Assembly: GCF_000334215.1 (NCBI RefSeq)
Contig: NZ_AMQY01000008.1
Span: forward strand, 1 to 64,000
DNA from: Vreelandella jeotgali Hwa
GTDB lineage: Bacteria; Pseudomonadota; Gammaproteobacteria; Pseudomonadales; Halomonadaceae
Direction: 5' to 3'
DNA length: 64,000 bases
Shown here: positions 1-64,000 of the stretch, in pieces
Layout: each line of letters begins with the position of its first letter
Numbering within the stretch: the stretch's first letter is position 1
Translations under genes and position numbers: made by a program
Notes under the pieces: generated by a model
What the model saw: the letters and a program-made list of their open reading frames with translations, nothing else
Databases searched by the model: none
Told to the model about the DNA's origin: nothing

Positions 1-438
1 AAGGCACGGTTGCTTGTTGCCAAAGCGCACGAGCGGGTGGTTAATGCCCGCAAGGATTTCCAGCACAAACTGTCTCGGCAGATCGTTGACGACAACCAAG
101 CGGTGATCGTCGAGACACTGAAAGTCCAAAACATGATGAAAAATGCCAGGCTCGCCAGGCACATTGGCGATGCGTCCTGGCATGCCTTGATCGAAAAGTT
201 GGCATACAAGGCAGAGGAAAAGGGAAAGCACCTGGTCAAAATTGACCAATGGTTTGCCAGTTCCAAAACCTGTCACGCATGCCAGCACAAAATGGATATG
301 ATGCCGCTACATCTCCGGTCGTGGGCGTGCCCCACCTGTCATACACGCCATGATCGGGATATTAACGCCGCGCTGAACATCAAGCATCAAGGTATCCAGC
401 AGTTAAAGACGGCAGGGCTGTCCGTCTCTGCCCACTGA
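1..438 (+). CDS. tnpB: TnpB-like RNA-guided endonuclease, C-terminal part (IS200/IS605)
   Basis: The reading frame is open to the left edge of the window, so only about 145 C-terminal residues are visible. It has the TnpB/OrfB C-terminal layout: the RuvC glutamate in VIVETLKV, a zinc ribbon with two CxxC pairs (CHAC and CPTC), and the last RuvC aspartate in RDINAALNI. TnpB proteins are transposon-encoded nucleases guided by an RNA made from the element's right end. The gene is followed by a matching right-end hairpin at 489-522. No tnpA is visible, but it could lie upstream of the window. Whether the N-terminal half is intact cannot be judged. Confidence 0.85.
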   Translation, partial: KARLLVAKAHERVVNARKDFQHKLSRQIVDDNQAVIVETLKVQNMMKNARLARHIGDASWHALIEKLAYKAEEKGKHLVKIDQWFASSKTCHACQHKMDMMPLHLRSWACPTCHTRHDRDINAALNIKHQGIQQLKTAGLSVSAH

Positions 439-531
439 GGCTCGCGTAAAGCCGGCACATGGTCGGTAGCAGCCGTTGAAGTGGGAAGCCCCGTCCGTGG
501 CGCGTTAGCGCTTGGGGCGGGGAGCAGTCAC
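420..531 (+). ncRNA. Putative omega RNA scaffold / right end of the TnpB element
   Basis: Directly after the tnpB stop lies a GC-rich hairpin with arms 489-503 and 508-522 around the loop GTTA (13 of 15 positions pair, counting wobbles). It is followed by AGCAGTCAC ending at 531. This matches the conserved right end of IS605-family elements, where the scaffold of the guide RNA is encoded and the bases just outside the element act as guide. The guide would then begin near 532. The 5' limit is a guess, and RNA production is inferred from the family. Confidence 0.5.
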
Positions 532-947
532 CGGCTATTCACAGTTGAGCCATAGGTTGTCCCCGATGTTATCCACAGCTGTTTTTCGCCAGGCGACGCT
601 TCTACTAGCGGTTTGATGGGGTTGTGTCAATGAGGCAGCATGCCGCGCTTTTTCGCCCCTGGGGCGTGAGAGCCCCGTGTGACCCGCGTTTCCGCCGAGG
701 GTCGGCAAGCGCACCGCACAGCGGAGAAGCCGAAGGCCAGCGGAGGCGGCACGCGTCTCGCAGCGGGGTGATGGGCGTGCGCAAGAGGTTATCAACAAAA
801 AGTCACGGCGATAACAAGTTGTGGATAAGTTGGTTTTCAGCGGCTGTCATTCAGCAAGGGGTCATCCCTGATCCTTGAGCCGCTCTTGATCAATGAGCCG
901 TTAACCATCACAAGTCGCCAACCATCAATAGCTTGCAAGGAGACGCC
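532..947. other. Gene-free stretch with two inverted consensus DnaA boxes
   Basis: About 415 bases without a convincing gene; two ORFs of 84-87 codons on opposite strands look like GC-rich shadows. TTATCCACA occurs at 569-577 on the plus strand and at 820-828 on the minus strand, and a one-mismatch copy TTATCAACA lies at 789-797. The similarity of the two perfect boxes continues inward: 18 of 22 bases match as an inverted repeat (569-590 against 828-807). A small GGGGC/GCCCC hairpin lies at 661-676. No fluoride riboswitch was recognised before the fluoride channel genes. Confidence 0.5.
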
Positions 948-1334
948 ATGTTCAGCCCTGTAACGCTGGCCGGTGTGGTAGCCGGTGGTGCCCTGGGCGG
1001 GGCACTACGCGCTTATGCCACCCGCGCCGGTGCGCGCCACCTGGGCGCGCAGCTGCCCTGGGGGACGCTGGCGGCCAACTACCTGGCCGCGCTGGCGCTG
1101 GGCGCGTTGACCGCTGCTGCTGCCTTGAACCATACGTCCGGGCTGCTGCTGGCCTTTGTAGCGACCGGAGCGCTGGGCGGGTTGTCCACGGTGTCGTCGC
1201 TGGCCCAGCAGACTCTGGGGCTTTGGCAGGAGGCGCGGCAGGCTGCCGCCGCGGTGTATCTCGGCCTCAGCGTGAGCGGCGGCGCGGCGCTTGCGGCACT
1301 AGGCTATTGGCTGGCCGGCGGGGTGGCGGGATGA
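948..1334 (+). CDS. crcB: Fluoride channel subunit, CrcB/FluC type (degenerate filter motif)
   Basis: A 128-residue, very hydrophobic protein with four predicted membrane segments. FluC/CrcB proteins form dual-topology dimers that export fluoride. The PWGTLAANY segment fits the family. However, the usual GG-TTFS stretch reads GALGGLSTVSSL, so the phenylalanine and the TTFS sodium-site motif are altered. The ATG at 948 is preferred because AAGGA at 937-941 lies six bases upstream; a TTG 15 bases earlier has no such site. It overlaps the next crcB by four bases (ATGA). The pair probably forms a heterodimer. Confidence 0.85.
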   Translation: MFSPVTLAGVVAGGALGGALRAYATRAGARHLGAQLPWGTLAANYLAALALGALTAAAALNHTSGLLLAFVATGALGGLSTVSSLAQQTLGLWQEARQAAAAVYLGLSVSGGAALAALGYWLAGGVAG

Positions 1335-1741
1335 GCAAGCTGCGTTTTTATCTGGCCGTGGCCGCCGGCAGCGGCCTGGGTGCCGGGGCGCGCTACCTGG
1401 TGGCGCTGGCAGCGGCCGGCGTGGTTGGCTCGGCCTTTTGGCTGCCCACGCTGGCTATCAACTTCGCCGGTGCGGCGCTGATAACCGGCTACTCGACCCG
1501 TGCGGCGCAAGACCCCGACGGCCGGCTGGCACGCTGGCACGGCTTCTGGACCACCGGGTTTTGCGGCGGCTTTACCACGTTCTCGCTGTTCAGCGTTGAG
1601 GCGGTCATGCTGTGGCAGCGTGGGCAGCCGGTGCTGGCGGTCGGCTATATAGCGCTGAGTGTGATCGGCTGGATGGTGGCCGCGCGCTTCGGGCAGCGGC
1701 TTGCGACCCTGATGCCTGGCGCCTCCGAAAAAAAACCATAA
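1331..1741 (+). CDS. crcB: Fluoride channel subunit, CrcB/FluC type (canonical motif)
   Basis: A 136-residue membrane protein with the canonical family motifs GAGARYL near the N-terminus and [13 protein letters not shown] in the third membrane segment, which provides the fluoride path and central sodium site. It starts at the ATG overlapping the previous stop, so the two subunits are translationally coupled. Because the upstream copy lacks this motif while this one keeps it, the two likely work as one asymmetric channel, as in species that carry paired crcB genes. Only 14 bases separate it from aroQ. Confidence 0.9.
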
Positions 1742-1755
1742 CACAAGGATTCTGC

Positions 1756-2205
1756 ATGTCGGACTCGTTGAAAGTGCTGGTGCTGCACGGCCCCAACCTG
1801 AACCTGCTGGGGACCCGCCAGCCCGATATCTATGGCCGTGAGACCCTGGCGGACATCAACGCCGCGTTGACGCGCCGCGCCGACGCGGCGGGCGTGACGC
1901 TTGACCACCAGCAAAGCAACCACGAGGGTGAGCTGATCGACGCCATTCAGGCGGCGCGCACCGACGGCACGGCCGCCATCATCATCAACCCCGCCGCCTA
2001 TACGCATACTTCGGTGGCGATTCTTGACGCGCTCAATGCCTTCGACGGCACGGTGATCGAGGTGCATCTATCCAATGTCCACAAGCGCGAGGCGTTCCGC
2101 CAGCATTCCTATGTGTCATTGCGCGCCGACGGAGTGATCGCGGGGCTGGGCAGTCAGGGCTACCACGCGGCGCTGGACGCCGTGGTGGCCGCCCGGGCAG
2201 GTTAA
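1756..2205 (+). CDS. aroQ: 3-dehydroquinate dehydratase, type II
   Basis: A 149-residue cytosolic enzyme of the shikimate pathway that dehydrates 3-dehydroquinate to 3-dehydroshikimate. Family hallmarks are visible: [12 protein letters not shown] near the N-terminus with the region that supplies the catalytic tyrosine (DIYG), the [10 protein letters not shown] segment, [10 protein letters not shown], and the catalytic histidine in [11 protein letters not shown]. Length is normal for type II enzymes, which act as dodecamers. AAGGA at 1745-1749 supports the ATG at 1756. In many relatives aroQ precedes accB-accC; here it follows crcB and ends tail to tail with the FUSC gene, the stop codons overlapping. 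Confidence 0.95.
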
Positions 2206-4127
2206 CCACCGCGCAGCGCGGCGGTATCGTTCAACGCGTGGCGCAGCTGGCCGGCCAGGCTGTCCAGCGAGGGGATGTCCTCGCCGGGCGGCAGGTTGGC
2301 CAGTGCCTGGGTGATGCCGTCGGGGTCGCGATGGAGCCGGCGCAGTGCTCCCAGCAGCTGCCGGGCGGCGCGCTGCTCCACATCGTTAAGCCTGGCGTCC
2401 TGCAATAACGTGCGCAGATGAATCACGCTGTCGGCCAGGTTCAATATCCCCAGCGTACCGGCGTGGCTGGCGCCGCCGGCTGCCTGCGCCCGGCCCACGT
2501 GGAGCATCAGGCGCAGCAGGCGGCGATACATGCGGCCGTGCCAGCGTGCATCGGGCGGCTGGCCGTCCGACCGGCCGCACAGGCGTTCGATATCGCGCAG
2601 CATCAATCGCGCCAGGTGGGCGGCGCGGCGCGTCGGGTCCCGGGGCAGCAGCCGATAGGCAAGCGCCACCAGGGCGATGCTGGCAATCAGCGAGCCGGCG
2701 TCCAGCAATACGCTGCCGGGTAGCGTCGGGGCGTCGATGAACGGCTGGCTGGCGAGCATGAAGCACATGTTGCCATCCAGTGCGGGGATGCCGGTTTTGC
2801 TGCTGGCCCGGGCCAGACCACCGAACAGCATGAAGGGCGCCAGCAGCAGCACGATATCGCCGAGCCCCTCGGCGTGCGGCATCAATCCGATGCGGAACGC
2901 CGCGGCCAGGCTGACCCCGACGATGATGCCCTGCAACATGCGCGGTGCCAGTAACTGCGGCATGTCCATGCTCGACAGCACCATGGTGAAGGTGCAAAGC
3001 CCCATCGCCGGCAGCCAGGCGTTGCTCCAGCCCGAATAGCCCACCAGCAGCCCGGCGAGCAGAGTGACCACGCCACCCGCAGCGCCGGCAATCAGCGCCG
3101 AGGGGATGTCCCGGCGCGTGGGCAGGGTGATCGGGTCCGGCAGGTGGCGCCGGGCGCTGCGCTGTTCTCGCCAGGCGTGTCCTGCGGTTTCCGCCTGTGC
3201 CAGCTGGCCGAGCAGCCGCGCCAGCCGGGGAGAGAAGATCTCGGCCTGTTGGGCGGCGTCGTGCAGTGCGTCGCTGGCGCTACCTTGCCGGGCGGGCTGG
3301 TCGAGCTGCCGGGCAGCGCGGTTCAGGGCGTCGCCGAGCGCCTTCGGCATGGGTTGCCGAGCATCCAGGCGGGCCATGGCCAGCAGGCTCAAGGTGGCGG
3401 CGACAAAGCCGCCGCTGACCAGCGCTCCCGACGAGCGCCGCAGCGGTCCGGCATGATCGGGGTCGAGCTGCTGCTCCAGCCGGGTCAGCGTCAGCAGCAG
3501 CTCGTTGTCGGCCGGTGGCGCATCGCCTTGGGGGGAGTCCTGGAAATCGTTTCGCGCCAGCTGTCGGAGGGCGTCGCCGCTGAGACCGCGCACGCGATCG
3601 AGCAGTTCGCGCCGGGGCGGGGCCGGCAGCAGAACCATGCCCATGGCCATGACGCAGATAACGCCGATCAGCGTGCAGATGACGCGCGCCAGGGCGATGG
3701 CAGCGCCGCCGGTGCCGGCGGCCAGGCTGGGCAGCAGCACCACGCTGGCGGTAAGCCCGGCCATGAGCGCGGCATAGCCGAATGCGGCTCGAGTCAGGTG
3801 GGTCAACGCTGCACAGCCGCCGGCCCAGGCGGCCAGCAGCATCAGCGCCAGCGGCAGGGGCAGAGGTGCTGCCAGCAGGGCAAAGCCCACGGCGGCACCC
3901 GCCAGCGTGCCGACCAGGCGGTAAACGCCGCGCTCCAGCAGCAGCCCGCGCGAGGGCTGAGCCACGATCCAGACCGCCATCGGCGCCCAGAAAGCGTTGG
4001 GCAGATGGAACAGCGAGGCAATGGCAAAGGAAGTCAACGCCATGGCGGCGGTACTGGCGCCAAACACGGCGGTTTTGCGGCTCAGGCCCAGCGCCCGGGC
4101 AGCACGCGGCATGACAGATAGGGTCAT
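2202..4127 (-). CDS. FUSC-family inner-membrane transporter (aromatic acid exporter-like)
   Basis: About 641 residues with two clusters of hydrophobic helices (N-terminal and central) separated by soluble, arginine-rich segments. This is the two-half layout of FUSC/YccS/AaeB proteins, thought to export aromatic acids or other small organic anions. The ORF could open at 4199, but that would place the hem-operon terminator (4154-4178) inside the gene, so the ATG at 4127 (MTLSVMPRA) is preferred; 4112 is also possible. Neither start has a clear ribosome binding site. Substrate unknown. Confidence 0.75.
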
Positions 4128-4153
4128 ATCAATGAAAGCAGGACGGGTGACGT

Positions 4154-4178
4154 AAAAAAGGGCGCCGTTAGGCGCCCT
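4154..4178 (-). terminator. Intrinsic terminator of the hemCDXY operon
   Basis: On the minus strand a perfect 8-bp stem (AGGGCGCC / GGCGCCCT, loop of four bases) is followed at once by a run of T residues. It lies about 45 bases after the hemY stop and before the preferred start of the FUSC gene. Confidence 0.85.
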
Positions 4179-4220
4179 GATGATGACGATAGTAGCCATG
4201 TTATCACGGCACGGCCGCTA

Positions 4221-5492
4221 TCAGGCGCTCTTCCTGTGTTTGCCCCGGTTCTTGCCTTTGGCGGCGTCGTCCGCCTGGTCGCTGTCAGGCTGGGGCAGCG
4301 ACGGCAGCGACTTGGCCAGCATTTCCACGCTGTGTCGGTAGTAGAGCTGGCTCTTGTTGTGCTCGCCCAGGCTGGCATAGAGCCGCGCCAGCTCGGCGCA
4401 GACCACGCCGTTGGGGCGCTGACGCTGACTGGCCTCGAAGTATTCCTGCGCTTTGGTCCAGGCGCCGGTGCGCAGCGACAGCCGCCCGCAGGCCAGCAGC
4501 AGCTCGGGGTCGTTGGGCCGCTCCTTGAGCCAGCCTTCGGCCTTGGCCAGCTGGCGGCGGGTGTCCACGTTGAGCATGCCGTAGCGCTTCACCAGCCGCG
4601 CATCCCAGTGGTAATCCAGCGAATGGCTGAGCAGGCGTTCGGCGATGGTATTTTCATCGGCCTGGATCAGCGCTTCGGCGTAGAGCACGATCAGCTCGGT
4701 GTTGGCCCGGAGGTAGTCGGGCATGTCGGCCCAGAGGCTGCGCACGCGTTCGATATCGCCGGGGTTTTTAGCCTCGAAGATAATCAGCTCGCGGTAGGCG
4801 CGGGTTTCCAGCTGTTCGCGCTCGGCAGCGGAGATCAGCTTCTGCGCGGCCAGACGCGGAATCAGGCGGCGCAGGCCGTCCCAGTCGTTGACGCTCAGGT
4901 GCACCTGCTTGAGCAGCTTGAGCACCTGGGGATGATTGGCGAGCTTCTTGTCCAGGCGGTTGAGGATGGCCAGCGCCTCTTCGGGCTGCTGGCGGTCGAT
5001 CATCAGCTGTGCCTGCATCAGGCCGATGGCGGCATCGGCGCCGTCGGTGGACAGCTGCGCCTGGTTCAGATGCCGTTGCGACTGGTCATAGCGCCCCTGG
5101 TAGTGCGCCGCGAGCGCCGCCGAGAGGTGGTTGACCAGCGGCGTGCTGGAGTCGTCGGCCGAGTGGGCGAGGGTTTTCTCGGCTTTTTTCCAGCGACCTT
5201 CGGTGAGCGAGACCAGCCCGCGCACGGTACGCTTCATGGCCCGGCGGTTGCGCGCCCGGCCGTTCCAGCGGCGAAAGCGGCCTACCGGGCGCAGCAGGCC
5301 GGTCAGCAGGCGCAGGACGAAGTGCAGCACGACAAAGGCGACAAACAGCAGCACCAGGCCAAACCAGAACGAGGTTTGCACCGAGGTATCGCCCACGCGC
5401 ACCAGCCAGTAGCCGGGCACCGACATCATCAGATGCCCGAACAGCGCGCCGAGCGCGAGCCCGGCAACGATCAGTAATACGAGCTTTCTCAT
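4221..5492 (-). CDS. hemY: HemY-like membrane protein with TPR repeats
   Basis: A 423-residue protein with two N-terminal membrane segments (roughly residues 5-25 and 40-62), a basic stretch, then a long helical region of tetratricopeptide-type repeats. This is the gammaproteobacterial HemY (HemY_N domain) encoded at the end of hemCDXY operons; it is not the protoporphyrinogen oxidase also called HemY. Its role is unclear, probably protein contacts that link tetrapyrrole synthesis to the membrane. It overlaps hemX by four bases (ATGA) and is the last gene before the terminator. The C-terminus is highly charged and lysine-rich. Confidence 0.9.
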   Translation of the reverse strand: MRKLVLLIVAGLALGALFGHLMMSVPGYWLVRVGDTSVQTSFWFGLVLLFVAFVVLHFVLRLLTGLLRPVGRFRRWNGRARNRRAMKRTVRGLVSLTEGRWKKAEKTLAHSADDSSTPLVNHLSAALAAHYQGRYDQSQRHLNQAQLSTDGADAAIGLMQAQLMIDRQQPEEALAILNRLDKKLANHPQVLKLLKQVHLSVNDWDGLRRLIPRLAAQKLISAAEREQLETRAYRELIIFEAKNPGDIERVRSLWADMPDYLRANTELIVLYAEALIQADENTIAERLLSHSLDYHWDARLVKRYGMLNVDTRRQLAKAEGWLKERPNDPELLLACGRLSLRTGAWTKAQEYFEASQRQRPNGVVCAELARLYASLGEHNKSQLYYRHSVEMLAKSLPSLPQPDSDQADDAAKGKNRGKHRKSA

Positions 5493-6967
5493 GCCCCACC
5501 TCCGCTTTCGCGGCGCGCTTCAAACCGCTTGTCGATAAACTCGGCCAGCGCCTGCTGAGAGCCGCTGATATCAGGCAGCTCGGGCTTGATGGAGGTCTGC
5601 TTGAGCTCTTCCAGACGGCTGATCACGCCCTGGGTATCGGGGCGGTCGGTATCGTAATAGCCGTTGATGAGTTCCAGCGCGTCGTCGATGCTGCCCTCGA
5701 AAAGGGTCTGTTCCTGCTTGAGCAGCGCCAGCTGGGCCTGTTCCATCATCAGCCGCAGGCTTTGCCCCAGGTAGGCTTCCTGCTCGGGCGTGACCAGCGT
5801 TTCCAGGCCTTCATCATGCTGACGGACAACCACCAGGTCCTTGAGCTCCTCGCCGAAGCGGGCGAGCTGACGCGGGAAGGGCCCCTCGGGCGCTTCGTCC
5901 ATGTCCGATTCGGCTTTTTGCGCTTCGACATCCTGGTCGAGGTGCAGGCTGCGGATGCGTTCCTGCTGGGCATCCAGCGCCAGGTAAAGCCCGGTGCGGT
6001 CCACGTTGGGCACGGCGTCCAGGCGGGAAATTTCGTCGGCAATCCGACGGCGTACCGGGGTCAGCGCCGGGTTGTCGGCGTCTTCCAGACGCTGGTCGGC
6101 CGAATTCAGCAGCGCCGCGGCGCCCTGAACGTCGCCTTCAAACTGCAGGCGCTGGTTGGCCAGCCGCAGCAGGTAAGCGGCCTCGGCGTGGAGCCAGTCG
6201 CGCTCGTCGGTGTCCTGTTCCTGCGAGAGCTGGGTGAGCACCTTATCGAGGGTCTTGTCCATGCTCTGGCGGTAGTCGGAAAACTCGCTACGCAGCGATC
6301 CCAGGGTGTTGTCGAGCTTCTGGCTGCGCTTCTTCTCGCCGCTTTCCAGGCGCGAGGCCAGGTCGTCAACGCGCTGCTTCGAGGCGCTGCCCACGGCTTC
6401 TTCCGCTACCGAATCGAGGCGCTGCTGCTGGCTTTGCAGCCGCTGCCAGCCCTGCCAGGCAAGAAACGCCAGCGCGGCCGCGACGATCAACACCAGCAGG
6501 ATAGCCAGCAGTCCGGCCTTGCTGCCGCCCGCCGCTTTGGCGTTTTGCGGCGGCTGACCGCCACCGCCGCCGCCGGTGTTGCGACTATCGTTGCGGTTAT
6601 TGTCGCCGGGCTTTTTATCCTCGGGCTTTGGGTCGCCGGAATCCTTGTTGCTGGAGTTTTTGTTGCCAGTGTTTTTATGGCCGGAGTCTTTGTTGCCAGA
6701 GCTTTTATCGCCGGGCCTGGGGTCATTGCCCGCTTTCTGACGGTCCGCCTTGTCGTCGGCCTTTTTGTCTTGGTCTTTTTGCGTCTGGACCTTTTGGGCA
6801 TTGTGCCTGTTGTTGCCCTTGCCTTTGCCACCCTTGTGGCGGGCCTTGTTCGATGGCGCGTCGGACGCGGCCGCGGTGTCATCGGGCGTGGTGCCTTGCG
6901 TGACGTCGTTGCGCTTGGCGTCGTCCGCCTTGGGCGCCTCGTCCTGATCATGGGAGTGTTGGTTCAT
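5489..6967 (-). CDS. hemX: HemX-family membrane protein with repetitive N-terminal linker
   Basis: A 492-residue protein. Residues 1-150 are extremely polar and low in complexity, with degenerate 5-residue repeats rich in N, K, D, S and G. One membrane segment follows (about 155-175), then a periplasmic coiled-coil and helical HemX domain. HemX is often annotated as uroporphyrinogen-III C-methyltransferase by position, but no SAM-binding methyltransferase motif is visible here. It sits between hemD and hemY in one minus-strand operon, 16 bases after hemD. The cytoplasmic linker is longer than in enterobacterial HemX. Confidence 0.88.
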   Translation of the reverse strand: MNQHSHDQDEAPKADDAKRNDVTQGTTPDDTAAASDAPSNKARHKGGKGKGNNRHNAQKVQTQKDQDKKADDKADRQKAGNDPRPGDKSSGNKDSGHKNTGNKNSSNKDSGDPKPEDKKPGDNNRNDSRNTGGGGGGQPPQNAKAAGGSKAGLLAILLVLIVAAALAFLAWQGWQRLQSQQQRLDSVAEEAVGSASKQRVDDLASRLESGEKKRSQKLDNTLGSLRSEFSDYRQSMDKTLDKVLTQLSQEQDTDERDWLHAEAAYLLRLANQRLQFEGDVQGAAALLNSADQRLEDADNPALTPVRRRIADEISRLDAVPNVDRTGLYLALDAQQERIRSLHLDQDVEAQKAESDMDEAPEGPFPRQLARFGEELKDLVVVRQHDEGLETLVTPEQEAYLGQSLRLMMEQAQLALLKQEQTLFEGSIDDALELINGYYDTDRPDTQGVISRLEELKQTSIKPELPDISGSQQALAEFIDKRFEARRESGGGA

Positions 6968-6983
6968 GTGTCACTAGCCTTTG

Positions 6984-7778
6984 TTAAATTCCTTGATCGA
7001 CATCGGCGCCCGGTGGAGAGCCAACGCGCGCGAGCGCGGCGGTCAGGGCGGGCGGTGTAGCCCCTGACGCCACGATGGTGGCCGTAAAGCCCAGCGTGCC
7101 AGCCAGTGTAGCCAATCGTTGGCTGGAAACGATTAGCGGTTGGTGCAAGGCGGCCAGGTCGCACCATTTTGCCAGATGTTGCAGCATTTCGCCGCTGGTG
7201 ACGATCAACGCCCGGTAACGGCCGTGGTGAAGCCGCTCGCGCGATGCCCGGGGCGGCGGCTGGTATTCGCGGCGGTAGATTTCGCTGCGGGTGACCCGGG
7301 CGCCGCGTTCCTGCAGGGTTTGGGTCATCAGCAGACGGCCGCCTTCGCCGGCGACCAGCAGGATCCTTTCCGGCATGCCGTGGCCGCTGCCGCCCGGGTG
7401 ACGCAGCGAGGGTAGCGTCAGCAATGCCTCGGTGGTGTCCTCGGCGGCGTCTTCCGGTGGCGTGCGTACGCGCACGCCAAGCCGCTGGTGCAGCACCTCG
7501 GCGGTGGCCATGCCGACGCTGTAATAGGCGATCCCCACGGGCAGCTGCGGCCAGTAGCGGTCCAGGGCATCGGCCAGGCAGTGGGCGGCAAAGGGGCTGA
7601 CCACGATGATTTTGGCGTACTGGTCGATATCCATCCAGCAGCTGCGCTGTTCGGGCGTCTCGGTGAGCGGTATGAGCTGCATGACCGGCAGCTTCTCGAC
7701 CGCGTGGCCGCTGTGGCGCAGGGCATCGGCGAGCGCATCACCGCGCTCGCCGGGACGGGTGACCAGTACCGGCTGCAT
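6984..7778 (-). CDS. hemD: Uroporphyrinogen-III synthase
   Basis: A 264-residue HemD-fold protein that closes the linear tetrapyrrole hydroxymethylbilane while inverting ring D. The family is poorly conserved in sequence; the call rests on the VLVTRPGERG start, the VVSPFAAHCLADAL segment, the RILLVAGEGGR segment at mid length, VTSGEMLQHL in the second domain, and its position two bases after hemC. Product feeds haem, sirohaem and cobalamin. Start is the ATG at 7778. Confidence 0.93.
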   Translation of the reverse strand: MQPVLVTRPGERGDALADALRHSGHAVEKLPVMQLIPLTETPEQRSCWMDIDQYAKIIVVSPFAAHCLADALDRYWPQLPVGIAYYSVGMATAEVLHQRLGVRVRTPPEDAAEDTTEALLTLPSLRHPGGSGHGMPERILLVAGEGGRLLMTQTLQERGARVTRSEIYRREYQPPPRASRERLHHGRYRALIVTSGEMLQHLAKWCDLAALHQPLIVSSQRLATLAGTLGFTATIVASGATPPALTAALARVGSPPGADVDQGI

Positions 7779-7780
7779 GC

Positions 7781-8722
7781 CTACTGGCGGCCGTAAACGT
7801 CGGCGAGAATGTCGCCGGCGCCCTGGTCGAGCAGCTCGTCAGCGATGCGAATGCCCAGCGCCTCGGGCTCGTGCATGGAGCCCCTGCCTTCGGCGCGCAG
7901 CACTTCGGTGCCTTCCGGGTTGCCCACCAGGCCGCGCAGCCAGAGGGTTTCGTTATCCCGGTCGAGGATTGCATGGCCGCCGATGGGGACCTGGCAGCCG
8001 CCTTCCAGGCGGGTGTTCATGGCGCGTTCGGCGCGGACCCGGGTGGCGGTGTCGGCATCGTCGAGCGGTGTGAGCAGGCCAATCATTTCCGGATCGTGCA
8101 GGCGGCATTCGATGCCCAGCGCTCCCTGGCCGCAGGCGGGCAGAGAAACTTCCGGCGGCAGCGCCCTGGTGATGCGGTCCTCAAGCCCCAGGCGCTTGAG
8201 GCCCGAGGTGGCGAGAATGATGGCGTCAAATTCGCCGTCGTCGAGCTTGCCCAGGCGCGTCTGGACGTTGCCGCGCAGGTTGAGAATCTCCAGATCCGGC
8301 CGCGCTTCGCGCAGCTGCAGCCCCCGGCGCAGGCTGGCGGTGCCCACTTTGGCGCCTTCGGGCAGGTCGTCCACGTCCCGGTAGTGGTTGGAAACGAAGG
8401 CGTCGGTGGGGTCGGAGCCGTCGAGAATCACCGACAGCCCCAGCCCCTCGGGGAAGCTCATGGGCACGTCCTTCATCGAGTGCACGGCAATGTCGGCGCG
8501 GCCGTCGAGCATGGCTTCTTCCAGCTCCTTGACGAACAGCCCCTTGCCGCCAATCTTGGCCAGCGGCGTATCGATGATCTTGTCGCCCTTGGTGGAAATG
8601 GCCACCAGCTCGACGTCCAGCTCGGGGTGGGTGGTCATCAAGCGCTCACGCACATGCTCGGCCTGCCACATGGCCAGTTGGCTTTTGCGCGTGGCGATAC
8701 GCAACTTGTTAAAGGATGGCAC
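7781..8722 (-). CDS. hemC: Hydroxymethylbilane synthase (porphobilinogen deaminase)
   Basis: A 313-residue enzyme that joins four porphobilinogens into hydroxymethylbilane. Conserved parts include the [10 protein letters not shown] start, [17 protein letters not shown], and [10 protein letters not shown], whose cysteine (about 243) carries the dipyrromethane cofactor. The ORF opens at 8764, but the GTG at 8722 is the likely start: it has GGGGAG six bases upstream and gives the normal family length. First gene of the hemCDXY operon, divergent from argH. Confidence 0.96.
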
Positions 8723-8772
8723 GTTATTCTCCCCAGGGTCGCTAAACGACCGTATAAAAGACAATGGAACCC

Positions 8773-8801
8773 ATCATAAAGCACCTGAGCAGCCAGGAAA
8801 A
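8773..8801 (-). promoter_or_regulatory. hemC: Candidate hemC promoter
   Basis: In the hemC-argH divergent region the minus strand reads TTTTCC, 17 bases, TATGAT. The -10 hexamer matches sigma-70 in five of six positions, the -35 only weakly. Placed about 45 bases before the hemC start. Tentative. Confidence 0.3.
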
Positions 8802-8986
8802 ATCGCGCCCCGGGGCGTGCCGCAGGCCCCGGCGACTCTGGTACACTTTTGCCCATCGGTACATTCTGCTTTTTATCTTCGCATAACATCCTTGACCTTG
8901 TGCCATGCGCCCGGCGTTTTGTCGCATGGCGGCGTTACCCGCGTCCGGGCCTGCGATGCCAACTGCATACCTGAGGGACTTTTGCC

Positions 8987-10390
8987 ATGAGCCAAGCCAC
9001 CAACCAGTCCTGGGGCGGCCGCTTCAGCGAGCCAACCGATGCCTTTGTCGAGCGCTTTACCGCGTCCGTTGACTTTGATCAGCGCCTGGCGCAGCAGGAC
9101 ATCCAGGGCTCCATTGCCCATGCGACCATGCTGGCGCGGATTGGCGTTCTGAGTCGCGATGAGTGCGATACCATCGTCAACGGGCTTAACGACATTCGCG
9201 GCGAGATCGAGCGCGGCGAGTTTGACTGGTCGGTGCCGCTGGAAGACGTGCACATGAACATCGAGGCGCGCCTGACGGAAAAGATCGGGGTGACCGGCAA
9301 AAAGCTGCACACCGGGCGCTCGCGCAACGACCAGGTGGCCACCGATATCCGCCTCTTCCTGCGCGACGCCGTGGACGCCGTGGAAGCCGAGCTGATCCGC
9401 CTGCGCGAGGGCATGGTAGCGCTGGCAGCGCGAGAGGCGGATACCATCATGCCGGGCTTTACCCACCTGCAAACCGCCCAGCCGGTGACGTTTGGCCATC
9501 ATCTGCTGGCGTGGCAGGAAATGCTCGCCCGGGATCACGACCGCCTGCTGGATTGCCGCCGGCGGATGAACGTGCTGCCGCTGGGCGCGGCGGCGCTGGC
9601 GGGCACCACCTATCCCATTGACCGCCATGTCACGTCCGATCTGCTGGGCTTTGACCGCCCGGCGGAGAACTCGCTGGACGCGGTAAGCGATCGCGATTTC
9701 GCCATCGAATTCACCGGCTTCGCCAGCCTCCTGCTGATGCACATGTCGCGGATGAGCGAGGAGCTGGTGCTGTGGAGTAGCGCGCAGTTTGACTTCATCG
9801 ACCTGCCCGACCGCTTCTGCACCGGGTCGTCGATCATGCCACAGAAGAAAAACCCCGATGTGCCCGAGCTGGTGCGCGGCAAGACCGGGCGGGTCTACGG
9901 CCACCTGATGAGTCTGCTGACGCTGATGAAGTCCCAGCCGCTGGCCTACAACAAGGATAACCAGGAAGACAAGGAGCCGCTGTTCGATACCGTGACCACG
10001 GTGCTCGACAGCCTCAAGGCCTTTGCCGACATGGTGCCGGCCATCGAGCCCAAAAAGGCCCACATGTTCGAGGCCGCGCGCCAGGGCTTCTCCACGGCGA
10101 CGGACCTGGCCGACTACCTGGTGCGCAAGGGGCTGGCCTTCCGCGACGCCCACGATGTGGTCGGCCAGTCGGTGGCCTACGGCCTGCAGCAGGAAAAGGA
10201 CCTCTCCGAGATGACGCTCGACGAGCTCCAGCGCTTTTCCGGCGCGATCGAGCCGGATGTCTTTGATGTGCTGACGCTGGAAGGTTCTGTCGCCGCGCGC
10301 AATCATATCGGTGGCACCGCGCCCGACCAGGTGCGCGCGGCGGCCGGCCGGGCGCAGGCGACGCTGGCCGATATCCGGGCCAATACATGA
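8987..10390 (+). CDS. argH: Argininosuccinate lyase
   Basis: A 467-residue enzyme of the fumarase/aspartase superfamily that splits argininosuccinate into arginine and fumarate, the last step of arginine synthesis. Visible motifs: WGGRFSEP at the N-terminus, [25 protein letters not shown], and the superfamily signature [12 protein letters not shown] near residue 280 with the mobile serine loop. GAGGGA upstream supports the ATG at 8987. Its stop overlaps the ATG of the small lipoprotein gene, so the two are coupled. Confidence 0.97.
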
Positions 10391-10530
10391 GGCAGCGCCG
10401 GCGAAACCTGATCGCAATGCTGCTGGCCGGGCTGTTGCTCGCCGGTCTGCTGGCCGGCTGCGGTCAGAAAGGGCCGCTTTATCACCCGGATGCCGACCGC
10501 ACAGCCGAGCAGACCGACACCGGCGGCTGA
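10387..10530 (+). CDS. lptM: LptM (YifL) small outer-membrane lipoprotein
   Basis: A 47-residue lipoprotein. Residues 1-6 are basic (MRQRRR), then a hydrophobic signal ending in the lipobox LAGC, with the lipidated cysteine followed by the family signature GQKGPLYHP and a short acidic tail. LptM of E. coli binds the LptD-LptE translocon and helps it mature. The gene lies between argH and lysA in many gammaproteobacteria, as here; its ATG overlaps the argH stop (ATGA). Too short for routine ORF calls, but motif and position make it convincing. Confidence 0.9.
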
Positions 10531-10595
10531 ATGCGGCCGCCGGGCGCCGTTACACAACACGCCGGCCGCCAGCGGCCGGTGCCAATGAGGAACGC

Positions 10596-11885
10596 ATGGA
10601 TTTTTTCAACCACCGCGACGGCGAGCTGTTTGCCGAGGAGGTGCCGCTGACGCGTATTGCCGCGGATGTCGGTACGCCCTGCTACGTCTATTCCCGGGCC
10701 ACGTTCGAGCGTCACTTCCGCGCCTATAGCGAGGCGCTGGGCGAGCATCCGCACCTGATCTGCTATGCCGTCAAGGCCAACGCCAACCTGGCCGTGCTGG
10801 GGCTGCTGGCGCGCCTTGGCGCGGGCTTCGATATTGTTTCCGTGGGCGAGCTGGAGCGCGTGCTCGCTGCCGGCGGCGACCCGGCGCGGGTGGTGTTTTC
10901 CGGGGTGGCCAAGCAGGCCGGCGAGCTCCGGCGGGCGCTGGAAGTGGGTATCAAGTGCTTCAACGTCGAATCCCGCGCGGAGCTCGAACGGCTCGACGCC
11001 GTCGCGGGGGAGCTGGGCGTCGTGGCGCCGGTATCCCTGCGGGTCAATCCCGACGTCGACGCGGGCACCCACCCGTATATTTCCACCGGGCTCAAGGACA
11101 ACAAGTTCGGCATTGCCATCGACGATGCGCTGGATGTCTACGCCCTGGCGGCCGAGCTGCCAAACCTCGGCGTGGTCGGGCTGGACTGTCACATCGGCTC
11201 GCAGCTGACCGAAACCGCGCCGTTTCTCGACGCTTTGGAGCGCCTGCTCGCGCTAATGGACAAGCTGCGCGAACGCGGCGTGACCATCCAGCATCTGGAT
11301 CTGGGCGGCGGCCTGGGCGTGCCCTACCGCGACGAAACGCCGCCGCACCCGTTTGATTATGCCCGACAGCTGCTGGCGCGCCTGTCGCGCTGGGAAGGCG
11401 CGGAAGATCTGACGCTGCTGTTTGAACCCGGGCGCTCGATTGCCGCCAACGCCGGCGTGCTGCTGACCCGGGTCGAGTTCCTGAAACCCGGTGAGAGCAA
11501 GAACTTTGCCATCGTCGACGCGGCGATGAACGACTTGATTCGCCCCGCGCTGTATCAGGCGTGGCAGGCCATCTTGCCGGTGGATACCCGGCAGGCGCGT
11601 GAGGCGGCGGTGTACGATGTGGTCGGCCCGGTGTGCGAGACCGGCGACTTTCTGGGTGAGGGGCGCGAACTGGCGATTGCCGCCGGCGATCTGCTGGCCG
11701 TGCGTTCCGCCGGCGCCTACGGCTTTGTCATGGCCTCGAATTACAACAGCCGCCCGCGTCCGCCGGAAGTTATGGTCGATGGCGACAGCTGCCACCTGGT
11801 GCGCCGGCGCGAAACCGTCGCCGACCTCTGGGCCGGCGAAGCGCTGCTGCCCGATGACCGGGCCCGTTCGGGAGCGCAGCGCTGA
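10596..11885 (+). CDS. lysA: Diaminopimelate decarboxylase
   Basis: A 429-residue PLP enzyme (alanine-racemase fold type III) that decarboxylates meso-diaminopimelate to lysine. The PLP lysine is in CYAVKANAN (K60); the glycine-rich phosphate site and the HIGSQ segment follow, and CETGDFLG carries the cysteine that reaches across the dimer interface. The ORF is open further upstream, but the ATG at 10596 with TGAGGA before it starts the conserved MDFF sequence. One base overlaps dapF (TGATG). Confidence 0.97.
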
Positions 11886-12721
11886 TGCTTTTGCACTTCA
11901 CCAAGATGCACGGTCTGGGCAACGACTTCATGATGATCGACCGGGTCAGCCAGCGGGTGCACGTGCACGCCGACCAGGTGCGCGCCCTGGCCGATCGCCG
12001 TCTGGGGGTCGGCTTTGACCAGCTGCTGGTGGTCGAGCCGCCCCGGGACCCGGACATGGATTTTCGCTACCGCATCTACAACGCCGACGGCGGCGAGGTG
12101 GAAAACTGCGGCAACGGCGCGCGCTGTTTTGCCCGTTTTGTCCGCGACCAGCGGTTGACCCACAAGCGCAACATCCGCGTGGAAACCGCCGGCGGGCCGC
12201 TGACGCTGACGGTTCAGCACGACGGCCAGGTGCGCGTGGACATGGGGCGGCCGCGCTTTACGCCCTCGGCGCTGCCGTTTGACGCCGAAGGCGACCGCCC
12301 GCTGCACGAGCTGGACCTGGGCGACGAGACCCTGGCCATCGGCGTGGTCTCAATGGGCAACCCCCACGCGGTGCTGCAGGTAGAAGAGGTGCAACAGGCG
12401 CCGGTGGAGCGGCTGGGGCCGCTGATCGAAGCGCACCCGCGTTTTGCCCACCAGGTCAATGCCGGCTTTATGGAAGTGGTTTCGCCCGGCCATATTCGCC
12501 TGCGGGTCTTCGAGCGCGGCAGCGGCGAGACCCTGGCCTGCGGCACCGGCGCCTGTGCCGCCGTGGCCACGGGTATCCGCCAGGGGTTGTTGAAAAACCC
12601 GGTCAGGGTTTCACTGCCCGGCGGCGAGCTGACCATCGAATGGCCCGGCCCCGAAGCGCCGCTGGTGATGGTCGGCCCGGCCGAGCGCGTGTTTGACGGC
12701 CGTGTGGCGCTCGGGCGCTGA
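11885..12721 (+). CDS. dapF: Diaminopimelate epimerase
   Basis: A 278-residue PLP-independent epimerase that turns LL- into meso-diaminopimelate for lysine and peptidoglycan. Both catalytic cysteines are visible: C75 in ENCGNGARC and the second in LACGTGACA near residue 219. KMHGLGNDF at the N-terminus is typical. Coupled to lysA by a one-base overlap; epimerase and decarboxylase act in sequence. Confidence 0.97.
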
Positions 12722-12756
12722 GTCGGCACCGAACCCAACGCTCAAGGAGAATGGCG

Positions 12757-13467
12757 ATGACCGAGGCCCCCGAACCCCGCAAGACTCTCGATCCCGATCA
12801 GGTGGCGTTCTGGCTGGCGCGCCATCCCGACTTTTTTGTCGGCCGCGAAGGGCTGCTGCAACAGCTGAAAGTGCCGCATCCGCATACCGAGGGGGCGGTA
12901 TCGCTGCTGGAACGGCTGGTGCTGGATCTGCGCAGCCGCGCCGAAATGGCCGAAAGCCATCTGGATCACCTGCTGGGCACCGCCCGCCACAGCGAAGCCC
13001 AGTACCGCAAGCTGCGCGATACGCTGCTGGCGCTGCTGGAAGCGCCCGATCGTGACGCCCTGGCGCAGGCGCTGGCCACGCAGATGAGCGAGCGGTTTGC
13101 GACACCCGCGGTTGCGCTGTGGTGCGCGCCGGAGCTCAGCAATGACGAGGCCGCGCCGCCCCAGCCGCCGCGCCAGGTACTCGGCCACCACGCCGGCGCA
13201 CGCCTGGCCGCGCTGCTGGACGGGCGCACCAGCCGCTGCGCCAAACTGGGCCTGAGCGACTGGAAGACCCTGCTGCCCCATGTGCCGGTGCCGACCAGGC
13301 CCGGTTCCTGCGCGGTGACGCGGCTGGTCGCGGGAGAGTCGCCGGGCTACCTGCTGCTGGCCAGCACCGATCCCGATCAGTACCGCGCCAGCATGGATAC
13401 CCAGTTCACCGAGTATCTGGGCGACGTCGTAGCCCGGCTATTGCTGCGGCTGGCGCCCCATGCGTAA
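12757..13467 (+). CDS. DUF484 (YigA-like) protein
   Basis: A 236-residue soluble protein of the DUF484 family: an N-terminal helical part (VAFWLARHPDFF), a coiled coil around residues 45-80, and a GAF-like C-terminal half. Biochemical role unknown. The conserved order dapF-DUF484-xerC-yigB (yigA in E. coli) suggests a link with XerC. The ATG at 12757 is chosen over the one at 12751 because AAGGAG at 12744-12749 is seven bases away from the former and one from the latter. Overlaps xerC by eight bases. Confidence 0.88.
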   Translation: MTEAPEPRKTLDPDQVAFWLARHPDFFVGREGLLQQLKVPHPHTEGAVSLLERLVLDLRSRAEMAESHLDHLLGTARHSEAQYRKLRDTLLALLEAPDRDALAQALATQMSERFATPAVALWCAPELSNDEAAPPQPPRQVLGHHAGARLAALLDGRTSRCAKLGLSDWKTLLPHVPVPTRPGSCAVTRLVAGESPGYLLLASTDPDQYRASMDTQFTEYLGDVVARLLLRLAPHA

Positions 13468-14368
13468 GAGTCGCGCCGGCCTGGCTGAACAGGTGGCGGC
13501 GTTTCTGGCCGCGCTGGGGCAGCACGCCAGCTCCGCCACCGTGGCCGCCTATCGTCGCGACCTGGCGGCCTTCGAGGCTTTTGCCGCCCGCCGGGACGTT
13601 GACGACGTCGGCGATATCGACACCCTGCTGGCTCGGGGGTTTTTATCCGCCGAGCGCAGCCGCGGGCTGGCCCCGCGCAGCCTGGCCCGCCGCCGCGCGG
13701 CGCTGTCGCGGTTCTGCGACGAAGCCGTGGCCGCCGGTCGGCTGGCCGACAACCCGGTGGCGCCGCTGCGCACTCCCAAACAGCCCGATCACCTGCCGCG
13801 CCCGGTGGATATCGATGTGCTGTCGCGCTTTCTGGATACGCCCCATGACGATACCCCGCTGGCGCGGCGCGACCAGGCCATGCTGGAAATGTTCTATACC
13901 GCCGGCCTGCGCCTGGCCGAACTCGCCTCGCTGGATGTGAATGACGTCCGGGCCGGCCGGGTGCGGGTCATCGGCAAGGGCGGCAAGCCACGCCAGCTGC
14001 CGGTGGGCCGTCGTGCAATCGATGCCCTGGCGGCCTGGCACAAGGTACGCGGCGGGCTGGCCGACCGGCACACCACGGCGCTGTTTGTCGGCCGGCGCGG
14101 CGCCCGCCTGGGGCATCGGGCGATTCAAAAACGCCTGGCGAAGCTGGCGCTGGAACGCGGGCTGCCCGAGCACCTGCACCCGCACCGGCTGCGCCATTCC
14201 TTTGCCAGCCATCTGCTCGAATCCAGCCAGGATTTGCGCGCGGTGCAGGAGCTGCTGGGCCACGCCAACCTGTCGACCACCCAGGTCTATACCCGGCTGG
14301 ACTGGCAGCATCTGGCCGACAGCTACGATGCCGCCCACCCCCGCGCTCGGCGCCGCGAAACGGAGTAA
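13460..14368 (+). CDS. xerC: Tyrosine recombinase XerC
   Basis: A 302-residue site-specific recombinase that, with XerD, resolves chromosome dimers at dif. The N-terminal SAM-like core-binding domain covers about 1-95. The catalytic domain shows R151 (GLRLAEL), K173 (GKGGK), H242 and R245 (HPHRLRHSFA), H268 (LLGH) and nucleophile Y277 (TTQVYT), so it should be active. Position after dapF-DUF484 and before yigB marks it as XerC rather than a phage integrase. Confidence 0.96.
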   Translation: MRKSRAGLAEQVAAFLAALGQHASSATVAAYRRDLAAFEAFAARRDVDDVGDIDTLLARGFLSAERSRGLAPRSLARRRAALSRFCDEAVAAGRLADNPVAPLRTPKQPDHLPRPVDIDVLSRFLDTPHDDTPLARRDQAMLEMFYTAGLRLAELASLDVNDVRAGRVRVIGKGGKPRQLPVGRRAIDALAAWHKVRGGLADRHTTALFVGRRGARLGHRAIQKRLAKLALERGLPEHLHPHRLRHSFASHLLESSQDLRAVQELLGHANLSTTQVYTRLDWQHLADSYDAAHPRARRRETE

Positions 14369-14373
14369 GCGTC

Positions 14374-15114
14374 ATGCACCGGCTGCACGCCATCACCTTC
14401 GACCTGGACGACACGCTGTGGGACAACGACGGCGTCATGGAGCTCACCGAACACGGCCACTACCGCTGGCTACACGCGGCGCTGGCGGCCCACTATGCGC
14501 CGGAGCAAACGTCGCGGCTGCTGGAACTGGGCCATGCCGACGGCCTGGCCGACTACGTCGAGCGCCGCCTGCGTCTGGCCCGGGAAGTGCCCGAGCGCCG
14601 GGGGGATTTTACCTGGCTGCGCCTGCGCGCCCTGGAAGAACAGCTGCAGGCTGTCGGCTTTAACCGCGCGGAGGCCGTGGTCTGGGCCGAGGCGGCGATG
14701 GAAGAGTTTCACCGCCTGCGCCTGAACGTAACGCCCCACCCGGAGGCCGACTCGCTACTCGCAACGCTGGGGCAGCGCTACCGTCTGGCGGCGATTACCA
14801 ACGGCAATATCCAGCTGGCGCGCCAGCCGCTGGCGCACCACTTCCCCGTGGCCATCGCCGCCGGCGAGCTTTTTACCCCCAAGCCCGATCCCCGCGCGTT
14901 TCTCACGACGCTTGAGCGCCTTGACGCCGCTCCGCAGCGCGCCATGCACGTCGGCGATTCCTGGGCGGAAGATATCCTCCCCGCTAACTGGCTGGGCATG
15001 CACGCCGCCTGGGTGTCGAGCGAGCACGACCGGCCGCTGCCCGCCGGCGTTCAGCGCATCGCCCACGTCAGAGAGCTGCCCGAGCTGCTTGAGTGGCTGG
15101 AGCGCCGGCGTTAG
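14374..15114 (+). CDS. yigB: HAD-superfamily phosphatase, YigB type
   Basis: A 246-residue HAD hydrolase. Motif I is FDLDDTLWD, motif II ITNGN, motif III around TPKPDPRAF, motif IV GDSWAEDI. The helical cap between motifs I and II is of the C1 type. E. coli YigB dephosphorylates 5-amino-6-(5-phosphoribitylamino)uracil in riboflavin synthesis and FMN; the same gene order (dapF-yigA-xerC-yigB) supports the orthology, but substrate is inferred. Last gene of the argH-led run. Confidence 0.85.
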   Translation: MHRLHAITFDLDDTLWDNDGVMELTEHGHYRWLHAALAAHYAPEQTSRLLELGHADGLADYVERRLRLAREVPERRGDFTWLRLRALEEQLQAVGFNRAEAVVWAEAAMEEFHRLRLNVTPHPEADSLLATLGQRYRLAAITNGNIQLARQPLAHHFPVAIAAGELFTPKPDPRAFLTTLERLDAAPQRAMHVGDSWAEDILPANWLGMHAAWVSSEHDRPLPAGVQRIAHVRELPELLEWLERRR

Positions 15115-15189
15115 CACGTTGCGTTAACGCGGCGATCTCACAGTTGATGATGTTCCCGGCTCACATGCGCAAACGAATGCCTTGAGGTG

Positions 15190-16341
15190 TCACGGCGGGT
15201 TGTCAGCGCCCGCTGAATCGCCCGGCAGCGCCTCGCGGAAGTAGTCGCGAATGCGGTCGTGGGTGCGCGCGTACCAGGTTTCGTCCTTGGTAATGGCGTG
15301 TTTGGCATTCAGCGGGTGGGTGGGAATGTGCAGGCGCATGTCCACGCCGCTGTCGGGGTGGTTGCTGACCTGGCGGGTCGCCGAGCGGCGCGACGGGCCG
15401 TAGGGAATGATCTGGGCGAAGGCGGTCTGGCGCTCGGTGGCGGTGGCAAAGCCAATGAACCGGCGGGCGCTTTCGGCCTGCTCGGCGCCCCTGGGTATCA
15501 CCCAGGTTTCGTGTTCCTGTACCTGGCCGTCCCAGAGAATCTCGATGGGCAGGTCGCGGTCGACCATGGCGTCAAAGAAGCGCCCGTTATACCCCGAGGC
15601 CATGACTACCTTGTTTTCCGCCAGCAGACGGACCGGAGCGTCGCCGCCTTCCCACCATTGCAGGTCTTCGAGGTTTTTGAGGCGTTTCAGCGCCAGCGAC
15701 AGCCCGCGGCGCGTGCTCAGCAGGCGGTAGATTTCCTGTTCGGGGACGCCGTAGGAAAGCAGCGCCCACTCCAGGTTGACCGCCGGGTCGCGCTGCAGCG
15801 CGCGGGGGCCGGGAAAGCGCTGCTGATCGAACAGGTCGGCGATCTCGGTCGGCCGCTGCCCGGGAAAAGCGTCGCGGCGGTAGGCGACGACGGTGGCGAA
15901 CACCGAGTGGGTGATGGCGCAGCGGCTCAGGGCGCCGTCGATAAAGTCGCGTTTGGCCGGCGTGCCCTGCGGCGAGGGCGTGAGGATCTCCGCCGACAGC
16001 GGCTGCAGTAGGCCGTCGGCGCAGCCGGTTCGGGCGCGGCTGCGGCGCATGTCGATGACGTCCCAGGGCACATCGCCGCGGTTCACGGCCTGGCGCAGCT
16101 GCGCCAGCGAGCCGTTATAGCGATGCACCCTGACGGGAATGCCGGTGGCCTGGGTAAAGGGCTCGAACAGCGCGCGGCGCTGGGCCTCGACGTAGGTGCC
16201 GCCCCAGCTGAGAACATCCAGCGGCGCGGCGGTATCGTCGCTCGCCTGAGTCAGCGCCGGCGGGGCGGCGAGCAGTACGGTCGCCAGCCCCAGAGTCAGG
16301 AGGCGCCGTGCGCATGTTGTCGGTCGCTTAGCCTGTGCCAT
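15190..16341 (-). CDS. Periplasmic substrate-binding protein, PotD/spermidine-putrescine type
   Basis: A 383-residue protein with a signal peptide (basic start, hydrophobic core LLTLGLATVLLAAPPALTQA), then a type II binding-protein fold with the PotD-like opening LDVLSWGGTYVEAQ. Such proteins deliver polyamines or similar cations to ABC permeases, but no permease or ATPase gene is nearby. The start at 16341 follows GGGAGGAG and lies inside the 3' end of the ClC gene (14-bp overlap), implying co-transcription. The longer ORF start at 16446 would lack a leader and is unlikely. Ligand unknown. Confidence 0.8.
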   Translation of the reverse strand: MAQAKRPTTCARRLLTLGLATVLLAAPPALTQASDDTAAPLDVLSWGGTYVEAQRRALFEPFTQATGIPVRVHRYNGSLAQLRQAVNRGDVPWDVIDMRRSRARTGCADGLLQPLSAEILTPSPQGTPAKRDFIDGALSRCAITHSVFATVVAYRRDAFPGQRPTEIADLFDQQRFPGPRALQRDPAVNLEWALLSYGVPEQEIYRLLSTRRGLSLALKRLKNLEDLQWWEGGDAPVRLLAENKVVMASGYNGRFFDAMVDRDLPIEILWDGQVQEHETWVIPRGAEQAESARRFIGFATATERQTAFAQIIPYGPSRRSATRQVSNHPDSGVDMRLHIPTHPLNAKHAITKDETWYARTHDRIRDYFREALPGDSAGADNPP

Positions 16342-18124
16342 GCTCCTCCCGCTGCAGTGCTTCGCTGTGCTGGATGTAGGCGCGCGTGATGCTCGCCTCG
16401 TACACCACGCCGAGAAAGGTATCGCTGGCCTCGTCGACCACCACAATGGCCTCGCCGGATACGTCCTGGGGGTGCTGCATGGCGTCCCACACCGAGGCGT
16501 CGGGGCCGAGCACCGGCCGTGGCGTGTCGCGGCATTCGTTGACGCGGAAGTGGCCCTGGCCCTTGCCGCGCATGACCTCCAGGTCGGCCAGGGTCACGCT
16601 GCCGCGATAGCGGCGCCGGCTGTCGATCCGGTAGGCTTCGCCGTGGCCCCCGGCGCTCAGCGCCGCGATGGCCTGATCAACGCTGTCGTGCGGGCTCAGC
16701 GTCACGCCGTCTTCGCTCAGCAGGTGCTCGAGGCGGGCGCTTTGCAGCAGCGCGCGGCTGCGCCCGGCAGACAGGTCGAGCCCGCGCCGGGCGAGCTGGG
16801 TATCGAACAGCGAGCGGCCGAACAGCTGTGCGGCGATGGGGCTGGCGAGAATAACGCTGGCCAGCGCGGCGGTGGTCAGCGCATAGCTGCCGGTGAGCTC
16901 AAAAACAATCAGCAGCGTGGTCAACGGCGCGCCGATCACCGGCGCGGTCACCGCGACCATGCCGCATACCGCGTAGAAGACAAAGGTATCGCCGGCCAGA
17001 CCGGCCTGAGTGGCCAGGGTGCCGCACAGCGCGCCGAACAGCGTGCCAATTACCAGCGCCGGGCTGAAGACGCCGCCGCCAAAGCCCATGCCGATGCACA
17101 TCGCCGTGGCGGCGAGTTTGAGCACCAGCACGATAACCAGGTCCAGGCTGCTGAACGCGCCCTGGATGGTGGCAAAGCGCAGCGTTTCCTGGCCCATGCC
17201 GAGGATATCCGGCACCCACAGTGCTACCAGCCCCAGTGCTGCCCCCGCTGCCGCCGGGCGCAGCGAAGGGCGTAGCGGCAGCTTGGCGGCGCGGCGGCCG
17301 ACGGCGAGAATCGCGTGCATATAGGCGCCGGCGACCAGCGCCCCCAGGCCGCCGATAACGATAAACCCGACGAACTCCCAGGGGGTCGGCACGGCGGTGT
17401 CGGTAACGTGAAAAAGCGCGCCGCGCGACAGCGCCTGGGTGGCAATGATGTGGCTGGCGATAGCCGCGGCGGCCACCGGGGCAAAGGCGCGCAGGGCGTA
17501 GTGGCGCAGCACGACCTCGTGGGCGAAGACGATGCCGGCCAGCGGCGCGTGAAAGGCGGCGGCAATGGCCGCGGCCACGCCGCAGGCGATGGCGACGTTA
17601 TCGTCGGAGCGCCCCAGGCGCAGCAGCCTGGCGCCCAGCGAGCCCAGGCTGGCGCCCATGTGCACCAGCGGGCCGTACTGGCCCACCGACGCGCCGCTAC
17701 CCAGCGAGATCAGGCCGGAAAGCGCCGAAAGCACGCCGGCGCGCGCCGGCAGTCGGCCCCGCCGCGTTTGCACGGCGGCGATCAGCTCGGCGGGGGTGTG
17801 CGGGCGGCGCTCGCGGATGGCGCGGTGCAGCTGGCCCACCGCCAGGCCGCCCAGGGTGGGCACCAATACCGTGGCGATGGCCAGCGCCTCCGGGTGAGCG
17901 AACATCATGCGCCCACGCGGCGAGACCAGCAGCAGGTCGTTAAGCCAGACCACCGCGCTGACAAACCCCACCGCGGCCAGCGCCGCCAGGCTGCCGGTCA
18001 GCGCGCCCAGCAGCACCAGCGCGAGAAAGCGCAGCATGCCGCGCGCTCCCCGGGGTGGCTGTTCGTCCTGTCTGCCCAGTTGCCGGGCAGACGCTGTATC
18101 CGGCTGCTCCGCGCTGGCCACCAC
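16328..18124 (-). CDS. ClC-family chloride channel with C-terminal CBS domains
   Basis: A 598-residue ClC protein: about a dozen membrane helices followed by a CBS pair from about residue 455. The filter motifs are recognisable (GSGASVGQYGP, AAFHAPLAGIVFAHE, GGGVFSPALVIG). Compared with E. coli ClcA, the gating glutamate in GREGP is tyrosine here (Y150, in GQYGP), the internal proton glutamate is valine (V204), and the chloride-coordinating tyrosine region reads GRSLFD. This points to an uncoupled channel rather than a chloride/proton antiporter. Start is a GTG at 18124 or 18121, after GAGGT. Confidence 0.85.
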   Translation of the reverse strand: MVASAEQPDTASARQLGRQDEQPPRGARGMLRFLALVLLGALTGSLAALAAVGFVSAVVWLNDLLLVSPRGRMMFAHPEALAIATVLVPTLGGLAVGQLHRAIRERRPHTPAELIAAVQTRRGRLPARAGVLSALSGLISLGSGASVGQYGPLVHMGASLGSLGARLLRLGRSDDNVAIACGVAAAIAAAFHAPLAGIVFAHEVVLRHYALRAFAPVAAAAIASHIIATQALSRGALFHVTDTAVPTPWEFVGFIVIGGLGALVAGAYMHAILAVGRRAAKLPLRPSLRPAAAGAALGLVALWVPDILGMGQETLRFATIQGAFSSLDLVIVLVLKLAATAMCIGMGFGGGVFSPALVIGTLFGALCGTLATQAGLAGDTFVFYAVCGMVAVTAPVIGAPLTTLLIVFELTGSYALTTAALASVILASPIAAQLFGRSLFDTQLARRGLDLSAGRSRALLQSARLEHLLSEDGVTLSPHDSVDQAIAALSAGGHGEAYRIDSRRRYRGSVTLADLEVMRGKGQGHFRVNECRDTPRPVLGPDASVWDAMQHPQDVSGEAIVVVDEASDTFLGVVYEASITRAYIQHSEALQREEHGTG

Positions 18125-18225
18125 GCTACCTCGGCCCGATGAATTGGCCCCGGTACCGGGGCGCCGCCCTTCTATCTGTAGGGCGAAAGCGCCCGAAGAA
18201 CAAGCCCCGGGCGACGACGCGGTGG

Positions 18226-18867
18226 CTATTCGTCTTCCGCGTCCGGGGCGTCAAGCCACTGGTTAAGTCGCTGCGAGAGCGTCTCCAGGCCGTCCTTTTT
18301 CAGTGCCGAGAACAGCTGCACGGTAACCAGGTCTTCCCATTCAACCAGCTGGTGGCGGACTTTCTGCAGCGAGGCCTTGCCCGGGCCCTTTTTCAGCTTG
18401 TCGGCCTTGGTCAGCAGGATGTGTACCGGCAGGTCGCGTTCGTCGGCAAAGCCCAGCAGCAGCTGATCGAACTCGGTGAGCGGGTGGCGTACGTCCATCA
18501 TCAGCACCAGCCCGCGCAGACTTTGGCGCTGATACAGGTAGTCGGATAAATGCGCCTGCCACTTGCGCTTGACCGACTCGGGCACCTTGGCATAGCCGTA
18601 GCCGGGCAGGTCGACCAGCCGCAGGGCGTCGTCGCCCATCAGGTTGAAGCTGTTGATCAGCTGGGTGCGCCCCGGGGTACGCGAGGTGCGCGCCAGCGCT
18701 TTTTGCCGAGTCAGCGCGTTGATCGCGCTGGACTTGCCGGCATTGGAACGCCCGGCAAAGGCGACTTCCGCGCCGGTGTCGTCCGGGCATTGCGCCAGCC
18801 CCGGGGCGCTTTTCATGAAGCGTGCGGTGGCGTAGTTCAGCGTCCTGGGGGCTTGCGTTGCGGGCAT
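18226..18867 (-). CDS. engB: Ribosome-biogenesis GTPase EngB/YihA
   Basis: A 213-residue TrmE-Era-EngA-EngB GTPase needed for assembly of the large ribosomal subunit and for division. G1 is GRSNAGKSS (39-47), the switch I threonine lies in SRTPGRTQ, G3 is DLPGYG (86-91), G4 is TKADK. Length is normal. AGGA eight bases before the ATG at 18867. It is divergent from the cytochrome c4 gene, the usual neighbour in pseudomonads and relatives. Confidence 0.95.
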
Positions 18868-18982
18868 GGCATTTATCCTGACAAAAGGCGAGCGGCGGGC
18901 GACGGAGTCTCGCGTCGATGGGTCTCGACATGACGGCCGACAATCTTGCGGCGAATTAGCCCAAAAGCAGTGGGCTCGTGCA

Positions 18983-19011
18983 TTCCCGCAGCCTGGGGGA
19001 TTCGTTATACT
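18983..19011 (+). promoter_or_regulatory. Candidate promoter in the engB-cytochrome c4 divergent region
   Basis: The 314-base gap 18868-19181 holds no gene. The best plus-strand signal is TTCCCG, 17 bases, TATACT. The -10 is good (five of six), the -35 poor. It would leave a leader of about 165 bases before the cytochrome start. Confidence 0.3.
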
Positions 19012-19181
19012 CAGACGGGTTTATACCTGCGACCCGGGGCGCGCGTCCAGCATTATGCTGTCACCCACGCGACAGCCGTATAACAACCCGACGACTCTGG
19101 CGTAGCGGCCAGGCAGGGCAGTGCCCGGGTGTGCAACCGTCGCCAATCAACGGGACCCGACAAGGGGATAGTGGAATCGCA

Positions 19182-19814
19182 ATGAGACAGTTACTGGCAA
19201 GTCTGGCAATCATCATCGGGGCCGTGGGCACGGCCCAGGCACAGTCCAACGATCCGGCCGCCAACGCCGATGCGGCGGCAGGCGCGGAAATGGCCAAGCC
19301 GTGCGCGGCCTGCCACGGGGACACCGGGATCAGCCAAATGGGCATGTTTCCCAACCTCGCCGGCCAGCAGGAATCGTATCTGGCCAAGCAGATCATGAAC
19401 ATTCGCGACGGGGATCGCGTCGTCGCGCAGATGGCCGGCCAGGTCGATAACTTTTCCGATCAGGATGCCTGGGACGTGGCGGCTCACTTCGCCGAGCAAA
19501 CGCCCAACAAGGGGCAGGCCGACGACGCCGACGAGGAAATGCTGGAGCGCGGCAAGACGCTGTATACCGCCGGTGATCTGAGTGAAGGCATCCCGGCCTG
19601 CGCCGCCTGCCACACGCCCACCGGCGAAGGCATCGGCAGCGCGGTGTATCCGGCGCTGTCCGGCCAGCACCCGGAGTACGTGGCGTCCACGCTGAGCGAT
19701 TTTTCCGCCGGCGAGCGCTCCAACGACCCCGGCGCGGTCATGCGCGACATCGCCGACAAGCTGCGCGAAAGCGACATGAAAGCCGTTGCCAACTACGTGC
19801 ATGGCCTGCATTAA
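19182..19814 (+). CDS. Cytochrome c4, dihaem
   Basis: A 210-residue periplasmic dihaem cytochrome c that donates electrons to terminal oxidases. Signal peptide MRQLLASLAIIIGAVGTAQA, then two haem sites CAACH at C41/C44/H45 and C140/C143/H144, in two similar halves of about 95 residues. Methionine ligands are available in both halves. The pairing with engB upstream and dsbA downstream is the standard layout. The frame is open further upstream, but only the ATG at 19182 gives a signal peptide at the N-terminus. Confidence 0.95.
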   Translation: MRQLLASLAIIIGAVGTAQAQSNDPAANADAAAGAEMAKPCAACHGDTGISQMGMFPNLAGQQESYLAKQIMNIRDGDRVVAQMAGQVDNFSDQDAWDVAAHFAEQTPNKGQADDADEEMLERGKTLYTAGDLSEGIPACAACHTPTGEGIGSAVYPALSGQHPEYVASTLSDFSAGERSNDPGAVMRDIADKLRESDMKAVANYVHGLH

Positions 19815-19836
19815 GCGCCGGGTCATGTGACATGAT

Positions 19837-19884
19837 TCAGGCGTCGCCCGGCGCGTGGGAGACGACGCGCCGGGCGACGCCTGA
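19837..19884. terminator. Perfect 20-bp inverted repeat between cytochrome c4 and dsbA
   Basis: Arms 19837-19856 and 19865-19884 are perfectly complementary over 20 bases around an 8-base loop. The stem is GC-rich; only TTT follows five bases later, so it is a strong hairpin but not a classical U-tract terminator. It probably ends or processes the cytochrome c4 transcript, and it lies just before the dsbA ribosome binding site. Confidence 0.6.
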
Positions 19885-19904
19885 CCGCCTTTCTGGAGCA
19901 ATCC

Positions 19905-20579
19905 ATGTTGAAATCCGTCATTGTAGCGCTGGCCGGGCTGGGCCTGTCGGCTGCGGTTAGCGCGCAGACCCTGACCGAAGGTGAAGATTACAAGCGCCTC
20001 GAGACCCCGGTACAAACGCAGGTGGACGACGGCCGGATCGAGGTCACCGAGGTGTTCTGGTTCGGTTGCCCGCATTGCTATCGCCTGCAGCCGCTGGTCA
20101 GCGACTGGTACGAAACGCTGCCCGACGACGTTGCGGTCGTGCACATGCCGGCCACCATGGGCGGCGCCTGGAACATCCACGCCGGCGCGTTTTACGCTGC
20201 GCAGGAGCTGGGTATCGAAGAGGAGCTGCACGACGATTTCTTTGATGCCATCCACAAGCAGGATCGCTCGCTGACCGATACCGACAAGCTGGCGACCTTC
20301 TTCGCCAATTACGGCGTCAGCGAAGAAGCGGCCCGCGAAGCGCTGGACTCCTTCGGGGTGAAGTCCCGGGTGAATCAGGCGCATGCGCGCCTGCGCAATA
20401 TGCGTCTGAAAGGCGTGCCGGCGCTGGTCGTCGACGGTCGCTATGTGGTGACGCCGCAAAGTGCCGGCAGCCTGGCCAACATGCCCGAGATTGCCGATAC
20501 CCTCGTCGAGCGCGTGCGGTCCGCCGATTCTGCAGACGATTCTTCAGGCAATGCCTCCTCGGACAATGACGCGGAATAA
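19905..20579 (+). CDS. dsbA: Thiol:disulfide interchange protein DsbA
   Basis: A 224-residue periplasmic oxidase that introduces disulfides into secreted proteins. Signal peptide up to about residue 20 (AVSA), thioredoxin fold with active site CPHC (C55-C58) in FWFGCPHC, a helical insertion, and the cis-proline loop GVPA near residue 173. The tail is acidic and serine-rich. GGAG precedes the ATG at 19905. Confidence 0.95.
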   Translation: MLKSVIVALAGLGLSAAVSAQTLTEGEDYKRLETPVQTQVDDGRIEVTEVFWFGCPHCYRLQPLVSDWYETLPDDVAVVHMPATMGGAWNIHAGAFYAAQELGIEEELHDDFFDAIHKQDRSLTDTDKLATFFANYGVSEEAAREALDSFGVKSRVNQAHARLRNMRLKGVPALVVDGRYVVTPQSAGSLANMPEIADTLVERVRSADSADDSSGNASSDNDAE

Positions 20580-20621
20580 GCCGGTTTGGCCGCAGCGGCA
20601 GCGCCGCCGGAGTGCGCGGCC

Positions 20622-20657
20622 ATGAGTTCTTTCATGAGTTCTTTCATGAGTTCTTTG
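20622..20657 (+). repeat. Three tandem 12-bp units, each beginning with ATG
   Basis: ATGAGTTCTTTC occurs at 20622 and 20634, and ATGAGTTCTTTG at 20646. Each unit encodes MSSF or MSSL in frame with the hydrolase gene, so unit number changes the N-terminus without shifting the frame and supplies three alternative starts. Confidence 0.9.
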
Positions 20658-21536
20658 GAAGCCGGCACTGCGGAGGTCGGTCCCCGGGATATCGGCGCTT
20701 TGGATGCTAAAACGCCGGATGACGAACCCTCGGAGGCCGAGGCGTCCGCGTCGCTGCTGAGCAGCGGCCACCTGCGGCTGCTGACGTTTAATCTACAGGT
20801 CGGCATTCAGACGTCGGCGTACCACCATTACCTCACACGCGGCTGGCAGCATCTGCTGCCGCATCCGCACCGCATCCGCCGGCTGGCGCTGATCAGCCGG
20901 GTGCTCAGCCGCTACGACGTGGTGGGGCTTCAGGAAGCCGACGGTGGCAGCTTTCGCTCCGGGCGTATCAACCAGGTGGAATATCTGGCCTCCCGGGCGG
21001 GGTTTGCCCATTACTACCAGCAGCTCAACCGCAACCTCGGGCGCGTGGCGCAGCACAGCAACGGCCTGCTGTCGCGTCTGGCGCCCGATGCCGTGGAGGA
21101 ACACCGGCTGCCCGGGATGCTGCCTGGGCGCGGCGCGATTCACGCGCGTTTGGGTGACGGGCCGGACGCGCTGCATATCTTCGTGGCGCACATGGCGCTG
21201 AGCGAGCGCGGACGCCATCGCCAGTTCGACTACCTGAGCGAGATCATCAAGCCGCTGCGCCATGTAGTGGTCATGGGCGACCTGAACACCACCCCCGACC
21301 GGATTCACGCCCACGAGCGGTTTCGTACGTCGCTCGACCTGCATCCGGTTGCGCCGCTGTTGAGCTACCCGGCCTGGCAGCCGCGCCGGGCGCTGGACCA
21401 TATTCTGGTATCGCGCAGCCTGGAAGCCGCCAACGTGCAGGTATTGAAGCGCCTGTTTTCCGACCACCTGCCCGTGGCGGTGGACCTGCCGCTGCCGTTG
21501 GCGTGTCTGGATGCCATACGCAATACCCGGCTGTAG
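20622..21536 (+). CDS. Endonuclease/exonuclease/phosphatase-family protein
   Basis: About 304 residues. After a poorly conserved, acidic N-terminal 50 residues come the EEP-fold motifs: LLTFNLQ, the metal-binding glutamate in GLQEAD, the HMALSERGR segment, GDLNTTP, RALDHILVS and the terminal SDHLPV. Family members cut nucleic acids or phospholipids or act as phosphatases; the substrate here is unknown. The start is uncertain: ATGs at 20622, 20634 and 20646 lie in a tandem repeat and none has a clear ribosome binding site. Comes after dsbA with a short gap, so may be in its transcript. Confidence 0.8.
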   Translation: MSSFMSSFMSSLEAGTAEVGPRDIGALDAKTPDDEPSEAEASASLLSSGHLRLLTFNLQVGIQTSAYHHYLTRGWQHLLPHPHRIRRLALISRVLSRYDVVGLQEADGGSFRSGRINQVEYLASRAGFAHYYQQLNRNLGRVAQHSNGLLSRLAPDAVEEHRLPGMLPGRGAIHARLGDGPDALHIFVAHMALSERGRHRQFDYLSEIIKPLRHVVVMGDLNTTPDRIHAHERFRTSLDLHPVAPLLSYPAWQPRRALDHILVSRSLEAANVQVLKRLFSDHLPVAVDLPLPLACLDAIRNTRL

Positions 21537-21593
21537 GCGGCGCGCCGCTGCGGCCGGCTGCGTCACAATACAACAAGACAACGAGGCACCATC

Positions 21594-22163
21594 ATGCCCA
21601 CCCCCCTGTCTCCCCCTTCGCTGCCGCCCTGGCTTGGCGTGCTGGATCGGGCCTCGCAGCGCCTGGGCCACGCGCTGTCCTGGCTGATGCTGGCCATGCT
21701 GCTGATCGAGTTTGCCGTGGTGGTGCTGCGTTACGCGCTGGGTATCAACAGCACCTTCATGCAGGAATTGGTGATGTACATGCACGCTACGCTGTTCATG
21801 CTGGCGGCGGGCTATACCCTGCGCGAAAACGGCCATGTGCGGGTGGATATTATCTACCGCAAGCTCTCGGCGCGGCGTCAGGCGCTGATCAACATGCTGG
21901 GCATCGTCTTTTTGCTGGCGCCGGTCATGGTGTTCATCATCGCCACCAGCGCGGGCTATGTGGCGGCGTCGTGGAAGATTCTCGAAGGCTCGTCCAATTA
22001 CGGCGGCATTCCCGGCGTGTTCGTGTTGAAAACGCTGATGCCGGTGTTTGCCGGGTTGATGCTGGTACAGGGCGGGGTCGAATTCGTCCGCAGCGGGTAT
22101 ATTCTCGCCGGACGCGTCGATGCCGACGATGGCGATGATTCCCATCCCGAGGAGGGCCTGTGA
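21594..22163 (+). CDS. TRAP transporter small permease (DctQ)
   Basis: A 189-residue DctQ-family membrane protein with four helices, FAVVVLRYALGINSTFMQELVMYMH being the conserved part, and a polar acidic C-terminus. TRAP transporters take up organic acids with sodium, using a periplasmic binding protein. The subgroup resembles the mannitol/chloroaromatic type. Its stop overlaps the start of dctM (TGATG). No dctP is adjacent. Confidence 0.9.
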   Translation: MPTPLSPPSLPPWLGVLDRASQRLGHALSWLMLAMLLIEFAVVVLRYALGINSTFMQELVMYMHATLFMLAAGYTLRENGHVRVDIIYRKLSARRQALINMLGIVFLLAPVMVFIIATSAGYVAASWKILEGSSNYGGIPGVFVLKTLMPVFAGLMLVQGGVEFVRSGYILAGRVDADDGDDSHPEEGL

Positions 22164-23569
22164 TGCTGGAGCTGATGCCGCTGGTACTGTTCCTCGCCGT
22201 CTGTGCCGTTCTCATGCTGGGCTTTCCCGTGGCGCTGTCGCTCTCGGGGACTGCGCTGGCGTTTGCCGGGTTGGGACTGGGGCTCCAGACGCTGGGGATT
22301 GATGCCAACTTCAACCCCGGGTATCTGGCGGCGTATCCCAATCGCCTCTACGGCATCATGACCAACACGACCCTGCTGGCCGTGCCGCTGTTCGTGTTGA
22401 TGGGCGTGCTGCTGGAGAAGTCCCGCGTGGCCGAAACCCTGCTTGACGCCATGGCGCTGGTGTTCGGCTCGCGCAGCGGCGGGCTGGGCATTGCGGTGAC
22501 GCTGGTGGGCATGCTGATGGCGGCGTCCACCGGGATCGTCGGCGCCACCGTGGTGACCATGGGGCTGATGTCGCTGCCGACCATGCTCAAGCGCGGGTAT
22601 TCGCCTGCGCTTGCCACCGGCACGATTTGTGCGACCGGTACCCTGGGCCAGATTATTCCGCCCTCCATCGCGCTGGTACTGCTGGGCGATGTGCTGTCGT
22701 CGGCCTACCAGCAGGCGCAGCTGTCCATGGGCGTGTTCAGCCCCCAAACCGTGTCCGTCGGCGACCTGTTCATGGGGGCGCTGGTGCCGGGCGTGACGCT
22801 GGTGGCGCTGTACATGCTCTACGTGGCGTTTACTGCCTGGCGCAACCCCGACGCCGCGCCGCCGGTGCCCCGGGAGGTGCTGACCGAGGAGCTGGGCCAT
22901 AACGGCGGGCTGACATCGTTGCTGCTCAAGGGTCTGGTGCCGCCGATTCTGCTGATTGTGGTGGTGCTGGGCTCGATTCTCGCGGGCATCGCCACGCCCA
23001 CCGAGGCTTCCGCCGTGGGCGCCTTCGGGGCGCTGGTGCTGGCGCTGGTCTATCGCCGGCTGAACCTGGCGACGCTGCGGGAGGTGCTGCGCTCCACCAC
23101 GCGTGTGACCAGCATGGTGTTTCTGATCCTGATCGGCGCGGCGCTGTTTTCGCTGGTCTTTCGCGCCTACGGCGGGGAGGAAATGGTCACCGACCTGTTC
23201 GAGCACATGCCCGGCGGCGTGGTTGGCGCGACGCTGATTGTCATGCTGGTGATCTTTCTGCTGGGCTTTATTCTCGACTTTATCGAGATCACCTTCGTGG
23301 TGGTGCCGATTGTGGGGCCGATCCTGCTGACCATGGGGCTGGACCCGATCTGGCTGGGCATCATGATTGCGATCAACCTCCAGACTTCATTTCTGACCCC
23401 GCCGTTCGGTTTCGCGCTGTTTTACCTGCGCGGGGTAGCGCCGGCCTCGGTCACCACGGCGTCGATCTATCGCGGGGTGGCGCCCTTTATCGCCATTCAG
23501 CTGATCATGCTGGGGCTGCTGGCCGTGTTTCCGCAGCTGGCGACCTGGCTGCCGGCGCAGTTTGATTGA
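22163..23569 (+). CDS. TRAP transporter large permease (DctM)
   Basis: A 468-residue DctM-family protein with about 12 helices and the typical ATPTEASAVGAFGAL motif near the middle and TPPFGFALFYLRGVAP near the end, which line the sodium and substrate sites. The ATG at 22163 is preferred over a GTG three bases earlier: GGAGG at 22151-22155 is seven bases upstream. Longer than the other DctM in this window (427), because of an extended loop around residues 210-260. The substrate is not predictable; its binding protein must be encoded elsewhere. Confidence 0.9.
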   Translation: MLELMPLVLFLAVCAVLMLGFPVALSLSGTALAFAGLGLGLQTLGIDANFNPGYLAAYPNRLYGIMTNTTLLAVPLFVLMGVLLEKSRVAETLLDAMALVFGSRSGGLGIAVTLVGMLMAASTGIVGATVVTMGLMSLPTMLKRGYSPALATGTICATGTLGQIIPPSIALVLLGDVLSSAYQQAQLSMGVFSPQTVSVGDLFMGALVPGVTLVALYMLYVAFTAWRNPDAAPPVPREVLTEELGHNGGLTSLLLKGLVPPILLIVVVLGSILAGIATPTEASAVGAFGALVLALVYRRLNLATLREVLRSTTRVTSMVFLILIGAALFSLVFRAYGGEEMVTDLFEHMPGGVVGATLIVMLVIFLLGFILDFIEITFVVVPIVGPILLTMGLDPIWLGIMIAINLQTSFLTPPFGFALFYLRGVAPASVTTASIYRGVAPFIAIQLIMLGLLAVFPQLATWLPAQFD

Positions 23570-23651
23570 TCGCTGGCCGGCCCGCATGACCGCCTTGCGT
23601 GCAAATGACAAATTACAATCTACATAGCGTACAAGGAAAAGAGGGAGAACC

Positions 23652-24482
23652 ATGTCCAACGCTGCCTCCATTCGTCGCGTGCTGACCATCGCCGGTTCGG
23701 ATCCGTCCGGCGGTGCCGGGATGCAGGCCGACCTGAAAACCTTCTCCGCGTTGGGCTGCTACGGCACCAGCGTGATCACCGCGCTTACCGCGCAAAACAC
23801 CCAGGGCGTGCGCGGCGTCGAGCCGGTATCACCCGGTTTTATCGCCGAGCAGCTGGATGCGGTGCTGGATGACATCGCGCTTGACGCGGTGAAGATCGGC
23901 ATGGTGGCCAGCCGCGAGGTGGCCGAAGTGATTGCCGCGGCGTTTCGCCAGCGCCGGCCGCGCTGGATTATCCTCGACCCGGTGATGGTGGCCAAGAGCG
24001 GCGATGTGCTGGTGGACGACGCCGGTATTGCCGCGGTGCGCGACGTGCTGTTACCGCTGGCCGATATGATCACCCCCAACATGCCCGAGGCCGCGGTGCT
24101 GCTGGACGCCGACACGCCGGCCACCGCGGCTGACATGGAGGCGCTGATGCCGCCGTTGACCCGGCTGGGCGCGCCCCGGGTGCTGCTCAAGGGCGGGCAC
24201 ATGAGAGGCGACGAGTGCCCCGACCTGCTTGCGACCCCGGAGCGTCAGGAATGGCTCACCGCTCCGCGGGTGGTGACGCAGAATCTTCACGGCACCGGCT
24301 GTTCGCTGTCGTCGGCCATCGCCGCAACGCTGTCCAGGCTGCCCGGGGGCTTCTCGGATGCCGACGTGGTAGCGGCCATCAGAGAGGCCAGAGAGTGGCT
24401 ACAGGTCGCGCTTGAAGCCGGCAAACGGCTGGACGTGGGCGAGGAATGCGGCCCGGTACACCATTTTCACGCCTGGTGGTAA
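23652..24482 (+). CDS. thiD: Hydroxymethylpyrimidine/phosphomethylpyrimidine kinase
   Basis: A 276-residue ribokinase-fold enzyme that phosphorylates HMP and HMP-P in thiamine synthesis. Motifs: TIAGSDPSGGAGMQADLKTF at the N-terminus, ALTAQNT, DPVMVAKSG, and the catalytic anion-hole motif LHGTGCSLSSA. No TPP riboswitch was recognised in the 80-base gap upstream. thiS and thiG lie 12 kb away on the other strand. Confidence 0.95.
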   Translation: MSNAASIRRVLTIAGSDPSGGAGMQADLKTFSALGCYGTSVITALTAQNTQGVRGVEPVSPGFIAEQLDAVLDDIALDAVKIGMVASREVAEVIAAAFRQRRPRWIILDPVMVAKSGDVLVDDAGIAAVRDVLLPLADMITPNMPEAAVLLDADTPATAADMEALMPPLTRLGAPRVLLKGGHMRGDECPDLLATPERQEWLTAPRVVTQNLHGTGCSLSSAIAATLSRLPGGFSDADVVAAIREAREWLQVALEAGKRLDVGEECGPVHHFHAWW

Positions 24483-24503
24483 GCCCGGGCAGTCAGTGGG
24501 GTA

Positions 24504-24583
24504 GGTAGTTAATGGGATAGGTAGTTAATACAGTCGGTAGTTAATGAAGCAGGTAGTTAATAGAGTCGGTGGTTAATAGAGTA
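24504..24583 (+). repeat. Five 16-bp tandem repeats before dtd
   Basis: GGTAGTTAAT starts at 24504, 24520, 24536 and 24552, with a variant GGTGGTTAAT at 24568, giving an exact 16-bp period. The six bases between cores vary. The array fills nearly the whole thiD-dtd gap and ends eight bases before the dtd start. Confidence 0.95.
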
Positions 24584-24590
24584 TGGCGAT

Positions 24591-25040
24591 ATGAAAGCAT
24601 TGATTCAGCGCGTGCAGAGCGCCAGCGTCGAGATTGACGACGCCGCCGGCAGTTGCACTGCGGGCGCCATCGACGGCGGTCTGCTGGCGCTGATCGGCGT
24701 GGAAAAGGGCGACGACGAGAAAAGCGCCGACAAGCTGTTGCACAAGCTGCTGCATTATCGGGTATTCGCCGATCCCGAGGGCAAAATGAACCATAACGTC
24801 CAGCAGGCCGGCGGCGGGCTCCTGCTGGTGTCTCAGTTCACCCTGGCGGCGGACACGCGCAAGGGGCTGCGCCCGAGCTTTTCCAGCGCCGCCCCGCCCG
24901 CCGACGGCGAGCGGCTGTTCAACTACCTGGTGGAACAGGCGCGCCGCCATCCGCTACCCGTGGCCACCGGCGAGTTCGGCGCGGACATGCAGGTCGCGCT
25001 GGTCAACGACGGCCCGGTGACCTTTCTCCTCGAAAGCTGA
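24591..25040 (+). CDS. dtd: D-aminoacyl-tRNA deacylase
   Basis: A 149-residue homodimeric enzyme that removes D-amino acids (and glycine from tRNA-Ala) from tRNA. The two active-site motifs are SQFTLAAD near residue 81 and NDGPVTF near the C-terminus, the latter carrying the invariant GP cis-proline. Length is normal. The start lies directly after a 16-bp tandem array; the ribosome binding site is weak. Confidence 0.95.
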
Positions 25041-25068
25041 TCTCTTCTCAATCTGACCTCTTCGCAAG
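25021..25068 (+). repeat. Three imperfect 16-bp units across the dtd stop codon
   Basis: Units begin at 25021, 25037 and 25053. The second and third (CTGATCTCTTCTCAAT and CTGACCTCTTCGCAAG) match in 12 of 16 positions. The first unit is the end of the dtd coding sequence, so the downstream units look like duplicates of the gene's own tail. Confidence 0.6.
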
Positions 25069-25084
25069 CTGGCGCGGCGCCGAG

Positions 25085-27049
<1,965 letters not shown>

Positions 27050-27173
27050 GCATTCTCCCTGGAAGTTGAACTGAGTGTCGAACCGTCGCTATAGACGGTT
27101 TTATAGACTGCTTTTGTAGACAGGCGCTATGGAAAGGCTCCCGGAGACCACCGTTGATGAAGGAAACGGGCCG

Positions 27174-27689
27174 ATGCGCGATTCTACCCGATTGTCAGCC
27201 CTTGAGCAGAATCCCCTGTGGGATTTTGCCGTGGATTTTTACGCTCGTTCCGGCGTGTCGTCGCGCCTTTTGCGCCTGCAGGACGACGCCGGGCTGGATG
27301 TCTGTGTATTGCTGTGGCGCCTGTGGCTGAAGCGCCACGGCCTGGCGCCGACCGAGTTGGCCGAGCATCAGCTGGATGATGTGCTGGCATGGCAGCGCGA
27401 CTATACCGTTCCGTTGCGCTGCCGGCGCCGCCGGCTCAAGCCAGCTGCTCCGCAGGATGCGGCCCTGGCTCAGCTGCGCCGAACGCTGAAGGAGGCCGAA
27501 CTGCAGGCCGAAAAAATTGCCCTGCAGCGTCTGGAGGCGCTGTCGTGGCAGGCAGGTGGCGTCACCCGGATCGACGCCGACGAGCCTGCCCACTCGGTGC
27601 TTGCCGGCGGTCGGGCCAACGGTCTGCCCGCCTGGCAGCAGCGTAGCCTGGCCGAGCTGGTTGCCCGGTCGGAGTCAATGCTGCGTTGA
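27174..27689 (+). CDS. TIGR02444-family protein, function unknown
   Basis: A 171-residue protein with the conserved N-terminal segment NPLWDFAVDFYARSGVSSRLLRLQDDAGLDVCVLLWRLWL characteristic of the TIGR02444 family (shown here only as a landmark: NPLWDF near residue 14). The C-terminal half is a helical stretch with many glutamine and leucine residues. Found near ABC-F or glucose-related genes in other gammaproteobacteria; no function known. The ATG at 27174 has AAGGA nine bases upstream; an earlier ATG at 27129 is less well placed. Confidence 0.7.
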   Translation: MRDSTRLSALEQNPLWDFAVDFYARSGVSSRLLRLQDDAGLDVCVLLWRLWLKRHGLAPTELAEHQLDDVLAWQRDYTVPLRCRRRRLKPAAPQDAALAQLRRTLKEAELQAEKIALQRLEALSWQAGGVTRIDADEPAHSVLAGGRANGLPAWQQRSLAELVARSESMLR

Positions 27690-27834
27690 AGCACCTGTCA
27701 GGGTACGCTACCGTTAAAGTCGTAGGGCAGCCAACAATACCCAAACGGCGCCAGGCCAGACGTGGCTTCTGCCATCCACCGATCCTGGCGTAACGCCGCC
27801 GCGTTTTGGCAGCAAGCCATAAGGTAACTCTGAT

Positions 27835-28416
27835 ATGACTGACAAGCCTTCAACCGGACAGCCGCCGAAAAGCGGTCTGCTGCGGGCGCTCAGCGCGCTT
27901 GACATGGCGCTTGGTGCGATCGAGAAATGGATTATTACCGCCAGTATCCTGGGCATGGCGCTGCTCATGAGCACCCATGTGGTCAGCAACCTGGTGTTCC
28001 AGACGGGGATTCCCGGTACTTACGAAGTCACCGAAATGATGATCGTGGTGATCACCTTTGTGGGGGTGAGCTATGCGGCGCGTCACGCGCGTCACATCAG
28101 CATGTCGGCCATTTACGAGCAGCTCGGGGGCCGGTTGCGCAAGGGATTGCTGATTCTGATCTGCATCGGCAGCGCGGCGCTGATGTTCTATTTTGCCTAT
28201 AAATCGGTGGGCTATGTGGTCACGATCTTCGATCGCGGGCGCACCAGCTCATCGCTGCATATTCCCCTGTGGATCGTTTACACCGCGCTTCCCGTCGGGT
28301 TTACCCTGGCCGGCGTGCAGTACGTGCTGACCGCCGTGCGCAACATCGTCAGCCGGGATATCTATCGCAACTTCAGGGAAAAGGAGTCGTTTTCCGATGT
28401 ACCCGCAGACGAATAG
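27835..28416 (+). CDS. TRAP transporter small permease (DctQ)
   Basis: A 193-residue DctQ-family protein with four helices; the conserved VTEMMIVVITFVGVSYAARH segment lies in the centre. It differs clearly from the DctQ at 21594. Together with the DctM downstream and probably the convergent DctP at 30137 it would form a complete sodium-coupled organic-acid importer. Confidence 0.9.
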   Translation: MTDKPSTGQPPKSGLLRALSALDMALGAIEKWIITASILGMALLMSTHVVSNLVFQTGIPGTYEVTEMMIVVITFVGVSYAARHARHISMSAIYEQLGGRLRKGLLILICIGSAALMFYFAYKSVGYVVTIFDRGRTSSSLHIPLWIVYTALPVGFTLAGVQYVLTAVRNIVSRDIYRNFREKESFSDVPADE

Positions 28417-28468
28417 GGGTGTCCCTCGACGCAGCGGGCAACGGCCCGGGCGTTATTTCGACACCGAT

Positions 28469-28510
28469 TCGATAACAACAACTCGATAACAACGACTCCA
28501 TAACAACACT
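28469..28510 (+). repeat. Three 14-bp tandem repeats before dctM
   Basis: TCGATAACAACAAC at 28469, TCGATAACAACGAC at 28483 and TCCATAACAACACT at 28497. The array ends 12 bases before the dctM start and just before its GAGGA ribosome binding site. Confidence 0.9.
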
Positions 28511-28522
28511 GAGGACAAGCGC

Positions 28523-29806
28523 ATGTTAGCCGGACTCGGGATAATAATGCTGGTGTTGCTGCTGCTGGGCTTCCCCATGATGGTGCCGCTCGCCGCAGGA
28601 ACGCTGTACATGATGTTCACCGACATGACCTTTTTCGGCCCGGATCAGGCGGTGAGCTGGATGATCAACGGGGTGGGCAGCTGGGTATTGGCGGCGGTGC
28701 CCATGTTTATCTTTGCCGCCGATATTCTGACCAAGGGGCATACGGCCAACCGTCTGCTCGACGTGGTCGATGCCTTTACCCGCCACATTCGCGGCGGCCT
28801 GCCGATTACCACGGCGGCGTCCTGCGCGCTGTTCGGCGCGGTCTCGGGGTCCACCCAGGCGACCGTGGTGGCCATGGGCGGCCCCATGCGCCCGCGCCTG
28901 TTGGCCAAGGGCTATACCGACAGCTTCACCCTGGCGCTGATTATCAACGCCAGCGATATCGCGCTGCTGATTCCGCCGAGCATCGGCTTCATCATCTACG
29001 GCGTGGTGATGAAGGAATCCATCGGCGATCTCTTCCTGGCCGGTATTCTGCCCGGCGTGATGATCCTCATGCTGTTTGCTGCCTATTGCTATATCGATGC
29101 GCGACTCAAGGGCATCGAGCCGGAAACGCGCACTACCTGGCGCGAGCGTTTTCAGGCCATCCGCAAGGTGATCCTGCCGATGGGCTTTCCGGTGCTGGTG
29201 GTCGGCGGTATCTACGGCGGCTTTTTCAGCGCGGTGGAAGCCTCGGCCGTGGCCGTGGCCTATGCGCTGATGCTGGAGGTCATCATTTACCGTCAGGTCT
29301 CGGTGCGTGACCTGGCCGGGCTGGCGCTGTCCACCGGCATGATCACGGCCGTGGTCTTCATCCTGGTGGCCATCGGCGCGGCGTTCTCCCAGGCGTTGGG
29401 CACCGCCGGAGTACCCGAGCAGGTGTTGGGGCCGCTGATCGAAGGCATCGGCGACAATCAGCTGCTGGCGCTGATGCTGATCGCTGCCGCCTTCTTTGTG
29501 GGCTGCATGTTCGTCGACCCCATCGTGGTGATCCTGATTCTGGTGCCGATCTTCAAGCCGCTGATCATGGCCACGGGGCTGGACCCGATCCATGTCGGCG
29601 TGATTGTCACCCTCCAGGCTGCCATCGGCTCGGCCACGCCGCCGTTCGGCTGCGATATCTTTACCGCGATTGCGGTATTCCGCCGGCCCTATATGGACGT
29701 GATTCGCGGCACGCCGCCGTTTATTGCGATCATGCTGCTGGCCACGATACTGCTGATTCTCTTCCCGCAGATTTCGCTGCTGCTGCCTTCGTTGGGGAGT
29801 AACTGA
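28523..29806 (+). CDS. TRAP transporter large permease (DctM)
   Basis: A 427-residue DctM protein with about 12 helices. GFFSAVEASAVAVAYAL (middle) and SATPPFGCDIFTAIAVF (near the end) are the paired conserved loops that bind sodium and substrate. Normal length. Followed after about 50 bases by a strong terminator at 29858-29892. Confidence 0.92.
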   Translation: MLAGLGIIMLVLLLLGFPMMVPLAAGTLYMMFTDMTFFGPDQAVSWMINGVGSWVLAAVPMFIFAADILTKGHTANRLLDVVDAFTRHIRGGLPITTAASCALFGAVSGSTQATVVAMGGPMRPRLLAKGYTDSFTLALIINASDIALLIPPSIGFIIYGVVMKESIGDLFLAGILPGVMILMLFAAYCYIDARLKGIEPETRTTWRERFQAIRKVILPMGFPVLVVGGIYGGFFSAVEASAVAVAYALMLEVIIYRQVSVRDLAGLALSTGMITAVVFILVAIGAAFSQALGTAGVPEQVLGPLIEGIGDNQLLALMLIAAAFFVGCMFVDPIVVILILVPIFKPLIMATGLDPIHVGVIVTLQAAIGSATPPFGCDIFTAIAVFRRPYMDVIRGTPPFIAIMLLATILLILFPQISLLLPSLGSN

Positions 29807-29857
29807 CCCGTCAGCCGTTAAGCCTCGGGGGTTCTCCGGGAATCAGCTTCCATCAGG

Positions 29858-29892
29858 ATCAGGCGTCGGAAAAACCGGCGCCTGATTTTTTT
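29858..29892 (+). terminator. Intrinsic terminator after the dctQM genes
   Basis: A 12-bp stem (ATCAGGCGTCGG with CCGGCGCCTGAT, one wobble), loop AAAAA, then seven T residues. Confidence 0.92.
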
Positions 29893-29921
29893 CGTCGGCG
29901 CCAGGGCGTCCACACTCGGTT

Positions 29922-30022
29922 GCCAACCGCCAACCGCCAACCGCCAACCGCCAACCGCCAACCGCCAACCGCCAACCGCCAACCGCCAACCGCCAACCGC
30001 CAACCGCCAACCGCCAACCGCC
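29922..30022. repeat. Heptanucleotide array GCCAACC, about 14 copies
   Basis: The unit GCCAACC repeats without error from 29922 to 30019, with a partial unit after it. The array lies between two convergent terminators (29858-29892 plus strand and 30058-30086 minus strand), so it is probably little transcribed. The 7-base unit keeps stop-free frames on both strands, which is why small spurious ORFs appear. Confidence 0.97.
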
Positions 30023-30057
30023 TATCATTACCCGGCAATCCTCAACCGCCGGCCATG

Positions 30058-30086
30058 AAAAAAGCCGAGCGGGGATTCCGCTCGGC
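30058..30086 (-). terminator. Intrinsic terminator of dctP
   Basis: Minus strand: 9-bp stem GCCGAGCGG / CCGCTCGGC with a 5-base loop followed by six T residues. About 50 bases after the dctP stop. Confidence 0.88.
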
Positions 30087-30136
30087 TTTCCGTTGTTGGC
30101 TGCCCGACGCTTGAGAGCGCGGCGTGCCGTGACGGT

Positions 30137-31156
30137 TTAGTCTTCTTCGGCCTTGTCGAAGGCGGAGAGCAGCGCTTCGAGGGCATCGCCGCCGCGCTCG
30201 CCAACGTCATCCACGAAGCTTTCGCGGACCGGCTTGGCCAGCTCGCGGAATTCGGCACGCTGCTTGTCGTTCAGCTCGATGATGTTGATGTCGCTCTTGG
30301 ACTTGATGGTATCCAGACGCTCGGAGTTGAACTGATCCTGGATGTCGTAGCCCGTTTCCACCAGCTCGTCGGTGACTTCGTCGAGCATGTCCTGCTGACT
30401 GTCGCTGAGGCTGTCGTACCAGCTCTCGTTGGCCATGAGCGTGGCCACGAACTGAGCCTGCTTGGCGAAAATCATGTAATCCTGGACTTCGTAGAAGCCC
30501 ATTTCCTCGTGGGCAAAGACCGGCTGGATGTTGCCTTCGGCCTGACCCTGCTGCAGCGCGCTGTAAAGCTCGCCGTAGGCGATGGAGATGGGCGAGGCGC
30601 CGTAGGCCTTGTAGCCTTCGCGCAGCAGGCTGTTGTCCATCACACGGATCTGCAGGTTTTCCATGTCTTCCGGGTCGCGGACTTCCTGGTTGGAGGTCCA
30701 GACCTGATAGCCTTCGGCCAGCTCGGCAACCGGCACCAGGTCACGCTCGCGGAACGCCTTCTGCCAGGCGTCGCTCTTGAGGAATTCGTCGGAGTTCAGC
30801 ACCTGCGCCGTTTCCAGCTGGTCCGGCGGCATAACGAAGTTCAGGCTGAGCAGCTGGCTTTCCGGTACGGTACCGCCCAGCGCGCCCGAGCCAAAACCGA
30901 GCGGAATGGAGCCGCTCTGTACGGCGTCATACAGTGCTGAATACGTGGAACCCCAGGTGCCGTAAGGCAGCAGCTCGACGCTGATGTCGCCGTCGGACTT
31001 CTCTTCCACCAGCTTCTTGAATTCCTCGGCGTAGCCGTGCTGCACGCTGCCTTCGATTTCTTCCAGACCGAAGCGCCAGGTTTCCGCGTTGGCCGTTGCG
31101 GCTGCGGTCATCAGGCCACAGGCGGTAATACCCACTACCAGTTTGTTCAGTTTCAT
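30137..31156 (-). CDS. TRAP transporter periplasmic binding protein (DctP)
   Basis: A 339-residue protein with a signal peptide (MKLNKLVVGITACGLMTAAA, cleavage after ANA) and the DctP fold: ETWRFGLEEIEGS opening, then the conserved IRVMDNSLLREGYKAYGASP segment whose arginine binds the substrate carboxylate, and the GQAEGNIQPV hinge region. It faces the dctQM pair tail to tail, an unusual arrangement since these genes are normally one operon. AAGGAAGGAG gives a strong ribosome binding site. Substrate not predictable. Confidence 0.92.
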   Translation of the reverse strand: MKLNKLVVGITACGLMTAAATANAETWRFGLEEIEGSVQHGYAEEFKKLVEEKSDGDISVELLPYGTWGSTYSALYDAVQSGSIPLGFGSGALGGTVPESQLLSLNFVMPPDQLETAQVLNSDEFLKSDAWQKAFRERDLVPVAELAEGYQVWTSNQEVRDPEDMENLQIRVMDNSLLREGYKAYGASPISIAYGELYSALQQGQAEGNIQPVFAHEEMGFYEVQDYMIFAKQAQFVATLMANESWYDSLSDSQQDMLDEVTDELVETGYDIQDQFNSERLDTIKSKSDINIIELNDKQRAEFRELAKPVRESFVDDVGERGGDALEALLSAFDKAEED

Positions 31157-31393
31157 TATGCTCTCCTTCCTTTTTTATAGTGACATACTTAGAGAAGAGG
31201 AATCCCGGCGTCATGTCAAGGTTGAAACCCCGGCTATTATCCCGTAGGCCGGCTGCCCGGATGCGTGCCGGCGCCTGCCCTGTTAAGGTGTCGAAATGCC
31301 CGCAAAACGGGGCAGCAGCGGTTGCCCGACGGCCCTGCCGGATGACAGGGTGCTGCGTTGGCGCGGGGCGCGACCCTGGCCGCCTGTTGATTT

Positions 31394-31429
31394 GCTGTTT
31401 GACTCCACAACGCTGTTTGATTCCATAAC
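31394..31429 (+). repeat. Two 18-bp tandem units before the FKBP gene
   Basis: GCTGTTTGACTCCACAAC at 31394 is followed directly by GCTGTTTGATTCCATAAC (16 of 18 identical). They lie 11 bases before the FKBP start. The rest of the 284-base dctP-FKBP gap shows only a possible minus-strand -10 (TATAAA) about 25 bases before dctP. Confidence 0.85.
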
Positions 31430-31440
31430 AAGGTCCATCC

Positions 31441-32118
31441 ATGAAAACACTGCTGACTACCGTTTCGCTCGCTGCCCTGGTGGCGGCCCCGCTGGCGCTG
31501 GCAGCGCCGGAAACCGACGAAGAGCGTCTGGCCTACAGCCTTGGCGTTACCCTGGGCGAAAGCATGCACGACGATATCGATGACCTGGATATCGACACTT
31601 TCACCAGCGGCATGCGCGATGTATTCAACGACAACGACCTGGCCCTGAGCGAGGATGAAGTCGCCAGTGCGCTGGCCGCCTTCCAGAAGGACGCCATGGA
31701 AACGCGGCAGAAAGAAGCCGCCGAAGTCGCCACGGAAAACAAAAAGCAGGGCGAGACCTTTCTGGCCGACAACGCCGAGCGCGACGCGGTCACCGTGACC
31801 GATTCCGGGCTGCAATACGAAGTGCTCGAATCCGGCGACGGCCAGACACCGGGGCCGGAAGATACCGTCAAGGTGGACTACGAAGGCAAGCTGCTGGACG
31901 GCACCGTGTTTGACAGCTCCATCGAGCGCGGCGAACCGGTCAGCTTCCAGGTCAACCAGGTGATCAAGGGCTGGCAGGAAGCGCTGGAGCTGATGAGCGT
32001 GGGCGACAAGTGGAAGCTGTATATTCCCGCGGATCTGGCCTACGGCGAGCGCGGCCAGGGCCCCATCGGCCCCAACGAGGTGCTGACGTTCAGCGTTGAA
32101 CTGCTGGATGTCGAGTAA
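31441..32118 (+). CDS. FKBP-type peptidyl-prolyl isomerase with signal peptide
   Basis: A 225-residue periplasmic protein of the FkpA/FklB/Mip type: signal peptide ending near LALAAP, an N-terminal helical dimerisation domain (residues 25-115), then a C-terminal FKBP domain with [33 protein letters not shown] and [12 protein letters not shown]. It assists folding of outer-membrane and periplasmic proteins. Its last codons overlap the start of the next gene. Confidence 0.93.
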
Positions 32119-33130
32119 CGCCGCGCGGCGTGCCGGCTGGCAACGCGCCGGGTATGTCGTCGCGCTGAGCCTGACGCTGCCGTCGGCGGTCATGGCGGCA
32201 GACCCCGAGCCTCCCGCGCCGGCATTGCCGGCACTGGGCACGGCCGAGGCCAGCGCCGTGGGCCTCGGCGGTGGCGGCTACATGGCCACCCAGCTGGCGG
32301 TGGCCTGGCCCGAGCGCTTTCACGGCCTGGGCGTGCTCGGCGCCGGCCCCTGGGCCTGCGCCCAGGGCAAGCTGTCGCTGGCGCTCAACCAGTGCATGAT
32401 GGTGCGCCGCGGTGAGCCCTCGCTTGATGAGCTGGACGATCGCCGCGCCGACTATCAGTCTCGCAATCAGGTCGGCGCCGATGCCGACCTTGAGCAGCTG
32501 CGCGCCTACGTCTGGCACGGCCAGCAGGACGACGTCATGGCCCCGGTGCTGGGCGACCTGCTGGCCGAACAGCTCGACCGCTGGCTGGCCGACGGCGAGC
32601 AGCAGCTCAAGGTAGCGCGTGATGCCGAGGCCGGCCACGGCTGGCCGCAGGACGGCGAGCGCGTGGCCGGCAGCATGATGGACTGGCTGTATCCTGCCCG
32701 CGATGCAGATGACGCGCCGTCGGCCGGCGGCGAGCTGCGCGAGTTTGACCAGAGCGACTTCGAGGCCCGGGGGCTGGCCGATACCGGCTACGTCTACGTG
32801 CCCGAGGCCTGCACCGCCGGCGGCTGCGGCGCTACCCTGGCGCTTCACGGCTGTCGGGTGAACGAGGCGTCGTCGGATGATCAAGCGTCGCCGGGCGAGG
32901 GGTTCATGCGTGACAACGGCCTGAATGCCTGGGCCGATACCCACGCTGAAGTGGTGCTGTACCCGCAGGTGGAAAGCTCCATGGCCAATCCCAAAGGCTG
33001 TTGGGACTGGTGGGGTTTTGCCGAAAGCTCCTGGCAGCTGTATCCGCTGCACGATACCCGCAACGGCACCCAGGCCAGCGCCCTGATGGACATGCTCGAC
33101 CGCCTGCAGACGGCGCCCGCCGAGCGTTAG
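32108..33130 (+). CDS. PHB-depolymerase-like alpha/beta hydrolase lacking the nucleophile serine
   Basis: About 340 residues with a signal peptide ([20 protein letters not shown] start, ending VMAA). The sequence follows the poly(3-hydroxybutyrate) depolymerase family throughout: [15 protein letters not shown], the aspartate in WHGQQDDVM, the histidine in [24 protein letters not shown] and [11 protein letters not shown]. The lipase box normally GLSSGGYMA reads GLGGGGYMA (residues 52-60), so the catalytic serine is glycine. It may bind rather than hydrolyse polyester, or be decaying. The ATG at 32108 lies inside the end of the FKBP gene. Confidence 0.78.
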
Positions 33131-33139
33131 CCCTCGGCG

Positions 33140-33643
33140 TCAGCTTCTGGCCACGTCAAAATCAAACCAGCTGCCGATGCGCCCGTCGGGCGTATTCAGG
33201 ATAACCCGGGCACGCCAGGGCATGACCTCACGGGTGCAGGCGTTGACGTGCCCCTGGCCGGAAAAATGGCCGCTGGTGCCCGCCTCCAGCGTGAAACGGT
33301 GACGCCCCATGTCCATGTCGCGGCCGATAAAGTCCACCGTGGCTTCCCGGGCATCCAGATCCTTGACGTCGACCTCCAGCGGCAGCGGTTCACGCGCCTC
33401 GATGCGTCCTCCGGTATCCACCTTCAGCGCTACTCTGCCGCGGTCGCCAAGCCGCGCGGAGCAGCTCTGGCGGTGTAGATTGCACGCCTGGTCAGGCGGG
33501 TACCAGGTCACGTCGTCGCGACTGCTGAGCCAGTGTGAGACGGCATAGCCGCCAAACAACACTAGGGCGATGCCGGTCATCAGGATCAGCCCCTTGAGCG
33601 CGGGGCGCGGTGTGCTGGCGGTGGAGTGCGGCGTTTTGTTCAT
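33140..33643 (-). CDS. Single-pass membrane protein with periplasmic domain, function unknown
   Basis: A 167-residue protein: short cytosolic tail, one membrane helix (about 18-37), then a beta-rich periplasmic domain with three cysteines (ACNLHRQSC and NACTRE) and the segment DMDMGRHRF. The beta-sandwich look and single anchor recall FixH/YtkA-like proteins, but I cannot place it firmly in a family. The longer ORF start at 33844 is implausible because the leader is non-conserved and overlaps the next gene. Tail to tail with the PHB-depolymerase-like gene. Confidence 0.6.
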   Translation of the reverse strand: MNKTPHSTASTPRPALKGLILMTGIALVLFGGYAVSHWLSSRDDVTWYPPDQACNLHRQSCSARLGDRGRVALKVDTGGRIEAREPLPLEVDVKDLDAREATVDFIGRDMDMGRHRFTLEAGTSGHFSGQGHVNACTREVMPWRARVILNTPDGRIGSWFDFDVARS

Positions 33644-33837
33644 GGCTGCTTCAACGTGGCGGACCCCCGGGCGGTATGCGGGTTTGATGGAAAAATCAGG
33701 GATGGACAGAACCGCCGGAACGGCGGCGTCAATAACCTCATGGTAGCAGTTGTGGCACCCGCTCCCCTGTGCCGGGATGTCGCAGGGACAGGGCATGCCC
33801 GGCACCATGCACCCGGACGATACGGGCGGAGAAACCG

Positions 33838-34752
33838 ATGACAAGCATTATCGATGCGCTGGGGCCGCTGTTTGCCCTGATTGGGCTGGGCGCGGTTCTG
33901 GGCGCTGTGCGTTTCATGCCGGCGGGGTTCTGGCCGCAGCTGGAGCGGCTGGTGTATTTCGTGCTGTTTCCCGCGATGCTGGTGTCCACGCTGGCCACGG
34001 CGGATATCAGCCAGGTCCCCGTGGGGCGCCTGGCGGTGGTGTTGCTGGGCAGCATGGCCGGTTTTGCGCTGCTGCTGTGGCGGCTGCGCCACTGGCTGGG
34101 GCTCGAGGCCGCGGCGTTTACCTCGGTGTTTCAGGGCGCGCTGCGTTTCAATACCTACGTGGGGGTGGCCGGCGCCGCCGCGCTGCACGCCGGTCAGGGC
34201 ACGACCGTGGCAGCGGTGGCCGTGGCGCTGATGGTACCCACGGTGAACGTGATCTGCGTAACCGGGTTTGTCGCCGCGGGCACCCTGGGGCGCGCCGGGG
34301 TGCGGCAGAGCGTGCTGGCGTTGATCCGTAACCCGCTGATACTTGCCTGCCTGCTGGGCGCGGGGCTGAACCTCTCGGGCCTGGGCTTGCCGGGGTGGAG
34401 CGAAGGCACCGTCACCCTGGTCGGGCGCGCCGCGCTGCCTCTGGGGCTGTTGGCCGTGGGCGTGGCGTTGCGGCTGTCGGCGCTGTTGCGCCTGAGCCGG
34501 GGCGTGGTGACGGCGGCGGGGGTCAAGCTGGTGCTGATGCCCGGCCTGGCGCTGGCGCTGGCCTGGGCGCTGCAGCTGGACCCGGTGAGCCGCGATGTGG
34601 TGCTGCTGTTTGCCGCCCTGCCCACGGCCACTTCGGCGTATATTCTGGCGCGACAGCTGGGCGGCGATGCCGAGATGATGGCCGCGATTATTACCGGGCA
34701 GACGCTGCTCGCCATGCTGACTCTGCCGCTGTGGCTACAGCTGGCGGCCTGA
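33838..34752 (+). CDS. AEC-family (auxin efflux carrier-like) permease
   Basis: A 304-residue membrane protein with ten predicted helices in two inverted halves of five, the layout of AEC/BASS-type carriers such as MdcF and MleP. GALRFNTYVGVAGA and the LPTATSAYILARQLGGDAEMMAAIITGQT-like end (landmark: PTATSAYILA) are conserved. Bacterial members carry malonate, malate or similar organic acids. GGAGA six bases before the ATG at 33838 decides the start; longer starts have no signal. No enzyme neighbour hints at the substrate. Confidence 0.85.
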   Translation: MTSIIDALGPLFALIGLGAVLGAVRFMPAGFWPQLERLVYFVLFPAMLVSTLATADISQVPVGRLAVVLLGSMAGFALLLWRLRHWLGLEAAAFTSVFQGALRFNTYVGVAGAAALHAGQGTTVAAVAVALMVPTVNVICVTGFVAAGTLGRAGVRQSVLALIRNPLILACLLGAGLNLSGLGLPGWSEGTVTLVGRAALPLGLLAVGVALRLSALLRLSRGVVTAAGVKLVLMPGLALALAWALQLDPVSRDVVLLFAALPTATSAYILARQLGGDAEMMAAIITGQTLLAMLTLPLWLQLAA

Positions 34753-34784
34753 CGCCGGCAGGATAAAAAAGATTCGCATTCATG

Positions 34785-34813
34785 TTGACGCATTGAATGA
34801 GAATGATTATATT
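34785..34813 (+). promoter_or_regulatory. Sigma-70 promoter of the candidate small RNA
   Basis: TTGACG at 34785-34790, 17 bases, TATATT at 34808-34813: five of six matches in each hexamer with ideal spacing. The predicted start is near 34820. No gene lies in this direction before the terminator at 34933. Confidence 0.75.
34793..34811 (+). promoter_or_regulatory. Fur box overlapping spacer and -10
   Basis: TTGAATGAGAATGATTATA matches the 19-bp Fur consensus (GATAATGATAATCATTATC) in 13 positions, including both inner AATGA and ATTAT blocks. Its place over the spacer and -10 is that of an iron-dependent repressor site. Confidence 0.7.
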
Positions 34814-34819
34814 AAATGT

Positions 34820-34962
34820 GCGGCGTTTGATGAGACGCCGCGCCACGGCAGCAACCGCCAGTTAACTGCCATGGTTTCTCCCTCTCATTGCCAGGCGAGA
34901 CGCTAGCCTGGATTGCTAGTCACGGTTTGATTGCCGCTTCCACCTGGGAGCGGCTTTTTTTT
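34820..34962 (+). ncRNA. Candidate Fur-regulated small RNA (RyhB/PrrF-like)
   Basis: A stand-alone transcription unit of about 140 nt between convergent genes: promoter with Fur box, 5' stem-loop 34820-34841 (8-bp stem GCGGCGTT/GACGCCGC), an open pyrimidine stretch TTTCTCCCTCTCATTGCC at 34873-34890 complementary to ribosome-binding sequences, a stem CCAGGC/GCCTGG at 34891-34911, and a terminator. The only ORF is 11 codons without a ribosome binding site. This is the design of iron-sparing sRNAs repressed by Fur. It is a prediction from structure and position; expression and targets are unknown. Confidence 0.65.
34933..34962 (+). terminator. Intrinsic terminator of the candidate small RNA
   Basis: Nine-bp stem (GCCGCTTCC with GGGAGCGGC, one wobble), loop ACCT, then eight T residues: ideal Rho-independent form and the kind of U-rich end that Hfq binds. 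Confidence 0.93.
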
Positions 34963-35025
34963 GGTTGATCCCCTGGCGTTATCGCGCCCCGGGCTGGTGA
35001 CGCTCGGGCGACAGACGCCCGGCCG

Positions 35026-35805
35026 TCAATCGGTGCGGCGGTAGATCAGGTCGCTGACACCGTGGCCGAGCTGTTCGCCGCGCTGCTCGAATTTGGTCAG
35101 CGGGCGAAACGCCGGGCGCGGGACATAAGGCGCGGTGTCGGCGTTGGCAGTGTTGGCAAAGCCGGGGGCGGCGTCCATGATGTCGGCCATCCATTCGGCG
35201 TAGCTTTCCCAGTCGGTCGCCAGGTGAAAGCATCCGCCGGGCGCCAGGCGCGTGCGTACCAGCTCGACAAACGCCGGCTGCACGATGCGGCGCTTGTGGT
35301 GCTTTTTCTTGGTCCAGGGGTCGGGGAAGAACAGCTGCAGGGTCGTCAGGCTGTTTGCCGGCAGGCACTGTTCCAGCACCGCCAGAGCGTCTTCGCGGTA
35401 AACCCGCAGGTTGGTCAGGCCGCGCTTGTCGGCCTCGTCGAGCAGCTTGCCCACGCCCGGCGCGTGCACTTCGATGCCGATAAAATCGGTCTCCGGGTGG
35501 GTTTCGGCCTGCTCGACCAGCGAATGGCCCATGCCGAAGCCGATTTCGACGACGCGCGGCGCACGGCGGCCGAACAGCGCGTCCAGATCCTGGCGGCCGT
35601 CGGCGATGGTCAGCCCCAGCCGGGGCCAGACGTTGTCCAGGCCTCGAGTCTGCGCCTGGGTCATGCGTCCGGCGCGAATCACGTAGCTTTTGATGCCCGG
35701 GCGGTGCAGCGGTGCGTCGGCGCTTTCCATGCCGGTGGGTGCTGCGTCGGTGGAAGGTTCTGTGTCGAAAGAGCTTTCTGTGTCGGGAGAGCGTGTGTCA
35801 GTCAT
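35026..35805 (-). CDS. trmB: tRNA (guanine-N7-)-methyltransferase
   Basis: A 259-residue SAM enzyme that makes m7G46 in tRNA variable loops. SAM motif [10 protein letters not shown] (about 88-97), IGIEVHAPG, the catalytic-region motif [16 protein letters not shown], and the C-terminal TKFEQRG are all present. The first 35 residues are acidic and repetitive (DT and ES units, encoded by two 17-18 bp near-repeats around 35760-35795), so the true start may be an internal ATG at 35730. Follows thiG by 17 bases, the usual neighbour. Confidence 0.95.
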
Positions 35806-35822
35806 GGGGCGGCAAGCATCCG

Positions 35823-36617
35823 TTAGCCGTTGATACGGCCGGCAAGGGGTGAAGACGGCGACGCGCTCTGACGGCGCGGCATGCGCCCGGCGATAAACGC
35901 ATTGCGACCGGCGCGCACCGCCTGCTGCATGGCCCTGGCCATGCGCACTGGATCATCGGCGTGGGCGATGGCGGAGTTGAGCAGTACGCCGTCGCAGCCC
36001 AGCTCCATGGCCATGGCGGCGTCGGAGGCGGTGCCGATACCCGCGTCGACGAGCACCGGGACGCGGCTCTGTTCCACGATCAGGCGCACGTTGTACGGGT
36101 TCTGGATTCCCTGGCCCGAGCCGATCAGCGAGCCCAGCGGCATGATCGCCGCGCAGCCCATGGCCTCGAGCTCCCGGGCAACGATGGGGTCGTCGCTGGT
36201 ATAGACCATGACGTCGAAGCCGTCGTCGAGCAGCGTCTGCGCCGCCTTGAGCGTTTCGGTGACGTTGGGGTACAGCGTGTTCTCGTCGCCCAGCACTTCG
36301 AGCTTGACCAGACTGTGGCCGTCCAGCAGTTCGCGGGCCAGCCGGCAGGTGCGCACGGCGTCTTTGGCGCTGTAGCAGCCGGCAGTGTTGGGCAGCAGGG
36401 TATAGTGCTCGGGTGATACGGTGTCGAGCAGGCCAGGTTCCCCCGCCGCCTCGCCCAGATGGGTGCGGCGCACGGCAAAGGTGACGATGTTGGCCTCGCT
36501 CTCGCGGATCGCGGCGCCGGCCTGGGCAAAATCGCGGTATTTACCCGTGCCGATCAGCAGGCGAGAATCAAACTCGCGACCGGCAACGGTCAGCGGTGTA
36601 TCCGGGTGTGATGTCAT
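35823..36617 (-). CDS. thiG: Thiazole synthase
   Basis: A 264-residue TIM-barrel enzyme that builds the thiazole phosphate of thiamine from 1-deoxyxylulose 5-phosphate, dehydroglycine and ThiS thiocarboxylate. Family segments: [25 protein letters not shown], the Schiff-base lysine in [25 protein letters not shown] and [12 protein letters not shown]. Downstream of thiS on the same strand (54-base gap) and before trmB. Confidence 0.96.
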
Positions 36618-36671
36618 GGCGTTTCCTTGTGGTTGTGCGCCGGCCGTGGGATGCCCCGGAGGTTGAGCAGG

Positions 36672-36899
36672 TTACCCACCGCCGATGGCGTGGACGATTT
36701 CGACTTGATCGCCGTCGGCCAGCGGCGTTTCCGCCAGCCGGCTGCGGGGCACGATTTCCTCGTTGATCTCAACGGCAATTCGCTGCCCGCCGAGGCCCAG
36801 CTGCTCGACTAGGTCGGCAGCGCTGGTATCGGGCGCCAGGGCACGGGATTCTCCGTTGAGCTGAATGGCCGCCTCTGTCGTGGCCGTCATTGCGGTCAT
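36672..36899 (-). CDS. thiS: Sulfur-carrier protein ThiS
   Basis: A 75-residue beta-grasp protein ending in GG, which is adenylated and thiocarboxylated to give sulfur to thiazole synthase. AIQLNGESRAL opens the fold and VEIVHAIGGG closes it. GAGG lies ten bases before the ATG at 36899. Translated just ahead of thiG; no TPP riboswitch recognised upstream. Confidence 0.93.
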   Translation of the reverse strand: MTAMTATTEAAIQLNGESRALAPDTSAADLVEQLGLGGQRIAVEINEEIVPRSRLAETPLADGDQVEIVHAIGGG

Positions 36900-37091
36900 G
36901 TCCTACCTCTTCAGTCAGTGTGGCAAGCGCGCGGCGGACAAGCGGGTGCCCGCCGCGTTCAACCAAGGTAGCACGATTATAACGATTTTCGTGTGCGCCG
37001 GCAGCCGCTCTCCATGCAGCTCCGGCCAGCGGCGAGCAATAGTGCTAGCCACAAGACGTGTTATACGACGAGTCACTAGAAGGAGCGTTAT

Positions 37092-37484
37092 ATGGCGTCA
37101 GGCAAGGTTGTAACATCCGCCAGGGTCGCCTGGGGTGGCGTCGCGCTTTCCGGCGCGATGACCGTGATGCTGGGCGCCTACGCCGCCCACGGCATGGCCG
37201 AACCGGCGGCCGGGCTGGTCAACACCGGCGTGCGCTACCAGATGTGGCACACCCTGGCGCTTTTGGCGCTGCTGATGCGCCCGTCAGCGCTGCCCATGCG
37301 CACGCGGCCGGTGATGGTGCTCTGGACGCTGGGTATGACGGCATTCAGCGGCTCGCTCTATGCCATGGCGTTTACCGGCCTGGCGGCGGGCCTGATTACC
37401 CCGCTGGGCGGCCTGCTGCTGATGGCGGGCTGGTTGGCGCTGGGGGTAACGGCGTGGCGCGCCGGCGCTCGCCGCCAGGCGTAA
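37092..37484 (+). CDS. DUF423 (YgdD-like) small membrane protein
   Basis: A 130-residue protein with four membrane segments and the DUF423 hallmarks: LGAYAAHG in the first third, YQMWHTLALL, GSLYAMAFTG and LGGLLLMAGW. The family is widespread; its function is not established. AAGGAG precedes the ATG at 37092. Tail to tail with glcB. Confidence 0.88.
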   Translation: MASGKVVTSARVAWGGVALSGAMTVMLGAYAAHGMAEPAAGLVNTGVRYQMWHTLALLALLMRPSALPMRTRPVMVLWTLGMTAFSGSLYAMAFTGLAAGLITPLGGLLLMAGWLALGVTAWRAGARRQA

Positions 37485-37492
37485 CAACCCGG

Positions 37493-37527
37493 AAAAAAGC
37501 CCCCTCAGGGCATACCGTAAGGGGGCT
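37493..37527 (-). terminator. Intrinsic terminator of glcB
   Basis: Minus strand: AGCCCCCT and AGGGGGCT pair (8 bp) around a 14-base loop, followed by six T residues. It lies 21 bases after the glcB stop. Confidence 0.85.
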
Positions 37528-37547
37528 GGCCGGCGGCCGGGGCGGCG

Positions 37548-39728
37548 TTACTGCGCCCTGGCCTTTTCCACCCGGCGCCACTCGTGGAGCAGCGGTTCGG
37601 TGTAGCCCGACGGCTGTTCCAGCCCCTTGAAGATCAGGTCGGACGCTGCCCGGAATGCGGTGGACTCGTCAAAATGCGAGCTCATCGGCGTGTAGTCGGG
37701 GTCGCCGGCGTTCTGCTCGTCGACCATGCGCGCCATGCGCTTGAGCGTGTCCTGCACCTGGGCGGCATTGACGATGCCGTGGTGCAGCCAGTTGGCAATG
37801 TGCTGGCTGGAAATGCGCAGCGTGGCGCGGTCTTCCATCAGGCCCACGTTATGGATGTCCGGCACCTTGGACACGCCCACGCCGTGCTCGACCCAGCGCA
37901 CCACGTAGCCGAGGATGCCCTGGCAGTTGTTGTCCAGCTCCTGCTGGACCTCTTCCGCGCTCCAGTCGGCGTTCTCCGCCACGGGGACGGTGAGCAGGTC
38001 GTCGAGCATGTCGGGTTCGCCGTGGTCTTCCAGCTCGCGCTGCACATCGGCCACCCTGACCTGATGATAGTGCAGGGCGTGCAGCGTCGCGGCGGTGGGC
38101 GACGGCACCCAGGCGGTGTTGGCACCGGCTTTGGGATGGCCGATTTTCTGTTCCAGCATGTCGTGCATCAGCTCGGGCATGGCCCACATGCCCTTGCCGA
38201 TCTGGGCGCGGCCGCGCAGCCCGCAGGCCAGGCCGATCTGGACGTTGCTCTTCTCGTAGGCGTTGATCCAGGCCGTGCTCTTCATGTCGCCCTTGCGCAC
38301 CACCGGGCCGGCTTCCATCGCGGTGTGCATTTCATCGCCGGTCCGGTCGAGGAAGCCGGTGTTGATGAATACCACCCGCGAGCGGGCCGCGTTGATGCAC
38401 GCCTTGAGGTTGGCACTGGTGCGGCGCTCTTCGTCCATGACGCCCATTTTCAGGGTATCGCGCGCCAGGCCGAGGATGTCCTCGACGCGGCCGAAAAGCT
38501 CGCTGGCAAAGGCGACTTCGTCGGGGCCGTGCATCTTGGGCTTGACGATGTACACCGAGCCGGTGCGCGAGTTGCGCGGCTGATCGGCGGACTTTTTCAA
38601 GTCGTGGATGGCAATCAGCGAAGTGACCGCGGCGTCGAGAATGCCTTCGGGCACCTCGTTGCCGTTGTCGTCGAGCACCGCCGGCGTGGTCATCAGGTGG
38701 CCGACGTTGCGGATAAACATCAGCGAGCGGCCCTGCAGGGTCAGGGTATTACCCTCGGTGGTCTGCCAGGTGCGGTCGTCGCGCAGCGTCCGGGTGAACG
38801 ACTTGTCCCCCTTGGCGACGGTTTCCTGGAGATCGCCCTTCATCAGGCCGAGCCAGTTCCGGTAAACGCCGACCTTGTCTTCGGCATCCACGGCGGCGAT
38901 GGAGTCTTCGCAGTCCATGATGGTCGAGATAGCGGCTTCGACCACCACGTCGCTGACGCGCGCCGGGTCGGTTTTGCCGATGAAATGCTCGCCGTCGATC
39001 CGGATCTCGATGTGCAGGCCGTTGTTGGCCAGCAGGATCGAGTCCGGGTCAGCGGTGCTGCCGTCAAAGCCCACCAGCCTGGCGGCATCCTGCAGGCCGG
39101 TTTCGCGGCCGCCCGCCAGGCTGACCACCAGATGGCCGTCGCGGATGGCGTAGTTGACCGCGTCGCGATGGGAGCCGGTGGCCAGCGGGGCGGCGCGGTC
39201 GAGCACGCCGCGCGCGTAGGCAATCACCTTGTTGGCGCGGGTGAAGTTGAACTCGCGGGTGATGCCGGCGCCGTCCTCCTCGGAGATGGCGTCGGTGCCG
39301 TAAAGCGCGTCGTAAAGGCTGCCCCAGCGGGCGTTGGCGGCGTTCAGCGCGTAGCGGCCGTTGTTGACCGGCACTACCAGCTGCGGCCCCGCCTGAGTGG
39401 ACAGCTCCTTGTCGACGTCGGCGGTTGTGGTCGTCACCGTGTCGGGAACGTCGGTCAGGTAGCCGATGTCGTTGAGAAAGCGGCGATAGGCCGGCATGTC
39501 CTTGACGGGGCCGGGATTGTCGCGGTGCCAGGCCTCCAGCTGTTGCTGCAGCGAGTCGCGCCGGGCAAGCAGCTCACGGTTGCGCGGCGCCAGATCGTTG
39601 AACAGCGCATCAACGCCGGCCCAGAAGGCGTCCTGGTCAACGCCGGTACCCGGCAGCGCCTGCTCGTTGATGAAGCGATCAAGGTCGGCCGACACCTGTA
39701 AACGGTGGCGCGTGATACGCTCGCTCAT
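37548..39728 (-). CDS. glcB: Malate synthase G
   Basis: A 726-residue single-chain enzyme condensing glyoxylate and acetyl-CoA to malate. This is the long G isoform, normally monomeric and used for growth on glycolate, acetate or two-carbon units. Landmarks: the inserted beta domain in the first third, [16 protein letters not shown] (metal and substrate site), [26 protein letters not shown] and [12 protein letters not shown]. The longer ORF start at 39926 is rejected: GGGAGA lies seven bases before the ATG at 39728. No glcC or glc operon is nearby. Confidence 0.96.
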
Positions 39729-39854
39729 GGAAACTCTCCCTTGGAATGCCCGTGGCGCATCCGGCTGTCGGATGCCGACCACGACCATAGTGAATACAGC
39801 TGCTGAAAGCACGCCGATAGGCGTGCGGAGGGCAGCGCTGACGCTGATGGCGAC

Positions 39855-39883
39855 AGTATAATTTGCGGAAAATAGTTCCACAA
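39855..39883 (-). promoter_or_regulatory. glcB: Candidate glcB promoter
   Basis: Minus strand TTGTGG, 17 bases, TATACT. It starts transcription near 39848 and leaves a leader of about 120 bases containing a 7-bp hairpin (39757-39775). The rest of the 320-base gap to 40048 shows no gene. Confidence 0.6.
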
Positions 39884-40048
39884 ATGTGCACTTATGTAAA
39901 TAGGGCGACCCTGACGCCGCCGTCATGGCCGACTAAATGATGATAATTTACGCCGCCGGCTGCGAACGGATCAATTGTTTCCGTCTATCCCACCAGGCGG
40001 TCGCAAAGGGCTCTTTCACGGAACGGTCGCCTTAACAGGAGATGCTGA

Positions 40049-41041
40049 ATGGATGAATTCGCGCCGCTGCGGGAGGCGTTCAGCGGCACGGCGGAGGTTT
40101 CCCCGTTGCCGCTGCGGACGGCGCGCGACGAGACGCGCGCGCTGATGCCCTATCTCGACCGTTACGCGCTGACGCCGCTATGGCAGGGGCGGGACGTCGA
40201 CCAGGTGTATGCCGGCTTTATCGCCAGCGGCGCGTTTTCGCTCTGGTGCCAGGTGTGGGCGCCGCCGGCCCCGGTGGGCACGGTCTTTGTGGTTCACGGC
40301 TATTTTGACCACCTGGGGCTTTATCGCCACTTGCTGGCCATGCTGCTGGCGCGGGGCTGGCAGGTGGTGCTGTGGGACCTGCCCGGCCACGGGCTGTCCA
40401 GCGGCGAGCGCGCGGCGATCGACGACTTTGCCACTTACGGCGACTGCCTGCACGACATTCAGGCCGCGCTGAGTGCCCGGCGGCTGACCCCCGCGCCCTG
40501 GGTGGGTATCGGCCAGAGCACCGGGGCGTCGATACTCGCCACGGATGCGCTCTGCCGGCCGGCCGCTGCGCCCTGGGTCGGATTGGCGCTGCTGGCGCCG
40601 CTGGTGCGTCCCTGCCGCTGGCGCCAGACCGGCCCGCTGCAGCGGCTGGCGGCTCCCTTTGTCAAAACCTTTCCCCGGCCGGGTCGGCACAACTCAACCG
40701 ACCGCGCCTTTGTCGACTTTCTTCACCACCGTGACCCCTTGCAGCCGCGCCGCCTCAACCTGGGGTGGGTAAGCGCCATGCGCCGCTGGATGCCGCAGCT
40801 GCTGGCCGCGGCCCCGAGTACGCTGCCGGTGCTGCTGATGCAGGGCGAGCAGGACCGCACCGTGGACTGGCGCTACAACCTCGCGGTGTTGACGGACAAG
40901 TTTCCCCGGGCGCATGTCTACCGTCAGCCGGATGCGCGCCACCATCTGGTCAACGAGGCGCCGCCGATCCGCGAGGCGCTGCTGGCCGAATTGGGGAGGT
41001 TCCTCGACGGTCTGGCGGTTCAGGCAGCCTCTCGGGCGTGA
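40049..41041 (+). CDS. Alpha/beta hydrolase, lysophospholipase/monoglyceride-lipase-like
   Basis: A 330-residue cytosolic hydrolase of the Hydrolase_4 (PldB/MGL) group. The oxyanion loop is VVHGYFDHLG, the nucleophile elbow GIGQSTGAS supplies serine, the acid is in MQGEQDRTVDW and the histidine in DARHHLVNE, so the triad is complete. Substrate is probably a lysophospholipid or monoacylglycerol, by analogy only. AGGAGA before the ATG at 40049. Its 3' end overlaps the 3' end of guaD by 22 bases, convergent. Confidence 0.85.
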   Translation: MDEFAPLREAFSGTAEVSPLPLRTARDETRALMPYLDRYALTPLWQGRDVDQVYAGFIASGAFSLWCQVWAPPAPVGTVFVVHGYFDHLGLYRHLLAMLLARGWQVVLWDLPGHGLSSGERAAIDDFATYGDCLHDIQAALSARRLTPAPWVGIGQSTGASILATDALCRPAAAPWVGLALLAPLVRPCRWRQTGPLQRLAAPFVKTFPRPGRHNSTDRAFVDFLHHRDPLQPRRLNLGWVSAMRRWMPQLLAAAPSTLPVLLMQGEQDRTVDWRYNLAVLTDKFPRAHVYRQPDARHHLVNEAPPIREALLAELGRFLDGLAVQAASRA

Positions 41042-42348
41042 ACCTGCCGGCCGCCGGCCCAGGTGGCGTAGACGCTGCGGTCGTCGCCCAGCATCATCAG
41101 CGCAAACAGCGTCTCGGCGAGGGTGTTGCAGCGGGCGGTACGCCGCGCCAGCAGCGGCGTGGCCGCCGGGTCGAGTACCACGATATCGGCCTCGCCGCCT
41201 TTCCTGATTTGGCCGATGTGCTCGTCCAGATGCAGCGACCGGGCGTTGCCCAGGGTCAGCCGGTAAAAGCCCTGCCAGGCGGTAAGCGGCTGGCCCAGCA
41301 GCTGGCCGACCTGATAGGCCCCCTTCAGCGTGGCCAGTCCCGACAGGTCGGTGCCGCCGCCCACATCGCTGGCGAGGCTGGTGGCCATGCCTACGTCCTT
41401 GCAGGCCTCGCGGTCGAACAGGCCGCTGCCCAGAAACAGATTCGAGGTGGGGCAAAAGGCGATGCTCGCCCCGGCGTCGGCCAGGCGGTGGCGCATGCCC
41501 TGATCCAGATGAATGCCGTGGGCAAAGGTGCTGCGCGGCCCCACCAGCCCGTAGCGCTCGTAAACGTTCAGGTAGTCGCGGCTGTCGGGGAACAGATCGG
41601 ATACCCAGGCAACTTCGCCTTCGTTTTCCGACAGATGCGTCTGTAGATGTACGTCCGGGGCGTTGCGTAGCAGCGCACCGGTGGCCTCCAGCTGTTCCGG
41701 GGTGGAGGTAGGGGCAAAGCGCGGGGTCAGGCTGTAGCCCAGCCGGCCCTTGCCGTGCCAGTCGGCGATCAGCCGCTCGCTGTCGGCCAGCCCGCCCAGG
41801 GTGTCGTCGGTAAGATCATCCGGGCCGTTGCGGTCCATCAGTACCTTGCCCGCGAGCATGCGCAGCCCGCGGCGGTTGGCAGCAGTAAAGAAGGCGTCCA
41901 CCGAGCCCGGGTGCGAGGTGCAGAACACCTGGGCGGTGGTGGTGCCCACCCGCAGCGTTTCATCCAGAAACGCCTCGGCCACGGCGTCGGCGTGGGCGCG
42001 GTCGCCGAAGCGGCACTCCTCGGGGAAGGTGTAGTCGTTGAGCCAGTCGAGCAGCTGGCGTCCGTAGGAGGCCATGATGTCGAGCTGCGAATAGTGCACG
42101 TGGCTGTCGATAAAGCCCGGCATCATCAGCTTGCCGGAATAATCGACGACCTCGATGCCGGCGGGCAGGTGCGGGGCCAGCTCGGCGTAGTCGCCCACGG
42201 CGTGGATATGGCCGTCGATGATCCACACCGCGCCGTCTTCCAGATGGTGCACGCTGCCCGGCGCGGGAGCGTTGCCGTCTCCCGGGTCGTCGGCAAAGCT
42301 TAAAAGCGGGCCGCGCAGCACGCGGGTGTCGGTCGTCAGGTCAGTCAT
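41020..42348 (-). CDS. guaD: Guanine deaminase
   Basis: A 442-residue zinc amidohydrolase turning guanine into xanthine. The metal motif PGFIDSHVHYSQLD, a downstream histidine pair (HLSEN, HGIHLDQ) and the aspartate in SDVGGGTDLS are present. The ATG at 42348 after GGAGACC is chosen; the longer ORF start at 42501 only reads through the repetitive end of xdhC. Last gene of the xdhA-xdhB-xdhC-guaD run; its product feeds xanthine dehydrogenase. Confidence 0.95.
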   Translation of the reverse strand: MTDLTTDTRVLRGPLLSFADDPGDGNAPAPGSVHHLEDGAVWIIDGHIHAVGDYAELAPHLPAGIEVVDYSGKLMMPGFIDSHVHYSQLDIMASYGRQLLDWLNDYTFPEECRFGDRAHADAVAEAFLDETLRVGTTTAQVFCTSHPGSVDAFFTAANRRGLRMLAGKVLMDRNGPDDLTDDTLGGLADSERLIADWHGKGRLGYSLTPRFAPTSTPEQLEATGALLRNAPDVHLQTHLSENEGEVAWVSDLFPDSRDYLNVYERYGLVGPRSTFAHGIHLDQGMRHRLADAGASIAFCPTSNLFLGSGLFDREACKDVGMATSLASDVGGGTDLSGLATLKGAYQVGQLLGQPLTAWQGFYRLTLGNARSLHLDEHIGQIRKGGEADIVVLDPAATPLLARRTARCNTLAETLFALMMLGDDRSVYATWAGGRQVHAREAA

Positions 42349-42388
42349 TGTGGGGTCTCCATTGGTGCCAGGGACTGGCGTACGCGTC

Positions 42389-43318
42389 TTAAGCGCGCTT
42401 TTGTTGAGGGCTCGATTTTTGCGAGCTCTGTTTTTGGGGGCTGGGGGCCACCGGATAAAACGCGGCGCGCAGGATTTCCGGGGCGACGCCGCGATGGTCA
42501 CGGTGCTCGGCGGCAGGTTTCAGCGTCAGCAGCTCGGCGCTCACCGCCAGGGCGATTTCATAGGGCAGCTTGCCTTTGGCGCCGGCAACGCCGATGGGGC
42601 AGCGGACCACGGCCAGCGCTTCGTCGCTGTGGCCGGCATCCTTCAGCCGTCGGCGGAAGCTCGCCCACTTGGAGCGCGAGCCGATTAACCCGATAGAGGC
42701 GCAGTCGCCGCGCTTGAGCAGCGCATCGACAATGGCGCGGTCTTCACCGTGGTCCTGGGTCATCACCAGCGCGTGGCAGCCCGCCGGAAGCTCGCTTATG
42801 GCCGTGGCCACGTCGGGCTCGCCGTCGGCTCCGGGCATGATGCGCAGGCGGCGCTGGCGCTCGTTGCTCGGAGTGTTGGATGAAGCTTCGGGGAAGGCGT
42901 CTTCGCGGCTGTCCAGCCAGTGCAGGCGCCAGGGCAGCGGGGCGATGAGGGCGGCCAGCTCGCGGCTGACGTTGCCGGCGCCAAACAGCGCCACCTGCAT
43001 CTCGGCGCCGGCGTACAGCTCCAGCATCACGTGCACGTAGCCGCCGCAGCACTGGCCGCTGCGCCCGCCCAGCGGGAAGGCTTCCAGCCGCGTGCCGCTT
43101 TCGCCCGTGGCCAGCGCTTCCCGCGCGGTATCCATCACCTGCCACTCGAAGTTGCCGCCGCCCAGGGTGTCGTAAATGGTGTCTGCGGTGATCACCATTT
43201 TGCAGCCCGGCTCCCGGGGCGTGGAGCCGGCGGCCCCCACCACGCTTGCCAGCGCGTGGGGGCGGGCTTCGCGCTGCAGGCGGTCAAGCGCGGAATGCCA
43301 GCGCTCGGAAGCGGTCAT
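42389..43318 (-). CDS. xdhC: Xanthine dehydrogenase accessory protein XdhC
   Basis: A 309-residue XdhC/CoxI-family protein that binds the molybdenum cofactor, protects it while it is sulfurated, and inserts it into XdhB. The N-terminal domain has GSTPREPGCKMVI and CGGYVHVMLE, the C-terminal Rossmann domain VALFGAGNVSRELA and LIGSRSKW. The last 18 residues are a Q/K/S-rich tail encoded by 15-bp repeats. Start overlaps the xdhB stop by four bases. Confidence 0.94.
   Translation of the reverse strand: MTASERWHSALDRLQREARPHALASVVGAAGSTPREPGCKMVITADTIYDTLGGGNFEWQVMDTAREALATGESGTRLEAFPLGGRSGQCCGGYVHVMLELYAGAEMQVALFGAGNVSRELAALIAPLPWRLHWLDSREDAFPEASSNTPSNERQRRLRIMPGADGEPDVATAISELPAGCHALVMTQDHGEDRAIVDALLKRGDCASIGLIGSRSKWASFRRRLKDAGHSDEALAVVRCPIGVAGAKGKLPYEIALAVSAELLTLKPAAEHRDHRGVAPEILRAAFYPVAPSPQKQSSQKSSPQQKRA
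42395..42439 (-). repeat. Three imperfect 15-bp repeats encoding the XdhC tail
   Basis: Plus-strand units GCGCTTTTGTTGAGG, GCTCGATTTTTGCGA and GCTCTGTTTTTGGGG follow each other. They are in frame in xdhC and encode lysine/serine/glutamine-rich pentapeptides. Confidence 0.6.
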
Positions 43319-45714
43319 GACGTGCCTCCTGTGCCTTTTTGGCGCAGCGCCTCGGCGGCCAGCAGCACGCGCTCGGGCGTGGCGGGGGTGTCCAGCACCG
43401 GGCAGTAGCGGTAGTCCACCAGGCTTGCCAGGGCGTCGCGCAGCGCCGACCACACCGAAATCCCCAGCATAAACGGCGGCTCGCCCACGGCCTTGGAGCG
43501 GTAGATGCTGGCCTGGGAGTTGGGGTGGCCTTCCATCAGCTTGACGTTGAACGTCTCCGGCGCATCGCCAAAGGCGGGGATTTTATAGGTCGAAGGCCCA
43601 AGCGTGGTCAGCTGGCCGTTGTCGTTCCACTTGAGCTCTTCGCTGGTCATCCAGCCCATACCCTGAATAAAGCCGCCTTCGACCTGGCCGATATCGATTG
43701 CCGGATTCAGCGAGTCGCCCACGTCGTGGAGGATATCCACGCGGCTGACACGGTACTCGCCGGAGAGCGTATCCACTTCTACCTCGGATACCGCCGCGCC
43801 GTGGGCGTAGTAGTAGAAGGGCCGGCCGCGGCCGGTGGCGCGGTCGTAGTGGATCAGCGGCGTGGCGTAAAAGCCCTTTTCGGACAGCGACACGCGGCCG
43901 AAGTAAGCCGCCTGAACCAGCTCGCCCCAGGCGATGCGGTGCTCGTCCTCGTTGATGCCGGCGACCAGCTCGCCGTTTTCCAGCCGCATGGTTTCGCGGT
44001 CCAGCCCGCCGGCGTCGGCGTCAAAGTGGTCGGTAGCAAAATCAAACAGGCGCTCGCGCAGCTTGGCAGCGGCGTCCCTGGCGGCCATGCCGTTCAAGTC
44101 TGCGCCGCTGGAGGCGGCGGTGGGCGAGGTGTTGGGCACTTTATCGGTGCGGGTGGCGGTAATGCGCACCTTCTCCAGATCCAGCCCCAGCTCGCGCGCC
44201 ACCACCTGGCAAATCTTGGTGTGCAGGCCCTGGCCCATCTCGGTGCCGCCGTGGTTGATCATCACGCTGCCGTCGGTGTAGACGTGCAACAGCGCGCCGG
44301 CCTGGTTCAAATGCTGGGCGGTGAACGAGATGCCGAACTTCACCGGCGTCAGCGCAAGCCCGCGCTTGATGATGGGGCTTTCGGCGTTGAAGCGGGTGAT
44401 GGCCTGGCGGCGGTTCCAGTAGTCGCTGCTTTCTTCCAGCTGGCTGATGACGTCGTGCAGCAGCGGAATCTGCTCAACGCGCTGGCCGTAGTGGGTGACG
44501 TTGCGCGGGGTGCCGTCGGGATCGGCGTCGCGGTAGAGGTTGCGCTTGCGCACGATGAGCGGGTCTGCGCCCACGTAGCGGGCGATGTCGTCCATGGCGC
44601 GTTCGATGATCATCACGCCCTGGGGGCCGCCAAAGCCGCGAAATGCGGTGTTCGACGCGGTGTGGGTCCTGGCGCGCTTGCCGGTGACTCGGGCGCGGCC
44701 CAGCGAGTAGGCGTTGTCGGCGTGGAACATGGCGCGGTCGACCACCGCTTCGGACAGGTCCGGCGAATAGCCGCAGTCGCCGATGATATCGATATCGCCG
44801 CCGGTGAGCACGCCGCGCTCATCAAAGCCCAGCTTGTAGGCGTTGTGGAAGGGGTGGCGCTTGCCGGTGCCGCGAGTGTCGTCGGCCCGGGGCAGGCGTA
44901 CCTTGGCCGCACGCCCGGTGCGCCGGGCGATAATCGCGGCAATGCACGCCCAGGGCGAGGCCTGGGTTTCCTTGCCGCCAAAGCCGCCGCCCATGCGCCG
45001 GTTGGAGACCGTCACCGCGTGAAACGGGATGCCCAGCACTTCGGCCACCAGCTTCTGGGTTTCGCTGGGGTGCTGGTTGGAGGTGTGCACCAGCACGCCC
45101 TCGTCTTCGGTGGGCTCTACCAGACAGGCCTGGCCTTCCAGGTAAAAGTGCTCCTGACCGCCGATAAACTGGGTGGCCTCGAGCACGTGGGGCGAGCCTT
45201 TCAGGGCCTCCCGCCAGTCGCCGCGCTCGTGAACGTGGGTGGGGCGGACCAGCTCCTCGCGCTCGGCAGCGGCCACCGGGTCGAGGCTTGCCGGCTGCTC
45301 GTCGATTTCCACGATCGCCGCCTTCACCGCCTGACGGGCAATTTTGTAGCTTTCGGCGGCCACGGCAAACAGGGTCTGGCCGGCGTAGCTGATCTCGTCA
45401 AAGGCAAAGATCGGGTCGCCGCCGAACACCGGGCCGATATCGGTATGGCCGGGCACATCGTTCAGGCTGATAACGTCGACCACGCCGGGCAGCGCGCGGG
45501 CTTTTTCCAGATCCAGGCGGGTTACGCGCCCGTGGGCGACCGGCGACTGGCCGACCATCACGTCCAGGGTGCGCCTGGGCGTGGGCAAATCGTCGATGTA
45601 GGCCGCGCGTCCGGTGACGTGTTTCACGGCACTTTCGTGGGGACGAGCGCTGCCCGCACCGCCCTGGCGACGGCCGGGTTCACGCGTGGGATCGAGTTCA
45701 GTGAGCGTACGCAT
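43315..45714 (-). CDS. xdhB: Xanthine dehydrogenase, molybdopterin-binding subunit
   Basis: A 799-residue large subunit that hydroxylates hypoxanthine and xanthine to urate. Molybdenum-site segments: NRRMGGGFGGKE, NTAFRGFGGPQG, GTEMGQGLHTK, and KAVGEPPFM with the catalytic glutamate. Length is normal for two-subunit bacterial enzymes. Overlaps xdhA by 17 bases and xdhC by four. Confidence 0.96.
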   Translation of the reverse strand: MRTLTELDPTREPGRRQGGAGSARPHESAVKHVTGRAAYIDDLPTPRRTLDVMVGQSPVAHGRVTRLDLEKARALPGVVDVISLNDVPGHTDIGPVFGGDPIFAFDEISYAGQTLFAVAAESYKIARQAVKAAIVEIDEQPASLDPVAAAEREELVRPTHVHERGDWREALKGSPHVLEATQFIGGQEHFYLEGQACLVEPTEDEGVLVHTSNQHPSETQKLVAEVLGIPFHAVTVSNRRMGGGFGGKETQASPWACIAAIIARRTGRAAKVRLPRADDTRGTGKRHPFHNAYKLGFDERGVLTGGDIDIIGDCGYSPDLSEAVVDRAMFHADNAYSLGRARVTGKRARTHTASNTAFRGFGGPQGVMIIERAMDDIARYVGADPLIVRKRNLYRDADPDGTPRNVTHYGQRVEQIPLLHDVISQLEESSDYWNRRQAITRFNAESPIIKRGLALTPVKFGISFTAQHLNQAGALLHVYTDGSVMINHGGTEMGQGLHTKICQVVARELGLDLEKVRITATRTDKVPNTSPTAASSGADLNGMAARDAAAKLRERLFDFATDHFDADAGGLDRETMRLENGELVAGINEDEHRIAWGELVQAAYFGRVSLSEKGFYATPLIHYDRATGRGRPFYYYAHGAAVSEVEVDTLSGEYRVSRVDILHDVGDSLNPAIDIGQVEGGFIQGMGWMTSEELKWNDNGQLTTLGPSTYKIPAFGDAPETFNVKLMEGHPNSQASIYRSKAVGEPPFMLGISVWSALRDALASLVDYRYCPVLDTPATPERVLLAAEALRQKGTGGTS

Positions 45715-47251
45715 GGAGAGTCACCTGATTCGCGGGGGTGGAAGCCTTGTTGTTGTTAGCGTCGTTGTTATTAGCGCTGTCGCTGGCGGCATTGAGTATC
45801 AGGCACAGCCGTTCGAGCAGGTTGCCGGCGGCAAGCGAGCGATATTCGGCGCTGCCGCGCATATCGGCCATGGGCGTCAGCTCACGGGCCAGTGCAGCGC
45901 GGGCCTGATCGAAAGCCGCAGCGTCGGCACGGCTGCCCTCCAGAGCCGCTTCGGCCTCGGGTGCACGGCGGGGGATCGCCGCCATGCCGCCAAAGGCCAA
46001 ATGCACATCGCGCATCACGCCGTCTTCCATGCGCCAGGCGAACGCGCCCAGCACCGCGGAAATATCGTCTTCGCGACGCTTGGAGAGCTTCCACACCTTG
46101 AGGTTATGATCCGCCGCCGGGCGCGGGAGAAATACCGCGGCGATAAACTCGTCGGCCTCCATGGCGGTCTTCTTGTAGTCGAGGAAGAAGTCTTCCAGCG
46201 GCATTTCCCGGCTGCCGCGCGGGCCGTCCAGCCGCAGACGGGCATCCAGCGCCAGAAGCGTCGGCGGGGTGTCGCCGATGGGCGAGGCGTTGGCGATGTT
46301 GCCGCCAAGGGTGGCGCGATTGCGGATCTGGGACGAGGCAAAGCGGTGCATCAGGTGCTCAAACGCCGGGTAGTGCTCGGCGAGCAGCGGCATCAGCGCA
46401 GACAGCGACATTGAAGCGCCGATCCACCAGCCGGCGTCCGTTTCGTTGACCTCGGTCAGCTCGGCCACCCGGCGCACATCAATAACGTCAACCAGGTCCT
46501 TTACCTGCTGGGTGGTCTCCAGCCACAGATCGGTGCCGCCGGCCACCAGCCGCGCGCCCGGGCGCTTGCCCTTGAGCTCGCGCAGCTCGGCGATGGTGTG
46601 GGGGATGGCGTAGCCTTCGGCCTGCTCGGTGCTGGCGGGGGCGGCTTGCCTGCCCGCGTTCTTGTCCCCCAGGTCCTGGGCCAGCTCGGCGACGTTTTTG
46701 CCCAGCGACGCGTCCGCGGCCCAGGCAGGCGTGGCCCTGGGATGGTCCTGCATGGAGAGCGCGGCGTCGCGGATCGGCCGGTAGCCGGTGCAGCGGCAGA
46801 GGTTACCGCCCAGCGCCTGCTCCAGCTGCGTTTGATCCAGCGGTGCCAGGCGCTGGCCGGTGCTTGCCTGCTGCTGGCGGTCTTCATAAAGCGTAAACAG
46901 CGACATGACGATACCCGGCGTGCAAAAGCCGCACTGGCTGCCGTGGCATTCCACCATGGCCGCCTGGGCCGGGTGCAGCTGTTCGCCGTCGGCAATGCCT
47001 TCCACGGTGACCAGGTGGCAGCCGTTAAGCTGGTGGGCAGGCGTGACGCAGGCGTTGGCGCTTTGGTAGCGGATCTCGCCGCCGGCGTCGGCCTCGCCGA
47101 TGGCCACGGTGCAGGCGCCGCAGTCGCCGGAGGCGCAGCCTTCCTTGGTGCCGGTCCGGCCGAGCCGCTGGCGCAGAAGCTCCAGCGCGCTGGTATCGGC
47201 GCTCACGCCACTCAGGCGCTGGCGCTCGCCGTTGAGATAGAAGTCAATCAT
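45698..47251 (-). CDS. xdhA: Xanthine dehydrogenase, FeS and FAD-binding subunit
   Basis: A 517-residue subunit passing electrons from the Mo site to NAD. The N-terminal plant-type 2Fe-2S domain has CASGDCGACTV, the second FeS domain CHGSQCGFCTPGIVMS and CRCTGYRPI. The FAD domain starts about residue 215 (ARLVAGGTDL, RNRATLGGNIA). The C-terminus carries an N-rich repeat (NNNDANNNK) encoded by two 15-bp near-repeats at about 45755-45785. First gene of the operon; its upstream region holds a TetR-type palindrome. Confidence 0.96.
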   Translation of the reverse strand: MIDFYLNGERQRLSGVSADTSALELLRQRLGRTGTKEGCASGDCGACTVAIGEADAGGEIRYQSANACVTPAHQLNGCHLVTVEGIADGEQLHPAQAAMVECHGSQCGFCTPGIVMSLFTLYEDRQQQASTGQRLAPLDQTQLEQALGGNLCRCTGYRPIRDAALSMQDHPRATPAWAADASLGKNVAELAQDLGDKNAGRQAAPASTEQAEGYAIPHTIAELRELKGKRPGARLVAGGTDLWLETTQQVKDLVDVIDVRRVAELTEVNETDAGWWIGASMSLSALMPLLAEHYPAFEHLMHRFASSQIRNRATLGGNIANASPIGDTPPTLLALDARLRLDGPRGSREMPLEDFFLDYKKTAMEADEFIAAVFLPRPAADHNLKVWKLSKRREDDISAVLGAFAWRMEDGVMRDVHLAFGGMAAIPRRAPEAEAALEGSRADAAAFDQARAALARELTPMADMRGSAEYRSLAAGNLLERLCLILNAASDSANNNDANNNKASTPANQVTLHAYAH

Positions 47252-47263
47252 GGTCGGCTCCGA

Positions 47264-47281
47264 TTGTCTTTGTCTTTGTCT
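47264..47281 (-). repeat. Three 6-bp repeats in the xdhA leader
   Basis: Plus strand TTGTCT three times in a row, i.e. AGACAA on the xdhA strand, 12 bases before the start codon. Confidence 0.7.
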
Positions 47282-47359
47282 TTGAAACGATAACCGTGAT
47301 CGTTATTGCCGCCGCTATAGCGTTGGACCATTGCAGGTGGTGCCGGGGATTTTTAATTC

Positions 47360-47375
47360 TTGACCATTCGGTCAG
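47360..47375. promoter_or_regulatory. RutR-like palindrome upstream of xdhA
   Basis: TTGACCATTCGGTCAG, a 16-base dyad 109 bases before xdhA and 166 before the TetR gene. It keeps the TTGACCA half of the E. coli RutR box (TTGACCA-NN-TGGTCAA) and differs in two bases in the other half. A near-identical dyad precedes the purine permease (49693-49708). Confidence 0.7.
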
Positions 47376-47541
47376 TTTTATCAAGTCGTTTTCCGGCCCG
47401 CTGTTGTGGTAAAAAGACGGGTCAAAAGGAATAAACAGAGGCAAAACAGGGATAACACCGCCGCGACGGAGCCAGCCGGTGTGAGCCGCAGCGTGACCAC
47501 TCCCGAGCCTTGAAGCGGCGTGTCGAATAAAGCGAGAGCCC

Positions 47542-48207
47542 ATGGCCAACTCCACCACCGAACAGGAAGCCGGCGCCATTCGCCGGCGCAACGAGCGGGC
47601 GATTCTGCAGGCCGCCGAGGGGGCCTTTGCGTGCCACGGCTATCGCGGCGCCAGCCTCCAGGACATCGCCCGCCGGGCCGGACTGCCCAAATCCAACGTG
47701 CTGTATTACATGGGCAGCAAGCGCCGGCTCTACGTGCGCCTGCTGGAGCGGATGATGTCGCGCTGGAACGCGATTCTGGACAATATCTCCCCGGACGATG
47801 ACCCGGTCGAGGTCATTTCCGCCTTTATCCGCGCCAAGATTCGCCTGTCCCGCAGCCACCCCGAGGGCTCGCGGCTGTTCGCCAGCGAGATCCTCGGCGG
47901 CGCGCCGTTTTTGCAGGAATACCTGCAGGGGGATCTGCGCGACTGGGTGGAAAGCCGTGCCGTCGTGCTGCGCCAGTGGGCCGAACGCGGGCTGATCGAC
48001 CCGGTGAATCCGGTCTGGCTGATTTTCCTGATCTGGTCGTCGACCCAGCACTACGCCGATTTTGAAACCCAGGTGCTGGGGATTACCGGCCGGCAGTCGC
48101 TGGACGACGATGATCTGGAAGACATCACGCAGTTTCTTATCCAGGTGGTGGTCAAGGGCTGCGGTATTCGGCGCCCGGCCGCCGGGGCAACGCCGCCTGA
48201 CAGCTGA
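47542..48207 (+). CDS. TetR-family regulator, RutR-like
   Basis: A 221-residue repressor-type protein. The N-terminal helix-turn-helix (residues 12-60) has ASLQDIARRAGLPKSNVLYYMGSK, and the C-terminal ligand domain FIRAKIRLSRSHPEGSRLFASEI resembles RutR, which senses pyrimidines in E. coli. Divergent from xdhABC-guaD and convergent with the purine permease, with matching operators before both, so it most likely controls purine uptake and oxidation. The ligand (xanthine, urate or a pyrimidine) is unknown. Confidence 0.88.
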   Translation: MANSTTEQEAGAIRRRNERAILQAAEGAFACHGYRGASLQDIARRAGLPKSNVLYYMGSKRRLYVRLLERMMSRWNAILDNISPDDDPVEVISAFIRAKIRLSRSHPEGSRLFASEILGGAPFLQEYLQGDLRDWVESRAVVLRQWAERGLIDPVNPVWLIFLIWSSTQHYADFETQVLGITGRQSLDDDDLEDITQFLIQVVVKGCGIRRPAAGATPPDS

Positions 48208-48228
48208 CAGGCGGAGCTTATCGTGACG

Positions 48229-49599
48229 TCAGGTGGTCAGCAGCATGACCACCGACAGCGCGGCGGTGATCCACATCGCCGGCTTGATCTCGTTGAAGCG
48301 CCCGGTGAGCACCTTGATCAGCACGAAGCTGATAAAGCCGAAGGCAATCCCCAGAGTGATCGAGTAGGTCAGCGGCATCAGAATGATCGCCAGAAACGCC
48401 GGGAAGGCCTGGTCGAAGTGTTCCCAGTCGATCTTGCTGATCGGCGCCATCATGAACAGCCCCACCATGACCAGCGCCGGCGCGGTGGCAATGCCCGGCA
48501 CCAGCGAGAGCAGCGGCGAGAGGAACAGAAACGGCAGGAAGAGCACCGCAATCACCAGCGCCACCAGCCCGGTGCGCCCGCCCTGGGCCACGCCGGCGCC
48601 GGATTCGATGAAGGTCTGGGCGGCGCTGGTGCCCAGCGGCGCGGCGATCATCGAGGAGAAGGCGTCCACGGTCATCGAGCGCTGGAGGTTGCGCGGGTTG
48701 CCGTCTTCGTCCTTGAGGTCGGCGGACTCGGCCAGCGCCATGAAGCACGACATGGCATCGAAGAAGTTGGTAAACAGCATCACGAAGATGAACGGCAGGT
48801 AGCCCACTTTCAGCGCGCCCATGATGTCGACCTTCATCACCGCGCTGAAATCCGGCCAGGCGGCGAGCCCGGTCCAGGCGACGGTGATTTCATCGCCCCA
48901 CAGCCGGCCCATGGGCGCGGCGGCCAGGGTGGTCAGCGCGATGCCCATCACCAGCGCCCCGTTGAAGCGCAGGATGACGAAAACGGCGGTGGCGATCAGC
49001 CCCAGAAAGAAGGTCGCCAGCTGGGCATCCATATTACCGAGGGTCACCACCGTGGCATCGCTGCCGACGATAAAGCCGGCGTTCTGCAGCCCCACGAAGG
49101 TAATGAACAGCCCGATGCCGCAGGTAATCGCGTAGCGCAGCGATAGCGGGATGGCCTCGATCACGGCCTTGCGCACGTTGAACAGCGCGAGAATGGCGAA
49201 GATCACCCCGGACCAGAACACGCAGCCCAGCGCGACTTCCCAGCTGAGCCCCGCGCCCAGCACCAGGGTGTAGGTGAACAGTGCGTTCATGCCCATGCCC
49301 GGCGCGACCAGGATGGGGTTGCGGGCATAGAGCGCCATCGCCAGGCTGCCCAGAAAGCTGATAACCACGGTCGCCGACAGCGCGGCGGAGAAGGGAATCC
49401 CGGCATCGCTGAGCACCGCCGGGTTGACCACGATGATATACATGCCGGCCAGAAAGGTGGCGAGGCCGGCGAGAATTTCGGTTTTGACGCTGGAGCCGCG
49501 CTGGGAGACGTTGAAAAAACGGTCCAGAAGCGACAGGCGGCGCGTGGCAGCCGCGCCGTTTTCATCGGCGGAGCGAGCAGTCGTCTCGTGCATACCCAT
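48229..49599 (-). CDS. AzgA-type purine permease (NCS2 superfamily)
   Basis: A 456-residue protein with 12-14 membrane helices and AzgA-group motifs: RNPILVAPGMGMNALFTYT, LFTNFFDAMSCFMALAE, and the GTSAAQTFIESGAGVAQGGRTGL stretch. AzgA proteins import adenine, guanine and hypoxanthine with protons, which fits the neighbouring guanine deaminase and xanthine dehydrogenase. Start at 49599 or at the second ATG (49593). Confidence 0.9.
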   Translation of the reverse strand: MGMHETTARSADENGAAATRRLSLLDRFFNVSQRGSSVKTEILAGLATFLAGMYIIVVNPAVLSDAGIPFSAALSATVVISFLGSLAMALYARNPILVAPGMGMNALFTYTLVLGAGLSWEVALGCVFWSGVIFAILALFNVRKAVIEAIPLSLRYAITCGIGLFITFVGLQNAGFIVGSDATVVTLGNMDAQLATFFLGLIATAVFVILRFNGALVMGIALTTLAAAPMGRLWGDEITVAWTGLAAWPDFSAVMKVDIMGALKVGYLPFIFVMLFTNFFDAMSCFMALAESADLKDEDGNPRNLQRSMTVDAFSSMIAAPLGTSAAQTFIESGAGVAQGGRTGLVALVIAVLFLPFLFLSPLLSLVPGIATAPALVMVGLFMMAPISKIDWEHFDQAFPAFLAIILMPLTYSITLGIAFGFISFVLIKVLTGRFNEIKPAMWITAALSVVMLLTT

Positions 49600-49606
49600 A
49601 CCTTGT

Positions 49607-49658
49607 TTGTTGTTGTGGCTGGTCGTTGTAACTGGTTGTTGTGACTGGTCGTTGTGAC
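49607..49658 (-). repeat. Four 13-bp tandem repeats before the purine permease
   Basis: Plus-strand units: TTGTTGTTGTGGC, TGGTCGTTGTAAC, TGGTTGTTGTGAC, TGGTCGTTGTGAC. The array fills the leader right up to the permease start. Confidence 0.85.
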
Positions 49659-49692
49659 CGAGGTCAGCCTCTGGTGAGGCTCCGGCTATTTC

Positions 49693-49708
49693 CTGACCTT
49701 TCGGTCAA
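49693..49708. promoter_or_regulatory. RutR-like palindrome upstream of the purine permease
   Basis: CTGACCTTTCGGTCAA. It shares TGACC-(A/T)-TTCGGTCA with the dyad upstream of xdhA, i.e. 13 of 14 bases. It sits 94 bases before the permease start. Confidence 0.7.
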
Positions 49709-49788
49709 GTCACGGCTCAAGACTAGCCACCCGACCACCCCCGGTCAATACGTCGCGGGATGATAGCAAGGCAGAGCAAGTGAGGCGT

Positions 49789-51300
49789 TCAGCCGTCCTT
49801 CAGCAGGCGGTCGAGCTGGCGGTAGCCGATGGCTTCGACGAAGTGCGGTTGGGTGGGCCGGGCGGCGCCTTCGAGGTCGGCCAGGGTCAGCGCCACGCGC
49901 AGTACGCGGTGGTAGGCCCGGGCAGAGAGCTTGAGTTTTTCCAGCACGTTGGCCAGCCAGGCGCGTTCGTCATCGTCCAGCGCGCAGGCGGCTTCCAGCG
50001 CCCGGCCGCCGAGCTGGCTGTTGAGCGCGCCGCGCTGCGCCTGGCGTTCCCGGGCGGCCATGACGCGCTGGCGCACGTCGGCGGACGATTCGCCCCGGGT
50101 GCGGGCGGTGAGCTGCTCCGGCGGCAGGGCGGGCACTTCCACCTGGAGGTCGATGCGGTCCAGCAGCGGGCCGGAGAGCCGCGCCTGGTAGCGCTGAATC
50201 TGGCTGGCGGTGCACTGGCAGCGGCTGCGGGGGTCCCCCAGGTGCCCGCAGGGGCAGGGGTTCATTGCCGAAACAAGCTGAAAACTGGCCGGATACCGGC
50301 GTTCGTGGCTGGCCCGGGCCAGGTGGATTTCTCCGGTTTCCAGCGGTTGTCGCAGCACTTCCAGCACCTGGCGGGAAAATTCCGGCAGCTCGTCGAGAAA
50401 CAGCACGCCGTGGTGGGCCAGCGAGATTTCGCCAGGGCGGGGTTTTGAGCCACCGCCCACCAGCGCGGCGGCGCTGGCGCTGTGGTGGGGTTGGCGAAAG
50501 GGCCGTTGGCCCCAGTGTTTTTCCAGCGGCAGCCCGCACACCGAGCGCACCGCGGCTACGGCCAGCGCATCGTCGTCGGAAAGCGGCGGCAGAATGCCGG
50601 GCAGGCGGCTGGCGAGCATGGTCTTGCCGGTGCCCGGTGGGCCGGCGAATAAAAGGTTATGGCCGCCGGCGGCGGCGATTTCCAGCGCCCTGCGCGCCTG
50701 TTGCTGGCCGCGTACGTCGGCAAGGTCGGCCAGGGGCTCGGTGGCTTCGGGCGGTTTGGGTAGCCGATGCGGCGTAATGCGTTCCTGATCCAGCAGGTGG
50801 GCCACGATCTCCCACAGCGAGTCGGCGGGCAGCACGGTCAGGTCCTGCCCGGCGAGCGCAGCTTCGTCGGCGCACGTCCGAGGGACAATCAGCTGATGGC
50901 CGGCGGCCCGGGTCGCCAGTGCCAGCGGCAAGACGCCGGGCACCGCGCGCAGCTGGCCGTCCAGCGCCAGCTCGCCGGCGCATTCCATGCCTTCCAGCGA
51001 CTCCACCGGCAGCTGGCCGGACGCGGCGAGAATACCCAGTGCGATGGGCAGATCAAAGCGCCCGCCTTCCTTGGGCAGGTCGGCCGGGGCCAGGTTCAGG
51101 GTGATCCGCCGGGTATTGGGAAAATCAAAGCCGGCGTTGACCAGCGCGCTGCGTACGCGCTCGCGGCTTTCCTTCACCGCGGCTTCGGGCAGGCCCACCA
51201 GGGTGAGCCCCGGCAGGCCGTTGGCCAGATGCACTTCCACCTGCACCGGCGGGGCCTCGAGCCCCAACCCGGCGCGGGTGGCAACAATGGCAAGCGTCAT
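49789..51300 (-). CDS. comM: ComM/YifB AAA+ ATPase (Mg-chelatase-like)
   Basis: A 503-residue AAA+ helicase that drives branch migration during natural transformation (ComM). The N-terminal Lon-like ChlI domain covers 1-120 (GLPGLTLVGLPEAAVKESRERV). Walker A is GPPGTGKTML (near 219), Walker B LFLDELPEF, a zinc-type cysteine group CPCGHLGDPRSRCQC follows, and the C-terminal Mg-chelatase domain ends the protein. Same strand as ubiK, with 50 bases between them. Confidence 0.93.
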   Translation of the reverse strand: MTLAIVATRAGLGLEAPPVQVEVHLANGLPGLTLVGLPEAAVKESRERVRSALVNAGFDFPNTRRITLNLAPADLPKEGGRFDLPIALGILAASGQLPVESLEGMECAGELALDGQLRAVPGVLPLALATRAAGHQLIVPRTCADEAALAGQDLTVLPADSLWEIVAHLLDQERITPHRLPKPPEATEPLADLADVRGQQQARRALEIAAAGGHNLLFAGPPGTGKTMLASRLPGILPPLSDDDALAVAAVRSVCGLPLEKHWGQRPFRQPHHSASAAALVGGGSKPRPGEISLAHHGVLFLDELPEFSRQVLEVLRQPLETGEIHLARASHERRYPASFQLVSAMNPCPCGHLGDPRSRCQCTASQIQRYQARLSGPLLDRIDLQVEVPALPPEQLTARTRGESSADVRQRVMAARERQAQRGALNSQLGGRALEAACALDDDERAWLANVLEKLKLSARAYHRVLRVALTLADLEGAARPTQPHFVEAIGYRQLDRLLKDG

Positions 51301-51350
51301 GGCGTTCCCTCGCGTTTGACGTATGTGGCGGCGTTTGCCTTGTGCCGGGC

Positions 51351-51695
51351 TTAGCTTTGGCGGTCGTCGCCTGCGGCCGGGCCGTCGTCGGCTCGGGGGA
51401 AGGTATCCTCGGCCCCGGCGTTGTCGGTGTGTCCGGCCTGGCGGTCGCCGTCGGGATTGACCTCGGCCTCCAGGGTGGCGACCTGGCTTTCCAGCGCTTC
51501 CACTCGTGCCCGGGTGCGCTGGAGAACATCCATGAGGATATCGAAGTCTTCCCGGGAGACCAGCTCCAGGCGGTCAAAGGCCCCGCGGACGGCCTGTTGC
51601 ACGCCCTTGTGGATGTCTTCCGGCGCCTGGGAGGCGTTTTGCAGGCGGTCGCCGATTTGCTGGGCAAGCTGGCTGATGCGGTCTTGAGCGGCCAT
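51351..51695 (-). CDS. ubiK: Ubiquinone-synthesis accessory factor UbiK (BMFP)
   Basis: A 114-residue protein with an N-terminal amphipathic helix (RISQLAQQIGDRLQNA), the conserved REDFDILMDVLQRTRARVEALE coiled coil, and a disordered acidic tail. UbiK helps UbiJ in the aerobic ubiquinone complex; the family is also called membrane fusogenic protein. The usual position between comM and glnK supports the call. The tail is longer than in E. coli. Confidence 0.85.
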   Translation of the reverse strand: MAAQDRISQLAQQIGDRLQNASQAPEDIHKGVQQAVRGAFDRLELVSREDFDILMDVLQRTRARVEALESQVATLEAEVNPDGDRQAGHTDNAGAEDTFPRADDGPAAGDDRQS

Positions 51696-51720
51696 GACGT
51701 TCTCCTTGATGGCTCAATAG

Positions 51721-52272
<552 letters not shown>

Positions 52273-52363
52273 GCGCTGTGCATAACCGTTGATGCATACC
52301 CTGCCACGCCCCGATGTACCTCACCGTGGCGATCCAGCCTGGCGAGTTACGGTGGCGGGGGTT

Positions 52364-53140
52364 TCACCGTTCCACGAAGGCGCGCTCGATAACGTAGTCG
52401 CCGGGCTCGCCCATGCGCGGCGAGATCCGGAAGCCGAGTTCATCCAGCAGGGCGCTGGTGTCGTCGAGCATCGCCGGGCTGCCGCAGATCATGGCGCGAT
52501 CCTGCGCCGGATCGATGGGCGGCAGGCCGGTATCGGCGGTGAGCTTGCCGCTTTTGATGTGGTCGGTCAGCCGCCCCTGGGTGTGGAAATCTTCCCGGGT
52601 CACGGTGGGGTAGTAGACCAGCTTCTCGCGGATTTCCTCGCCGAGATATTCGTGCGCGGGCAGATCCTGGCGGATGAAATCGGCGTAGGCCAGCTCGGAG
52701 ACGTAGCGCACGCCGTGCACCAGCACGACCTTGTCGTACTGGTCGTAAACGTCCGGGTCCTGGATCAGGCTCATGAAGGGCGCCATGCCGGTGCCGGTGG
52801 AGAGCAGATAGAGGTTGCGGCCGGGCAGCAGGTCGTCGGTGACCAGGGTGCCGGTGGGCTTGCGGCCAACCAGGATGCTGTCGCCGACTTCCAGGTGTTG
52901 CAGACGCGACGTCAGCGGGCCGTCCTGTACCTTGATGCTGAAGAACTCCAGGTGCTCGGCATAGTGCGGGCTGGCAACCGAATAGGCGCGCACCAGCGGC
53001 TTGCCGTCCACCTCCAGGCCGATCATGACAAACTGGCCGGACTTGAAACGCAGGCTTTGCTCGCGGGTGGTACGAAAGCTGAACAGCGTATCGTTCCAGT
53101 GGTGAACGCTTAGCACGTCGGCCTTGGCGAACTTGCTCAT
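52364..53140 (-). CDS. fpr: Ferredoxin/flavodoxin--NADP reductase
   Basis: A 258-residue FAD enzyme shuttling electrons between NADPH and ferredoxin or flavodoxin, important in redox stress and FeS repair. FAD-binding RAYSVASPHYAEHLEFFS, NADP-binding LLSTGTGMAPFMSLIQD, CGSPAMLDD, and the C-terminal signature YVIERAFVER, which matches the subclass with an extended bacterial C-terminus. The start is preceded by tandem 16-bp units. Confidence 0.95.
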   Translation of the reverse strand: MSKFAKADVLSVHHWNDTLFSFRTTREQSLRFKSGQFVMIGLEVDGKPLVRAYSVASPHYAEHLEFFSIKVQDGPLTSRLQHLEVGDSILVGRKPTGTLVTDDLLPGRNLYLLSTGTGMAPFMSLIQDPDVYDQYDKVVLVHGVRYVSELAYADFIRQDLPAHEYLGEEIREKLVYYPTVTREDFHTQGRLTDHIKSGKLTADTGLPPIDPAQDRAMICGSPAMLDDTSALLDELGFRISPRMGEPGDYVIERAFVER

Positions 53141-53149
53141 TGAGGCTCC

Positions 53150-53181
53150 TTTTAACCGTTATACGTTTTGACCGTTATACG
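53150..53181 (-). repeat. Two 16-bp tandem units in the fpr leader
   Basis: TTTTAACCGTTATACG at 53150 is followed by TTTTGACCGTTATACG at 53166 (15 of 16 identical), nine bases before the fpr start codon. The remaining gap to 53385 has no gene. Confidence 0.85.
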
Positions 53182-53385
53182 TTGGAAGCGGTATTCCCTG
53201 ACCGCTACCGGTTGGGCCGGATGGATGTTTAACCGATATTCATGCCGAACGCCGCATCACCCGGCCGCGATGCGGCGTTTGGCCACAACATTCGGCCGCC
53301 AGACCGGCCGAAGGATTATCGACCGGCCGGCGTTATCCGCCTACTTTATCATTGACGGCGCTCGCTGCGGGGCGGGAGCGACAGA

Positions 53386-55239
53386 TTAGCGCGGCGCGTC
53401 AAGCGCGGGGGCCTGACCGCTGCCGGATTCGCGGCGCGAGAGCCGGAAGTGGCCGATAACCCGGGTGAGATGGTCGGCCTGTTCCTGCAGCTGCTCGGCG
53501 GCGGTGCTGGACTCTTCGACCATGGCGGCGTTTTCCTGGGTCATGCGGTCGAGGTCGGCCACGGCCACGTTGACCTGGCCGATGCCGTCACTCTGCTCGC
53601 CGGTGGCCGAGGTGATTTCGCCCAGCACATCGGTCACCCGGGTCACCTGGGCGACGATGTCGTTCATGGTTTCGGCGGCGCCCTGAACCAGTTGGGTACC
53701 GTTCTGCACCTTGTCCCGTGACTCCTCGTTGAGTGCCTTGATTTCGTGCGCGGCGTCGGTGCTGCGCTGGGCCAGCTTGCGCACTTCCTCGGCGACCACG
53801 GCGAAGCCGCGACCCTGCTCGCCGGCCCGGGCGGCTTCCACCGAGGCGTTGAGCGCCAGCAGGTTGGTCTGGAAGGCGATGCTGTCCATCAGCGTGACGA
53901 TGTCGCCGATCTTGTTCGACGAGGTGGCGATTTCCTCCATGGTATCGGCCACCCGAGCGGCCGACTCGCCGCCGCGCTCGGCCACTTCGGTGGCGGACTT
54001 GGCGAGCTGATTGGCTTCACGCGAAGACGCCGCGGTATGTTCCACGGTCGAGGTGATTTCCTCCATCGAGGCCGAGGTTTCCTGGAGGCTCGAGGCCGTG
54101 CTTTCGGTGCGCCGCGACAGATCATGGCCGCCCTTGGCGATTTCCGAGGCGGCGGTGTTCACGGCCTCGCTGCCGGTGCGTACTTCGATCAGCACGTCTT
54201 CCATACGCGACACGAAGCGGTTGAACGCGGCCGCAATCTGGGTCACTTCGTCGTGGCCTTCTTCCGGCAGACGCCGGGTGAGATCGCCTTCGCCCGATGC
54301 CACGCTGTTCATGGCGTTGCGCGCGGAATGCAGGCGTCGCAGCATCAGCTTGAGCAGGAAGCTGAGTACCAGAGCAGTCAGCACGGCCACCACAATCAGC
54401 GTGATGGTGGTCGTGCCGGCAATGGCGCGAAGCCCGGCGGTGGCTTCGTGTTCATCCAGCGCGACGACCAGCTCCCAGCCGCTCTGGCCGCCGACGTTGC
54501 GGCCCAGCAGGCGTTTTTCGCTGCCCTGCAGTGCCATTGTCATGGGCGTGTCCGCTCCGGCCAGCTTTGCCAGCATGTCCGCCGTCAGCCGGTCGTTGAG
54601 GCGTGAGGCGGGGGCCAGCGTCAGATCCTCGTCGTGGTGGGCAATCAGGCTGCCGTCAGCGGCGGTGAGAAAGGCAAAGCTGGACGGCGTGGGGGCAATG
54701 CTGTCGACGATATCGATCACCGCGGTAACGGTTACGTCGCCGCCGACCACGCCGATCAGCTGATTGTCGCGGTAATACGGGTGGGCAAAGGTGACCACCA
54801 GATCCCCGGTCTGCTCGTCGACGTAGGGTTTGGTGACAATGCTGTCCTTCTCACGTACGGCGCTCTTGTACCAGGCGCGCTCCCGGGGGTCGAAGTCATC
54901 CGGCGGCGTCCAGCCGTTGTAAAAGATGGTCTTGCCGGTGTCGGGCTTGATCAGGTAGGTCGCCATGAAATCGCCCGATGTCCTGAGCTGGCGCAGCGCG
55001 GGGCGGGGCGAGTCGCTTTCGGCCGCTTCGTCCATGGCGGTCAGCATGTTGAAGCGGGCGTTGAACCAGGTATCCAGCGCCTGGGCATTGCCGCCGACCA
55101 CGGCGTTCAGGTTGCCGGCAATCTGCTCGTCGTTGTGCTGTTTGACGGTAAAGAAGCTGGCAATGCCGTTGGCCCCCAGGGCGAAGACCACGGCGGCCAG
55201 CGCAGCAGCAAGGAGGCGAACACGAAGTGAAATGAACAT
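53386..55239 (-). CDS. Methyl-accepting chemotaxis protein with dCache sensor
   Basis: A 617-residue chemoreceptor: N-terminal membrane helix (about 5-28), periplasmic dCache_1-type sensor (about 35-275, with the YWKS-like segment [16 protein letters not shown] and [16 protein letters not shown]), second helix (about 278-302), HAMP (to 355) and a signalling domain with the hairpin tip [32 protein letters not shown]. dCache receptors of this kind often bind amino acids. The ATG at 55239 is preferred over the longer ORF. A FliA-type promoter lies 80 bases upstream. Confidence 0.93.
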
Positions 55240-55275
55240 GACAGGCAGGTCTCTAGGGTAGGGTGAGGATAAACA

Positions 55276-55304
55276 AGGCGCTGCGCGGGTGCCACGCAGC
55301 GCCT
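55276..55304. other. Hairpin in the chemoreceptor leader
   Basis: AGGCGCTGCG (55276-55285) and CGCAGCGCCT (55295-55304) pair perfectly with a 9-base loop. It lies between the FliA promoter and the start codon, so it would form in the mRNA leader. Confidence 0.6.
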
Positions 55305-55319
55305 CAGCCATTGGTCTTA

Positions 55320-55346
55320 TTATCGGCGAGTGTTATGCGGACTTGA
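55320..55346 (-). promoter_or_regulatory. FliA (sigma-28) promoter of the chemoreceptor gene
   Basis: Minus strand TCAAG, 14 bases, GCCGATAA. The -10 is identical to the FliA consensus and the -35 is the TCAAG form known from pseudomonads, with correct spacing. This places the receptor in the flagellar/chemotaxis regulon. Confidence 0.8.
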
Positions 55347-55430
55347 AGGGCAAATAAACGCTCCGGGTATCGCGTTTTTGCCCTGGTGTTTTGTCTGGCT
55401 GTTTTTTTATTCCATTGCGTTGGCTTTGCC

Positions 55431-55464
55431 CACCCGCGTGCCGGCGTGATGCCGGGCGCGGGTG
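55431..55464. terminator. Strong hairpin after hemE
   Basis: Fifteen base pairs with one bulged base around the loop GTGAT. It lies seven bases after the hemE stop, without a T-run on the hemE strand. Likely a 3' stabilising or Rho-assisted end. Confidence 0.5.
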
Positions 55465-55470
55465 CGCGGA

Positions 55471-56607
55471 TCAGCTATCCTGCTGACGGGCGGGAATATC
55501 ACCCTGCGGCTGGCGGTGGTACGCCGGGCTGAGGTCGTGCAGCGCGTCGACAAAGGCGCTGACGTTATCCGGGTTGGTAAACTGGCTGACCCCGTGGCCC
55601 AGGTTGAAGATGTGCCCCGGGCCGCTGCCGTAGCTTTCCAGAATGCGGCCGACCTCGGCGCGAATGGCGCCGGAGCGGGCAAACAGCACGTTGGGGTCGA
55701 GGTTGCCCTGCAGCGCCACGCGGTGGCCCACCCGCTGGCGCGCGTTGGACAGTTCGGTGGACCAGTCAAGCCCCACGGCATCGGCGCCGGCGGTGGCGAT
55801 CTGCTCAAGCCACTGGCCGCCGTTCTTGGTGAACATGATCACCGGCACCCGGCGGCCGTCCTGTTCGCGGATCAGCCCCGAGGCGATCTGCTCCATATAG
55901 CGCAGGGAAAACTCCATGTACGCCGGCGTGGACAGCGCCCCGCCCCAGGTGTCGAAAATCTGCACGACCTGGGCGCCGGCGCGAATCTGGGCGTTGAGGT
56001 AGTCGGTGACCGCGTGGGCCAGCTTGTCGAGCAGCTGGTGCATGGCGTCCGGCGTGTCGTAGAGCATCGCCTTGACGTGGCGGAAGTCCTTGCTCGATCC
56101 GCCTTCCACCATGTAGGTGGCCAGCGTCCAGGGGCTGCCGGAAAAGCCGATGAGCGGCACGCGGCCGTTGAGCTCGCCGCGAATGGTGGAAACCGCGCGC
56201 ATCACGTAGTCCAGGTCGCGCTCGGCGTCGGGCACCTTGAGGGCGTCCACTTCCTCGGGGGTGCGTACGGTTTTCCTGAATTTCGGCCCCTCGCCGGTGA
56301 CGAAGTACAGCCCCAGATCCATCGCATCGGGAATCGTGAGGATGTCCGAGAACAGAATGGCGGCATCCAGGGGAAAGCGATCCAGCGGTTGCAGCGTTAC
56401 CTCGCAGGCCAGATCCTGATTGCGGCAGAGGTCCATGAAGCTGCCCGCTTCGGCGCGTTTGGCGCGGTATTCGGGCAGATAGCGGCCCGCCTGACGCATC
56501 ATCCAGACCGGCGTGCGATCCACCGGCTGGCGCGCCAATGCCCGCAGAAAGCGATCGTTGTGTAGCGGTGAAGCCGTAGACGAGGAAGCAACAGATGCTG
56601 AAGTCAT
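55471..56607 (-). CDS. hemE: Uroporphyrinogen decarboxylase
   Basis: A 378-residue TIM-barrel enzyme that turns uroporphyrinogen III into coproporphyrinogen III. The signature [33 protein letters not shown] (catalytic aspartate), [26 protein letters not shown] and NLGHGV are present. The ATG at 56607 is used; a longer ORF to 56793 has no matching family sequence. The first 16 residues are a short S/A/T-rich extension. Located 47 kb from hemCDXY, divergent from ribA. Confidence 0.97.
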
Positions 56608-56665
56608 GGAATACCTGCTCTTGAAAAATGGCCTGCCTGAAAGGCATGTCGAGGGTGTAGAATGA

Positions 56666-56694
56666 ATTGTATGGCATACCGAGCCGTTTGCTAA
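56666..56694 (-). promoter_or_regulatory. hemE: Candidate hemE promoter
   Basis: Minus strand TTAGCA, 17 bases, TACAAT, four and five of six consensus matches. Start near 56659, leaving a leader of about 50 bases. Confidence 0.5.
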
Positions 56695-56804
56695 ACTCCG
56701 GCTTCGCCGGCAGCCGCTTTGCGCCGCTACCACACGCCGCACCATTGCCCAACCCGCTCTGACCCGCCCGCCGTGTGCGGGCCGTTCGATCATCGAGGTA
56801 ACCT

Positions 56805-57440
56805 GTGACGATTCGCTTCATTGCCGCATCCCGGCTGCCCACGCCCTGGGCCACCTTTACCCTGCACGGCTTCGAGGACGATGCCACCGGCAAGGATCAC
56901 GTTGCCTTGACCCTGGGCGATATCAACGGCGAAGCGCCGGTACTCGGCCGGGTGCATTCGGAATGCCTGACCGGCGACGCGCTGTTTTCCATGCGCTGCG
57001 ACTGCGGCTACCAGCTGCAGGAAGCGCTGAAACGTATCGCCGAGGCCGGCTGCGGGGTGCTGCTGTATCTGCGTCAGGAAGGGCGGGGTATCGGGCTGCT
57101 CAACAAGATCCGCGCCTATCAGCTGCAGGACGACGGCGCCGATACCGTCGAGGCCAACGAGCAGTTGGGTTTCGGCGCCGACATGCGCCGCTACGACCTC
57201 TGCGTGCCCATGCTCGACCACCTGGGCGTCCGCGCACTGCGGCTGATGACCAACAACCCGCGCAAGGTCGACGCGCTGACCCGGGACGGCGTCAACGTCA
57301 CCGAGCGCGTGCCGCTTACCACGGGGCTGAACCCCCACAACGAGGGCTATCTGTCCACCAAGGCGGGCAAGCTCGGTCACATGATGGCGCTGGGCGACTT
57401 TACGCCCGCCGGCAGCGTGGATATCGAGCGCAAGGGCTGA
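56805..57440 (+). CDS. ribA: GTP cyclohydrolase II
   Basis: A 211-residue zinc enzyme that opens GTP in the first step of riboflavin synthesis. Zinc cysteines C54, C65 and C67 (SECLTGD, MRCDCG), [13 protein letters not shown] with the catalytic arginine, and the NNPRKVDAL segment are all present. It starts with GTG at 56805 after GAGGT. Stand-alone RibA, not fused to RibB. Tail to tail with the GntR gene. Confidence 0.96.
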
Positions 57441-57441
57441 A

Positions 57442-58128
57442 TCAGCCTCGCTGATGCCGGCGCATCACCTCGGTAATGATCGGTACCGGCGTCATCAGAT
57501 GGTCGATCATCATCTGCGTGGCGGCCCGAGTATCGCGCGCCAGGATCACGTCCACCAGGCGGGCGTGTTCCTGGCGCTTCTGTTCCAGAGCCGCCTCGGA
57601 CAATACCGTCTCGCGTAGCCAGAGGTTGCGATAGCGCTCTACCCGGTCGAAAAGGTCGGCGCGGATCTGCATCAGATGCGACGAGCGGCAGCCCGCGACA
57701 ATGGCCGTGTGAAAGGCCTGATGACGCGAATCCCAGATATCGAGCAGCTCCTCGGGCGTCTTGACTTCCATGACCTTGCCGAGGGTATGCGCCCGCGCGA
57801 GTATTTCCGCTTCCCAGGCATCGTCCCCGCGCTCGATGGCCAGCCGGAGCATCAGCCCTTCAATTTCGGCCCTGGCTTCGTAGATATCGTGCAGTTCATC
57901 CAGCGACATCGGCGCAATGCGAAAGCCGCGTTGGCTCTCGGCGACCACCAGGCGCTCGGCGACCAGCCGGGACAGCGCCTCGCGCAACGGCCCGACACCC
58001 AGGCCGTAGTAGGCCTTGAGACGGCTCATCTGGAGTTTTTCGCCGGGGCTGAAGGCGTTGTGGATAATATCGGCCTTCAGCCGATGGTAGGCGCCAATGC
58101 CCTGGTTGAGCTGTGTTGGGGTCGTCAT
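57442..58128 (-). CDS. GntR-family (FCD) regulator, CsiR/GcdR-like
   Basis: A 228-residue repressor-type protein: winged helix (about 10-75, with GVGPLREALSRLVAERLV) and an all-helical FCD ligand domain (about 80-220) with the metal-binding pattern of D, H and H (EARAEIEGLM, RHQAFHTAI, HARLVDVIL). In E. coli CsiR represses lysine/glutarate genes and responds to glutarate; here it is divergent from davD-davT-gcdH-gcdG, which makes that role likely. Confidence 0.85.
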   Translation of the reverse strand: MTTPTQLNQGIGAYHRLKADIIHNAFSPGEKLQMSRLKAYYGLGVGPLREALSRLVAERLVVAESQRGFRIAPMSLDELHDIYEARAEIEGLMLRLAIERGDDAWEAEILARAHTLGKVMEVKTPEELLDIWDSRHQAFHTAIVAGCRSSHLMQIRADLFDRVERYRNLWLRETVLSEAALEQKRQEHARLVDVILARDTRAATQMMIDHLMTPVPIITEVMRRHQRG

Positions 58129-58304
58129 CAGGTCTCTCCTTGTCGGACCGGGAGGGTAACACCCCTCTGCCTGAAAATCGCTCGACCGGCGCGCCTGCCG
58201 GCGTTTGCCGCTCCGTGGCGGCCAGGCATTGGCGGCGTCTTGATCCTGTCGGTTTCGACAAATGTCTAATCCCGGAATCCCGCGTATTTGGTTAGCGTGT
58301 AGGC

Positions 58305-58347
58305 ATGTTGATATTTTGTCGATTTTTTTAGTAAAAATCTAAAATAT
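58305..58347 (+). promoter_or_regulatory. davD promoter overlapped by CsiR-type sites and a nested dyad
   Basis: ATGT-N5-TTTT at 58305-58317 and TTGT-N5-TTTT at 58316-58328 match the half-sites I recall for E. coli CsiR. A nested inverted repeat (ATATTTT, GATTTTT, AAAAATC, AAAATAT) covers 58311-58347. The davD promoter TTGTCG, 18 bases, TAAAAT (58316-58345) lies inside it. A second TTGTCGA sits on the minus strand at 58255-58261 next to a TGTCG-GTTT-CGACA dyad. The 274-base gap 58129-58402 holds no gene. Confidence 0.6.
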
Positions 58348-58402
58348 TGTCAGCCAGCATGCGCACGGCAAATCGTATTCAAGCAAACACCGGGAGCTTT
58401 CC

Positions 58403-59848
58403 ATGGCGTCACCCCAGACACTATTGATGGACCAGGCCTGGATCGGCGGCCAGTGGCTGACCAGCGCGCGGACGTTCGCGGTCACCAACCCGGCCAATGG
58501 CGACGAACTGGCTCGGGTGCCCGATATGGGCGCCGACGAAGCCCGCCAGGCGATCGCCGCCGCCGACACAGCCCAGGCCGACTGGCGCCGGCAGACCGCC
58601 AAACAGCGCGCGACACGGCTGCGGCGCTGGTTCGACGCCATCATGGCGCATCAGGAAGAGCTGGCGCAGCTGATGACCCTGGAGCAGGGCAAGCCGCTGG
58701 CCGAGTCCCGGGGGGAGGTCGCCTACGGCGCCAGCTTTGTTGAATACTACGCCGAGGAAGCCAAGCGTATCGCCGGCGACACCCTGCCCGGCCACGGGGT
58801 GGACAAGCGTGTGCTGGTGTTCCGCGAACCCGTGGGCCCGGTGGCGGCGATTACCCCCTGGAACTTTCCGCTGGCGATGATTACCCGCAAGTGCGCGCCG
58901 GCGCTGGCCGCGGGTTGCAGCGTGGTGGTCAAGCCGGCGGAAGCCACGCCGCTGACCGCGCTGGCGCTCGCTCGTCTGGCGGAAGAAGCCGGCCTGCCGG
59001 CGGGAGTGCTGAACGTCATCACCGCGGCCAGCGGTGCCGAGGTAGGCCAGGTGCTGAGTACCGACTCGCGGATCCGCAAGCTCTCCTTTACCGGCTCGAC
59101 CGCCGTGGGCAAAAAGCTGCTGGCCCAGTGCGCCGATACCGTCAAGAAGGCCTCCATGGAACTGGGCGGCAACGCGCCCTTTATCGTGTTTGACGATGCC
59201 GACCTGGACGCGGCCGTGGAGGGCGCGCTGGTCGCCAAGTATCGCAATTCCGGGCAGACCTGTGTGTGTACCAATCGCTTTCTGGTGCAGGATGGCGTCT
59301 ACGATGCCTTTCTGGAGAAGCTGGCTGCCCGGGTCGGCGAACTCCCGGTCGGCAGCGGGCTCGACGACGGCGTGATGCAGGGGCCGCTGATCAATACGGC
59401 GGCCGTTGAAAAGGTCGAAGGACACATCCGCGACGCCCTCGACAAGGGCGGGCGCCTGGTCTGCGGCGGCCAACGGCATGCGCTGGGCGGCACGTTTTTC
59501 GAGCCCACCGTTGTGGCCGACGCCGACGACACCATGCGGGTGGCGCAGGAAGAAACCTTCGGCCCGCTGGCGCCGGTATTTCGCTTTACTACCGACGACC
59601 AGGGCGTCGCCCTGGCCAATGCCACCGAGTCCGGCCTGGCGGCCTATTTCTATGCCCGGGACTACCGGCGGATCTGGCATGTCTCGGAAAGCCTGGAATA
59701 CGGCATGGTGGCCATCAATGAAGGGCTTTTATCCACCGAGCTGGCACCGTTCGGCGGCGTCAAGGAATCCGGTCTGGGGCGTGAAGGGTCGCGCTACGGA
59801 CTGGAAGAATTCACCGAGCTGAAATACGTCTGTATCGGCGGCCTTTAA
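58403..59848 (+). CDS. davD: Glutarate-semialdehyde (succinate-semialdehyde) dehydrogenase
   Basis: A 481-residue NAD(P) aldehyde dehydrogenase of the GabD/DavD group. Catalytic cysteine C287 (NSGQTCVC), general base E253 (MELGGNAPF), K177 (VVKPAE), and ITPWNFPLAM near 150. It oxidises glutarate semialdehyde to glutarate; succinate semialdehyde is a possible second substrate. GGGAG six bases before ATG 58403. First gene of a four-gene run, 25 bases from davT. The name rests on the gcdH-gcdG neighbours. Confidence 0.9.
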   Translation: MASPQTLLMDQAWIGGQWLTSARTFAVTNPANGDELARVPDMGADEARQAIAAADTAQADWRRQTAKQRATRLRRWFDAIMAHQEELAQLMTLEQGKPLAESRGEVAYGASFVEYYAEEAKRIAGDTLPGHGVDKRVLVFREPVGPVAAITPWNFPLAMITRKCAPALAAGCSVVVKPAEATPLTALALARLAEEAGLPAGVLNVITAASGAEVGQVLSTDSRIRKLSFTGSTAVGKKLLAQCADTVKKASMELGGNAPFIVFDDADLDAAVEGALVAKYRNSGQTCVCTNRFLVQDGVYDAFLEKLAARVGELPVGSGLDDGVMQGPLINTAAVEKVEGHIRDALDKGGRLVCGGQRHALGGTFFEPTVVADADDTMRVAQEETFGPLAPVFRFTTDDQGVALANATESGLAAYFYARDYRRIWHVSESLEYGMVAINEGLLSTELAPFGGVKESGLGREGSRYGLEEFTELKYVCIGGL

Positions 59849-59873
59849 GCCGGCTTTTCCCAGGGAGAACCTC

Positions 59874-61172
59874 ATGAACAACGCAGAGCTCAACGAACTC
59901 AAGCAGCGCTACGTGGCCAGCGGGGCCGCAACGCCGTCGCCGCACTTTGCCGAACACGCCGAAAACGCCCAGCTATGGGACGCCGACGGTCAGCGCTTTA
60001 TCGACTTTGCCGGGGGTATCGGCGTGCTCAACCTCGGCCATCGCCATCCGAAGGTGGTGGCGGCGGTGAAAGACCAGCTCGACCACCTGATGCATACCTG
60101 CCAGACGGTGATGTCCTACGCCAGCTACGTGCAGCTGGCCGAAAAGCTGTGCCAGCTGTCGCCGGTCCGGCACGACGCCAAGGCGATGCTGGTGAATGCC
60201 GGCGCCGAAGCGCTGGAAAACGCGGTCAAGATTGCCCGGGCCGCCACCGGACGCAGCGGCATTATCTGCTTTGACGGCAGCTTTCACGGCCGCACGCTGA
60301 TGACGCTGTCGATGACCGGCAAGGTGCTGCCCTACAAGAATGATTTCGGCCCGATGCCGGGCGACGTTTTTCGCGCGCCGTTTCCCAACGCCTACCACGG
60401 CATCAGCGATGAAGACGCCCTGAACGGCCTGAAAAAGGTGTTCAAGACCGATATTGCTCCCCACCGCACGGCGGCCATCGTGATCGAGCCGGTGCAGGGG
60501 GAAGGCGGCTTCTACGCGGCGTCGCCGGCGTTTCTCAAGGCCCTGCGCGAGCTGTGCGACGAGCACGGCATCATGCTGATCGTCGACGAAGTCCAGTCCG
60601 GCTTTGCGCGTACCGGTCGGTTTTTCGCCCTGGAGCATAGCGAGATAGAGGCCGACATCATGACCATGGCCAAGAGTCTGGCCAACGGCATGCCGCTGTC
60701 CGCCGTGGTGGGCACCGCCGAGGTCATGGACGCGGCCGGGCCCAACTCGCTGGGCGGCACCTACAGCGGCAACCCCCTGGCGTGCGCGGCCGCTCTGGCC
60801 GTGATCGAGGCCATCGAGGAGGAAAACCTGGTCGCCACTGGCGCCAGGCTGGGCGACAAGCTCTATCAGCGCTTTGCCGGCTGGCAAAAAAGCTTTGAGG
60901 CGGTGGACAACAGCCGCCACCTGGGCGCCATGGCCGCCTTTGAACTGGTAACCGACAAGGCCTCGCGCACGCCGGACCCGCAGCTCGCTGCGGCGCTCTG
61001 CGCCCGAGCTCGGGAGAAGGGCCTGATCCTGCTCTCCTGCGGCTTCTGGGGCAATTCCATTCGCATTCTGGTACCGCTTACCGTCAGCGATGACGTGCTC
61101 GAAGAAGGGCTGGACGTGATCGAAAACAGCCTCGAAGAACTCACCGGCGGGTCTACGGCCCGGATCGCCTGA
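59874..61172 (+). CDS. davT: 5-aminovalerate (4-aminobutyrate) aminotransferase
   Basis: A 432-residue class III PLP aminotransferase. The PLP lysine is K267 ([10 protein letters not shown]), the pyridine-binding aspartate D238 (IVDEVQSG), with [13 protein letters not shown] and [11 protein letters not shown]. GabT-type; it converts 5-aminovalerate to glutarate semialdehyde and may also use GABA. GGGAGA precedes the ATG. It is followed 16 bases later by gcdH. Confidence 0.92.
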
Positions 61173-61188
61173 AATACGGAGAATGACC

Positions 61189-62373
61189 ATGTCACATGCC
61201 TCTTTTAACTGGGACGACCCGCTGCTGCTGTCCACGCAGCTAACCGAGGATGAGCGCCAGATCAGCGAGGCGGCGCGCGCCTACTGCCAGCAGGAGCTGC
61301 AGCCGCGCGTGCTCAGCGCCTATCGGGAAGAGCGGTTTGACCGCGAGATCATGACCGAAATGGGCGAGATGGGCCTGCTGGGCGCGACCGTGGCCGAGGA
61401 GTACGGCGGCGCCGGCCTCAACAACGTTGCCTACGGGCTGATTGCGCGCGAGGTCGAGCATGTCGATTCCGGCTACCGCTCGGCCATGAGCGTGCAGTCA
61501 TCGCTGGTCATGCATCCGATTGAAGCCTATGGCTCCGAGGCGCAGAAGCAGCATTACCTGCCTCGGCTGGCGAGCGGTGAAATGGTTGGCTGTTTCGGCC
61601 TGACCGAGCCCGACCACGGCTCCGATCCAGGGTCCATGAACGCCCGGGCAAAAAAGGTCGACGGCGGCTATCGGCTCACCGGGCAGAAAATGTGGATCAC
61701 CAACAGCCCCATTGCCGATCTGGCCGTGGTCTGGGCAAAATCCGATGCCCACGACAACAAGATTCGGGGCTTTATCGTCGAGCGCGGCACCGACGGGTTT
61801 TCCACGCCCAAAATCGACGGCAAGCTGAGTCTGCGCGCCTCGATTACCGGCGAGATCGTGCTGGATGACGCCTTTGTGCCGGATGATAACCTGCTGCCCG
61901 GCGTCAGCGGCCTGGCCGGCCCCTTCGGGTGTCTCAACAAGGCCCGCTACGGCATCGCCTGGGGGAGCCTGGGCGCTGCCGAGTTCTGCTGGCATGCAGC
62001 GCGCCAGTACACCCTCGACCGCAAGCAGTTCGGCCGCCCGCTGGCGTCCAACCAGCTGATTCAGCTCAAGCTGGCCAACATGCAGACCGATATTGCGCTG
62101 GGCTTTCAGGCCGCTCTGCAGACGGGCCGCCTGATGGACAGCGATAACTGGGCCCCGGAGATGATTTCGCTGATCAAGCGCAACAACTGCGCCAGGGCGC
62201 TGGATGTTGCCCGGGCGGCCCGGGACATGCACGGCGGCAACGGTATCGCCGACGAATACGGGGTCATGCGCCACATGGTCAACCTGGAAACGGTCAATAC
62301 CTATGAAGGCACCAGCGATGTGCATGCGCTGATTCTCGGCCGCAGCCAGACCGGCATTCAGGCGTTTTTCTAA
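61189..62373 (+). CDS. gcdH: Glutaryl-CoA dehydrogenase
   Basis: A 394-residue FAD acyl-CoA dehydrogenase that oxidises and decarboxylates glutaryl-CoA to crotonyl-CoA. The GCDH-specific segment [20 protein letters not shown] carries the arginine that binds the substrate carboxylate; the catalytic base is E373 in [22 protein letters not shown] lies six bases before the second ATG (61189), which is preferred over 61183. Between davT and the CoA-transferase. Confidence 0.95.
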
Positions 62374-62433
62374 TCGACGGCAACTTGCCAACTGGCGGCA
62401 ACGCCGCTACTGATCCAGGCCGGGAGGCTGATG

Positions 62434-63645
62434 ATGGACAAACCGTTAACGGGCATTCGCGTGCTCGACCTGTCGCGTATTCTGGCCGGTCCCTGGTGCA
62501 GCCAGCACCTGGCGGACATGGGCGCCGAAGTGATCAAGGTCGAGCACCCCGAGCGCGGTGATGATACCCGGGGATGGGGGCCGCCCTATCTCCAGGGGAC
62601 CCGGGACGCCGCGTACTACCTCTGCACCAACCGCGGCAAGCAGTCGATTGCCGTGGATATTGCCCGGGAAGAAGGGCAGGCGCTGATTCACGAGCTGGTC
62701 AGGCACTGCGATGTGGTGCTGGAGAACTTCAAGGCCGGCGGGCTGAAGCGCTACGGCCTGGACTACGAGAGCCTGAAAGCCAGCCGGCCGGACCTGGTGT
62801 ATTGCTCGATCACCGGATTCGGCCAGAGCGGCCCCTACGCCAGGCGGGCCGGGTATGACTTTCTGGTGCAGGGCATGGGCGGGCTGATGGACATCACCGG
62901 CCGGCCCGACAGCGAGCCGGGCGGCGGCCCGATCAAAACCGGCGTTGCCGTGGTGGACCTGTTCACCGGGATGTATGCCGCCACCTCGATCCTCTCCGCG
63001 CTGATCGGCCGGCAGCGTAGCGGTGAAGGCGCGTATATCGACATGGCGCTGATGGACGTGCAGGTCAGCATGCTGGCCAATCAGGCCATGAACTACCTGA
63101 CGTCCGGCGCGTCCCCCGAGCGCCTGGGCAATTCGCACCCCAACATCGTGCCCTACCAGGCGTTCGCCACCGCGGACGGCCATATCATCCTCGCCGTGGG
63201 CAACGATGCCCAGTTTCAGCGCTTCTGCACCGTGGCCGGGGAGCCCGACCTGGCGGCAGATACCCGCTTTGCTACCAACCAGGCCCGGGTCGACAACCGC
63301 GACCGGCTGGTGGCACAGCTGGAAACGCTGATCGCGGCGCGGCCGTCGGCTTTCTGGCTGGAGGCGCTGGAAGCCGAAGGGGTCCCGTGTGGCCCCATCA
63401 ACCGGGTCGAGCAGGTGTTCGACAACCCCCAGGTACAGCACCGCGGCATGCAGATGTCGATGTCGCACCCGGATGCCGGCGATATGTCGCTGGTCAGCAA
63501 CCCGGTGTGTTTCGGCGGGGAAAAGCTCAATGCCGACCGTCCGCCGCCCGGGCTGGGGGAACATACCCGGGATGTGTTGTCGGCGTTTTGTCCCGATAGC
63601 GCCAGCGACCTGGAGGCCCTGGCGCACAAGGGTATTATCCGCTGA
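62434..63645 (+). CDS. gcdG: CaiB-type glutarate CoA-transferase
   Basis: A 403-residue class III CoA-transferase. Landmarks: GIRVLDLSRILAGPW, DMGAEVIKVEHPERGDDTRGWGPP, NRGKQSIAVD, TGFGQSGPYARRAGYDFLVQ and the nucleophile aspartate D175 in VAVVDLFTGMYAA. Next to gcdH it most likely activates glutarate with succinyl-CoA. GGAGG is six bases before the second ATG (62434); 62431 is possible. Confidence 0.9.
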   Translation: MDKPLTGIRVLDLSRILAGPWCSQHLADMGAEVIKVEHPERGDDTRGWGPPYLQGTRDAAYYLCTNRGKQSIAVDIAREEGQALIHELVRHCDVVLENFKAGGLKRYGLDYESLKASRPDLVYCSITGFGQSGPYARRAGYDFLVQGMGGLMDITGRPDSEPGGGPIKTGVAVVDLFTGMYAATSILSALIGRQRSGEGAYIDMALMDVQVSMLANQAMNYLTSGASPERLGNSHPNIVPYQAFATADGHIILAVGNDAQFQRFCTVAGEPDLAADTRFATNQARVDNRDRLVAQLETLIAARPSAFWLEALEAEGVPCGPINRVEQVFDNPQVQHRGMQMSMSHPDAGDMSLVSNPVCFGGEKLNADRPPPGLGEHTRDVLSAFCPDSASDLEALAHKGIIR

Positions 63646-63682
63646 CGGTCGCGCCGGCGGCGGTTGCCCGCCGCGCGGCTGT

Positions 63683-64000
63683 TTAGCCGTTGCCCCGGGC
63701 GTTCTGGATCTGCTCGTAGGCGTTGCCGATTTCGGCGGTGCGCTCCTTGGCCACTTCGCGCATGCTCTCGGGCAGGCCCTTGGCCGCCAGCTTGTCGGGG
63801 TGGTTTTCGCTCATCAGCTTGCGGTAGGCCTTTTTTACCTCGGCATCGCTGGCCTCTTCCGACACGCCCAATACCTGATAGGCATCCTCCAGCGATGGCC
63901 CCTGGTTGGCCGCCCCCTGAGGGCCGCCGCGCAGCATGGCTTCGACCTGCTCGATTTCTGCCTCGGAGCACCCCAGGCCGCGCACCACCCGCATGATCAT
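63683..64000 (-). CDS. djlA: DjlA-type J-domain co-chaperone, C-terminal part
   Basis: The gene runs off the right edge; about 105 C-terminal residues are seen. The first part (VVRGLGCSEAEIEQVEAML) is the end of the TerB-like region, and residues 40-105 form a C-terminal J domain with the HPD motif in SENHPDKL that stimulates DnaK. A C-terminal J domain after TerB is the DjlA layout, a membrane-anchored co-chaperone. Convergent with gcdG; a GC-rich stem without T-run lies between them. Confidence 0.85.
   Translation of the reverse strand: MIMRVVRGLGCSEAEIEQVEAMLRGGPQGAANQGPSLEDAYQVLGVSEEASDAEVKKAYRKLMSENHPDKLAAKGLPESMREVAKERTAEIGNAYEQIQNARGNG

Follow-up and report, generated by a model that had tools for sequence, protein, structure and literature searches.

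The stretch of DNA analysed here (the window) comprises 64,000 nucleotides from Vreelandella jeotgali Hwa, and between the genes for an AEC-type permease and trmB it contains a short block whose function we have asked about. The original prediction took this block for a Fur-controlled small RNA gene of the RyhB/PrrF design. According to the analyses below, it is very probably a prrF-type gene of the Halomonadaceae (Vreelandella/Halomonas group), encoding an sRNA of ~143 nt that would be silenced by Fur, spare iron and pair with acnB. The features of the locus are as follows.

33838 (in-frame ATG) to 34752 (stop), plus strand: upstream gene of an AEC-type permease, by family scan, below the curated cut-off
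34772-34780, plus strand: conserved element ATTCGCATT upstream of the -35 box; across 59 promoters, identity is >=90% in 8 of 9 columns
34785-34790, plus strand: -35 hexamer TTGACG, from the sequence, conserved in 59 promoters
34793-34811, plus strand: Fur-box-like sequence over the -10 box, 13/19, kept in 59 promoters
34808-34813, plus strand: -10 hexamer TATATT, from the sequence, with a 17-bp spacer from the -35 box
34820-34962, plus strand: predicted sRNA transcript of ~143 nt (fold, conservation, covariation)
34820-34841, plus strand: 5' hairpin (fold; 4 of 6 consensus pairs with compensatory double changes)
34842-34875, plus strand: second hairpin (fold, covariation), whose 3' arm extends into CATGG
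34870-34891, plus strand: core block A CATGGTTTCTCCCTCTCATTGC, with a CU-rich part complementary to the ribosome-binding regions of relatives' acnB
34891-34911, plus strand: third hairpin (fold), in the clade-specific insert
34892-34916, plus strand: insert of 25 nt that splits the core and ends in an ATTGC repeat; hairpin 34891-34896/34906-34911
34917-34926, plus strand: core block B TAGTCACGGT, common to PrrF (TAATCACGGT)
34917-34932, plus strand: fourth hairpin, weak (fold)
34933-34962, plus strand: Rho-independent terminator, stem 34933-34954 of 9 pairs, then T8
35026-35805, minus strand: trmB, downstream and convergent (family scan)

The promoter TTGACG-17-TATATT agrees with the consensus at 10 of 12 positions, as near-perfect as had been claimed, and in a scan of 1.2 kb on both strands we have found 2 promoter-like sites against a shuffle mean of 0.1. 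The 13/19 match over the -10 box, counted against what we take to be the Fur-box consensus, is real as well. Taken alone, this score is weak, since it is attained at 4 distinct places across the 64 kb of the window (a match of 16/19 or better was not seen in the scan of the window); the site becomes more convincing through its conservation, the motif being retained in 59 promoters (55 distinct) from relatives. These promoters largely retain the -35 box and, besides the Fur-like ATGAGAA.., the upstream ATTCGCATT, which is possibly a second Fur half-site. The genome has a single Fur-family match, which the ferric uptake regulator equivalog model scores at 202 bits, above its cut-off of 146. From the conserved box together with this Fur gene, we infer that Fur represses the sRNA gene.

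The promoter also bears on whether the block is a gene of its own. As it lies directly downstream of the AEC permease gene (stop at 34752) and in the same direction, the block might be merely the 3' UTR or terminator region of that gene, without a separate RNA. We find this extremely improbable, for the near-consensus promoter belongs to the block itself and is conserved in 59 copies, and 17 of 73 loci, including all 11 from other families, have no AEC match within ~1.5 kb.

If transcription starts at 34820, that is, 7 nt after the -10 box, the 143-nt transcript has a predicted fold of -60.2 kcal/mol (z = -3.97), and 0 of 200 shuffles are equally stable. The length fits the ~140 bases originally proposed, while the two stem-loops proposed with it have to be replaced by four hairpins, one of them weak, plus the terminator. 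The ideal terminator with eight T is present, and the CU-rich stretch of block A, described as exposed, is single-stranded in the predicted fold, with a 6-bp stem between block A and block B. We have aligned 36 transcripts, selected from the 59 promoter-bearing copies and trimmed at their tails, and compensatory changes on both sides are seen in 12 of 22 predicted pairs. In the same 36 rows the TGGTTTCTCCCTCTCATTG columns of block A are invariant, a few indels aside, and so are the AGTCACGGT columns of block B. Gene structure, conservation and compensatory base-pair changes have been shown by computation.

The block also contains reading frames. A plus-strand ORF across it (34793-34906, TTG start) starts within the promoter. 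Besides, 94 of 112 distinct copies contain a 7-codon frame at ATGGTTTCT..., with the peptide MVSPSHC, which would suit a dual-function RNA whose product is a micropeptide read from block A. We have considered this possibility and rejected it as hardly credible. Nucleotide conservation alone accounts for the frame, its start codon lies inside a stem, and no ribosome-binding site is seen by eye, just as the absence of any ORF with such a site had been claimed. Moreover, indels in block A break the frame in L041, L045, L056 and one L057 copy, and it is not retained in several other genera (e.g., L215 and L217).

The expectation that the block is conserved across the Halomonadaceae has been borne out, well past its flanks. 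A DNA search has found it in 41 of 58 relatives (E <=0.01), of which 37 are of the same genus and the remaining 4 give short matches with E of 0.003-0.007; when the whole family is searched, 188 of 275 genomes match (E <=0.001). Among the genomes listed from the family search, which leave aside 67 unmatched ones, all 82 of the same genus match. These counts are lower bounds, since a covariance model has found the RNA in G065, where BLAST missed it. The best matches span ~14-214 of the 226 query positions, i.e., the block and little beyond, and most relatives match the query as two pieces flanking the insert. The named genomes that match the core belong to Vreelandella, Halomonas, Billgrantia and Halovibrio, and in the Vreelandella jeotgali Hwa genome one sRNA copy is found by DNA search.

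Which family, then, does the RNA belong to? The Rfam PrrF model (RF00444), which includes the promoter, aligns from 1 to 150 of its 150 positions at 34785-34962, with 41.7 bits and E of 4.3e-6. Since this score is below the gathering cut-off of 90 bits, we call the RNA a PrrF homologue and not a member of RF00444 as curated. The same model matches 26 of 58 relatives (E <=0.01; our own genome is absent under stricter filters), and its cut-off is passed only by G056, of another family; none of the 37 genomes from the window's genus reaches it. Once promoter and Fur box are taken off, the window transcript scores 18.0 bits against the model (E 0.43, not significant), and the transcript of one relative without its promoter scores 30.5 bits (E 8e-4).

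The low score of the window transcript alone would be expected if this were an independent RyhB-like sRNA, resembling PrrF only by convergence on a Fur promoter and a CU-rich seed, and the example of BrrF in Burkholderia, as excerpted from PMC7377471, shows that unrelated iron sRNAs do arise. We judge such convergence very unlikely, mainly from a transcript-only model, R1, built from the 36 rows of the window's group. R1 gives 107.8 bits to the window transcript, which is one of its rows, and it finds the PrrF RNA of G056 (L031) with 33.3 bits (E 2.8e-5). Together, L031, two copies in L032, and L033 score 26-33 bits (E 2.8e-5 to 7.7e-4), and R1 matches the PrrF RNAs over all 119 model positions; L031 is an accepted PrrF, with 127.5 bits by the Rfam model. 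Of 293 genomes of the order, 27 contain an R1 match, and 15 of these belong to other families. Conversely, the Rfam PrrF model matches 10 of 11 loci tested (43-70 bits, and L031 at 127.5), L213 giving no match at E <=0.01. Furthermore, the cores grade from GGTTATCTCCTCATCAGGCTAATCACGG to GGTTTCTCCCTCTCATTGCTAGTCACGG through intermediates that retain GCTA[AG]TCACGGT at the same place. That is, homology outside the promoter comes from R1 finding PrrF RNAs, the window's own transcript alone being not significant. On the reverse test with R1, the Rfam scan of the loci and the graded cores, we conclude that, by sequence comparison, the RNA is a diverged PrrF homologue, despite failing the Rfam inclusion score. 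The original assignment to a RyhB/PrrF design, with which structure, Fur-box-like site and conservation agree, can so be sharpened by computation to PrrF homology. For the RyhB family, there is no match to the window among cmscan hits up to E 10.

Compared with known systems, the RNA is closest in description to PrrF1 and PrrF2 of Pseudomonas aeruginosa (RF00444). They have in common a Fur box at the promoter (the overlapping box predicted here is the 13/19 site conserved in 59 promoters), two hairpins, a terminator, and an unpaired core ending CTA[AG]TCACGGT. On the other hand, our RNA has the core CTCTCATTG in place of CTCATCAGG, this core is split by 25 nt, and one copy is found in the genome; both halves of the PrrF-type core TCTCC..TCATC..GCTAATCACGGTT are present in the window, diverged and 25 nt apart. 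The available text of PMC2851614 covers PrrF1/F2, PrrH and the homologues ArrF and NrrF, and calls ArrF of Azotobacter vinelandii an iron-repressed PrrF homologue, to which we liken our RNA by description only. RyhB of Escherichia coli works alike, being Fur-regulated and binding complementary sequences in mRNAs of iron proteins (excerpts of PMC2851614 and PMC7377471), but we claim no homology with it. BrrF of Burkholderia cenocepacia is similarly a low-iron sRNA with sodB and sdhC among its predicted targets, but it is described in the excerpted part of PMC7377471 as lacking a Fur box directly upstream and similarity to known Fur sRNAs. In the literature on Halomonas and on sRNA applications, as far as the excerpts go, the P. 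aeruginosa PrrF1 scaffold is a synthetic tool in Halomonas bluephagenesis (PMC12164125, PMC13101641, PMC13414033; the last also has P. aeruginosa PrrF entries), and the portion seen of a cheese review has PrrF as a general example only. In the open-licence literature, outside of which most subscription titles lie, we have found no description of a native PrrF homologue in the Halomonadaceae in the text available. The present finding extends PrrF to a salt-loving family missed by the curated model's cut-off, and a native PrrF relative could cross-talk with the PrrF1 scaffold tool in Halomonas.

As for its action, we propose that, when iron is plentiful, Fur would bind the box over the -10 and keep the gene silent, and that, when iron is scarce, the ~143-nt sRNA would be made. 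Its exposed CU-rich core would then pair with mRNAs of iron enzymes at their ribosome-binding regions, and by this pairing, translation would be blocked and iron spared; the one candidate target with comparative support is aconitase B. Overall, the sRNA probably shuts down iron-costly enzymes, e.g., aconitase, under iron scarcity. It is from the sequence that we infer transcription, Fur control, use of Hfq and the repression of targets by the RNA.

The pairing step can be compared among genomes, and the review table excerpted from PMC6321483 lists acnB among the PrrF targets. For five genes, we have matched the region from -40 to +15 with the core of the same genome; the comparison covers those 21 of 24 genomes searched that have a whole acnB (G005, G029 and G288 dropped; the sodB set also lacks G016, G024, G025 and G028, and the bfr set lacks G016). 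A gene passes if its longest perfect complement is reached by no more than 5% of 300 dinucleotide shuffles. The ribosome-binding region of acnB passes in 18 of 21 genomes, a count to be weighed with the fact that contiguous complementarity was chosen late, after energy scoring; by pairing energy, <=5% of shuffles are equally good in 9 of 21. The typical acnB site, (A)ATGAGAGGG, lies ~17 to 8 nt upstream of the GTG start and mirrors CCCUCUCAU(U); the predicted partners are the seed CCCUCUCAU in the sRNA and AUGAGAGGG on the acnB side. As a side observation, acnB matches in two pieces in G029 (C1, 1706676-1709236, with a stop within one piece) and in G005 (C1, 2577201-2579761).

We have also collected 14 further genomes from outside the window's genus, out of 20 searched, whose acnB exceeds the family cut-off and whose core is known. 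Twelve of them are of new genera, G120 and G149 fall in g29 like G096 and G136, and for G399 we have used the core of its congener G372. Singly, 5 of the 14 pass the shuffle test, with the core/site pairs CTGATGAGG and CCTCATCAG (G372, G399, G037), CTTGATGAGG and CCTCATCAAG (G190), and CAATGAGGG and CCCTCATTG (G149); G233, G056, G042, G374, G065, G120, G504, G311 and G322 fail it. In 32 genomes taken together, the three split-core genomes being excluded, the mean acnB run with the own core is 8.47 vs 6.95 with shuffled labels (0 of 5000 as high). When the 10 core types are compared, the own core comes top, alone or tied, in 25 of the 32 genomes and second in 3, with low ranks in G120 (9th), G504 and G311 (both 6th) and G374 (5th). 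Permutations of the 10 core types are as high in 5 of 20000 cases; 16 of the 32 genomes have the same core type, and the permutation counts ignore relatedness. In these comparisons, core and acnB site tend to change together across genera, and this correlated change opens direct pairing to swap testing. Iron-sparing action on acnB appears, from sequence, the best-supported mechanism: the predicted pairing is supported by correlated change in relatives and weak in the window genome, where acnB offers 7 contiguous pairs, an unexceptional run (a fraction of 0.117 of 300 shuffles is equally good).

For the other genes the picture is different. Contiguous complements beyond chance occur in 0 of 17 genomes for sodB, 0 of 21 for sdhC and 0 of 20 for bfr, and thiD passes in 1 of 21; by energy, sodB passes in 2 of 17, sdhC in 2 of 21, bfr in 2 of 20 and thiD in 3 of 21. 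The contiguous test leaves room for shorter or gapped pairing of sodB, sdhC and bfr. Of the proposed pairing between the CU-rich segment and the ribosome-binding regions of iron enzymes, the part supported is acnB in relatives, and the target prediction suggested for sodB, sdh and bacterioferritin has not supported these genes. By energy duplex scoring, 13, 11 and 13 of the 56 window genes do as well as sodB, sdhC and acnB of the window's genome, respectively, and long-query duplexes are uninformative for separating targets from background. A pattern of the 17-nt seed complement with one mismatch, searched genome-wide, gives just two hits besides the sRNA itself. The best-pairing of the 56 window genes is thiD (-26.2, 19 pairs); with a shorter core, its ribosome-binding region and start codon at 23640-23654 form 15 pairs with one bulge (-24.0). 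We have set it aside as a target, as the best of 23 other genomes reaches only -16.8, which points to chance or a private gain. The bfr of the window's genome pairs well (3 of 56 window genes equal it), and it was also set aside given 0 of 20 genomes by contiguous run. Separately, ~90 bases before sdhC look strongly conserved by eye, with GC-rich repeats (L089-L116), and are perhaps another leader element.

We turn to the insert that splits the core. An insert between CATTG(C) and AGTCACGG is confined, in the copies that we have read, to the window's genome (G000), G009, G287 and G288, with lengths of 25, 13, 26 and ~37 nt, respectively. The core is contiguous in 89 of 89 copies from named genomes, counted with the fixed pattern TCTCCCTCTCATTG and <=30 nt after it, a count from which records near the window may be left out; it is contiguous, too, in those relatives outside the split-core clade that were read. 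The split in the window's species and three relatives is new compared with the contiguous PrrF-type cores. Against an 18-nt unit of the block next to it, TAGTCACGGTCTTATTGC, the insert aligns better than 999 of 1000 shuffles in G000 and in G009, and better than all 1000 in G287, scores that are aided by the common ATTGC end and depend on where the insert is cut; the G288 insert has no signal against this unit, 354 of 1000 shuffles being equally good. Plausibly, the insert originated when sequence was duplicated in tandem between two ATTGC repeats and then decayed. In a first tree, G282 and the four split-core species make up a clade of five (support 0.996), while a second tree places G282 with G288 (0.988) and gives the five-species node only 0.142; the two trees also disagree on G000 and G009 as sisters. 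G282 has no insert, yet is nested inside the split-core clade, and recombination between the repeats may therefore have removed an insert once present there. The history may consist of one gain plus a loss in G282, or of more than one gain.

The split coincides with the weakest acnB pairing. G000, G009 and G287, with 7, 6 and 7 pairs, have the shortest acnB matches and are the three of 21 genomes that fail the test, and a whole acnB was not found in the incomplete G288 genome. As this weakness comes from one clade, it counts as a single observation. It could be taken to mean that prrF is decaying in the window's clade, the insert marking loss of function: the insert differs in length and sequence among the four genomes, and acnB complementarity is lowest there. 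We nevertheless consider decay improbable, as promoter, Fur-like box, core blocks, helices and terminator are intact in all four genomes (with small junction changes in G288), and the window's insert folds as a clean 6-bp stem. On the other hand, the split core together with the shorter acnB match suggests that the target set may have shifted. As a tentative reading, which we hold to be unlikely, the normally unbroken PrrF core was split in one clade, probably by duplication of its second half, into two modules with new sequence between them (in the window's genome, a stem), with the long ancestral acnB pairing lost and other targets possibly gained. Under this reading, possible gains in the window's genome are bfr and thiD, the latter with 15 pairs at 23652 that extend to the start codon. 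If true, the split core would be a natural experiment in rewiring an iron-sparing regulon, and it could show which half of PrrF does what.

Apart from the question of the prrF-type gene in the window, we have observed tandem arrays in some relatives. At least 3 sRNA copies are arrayed in L231 (Vreelandella alkaliphila), L048, L051 and L052, where a promoter is recognisable in the first copy only and terminators are retained in the array copies that were read. More than one copy exists in 17 of 66 named loci, and arrays of the L258 type have a promoter on every copy. Tandem prrF is described, in the excerpted text of PMC2851614, as restricted to P. aeruginosa among Pseudomonads; PrrH-like read-through RNAs may accordingly exist in the present arrays as well.
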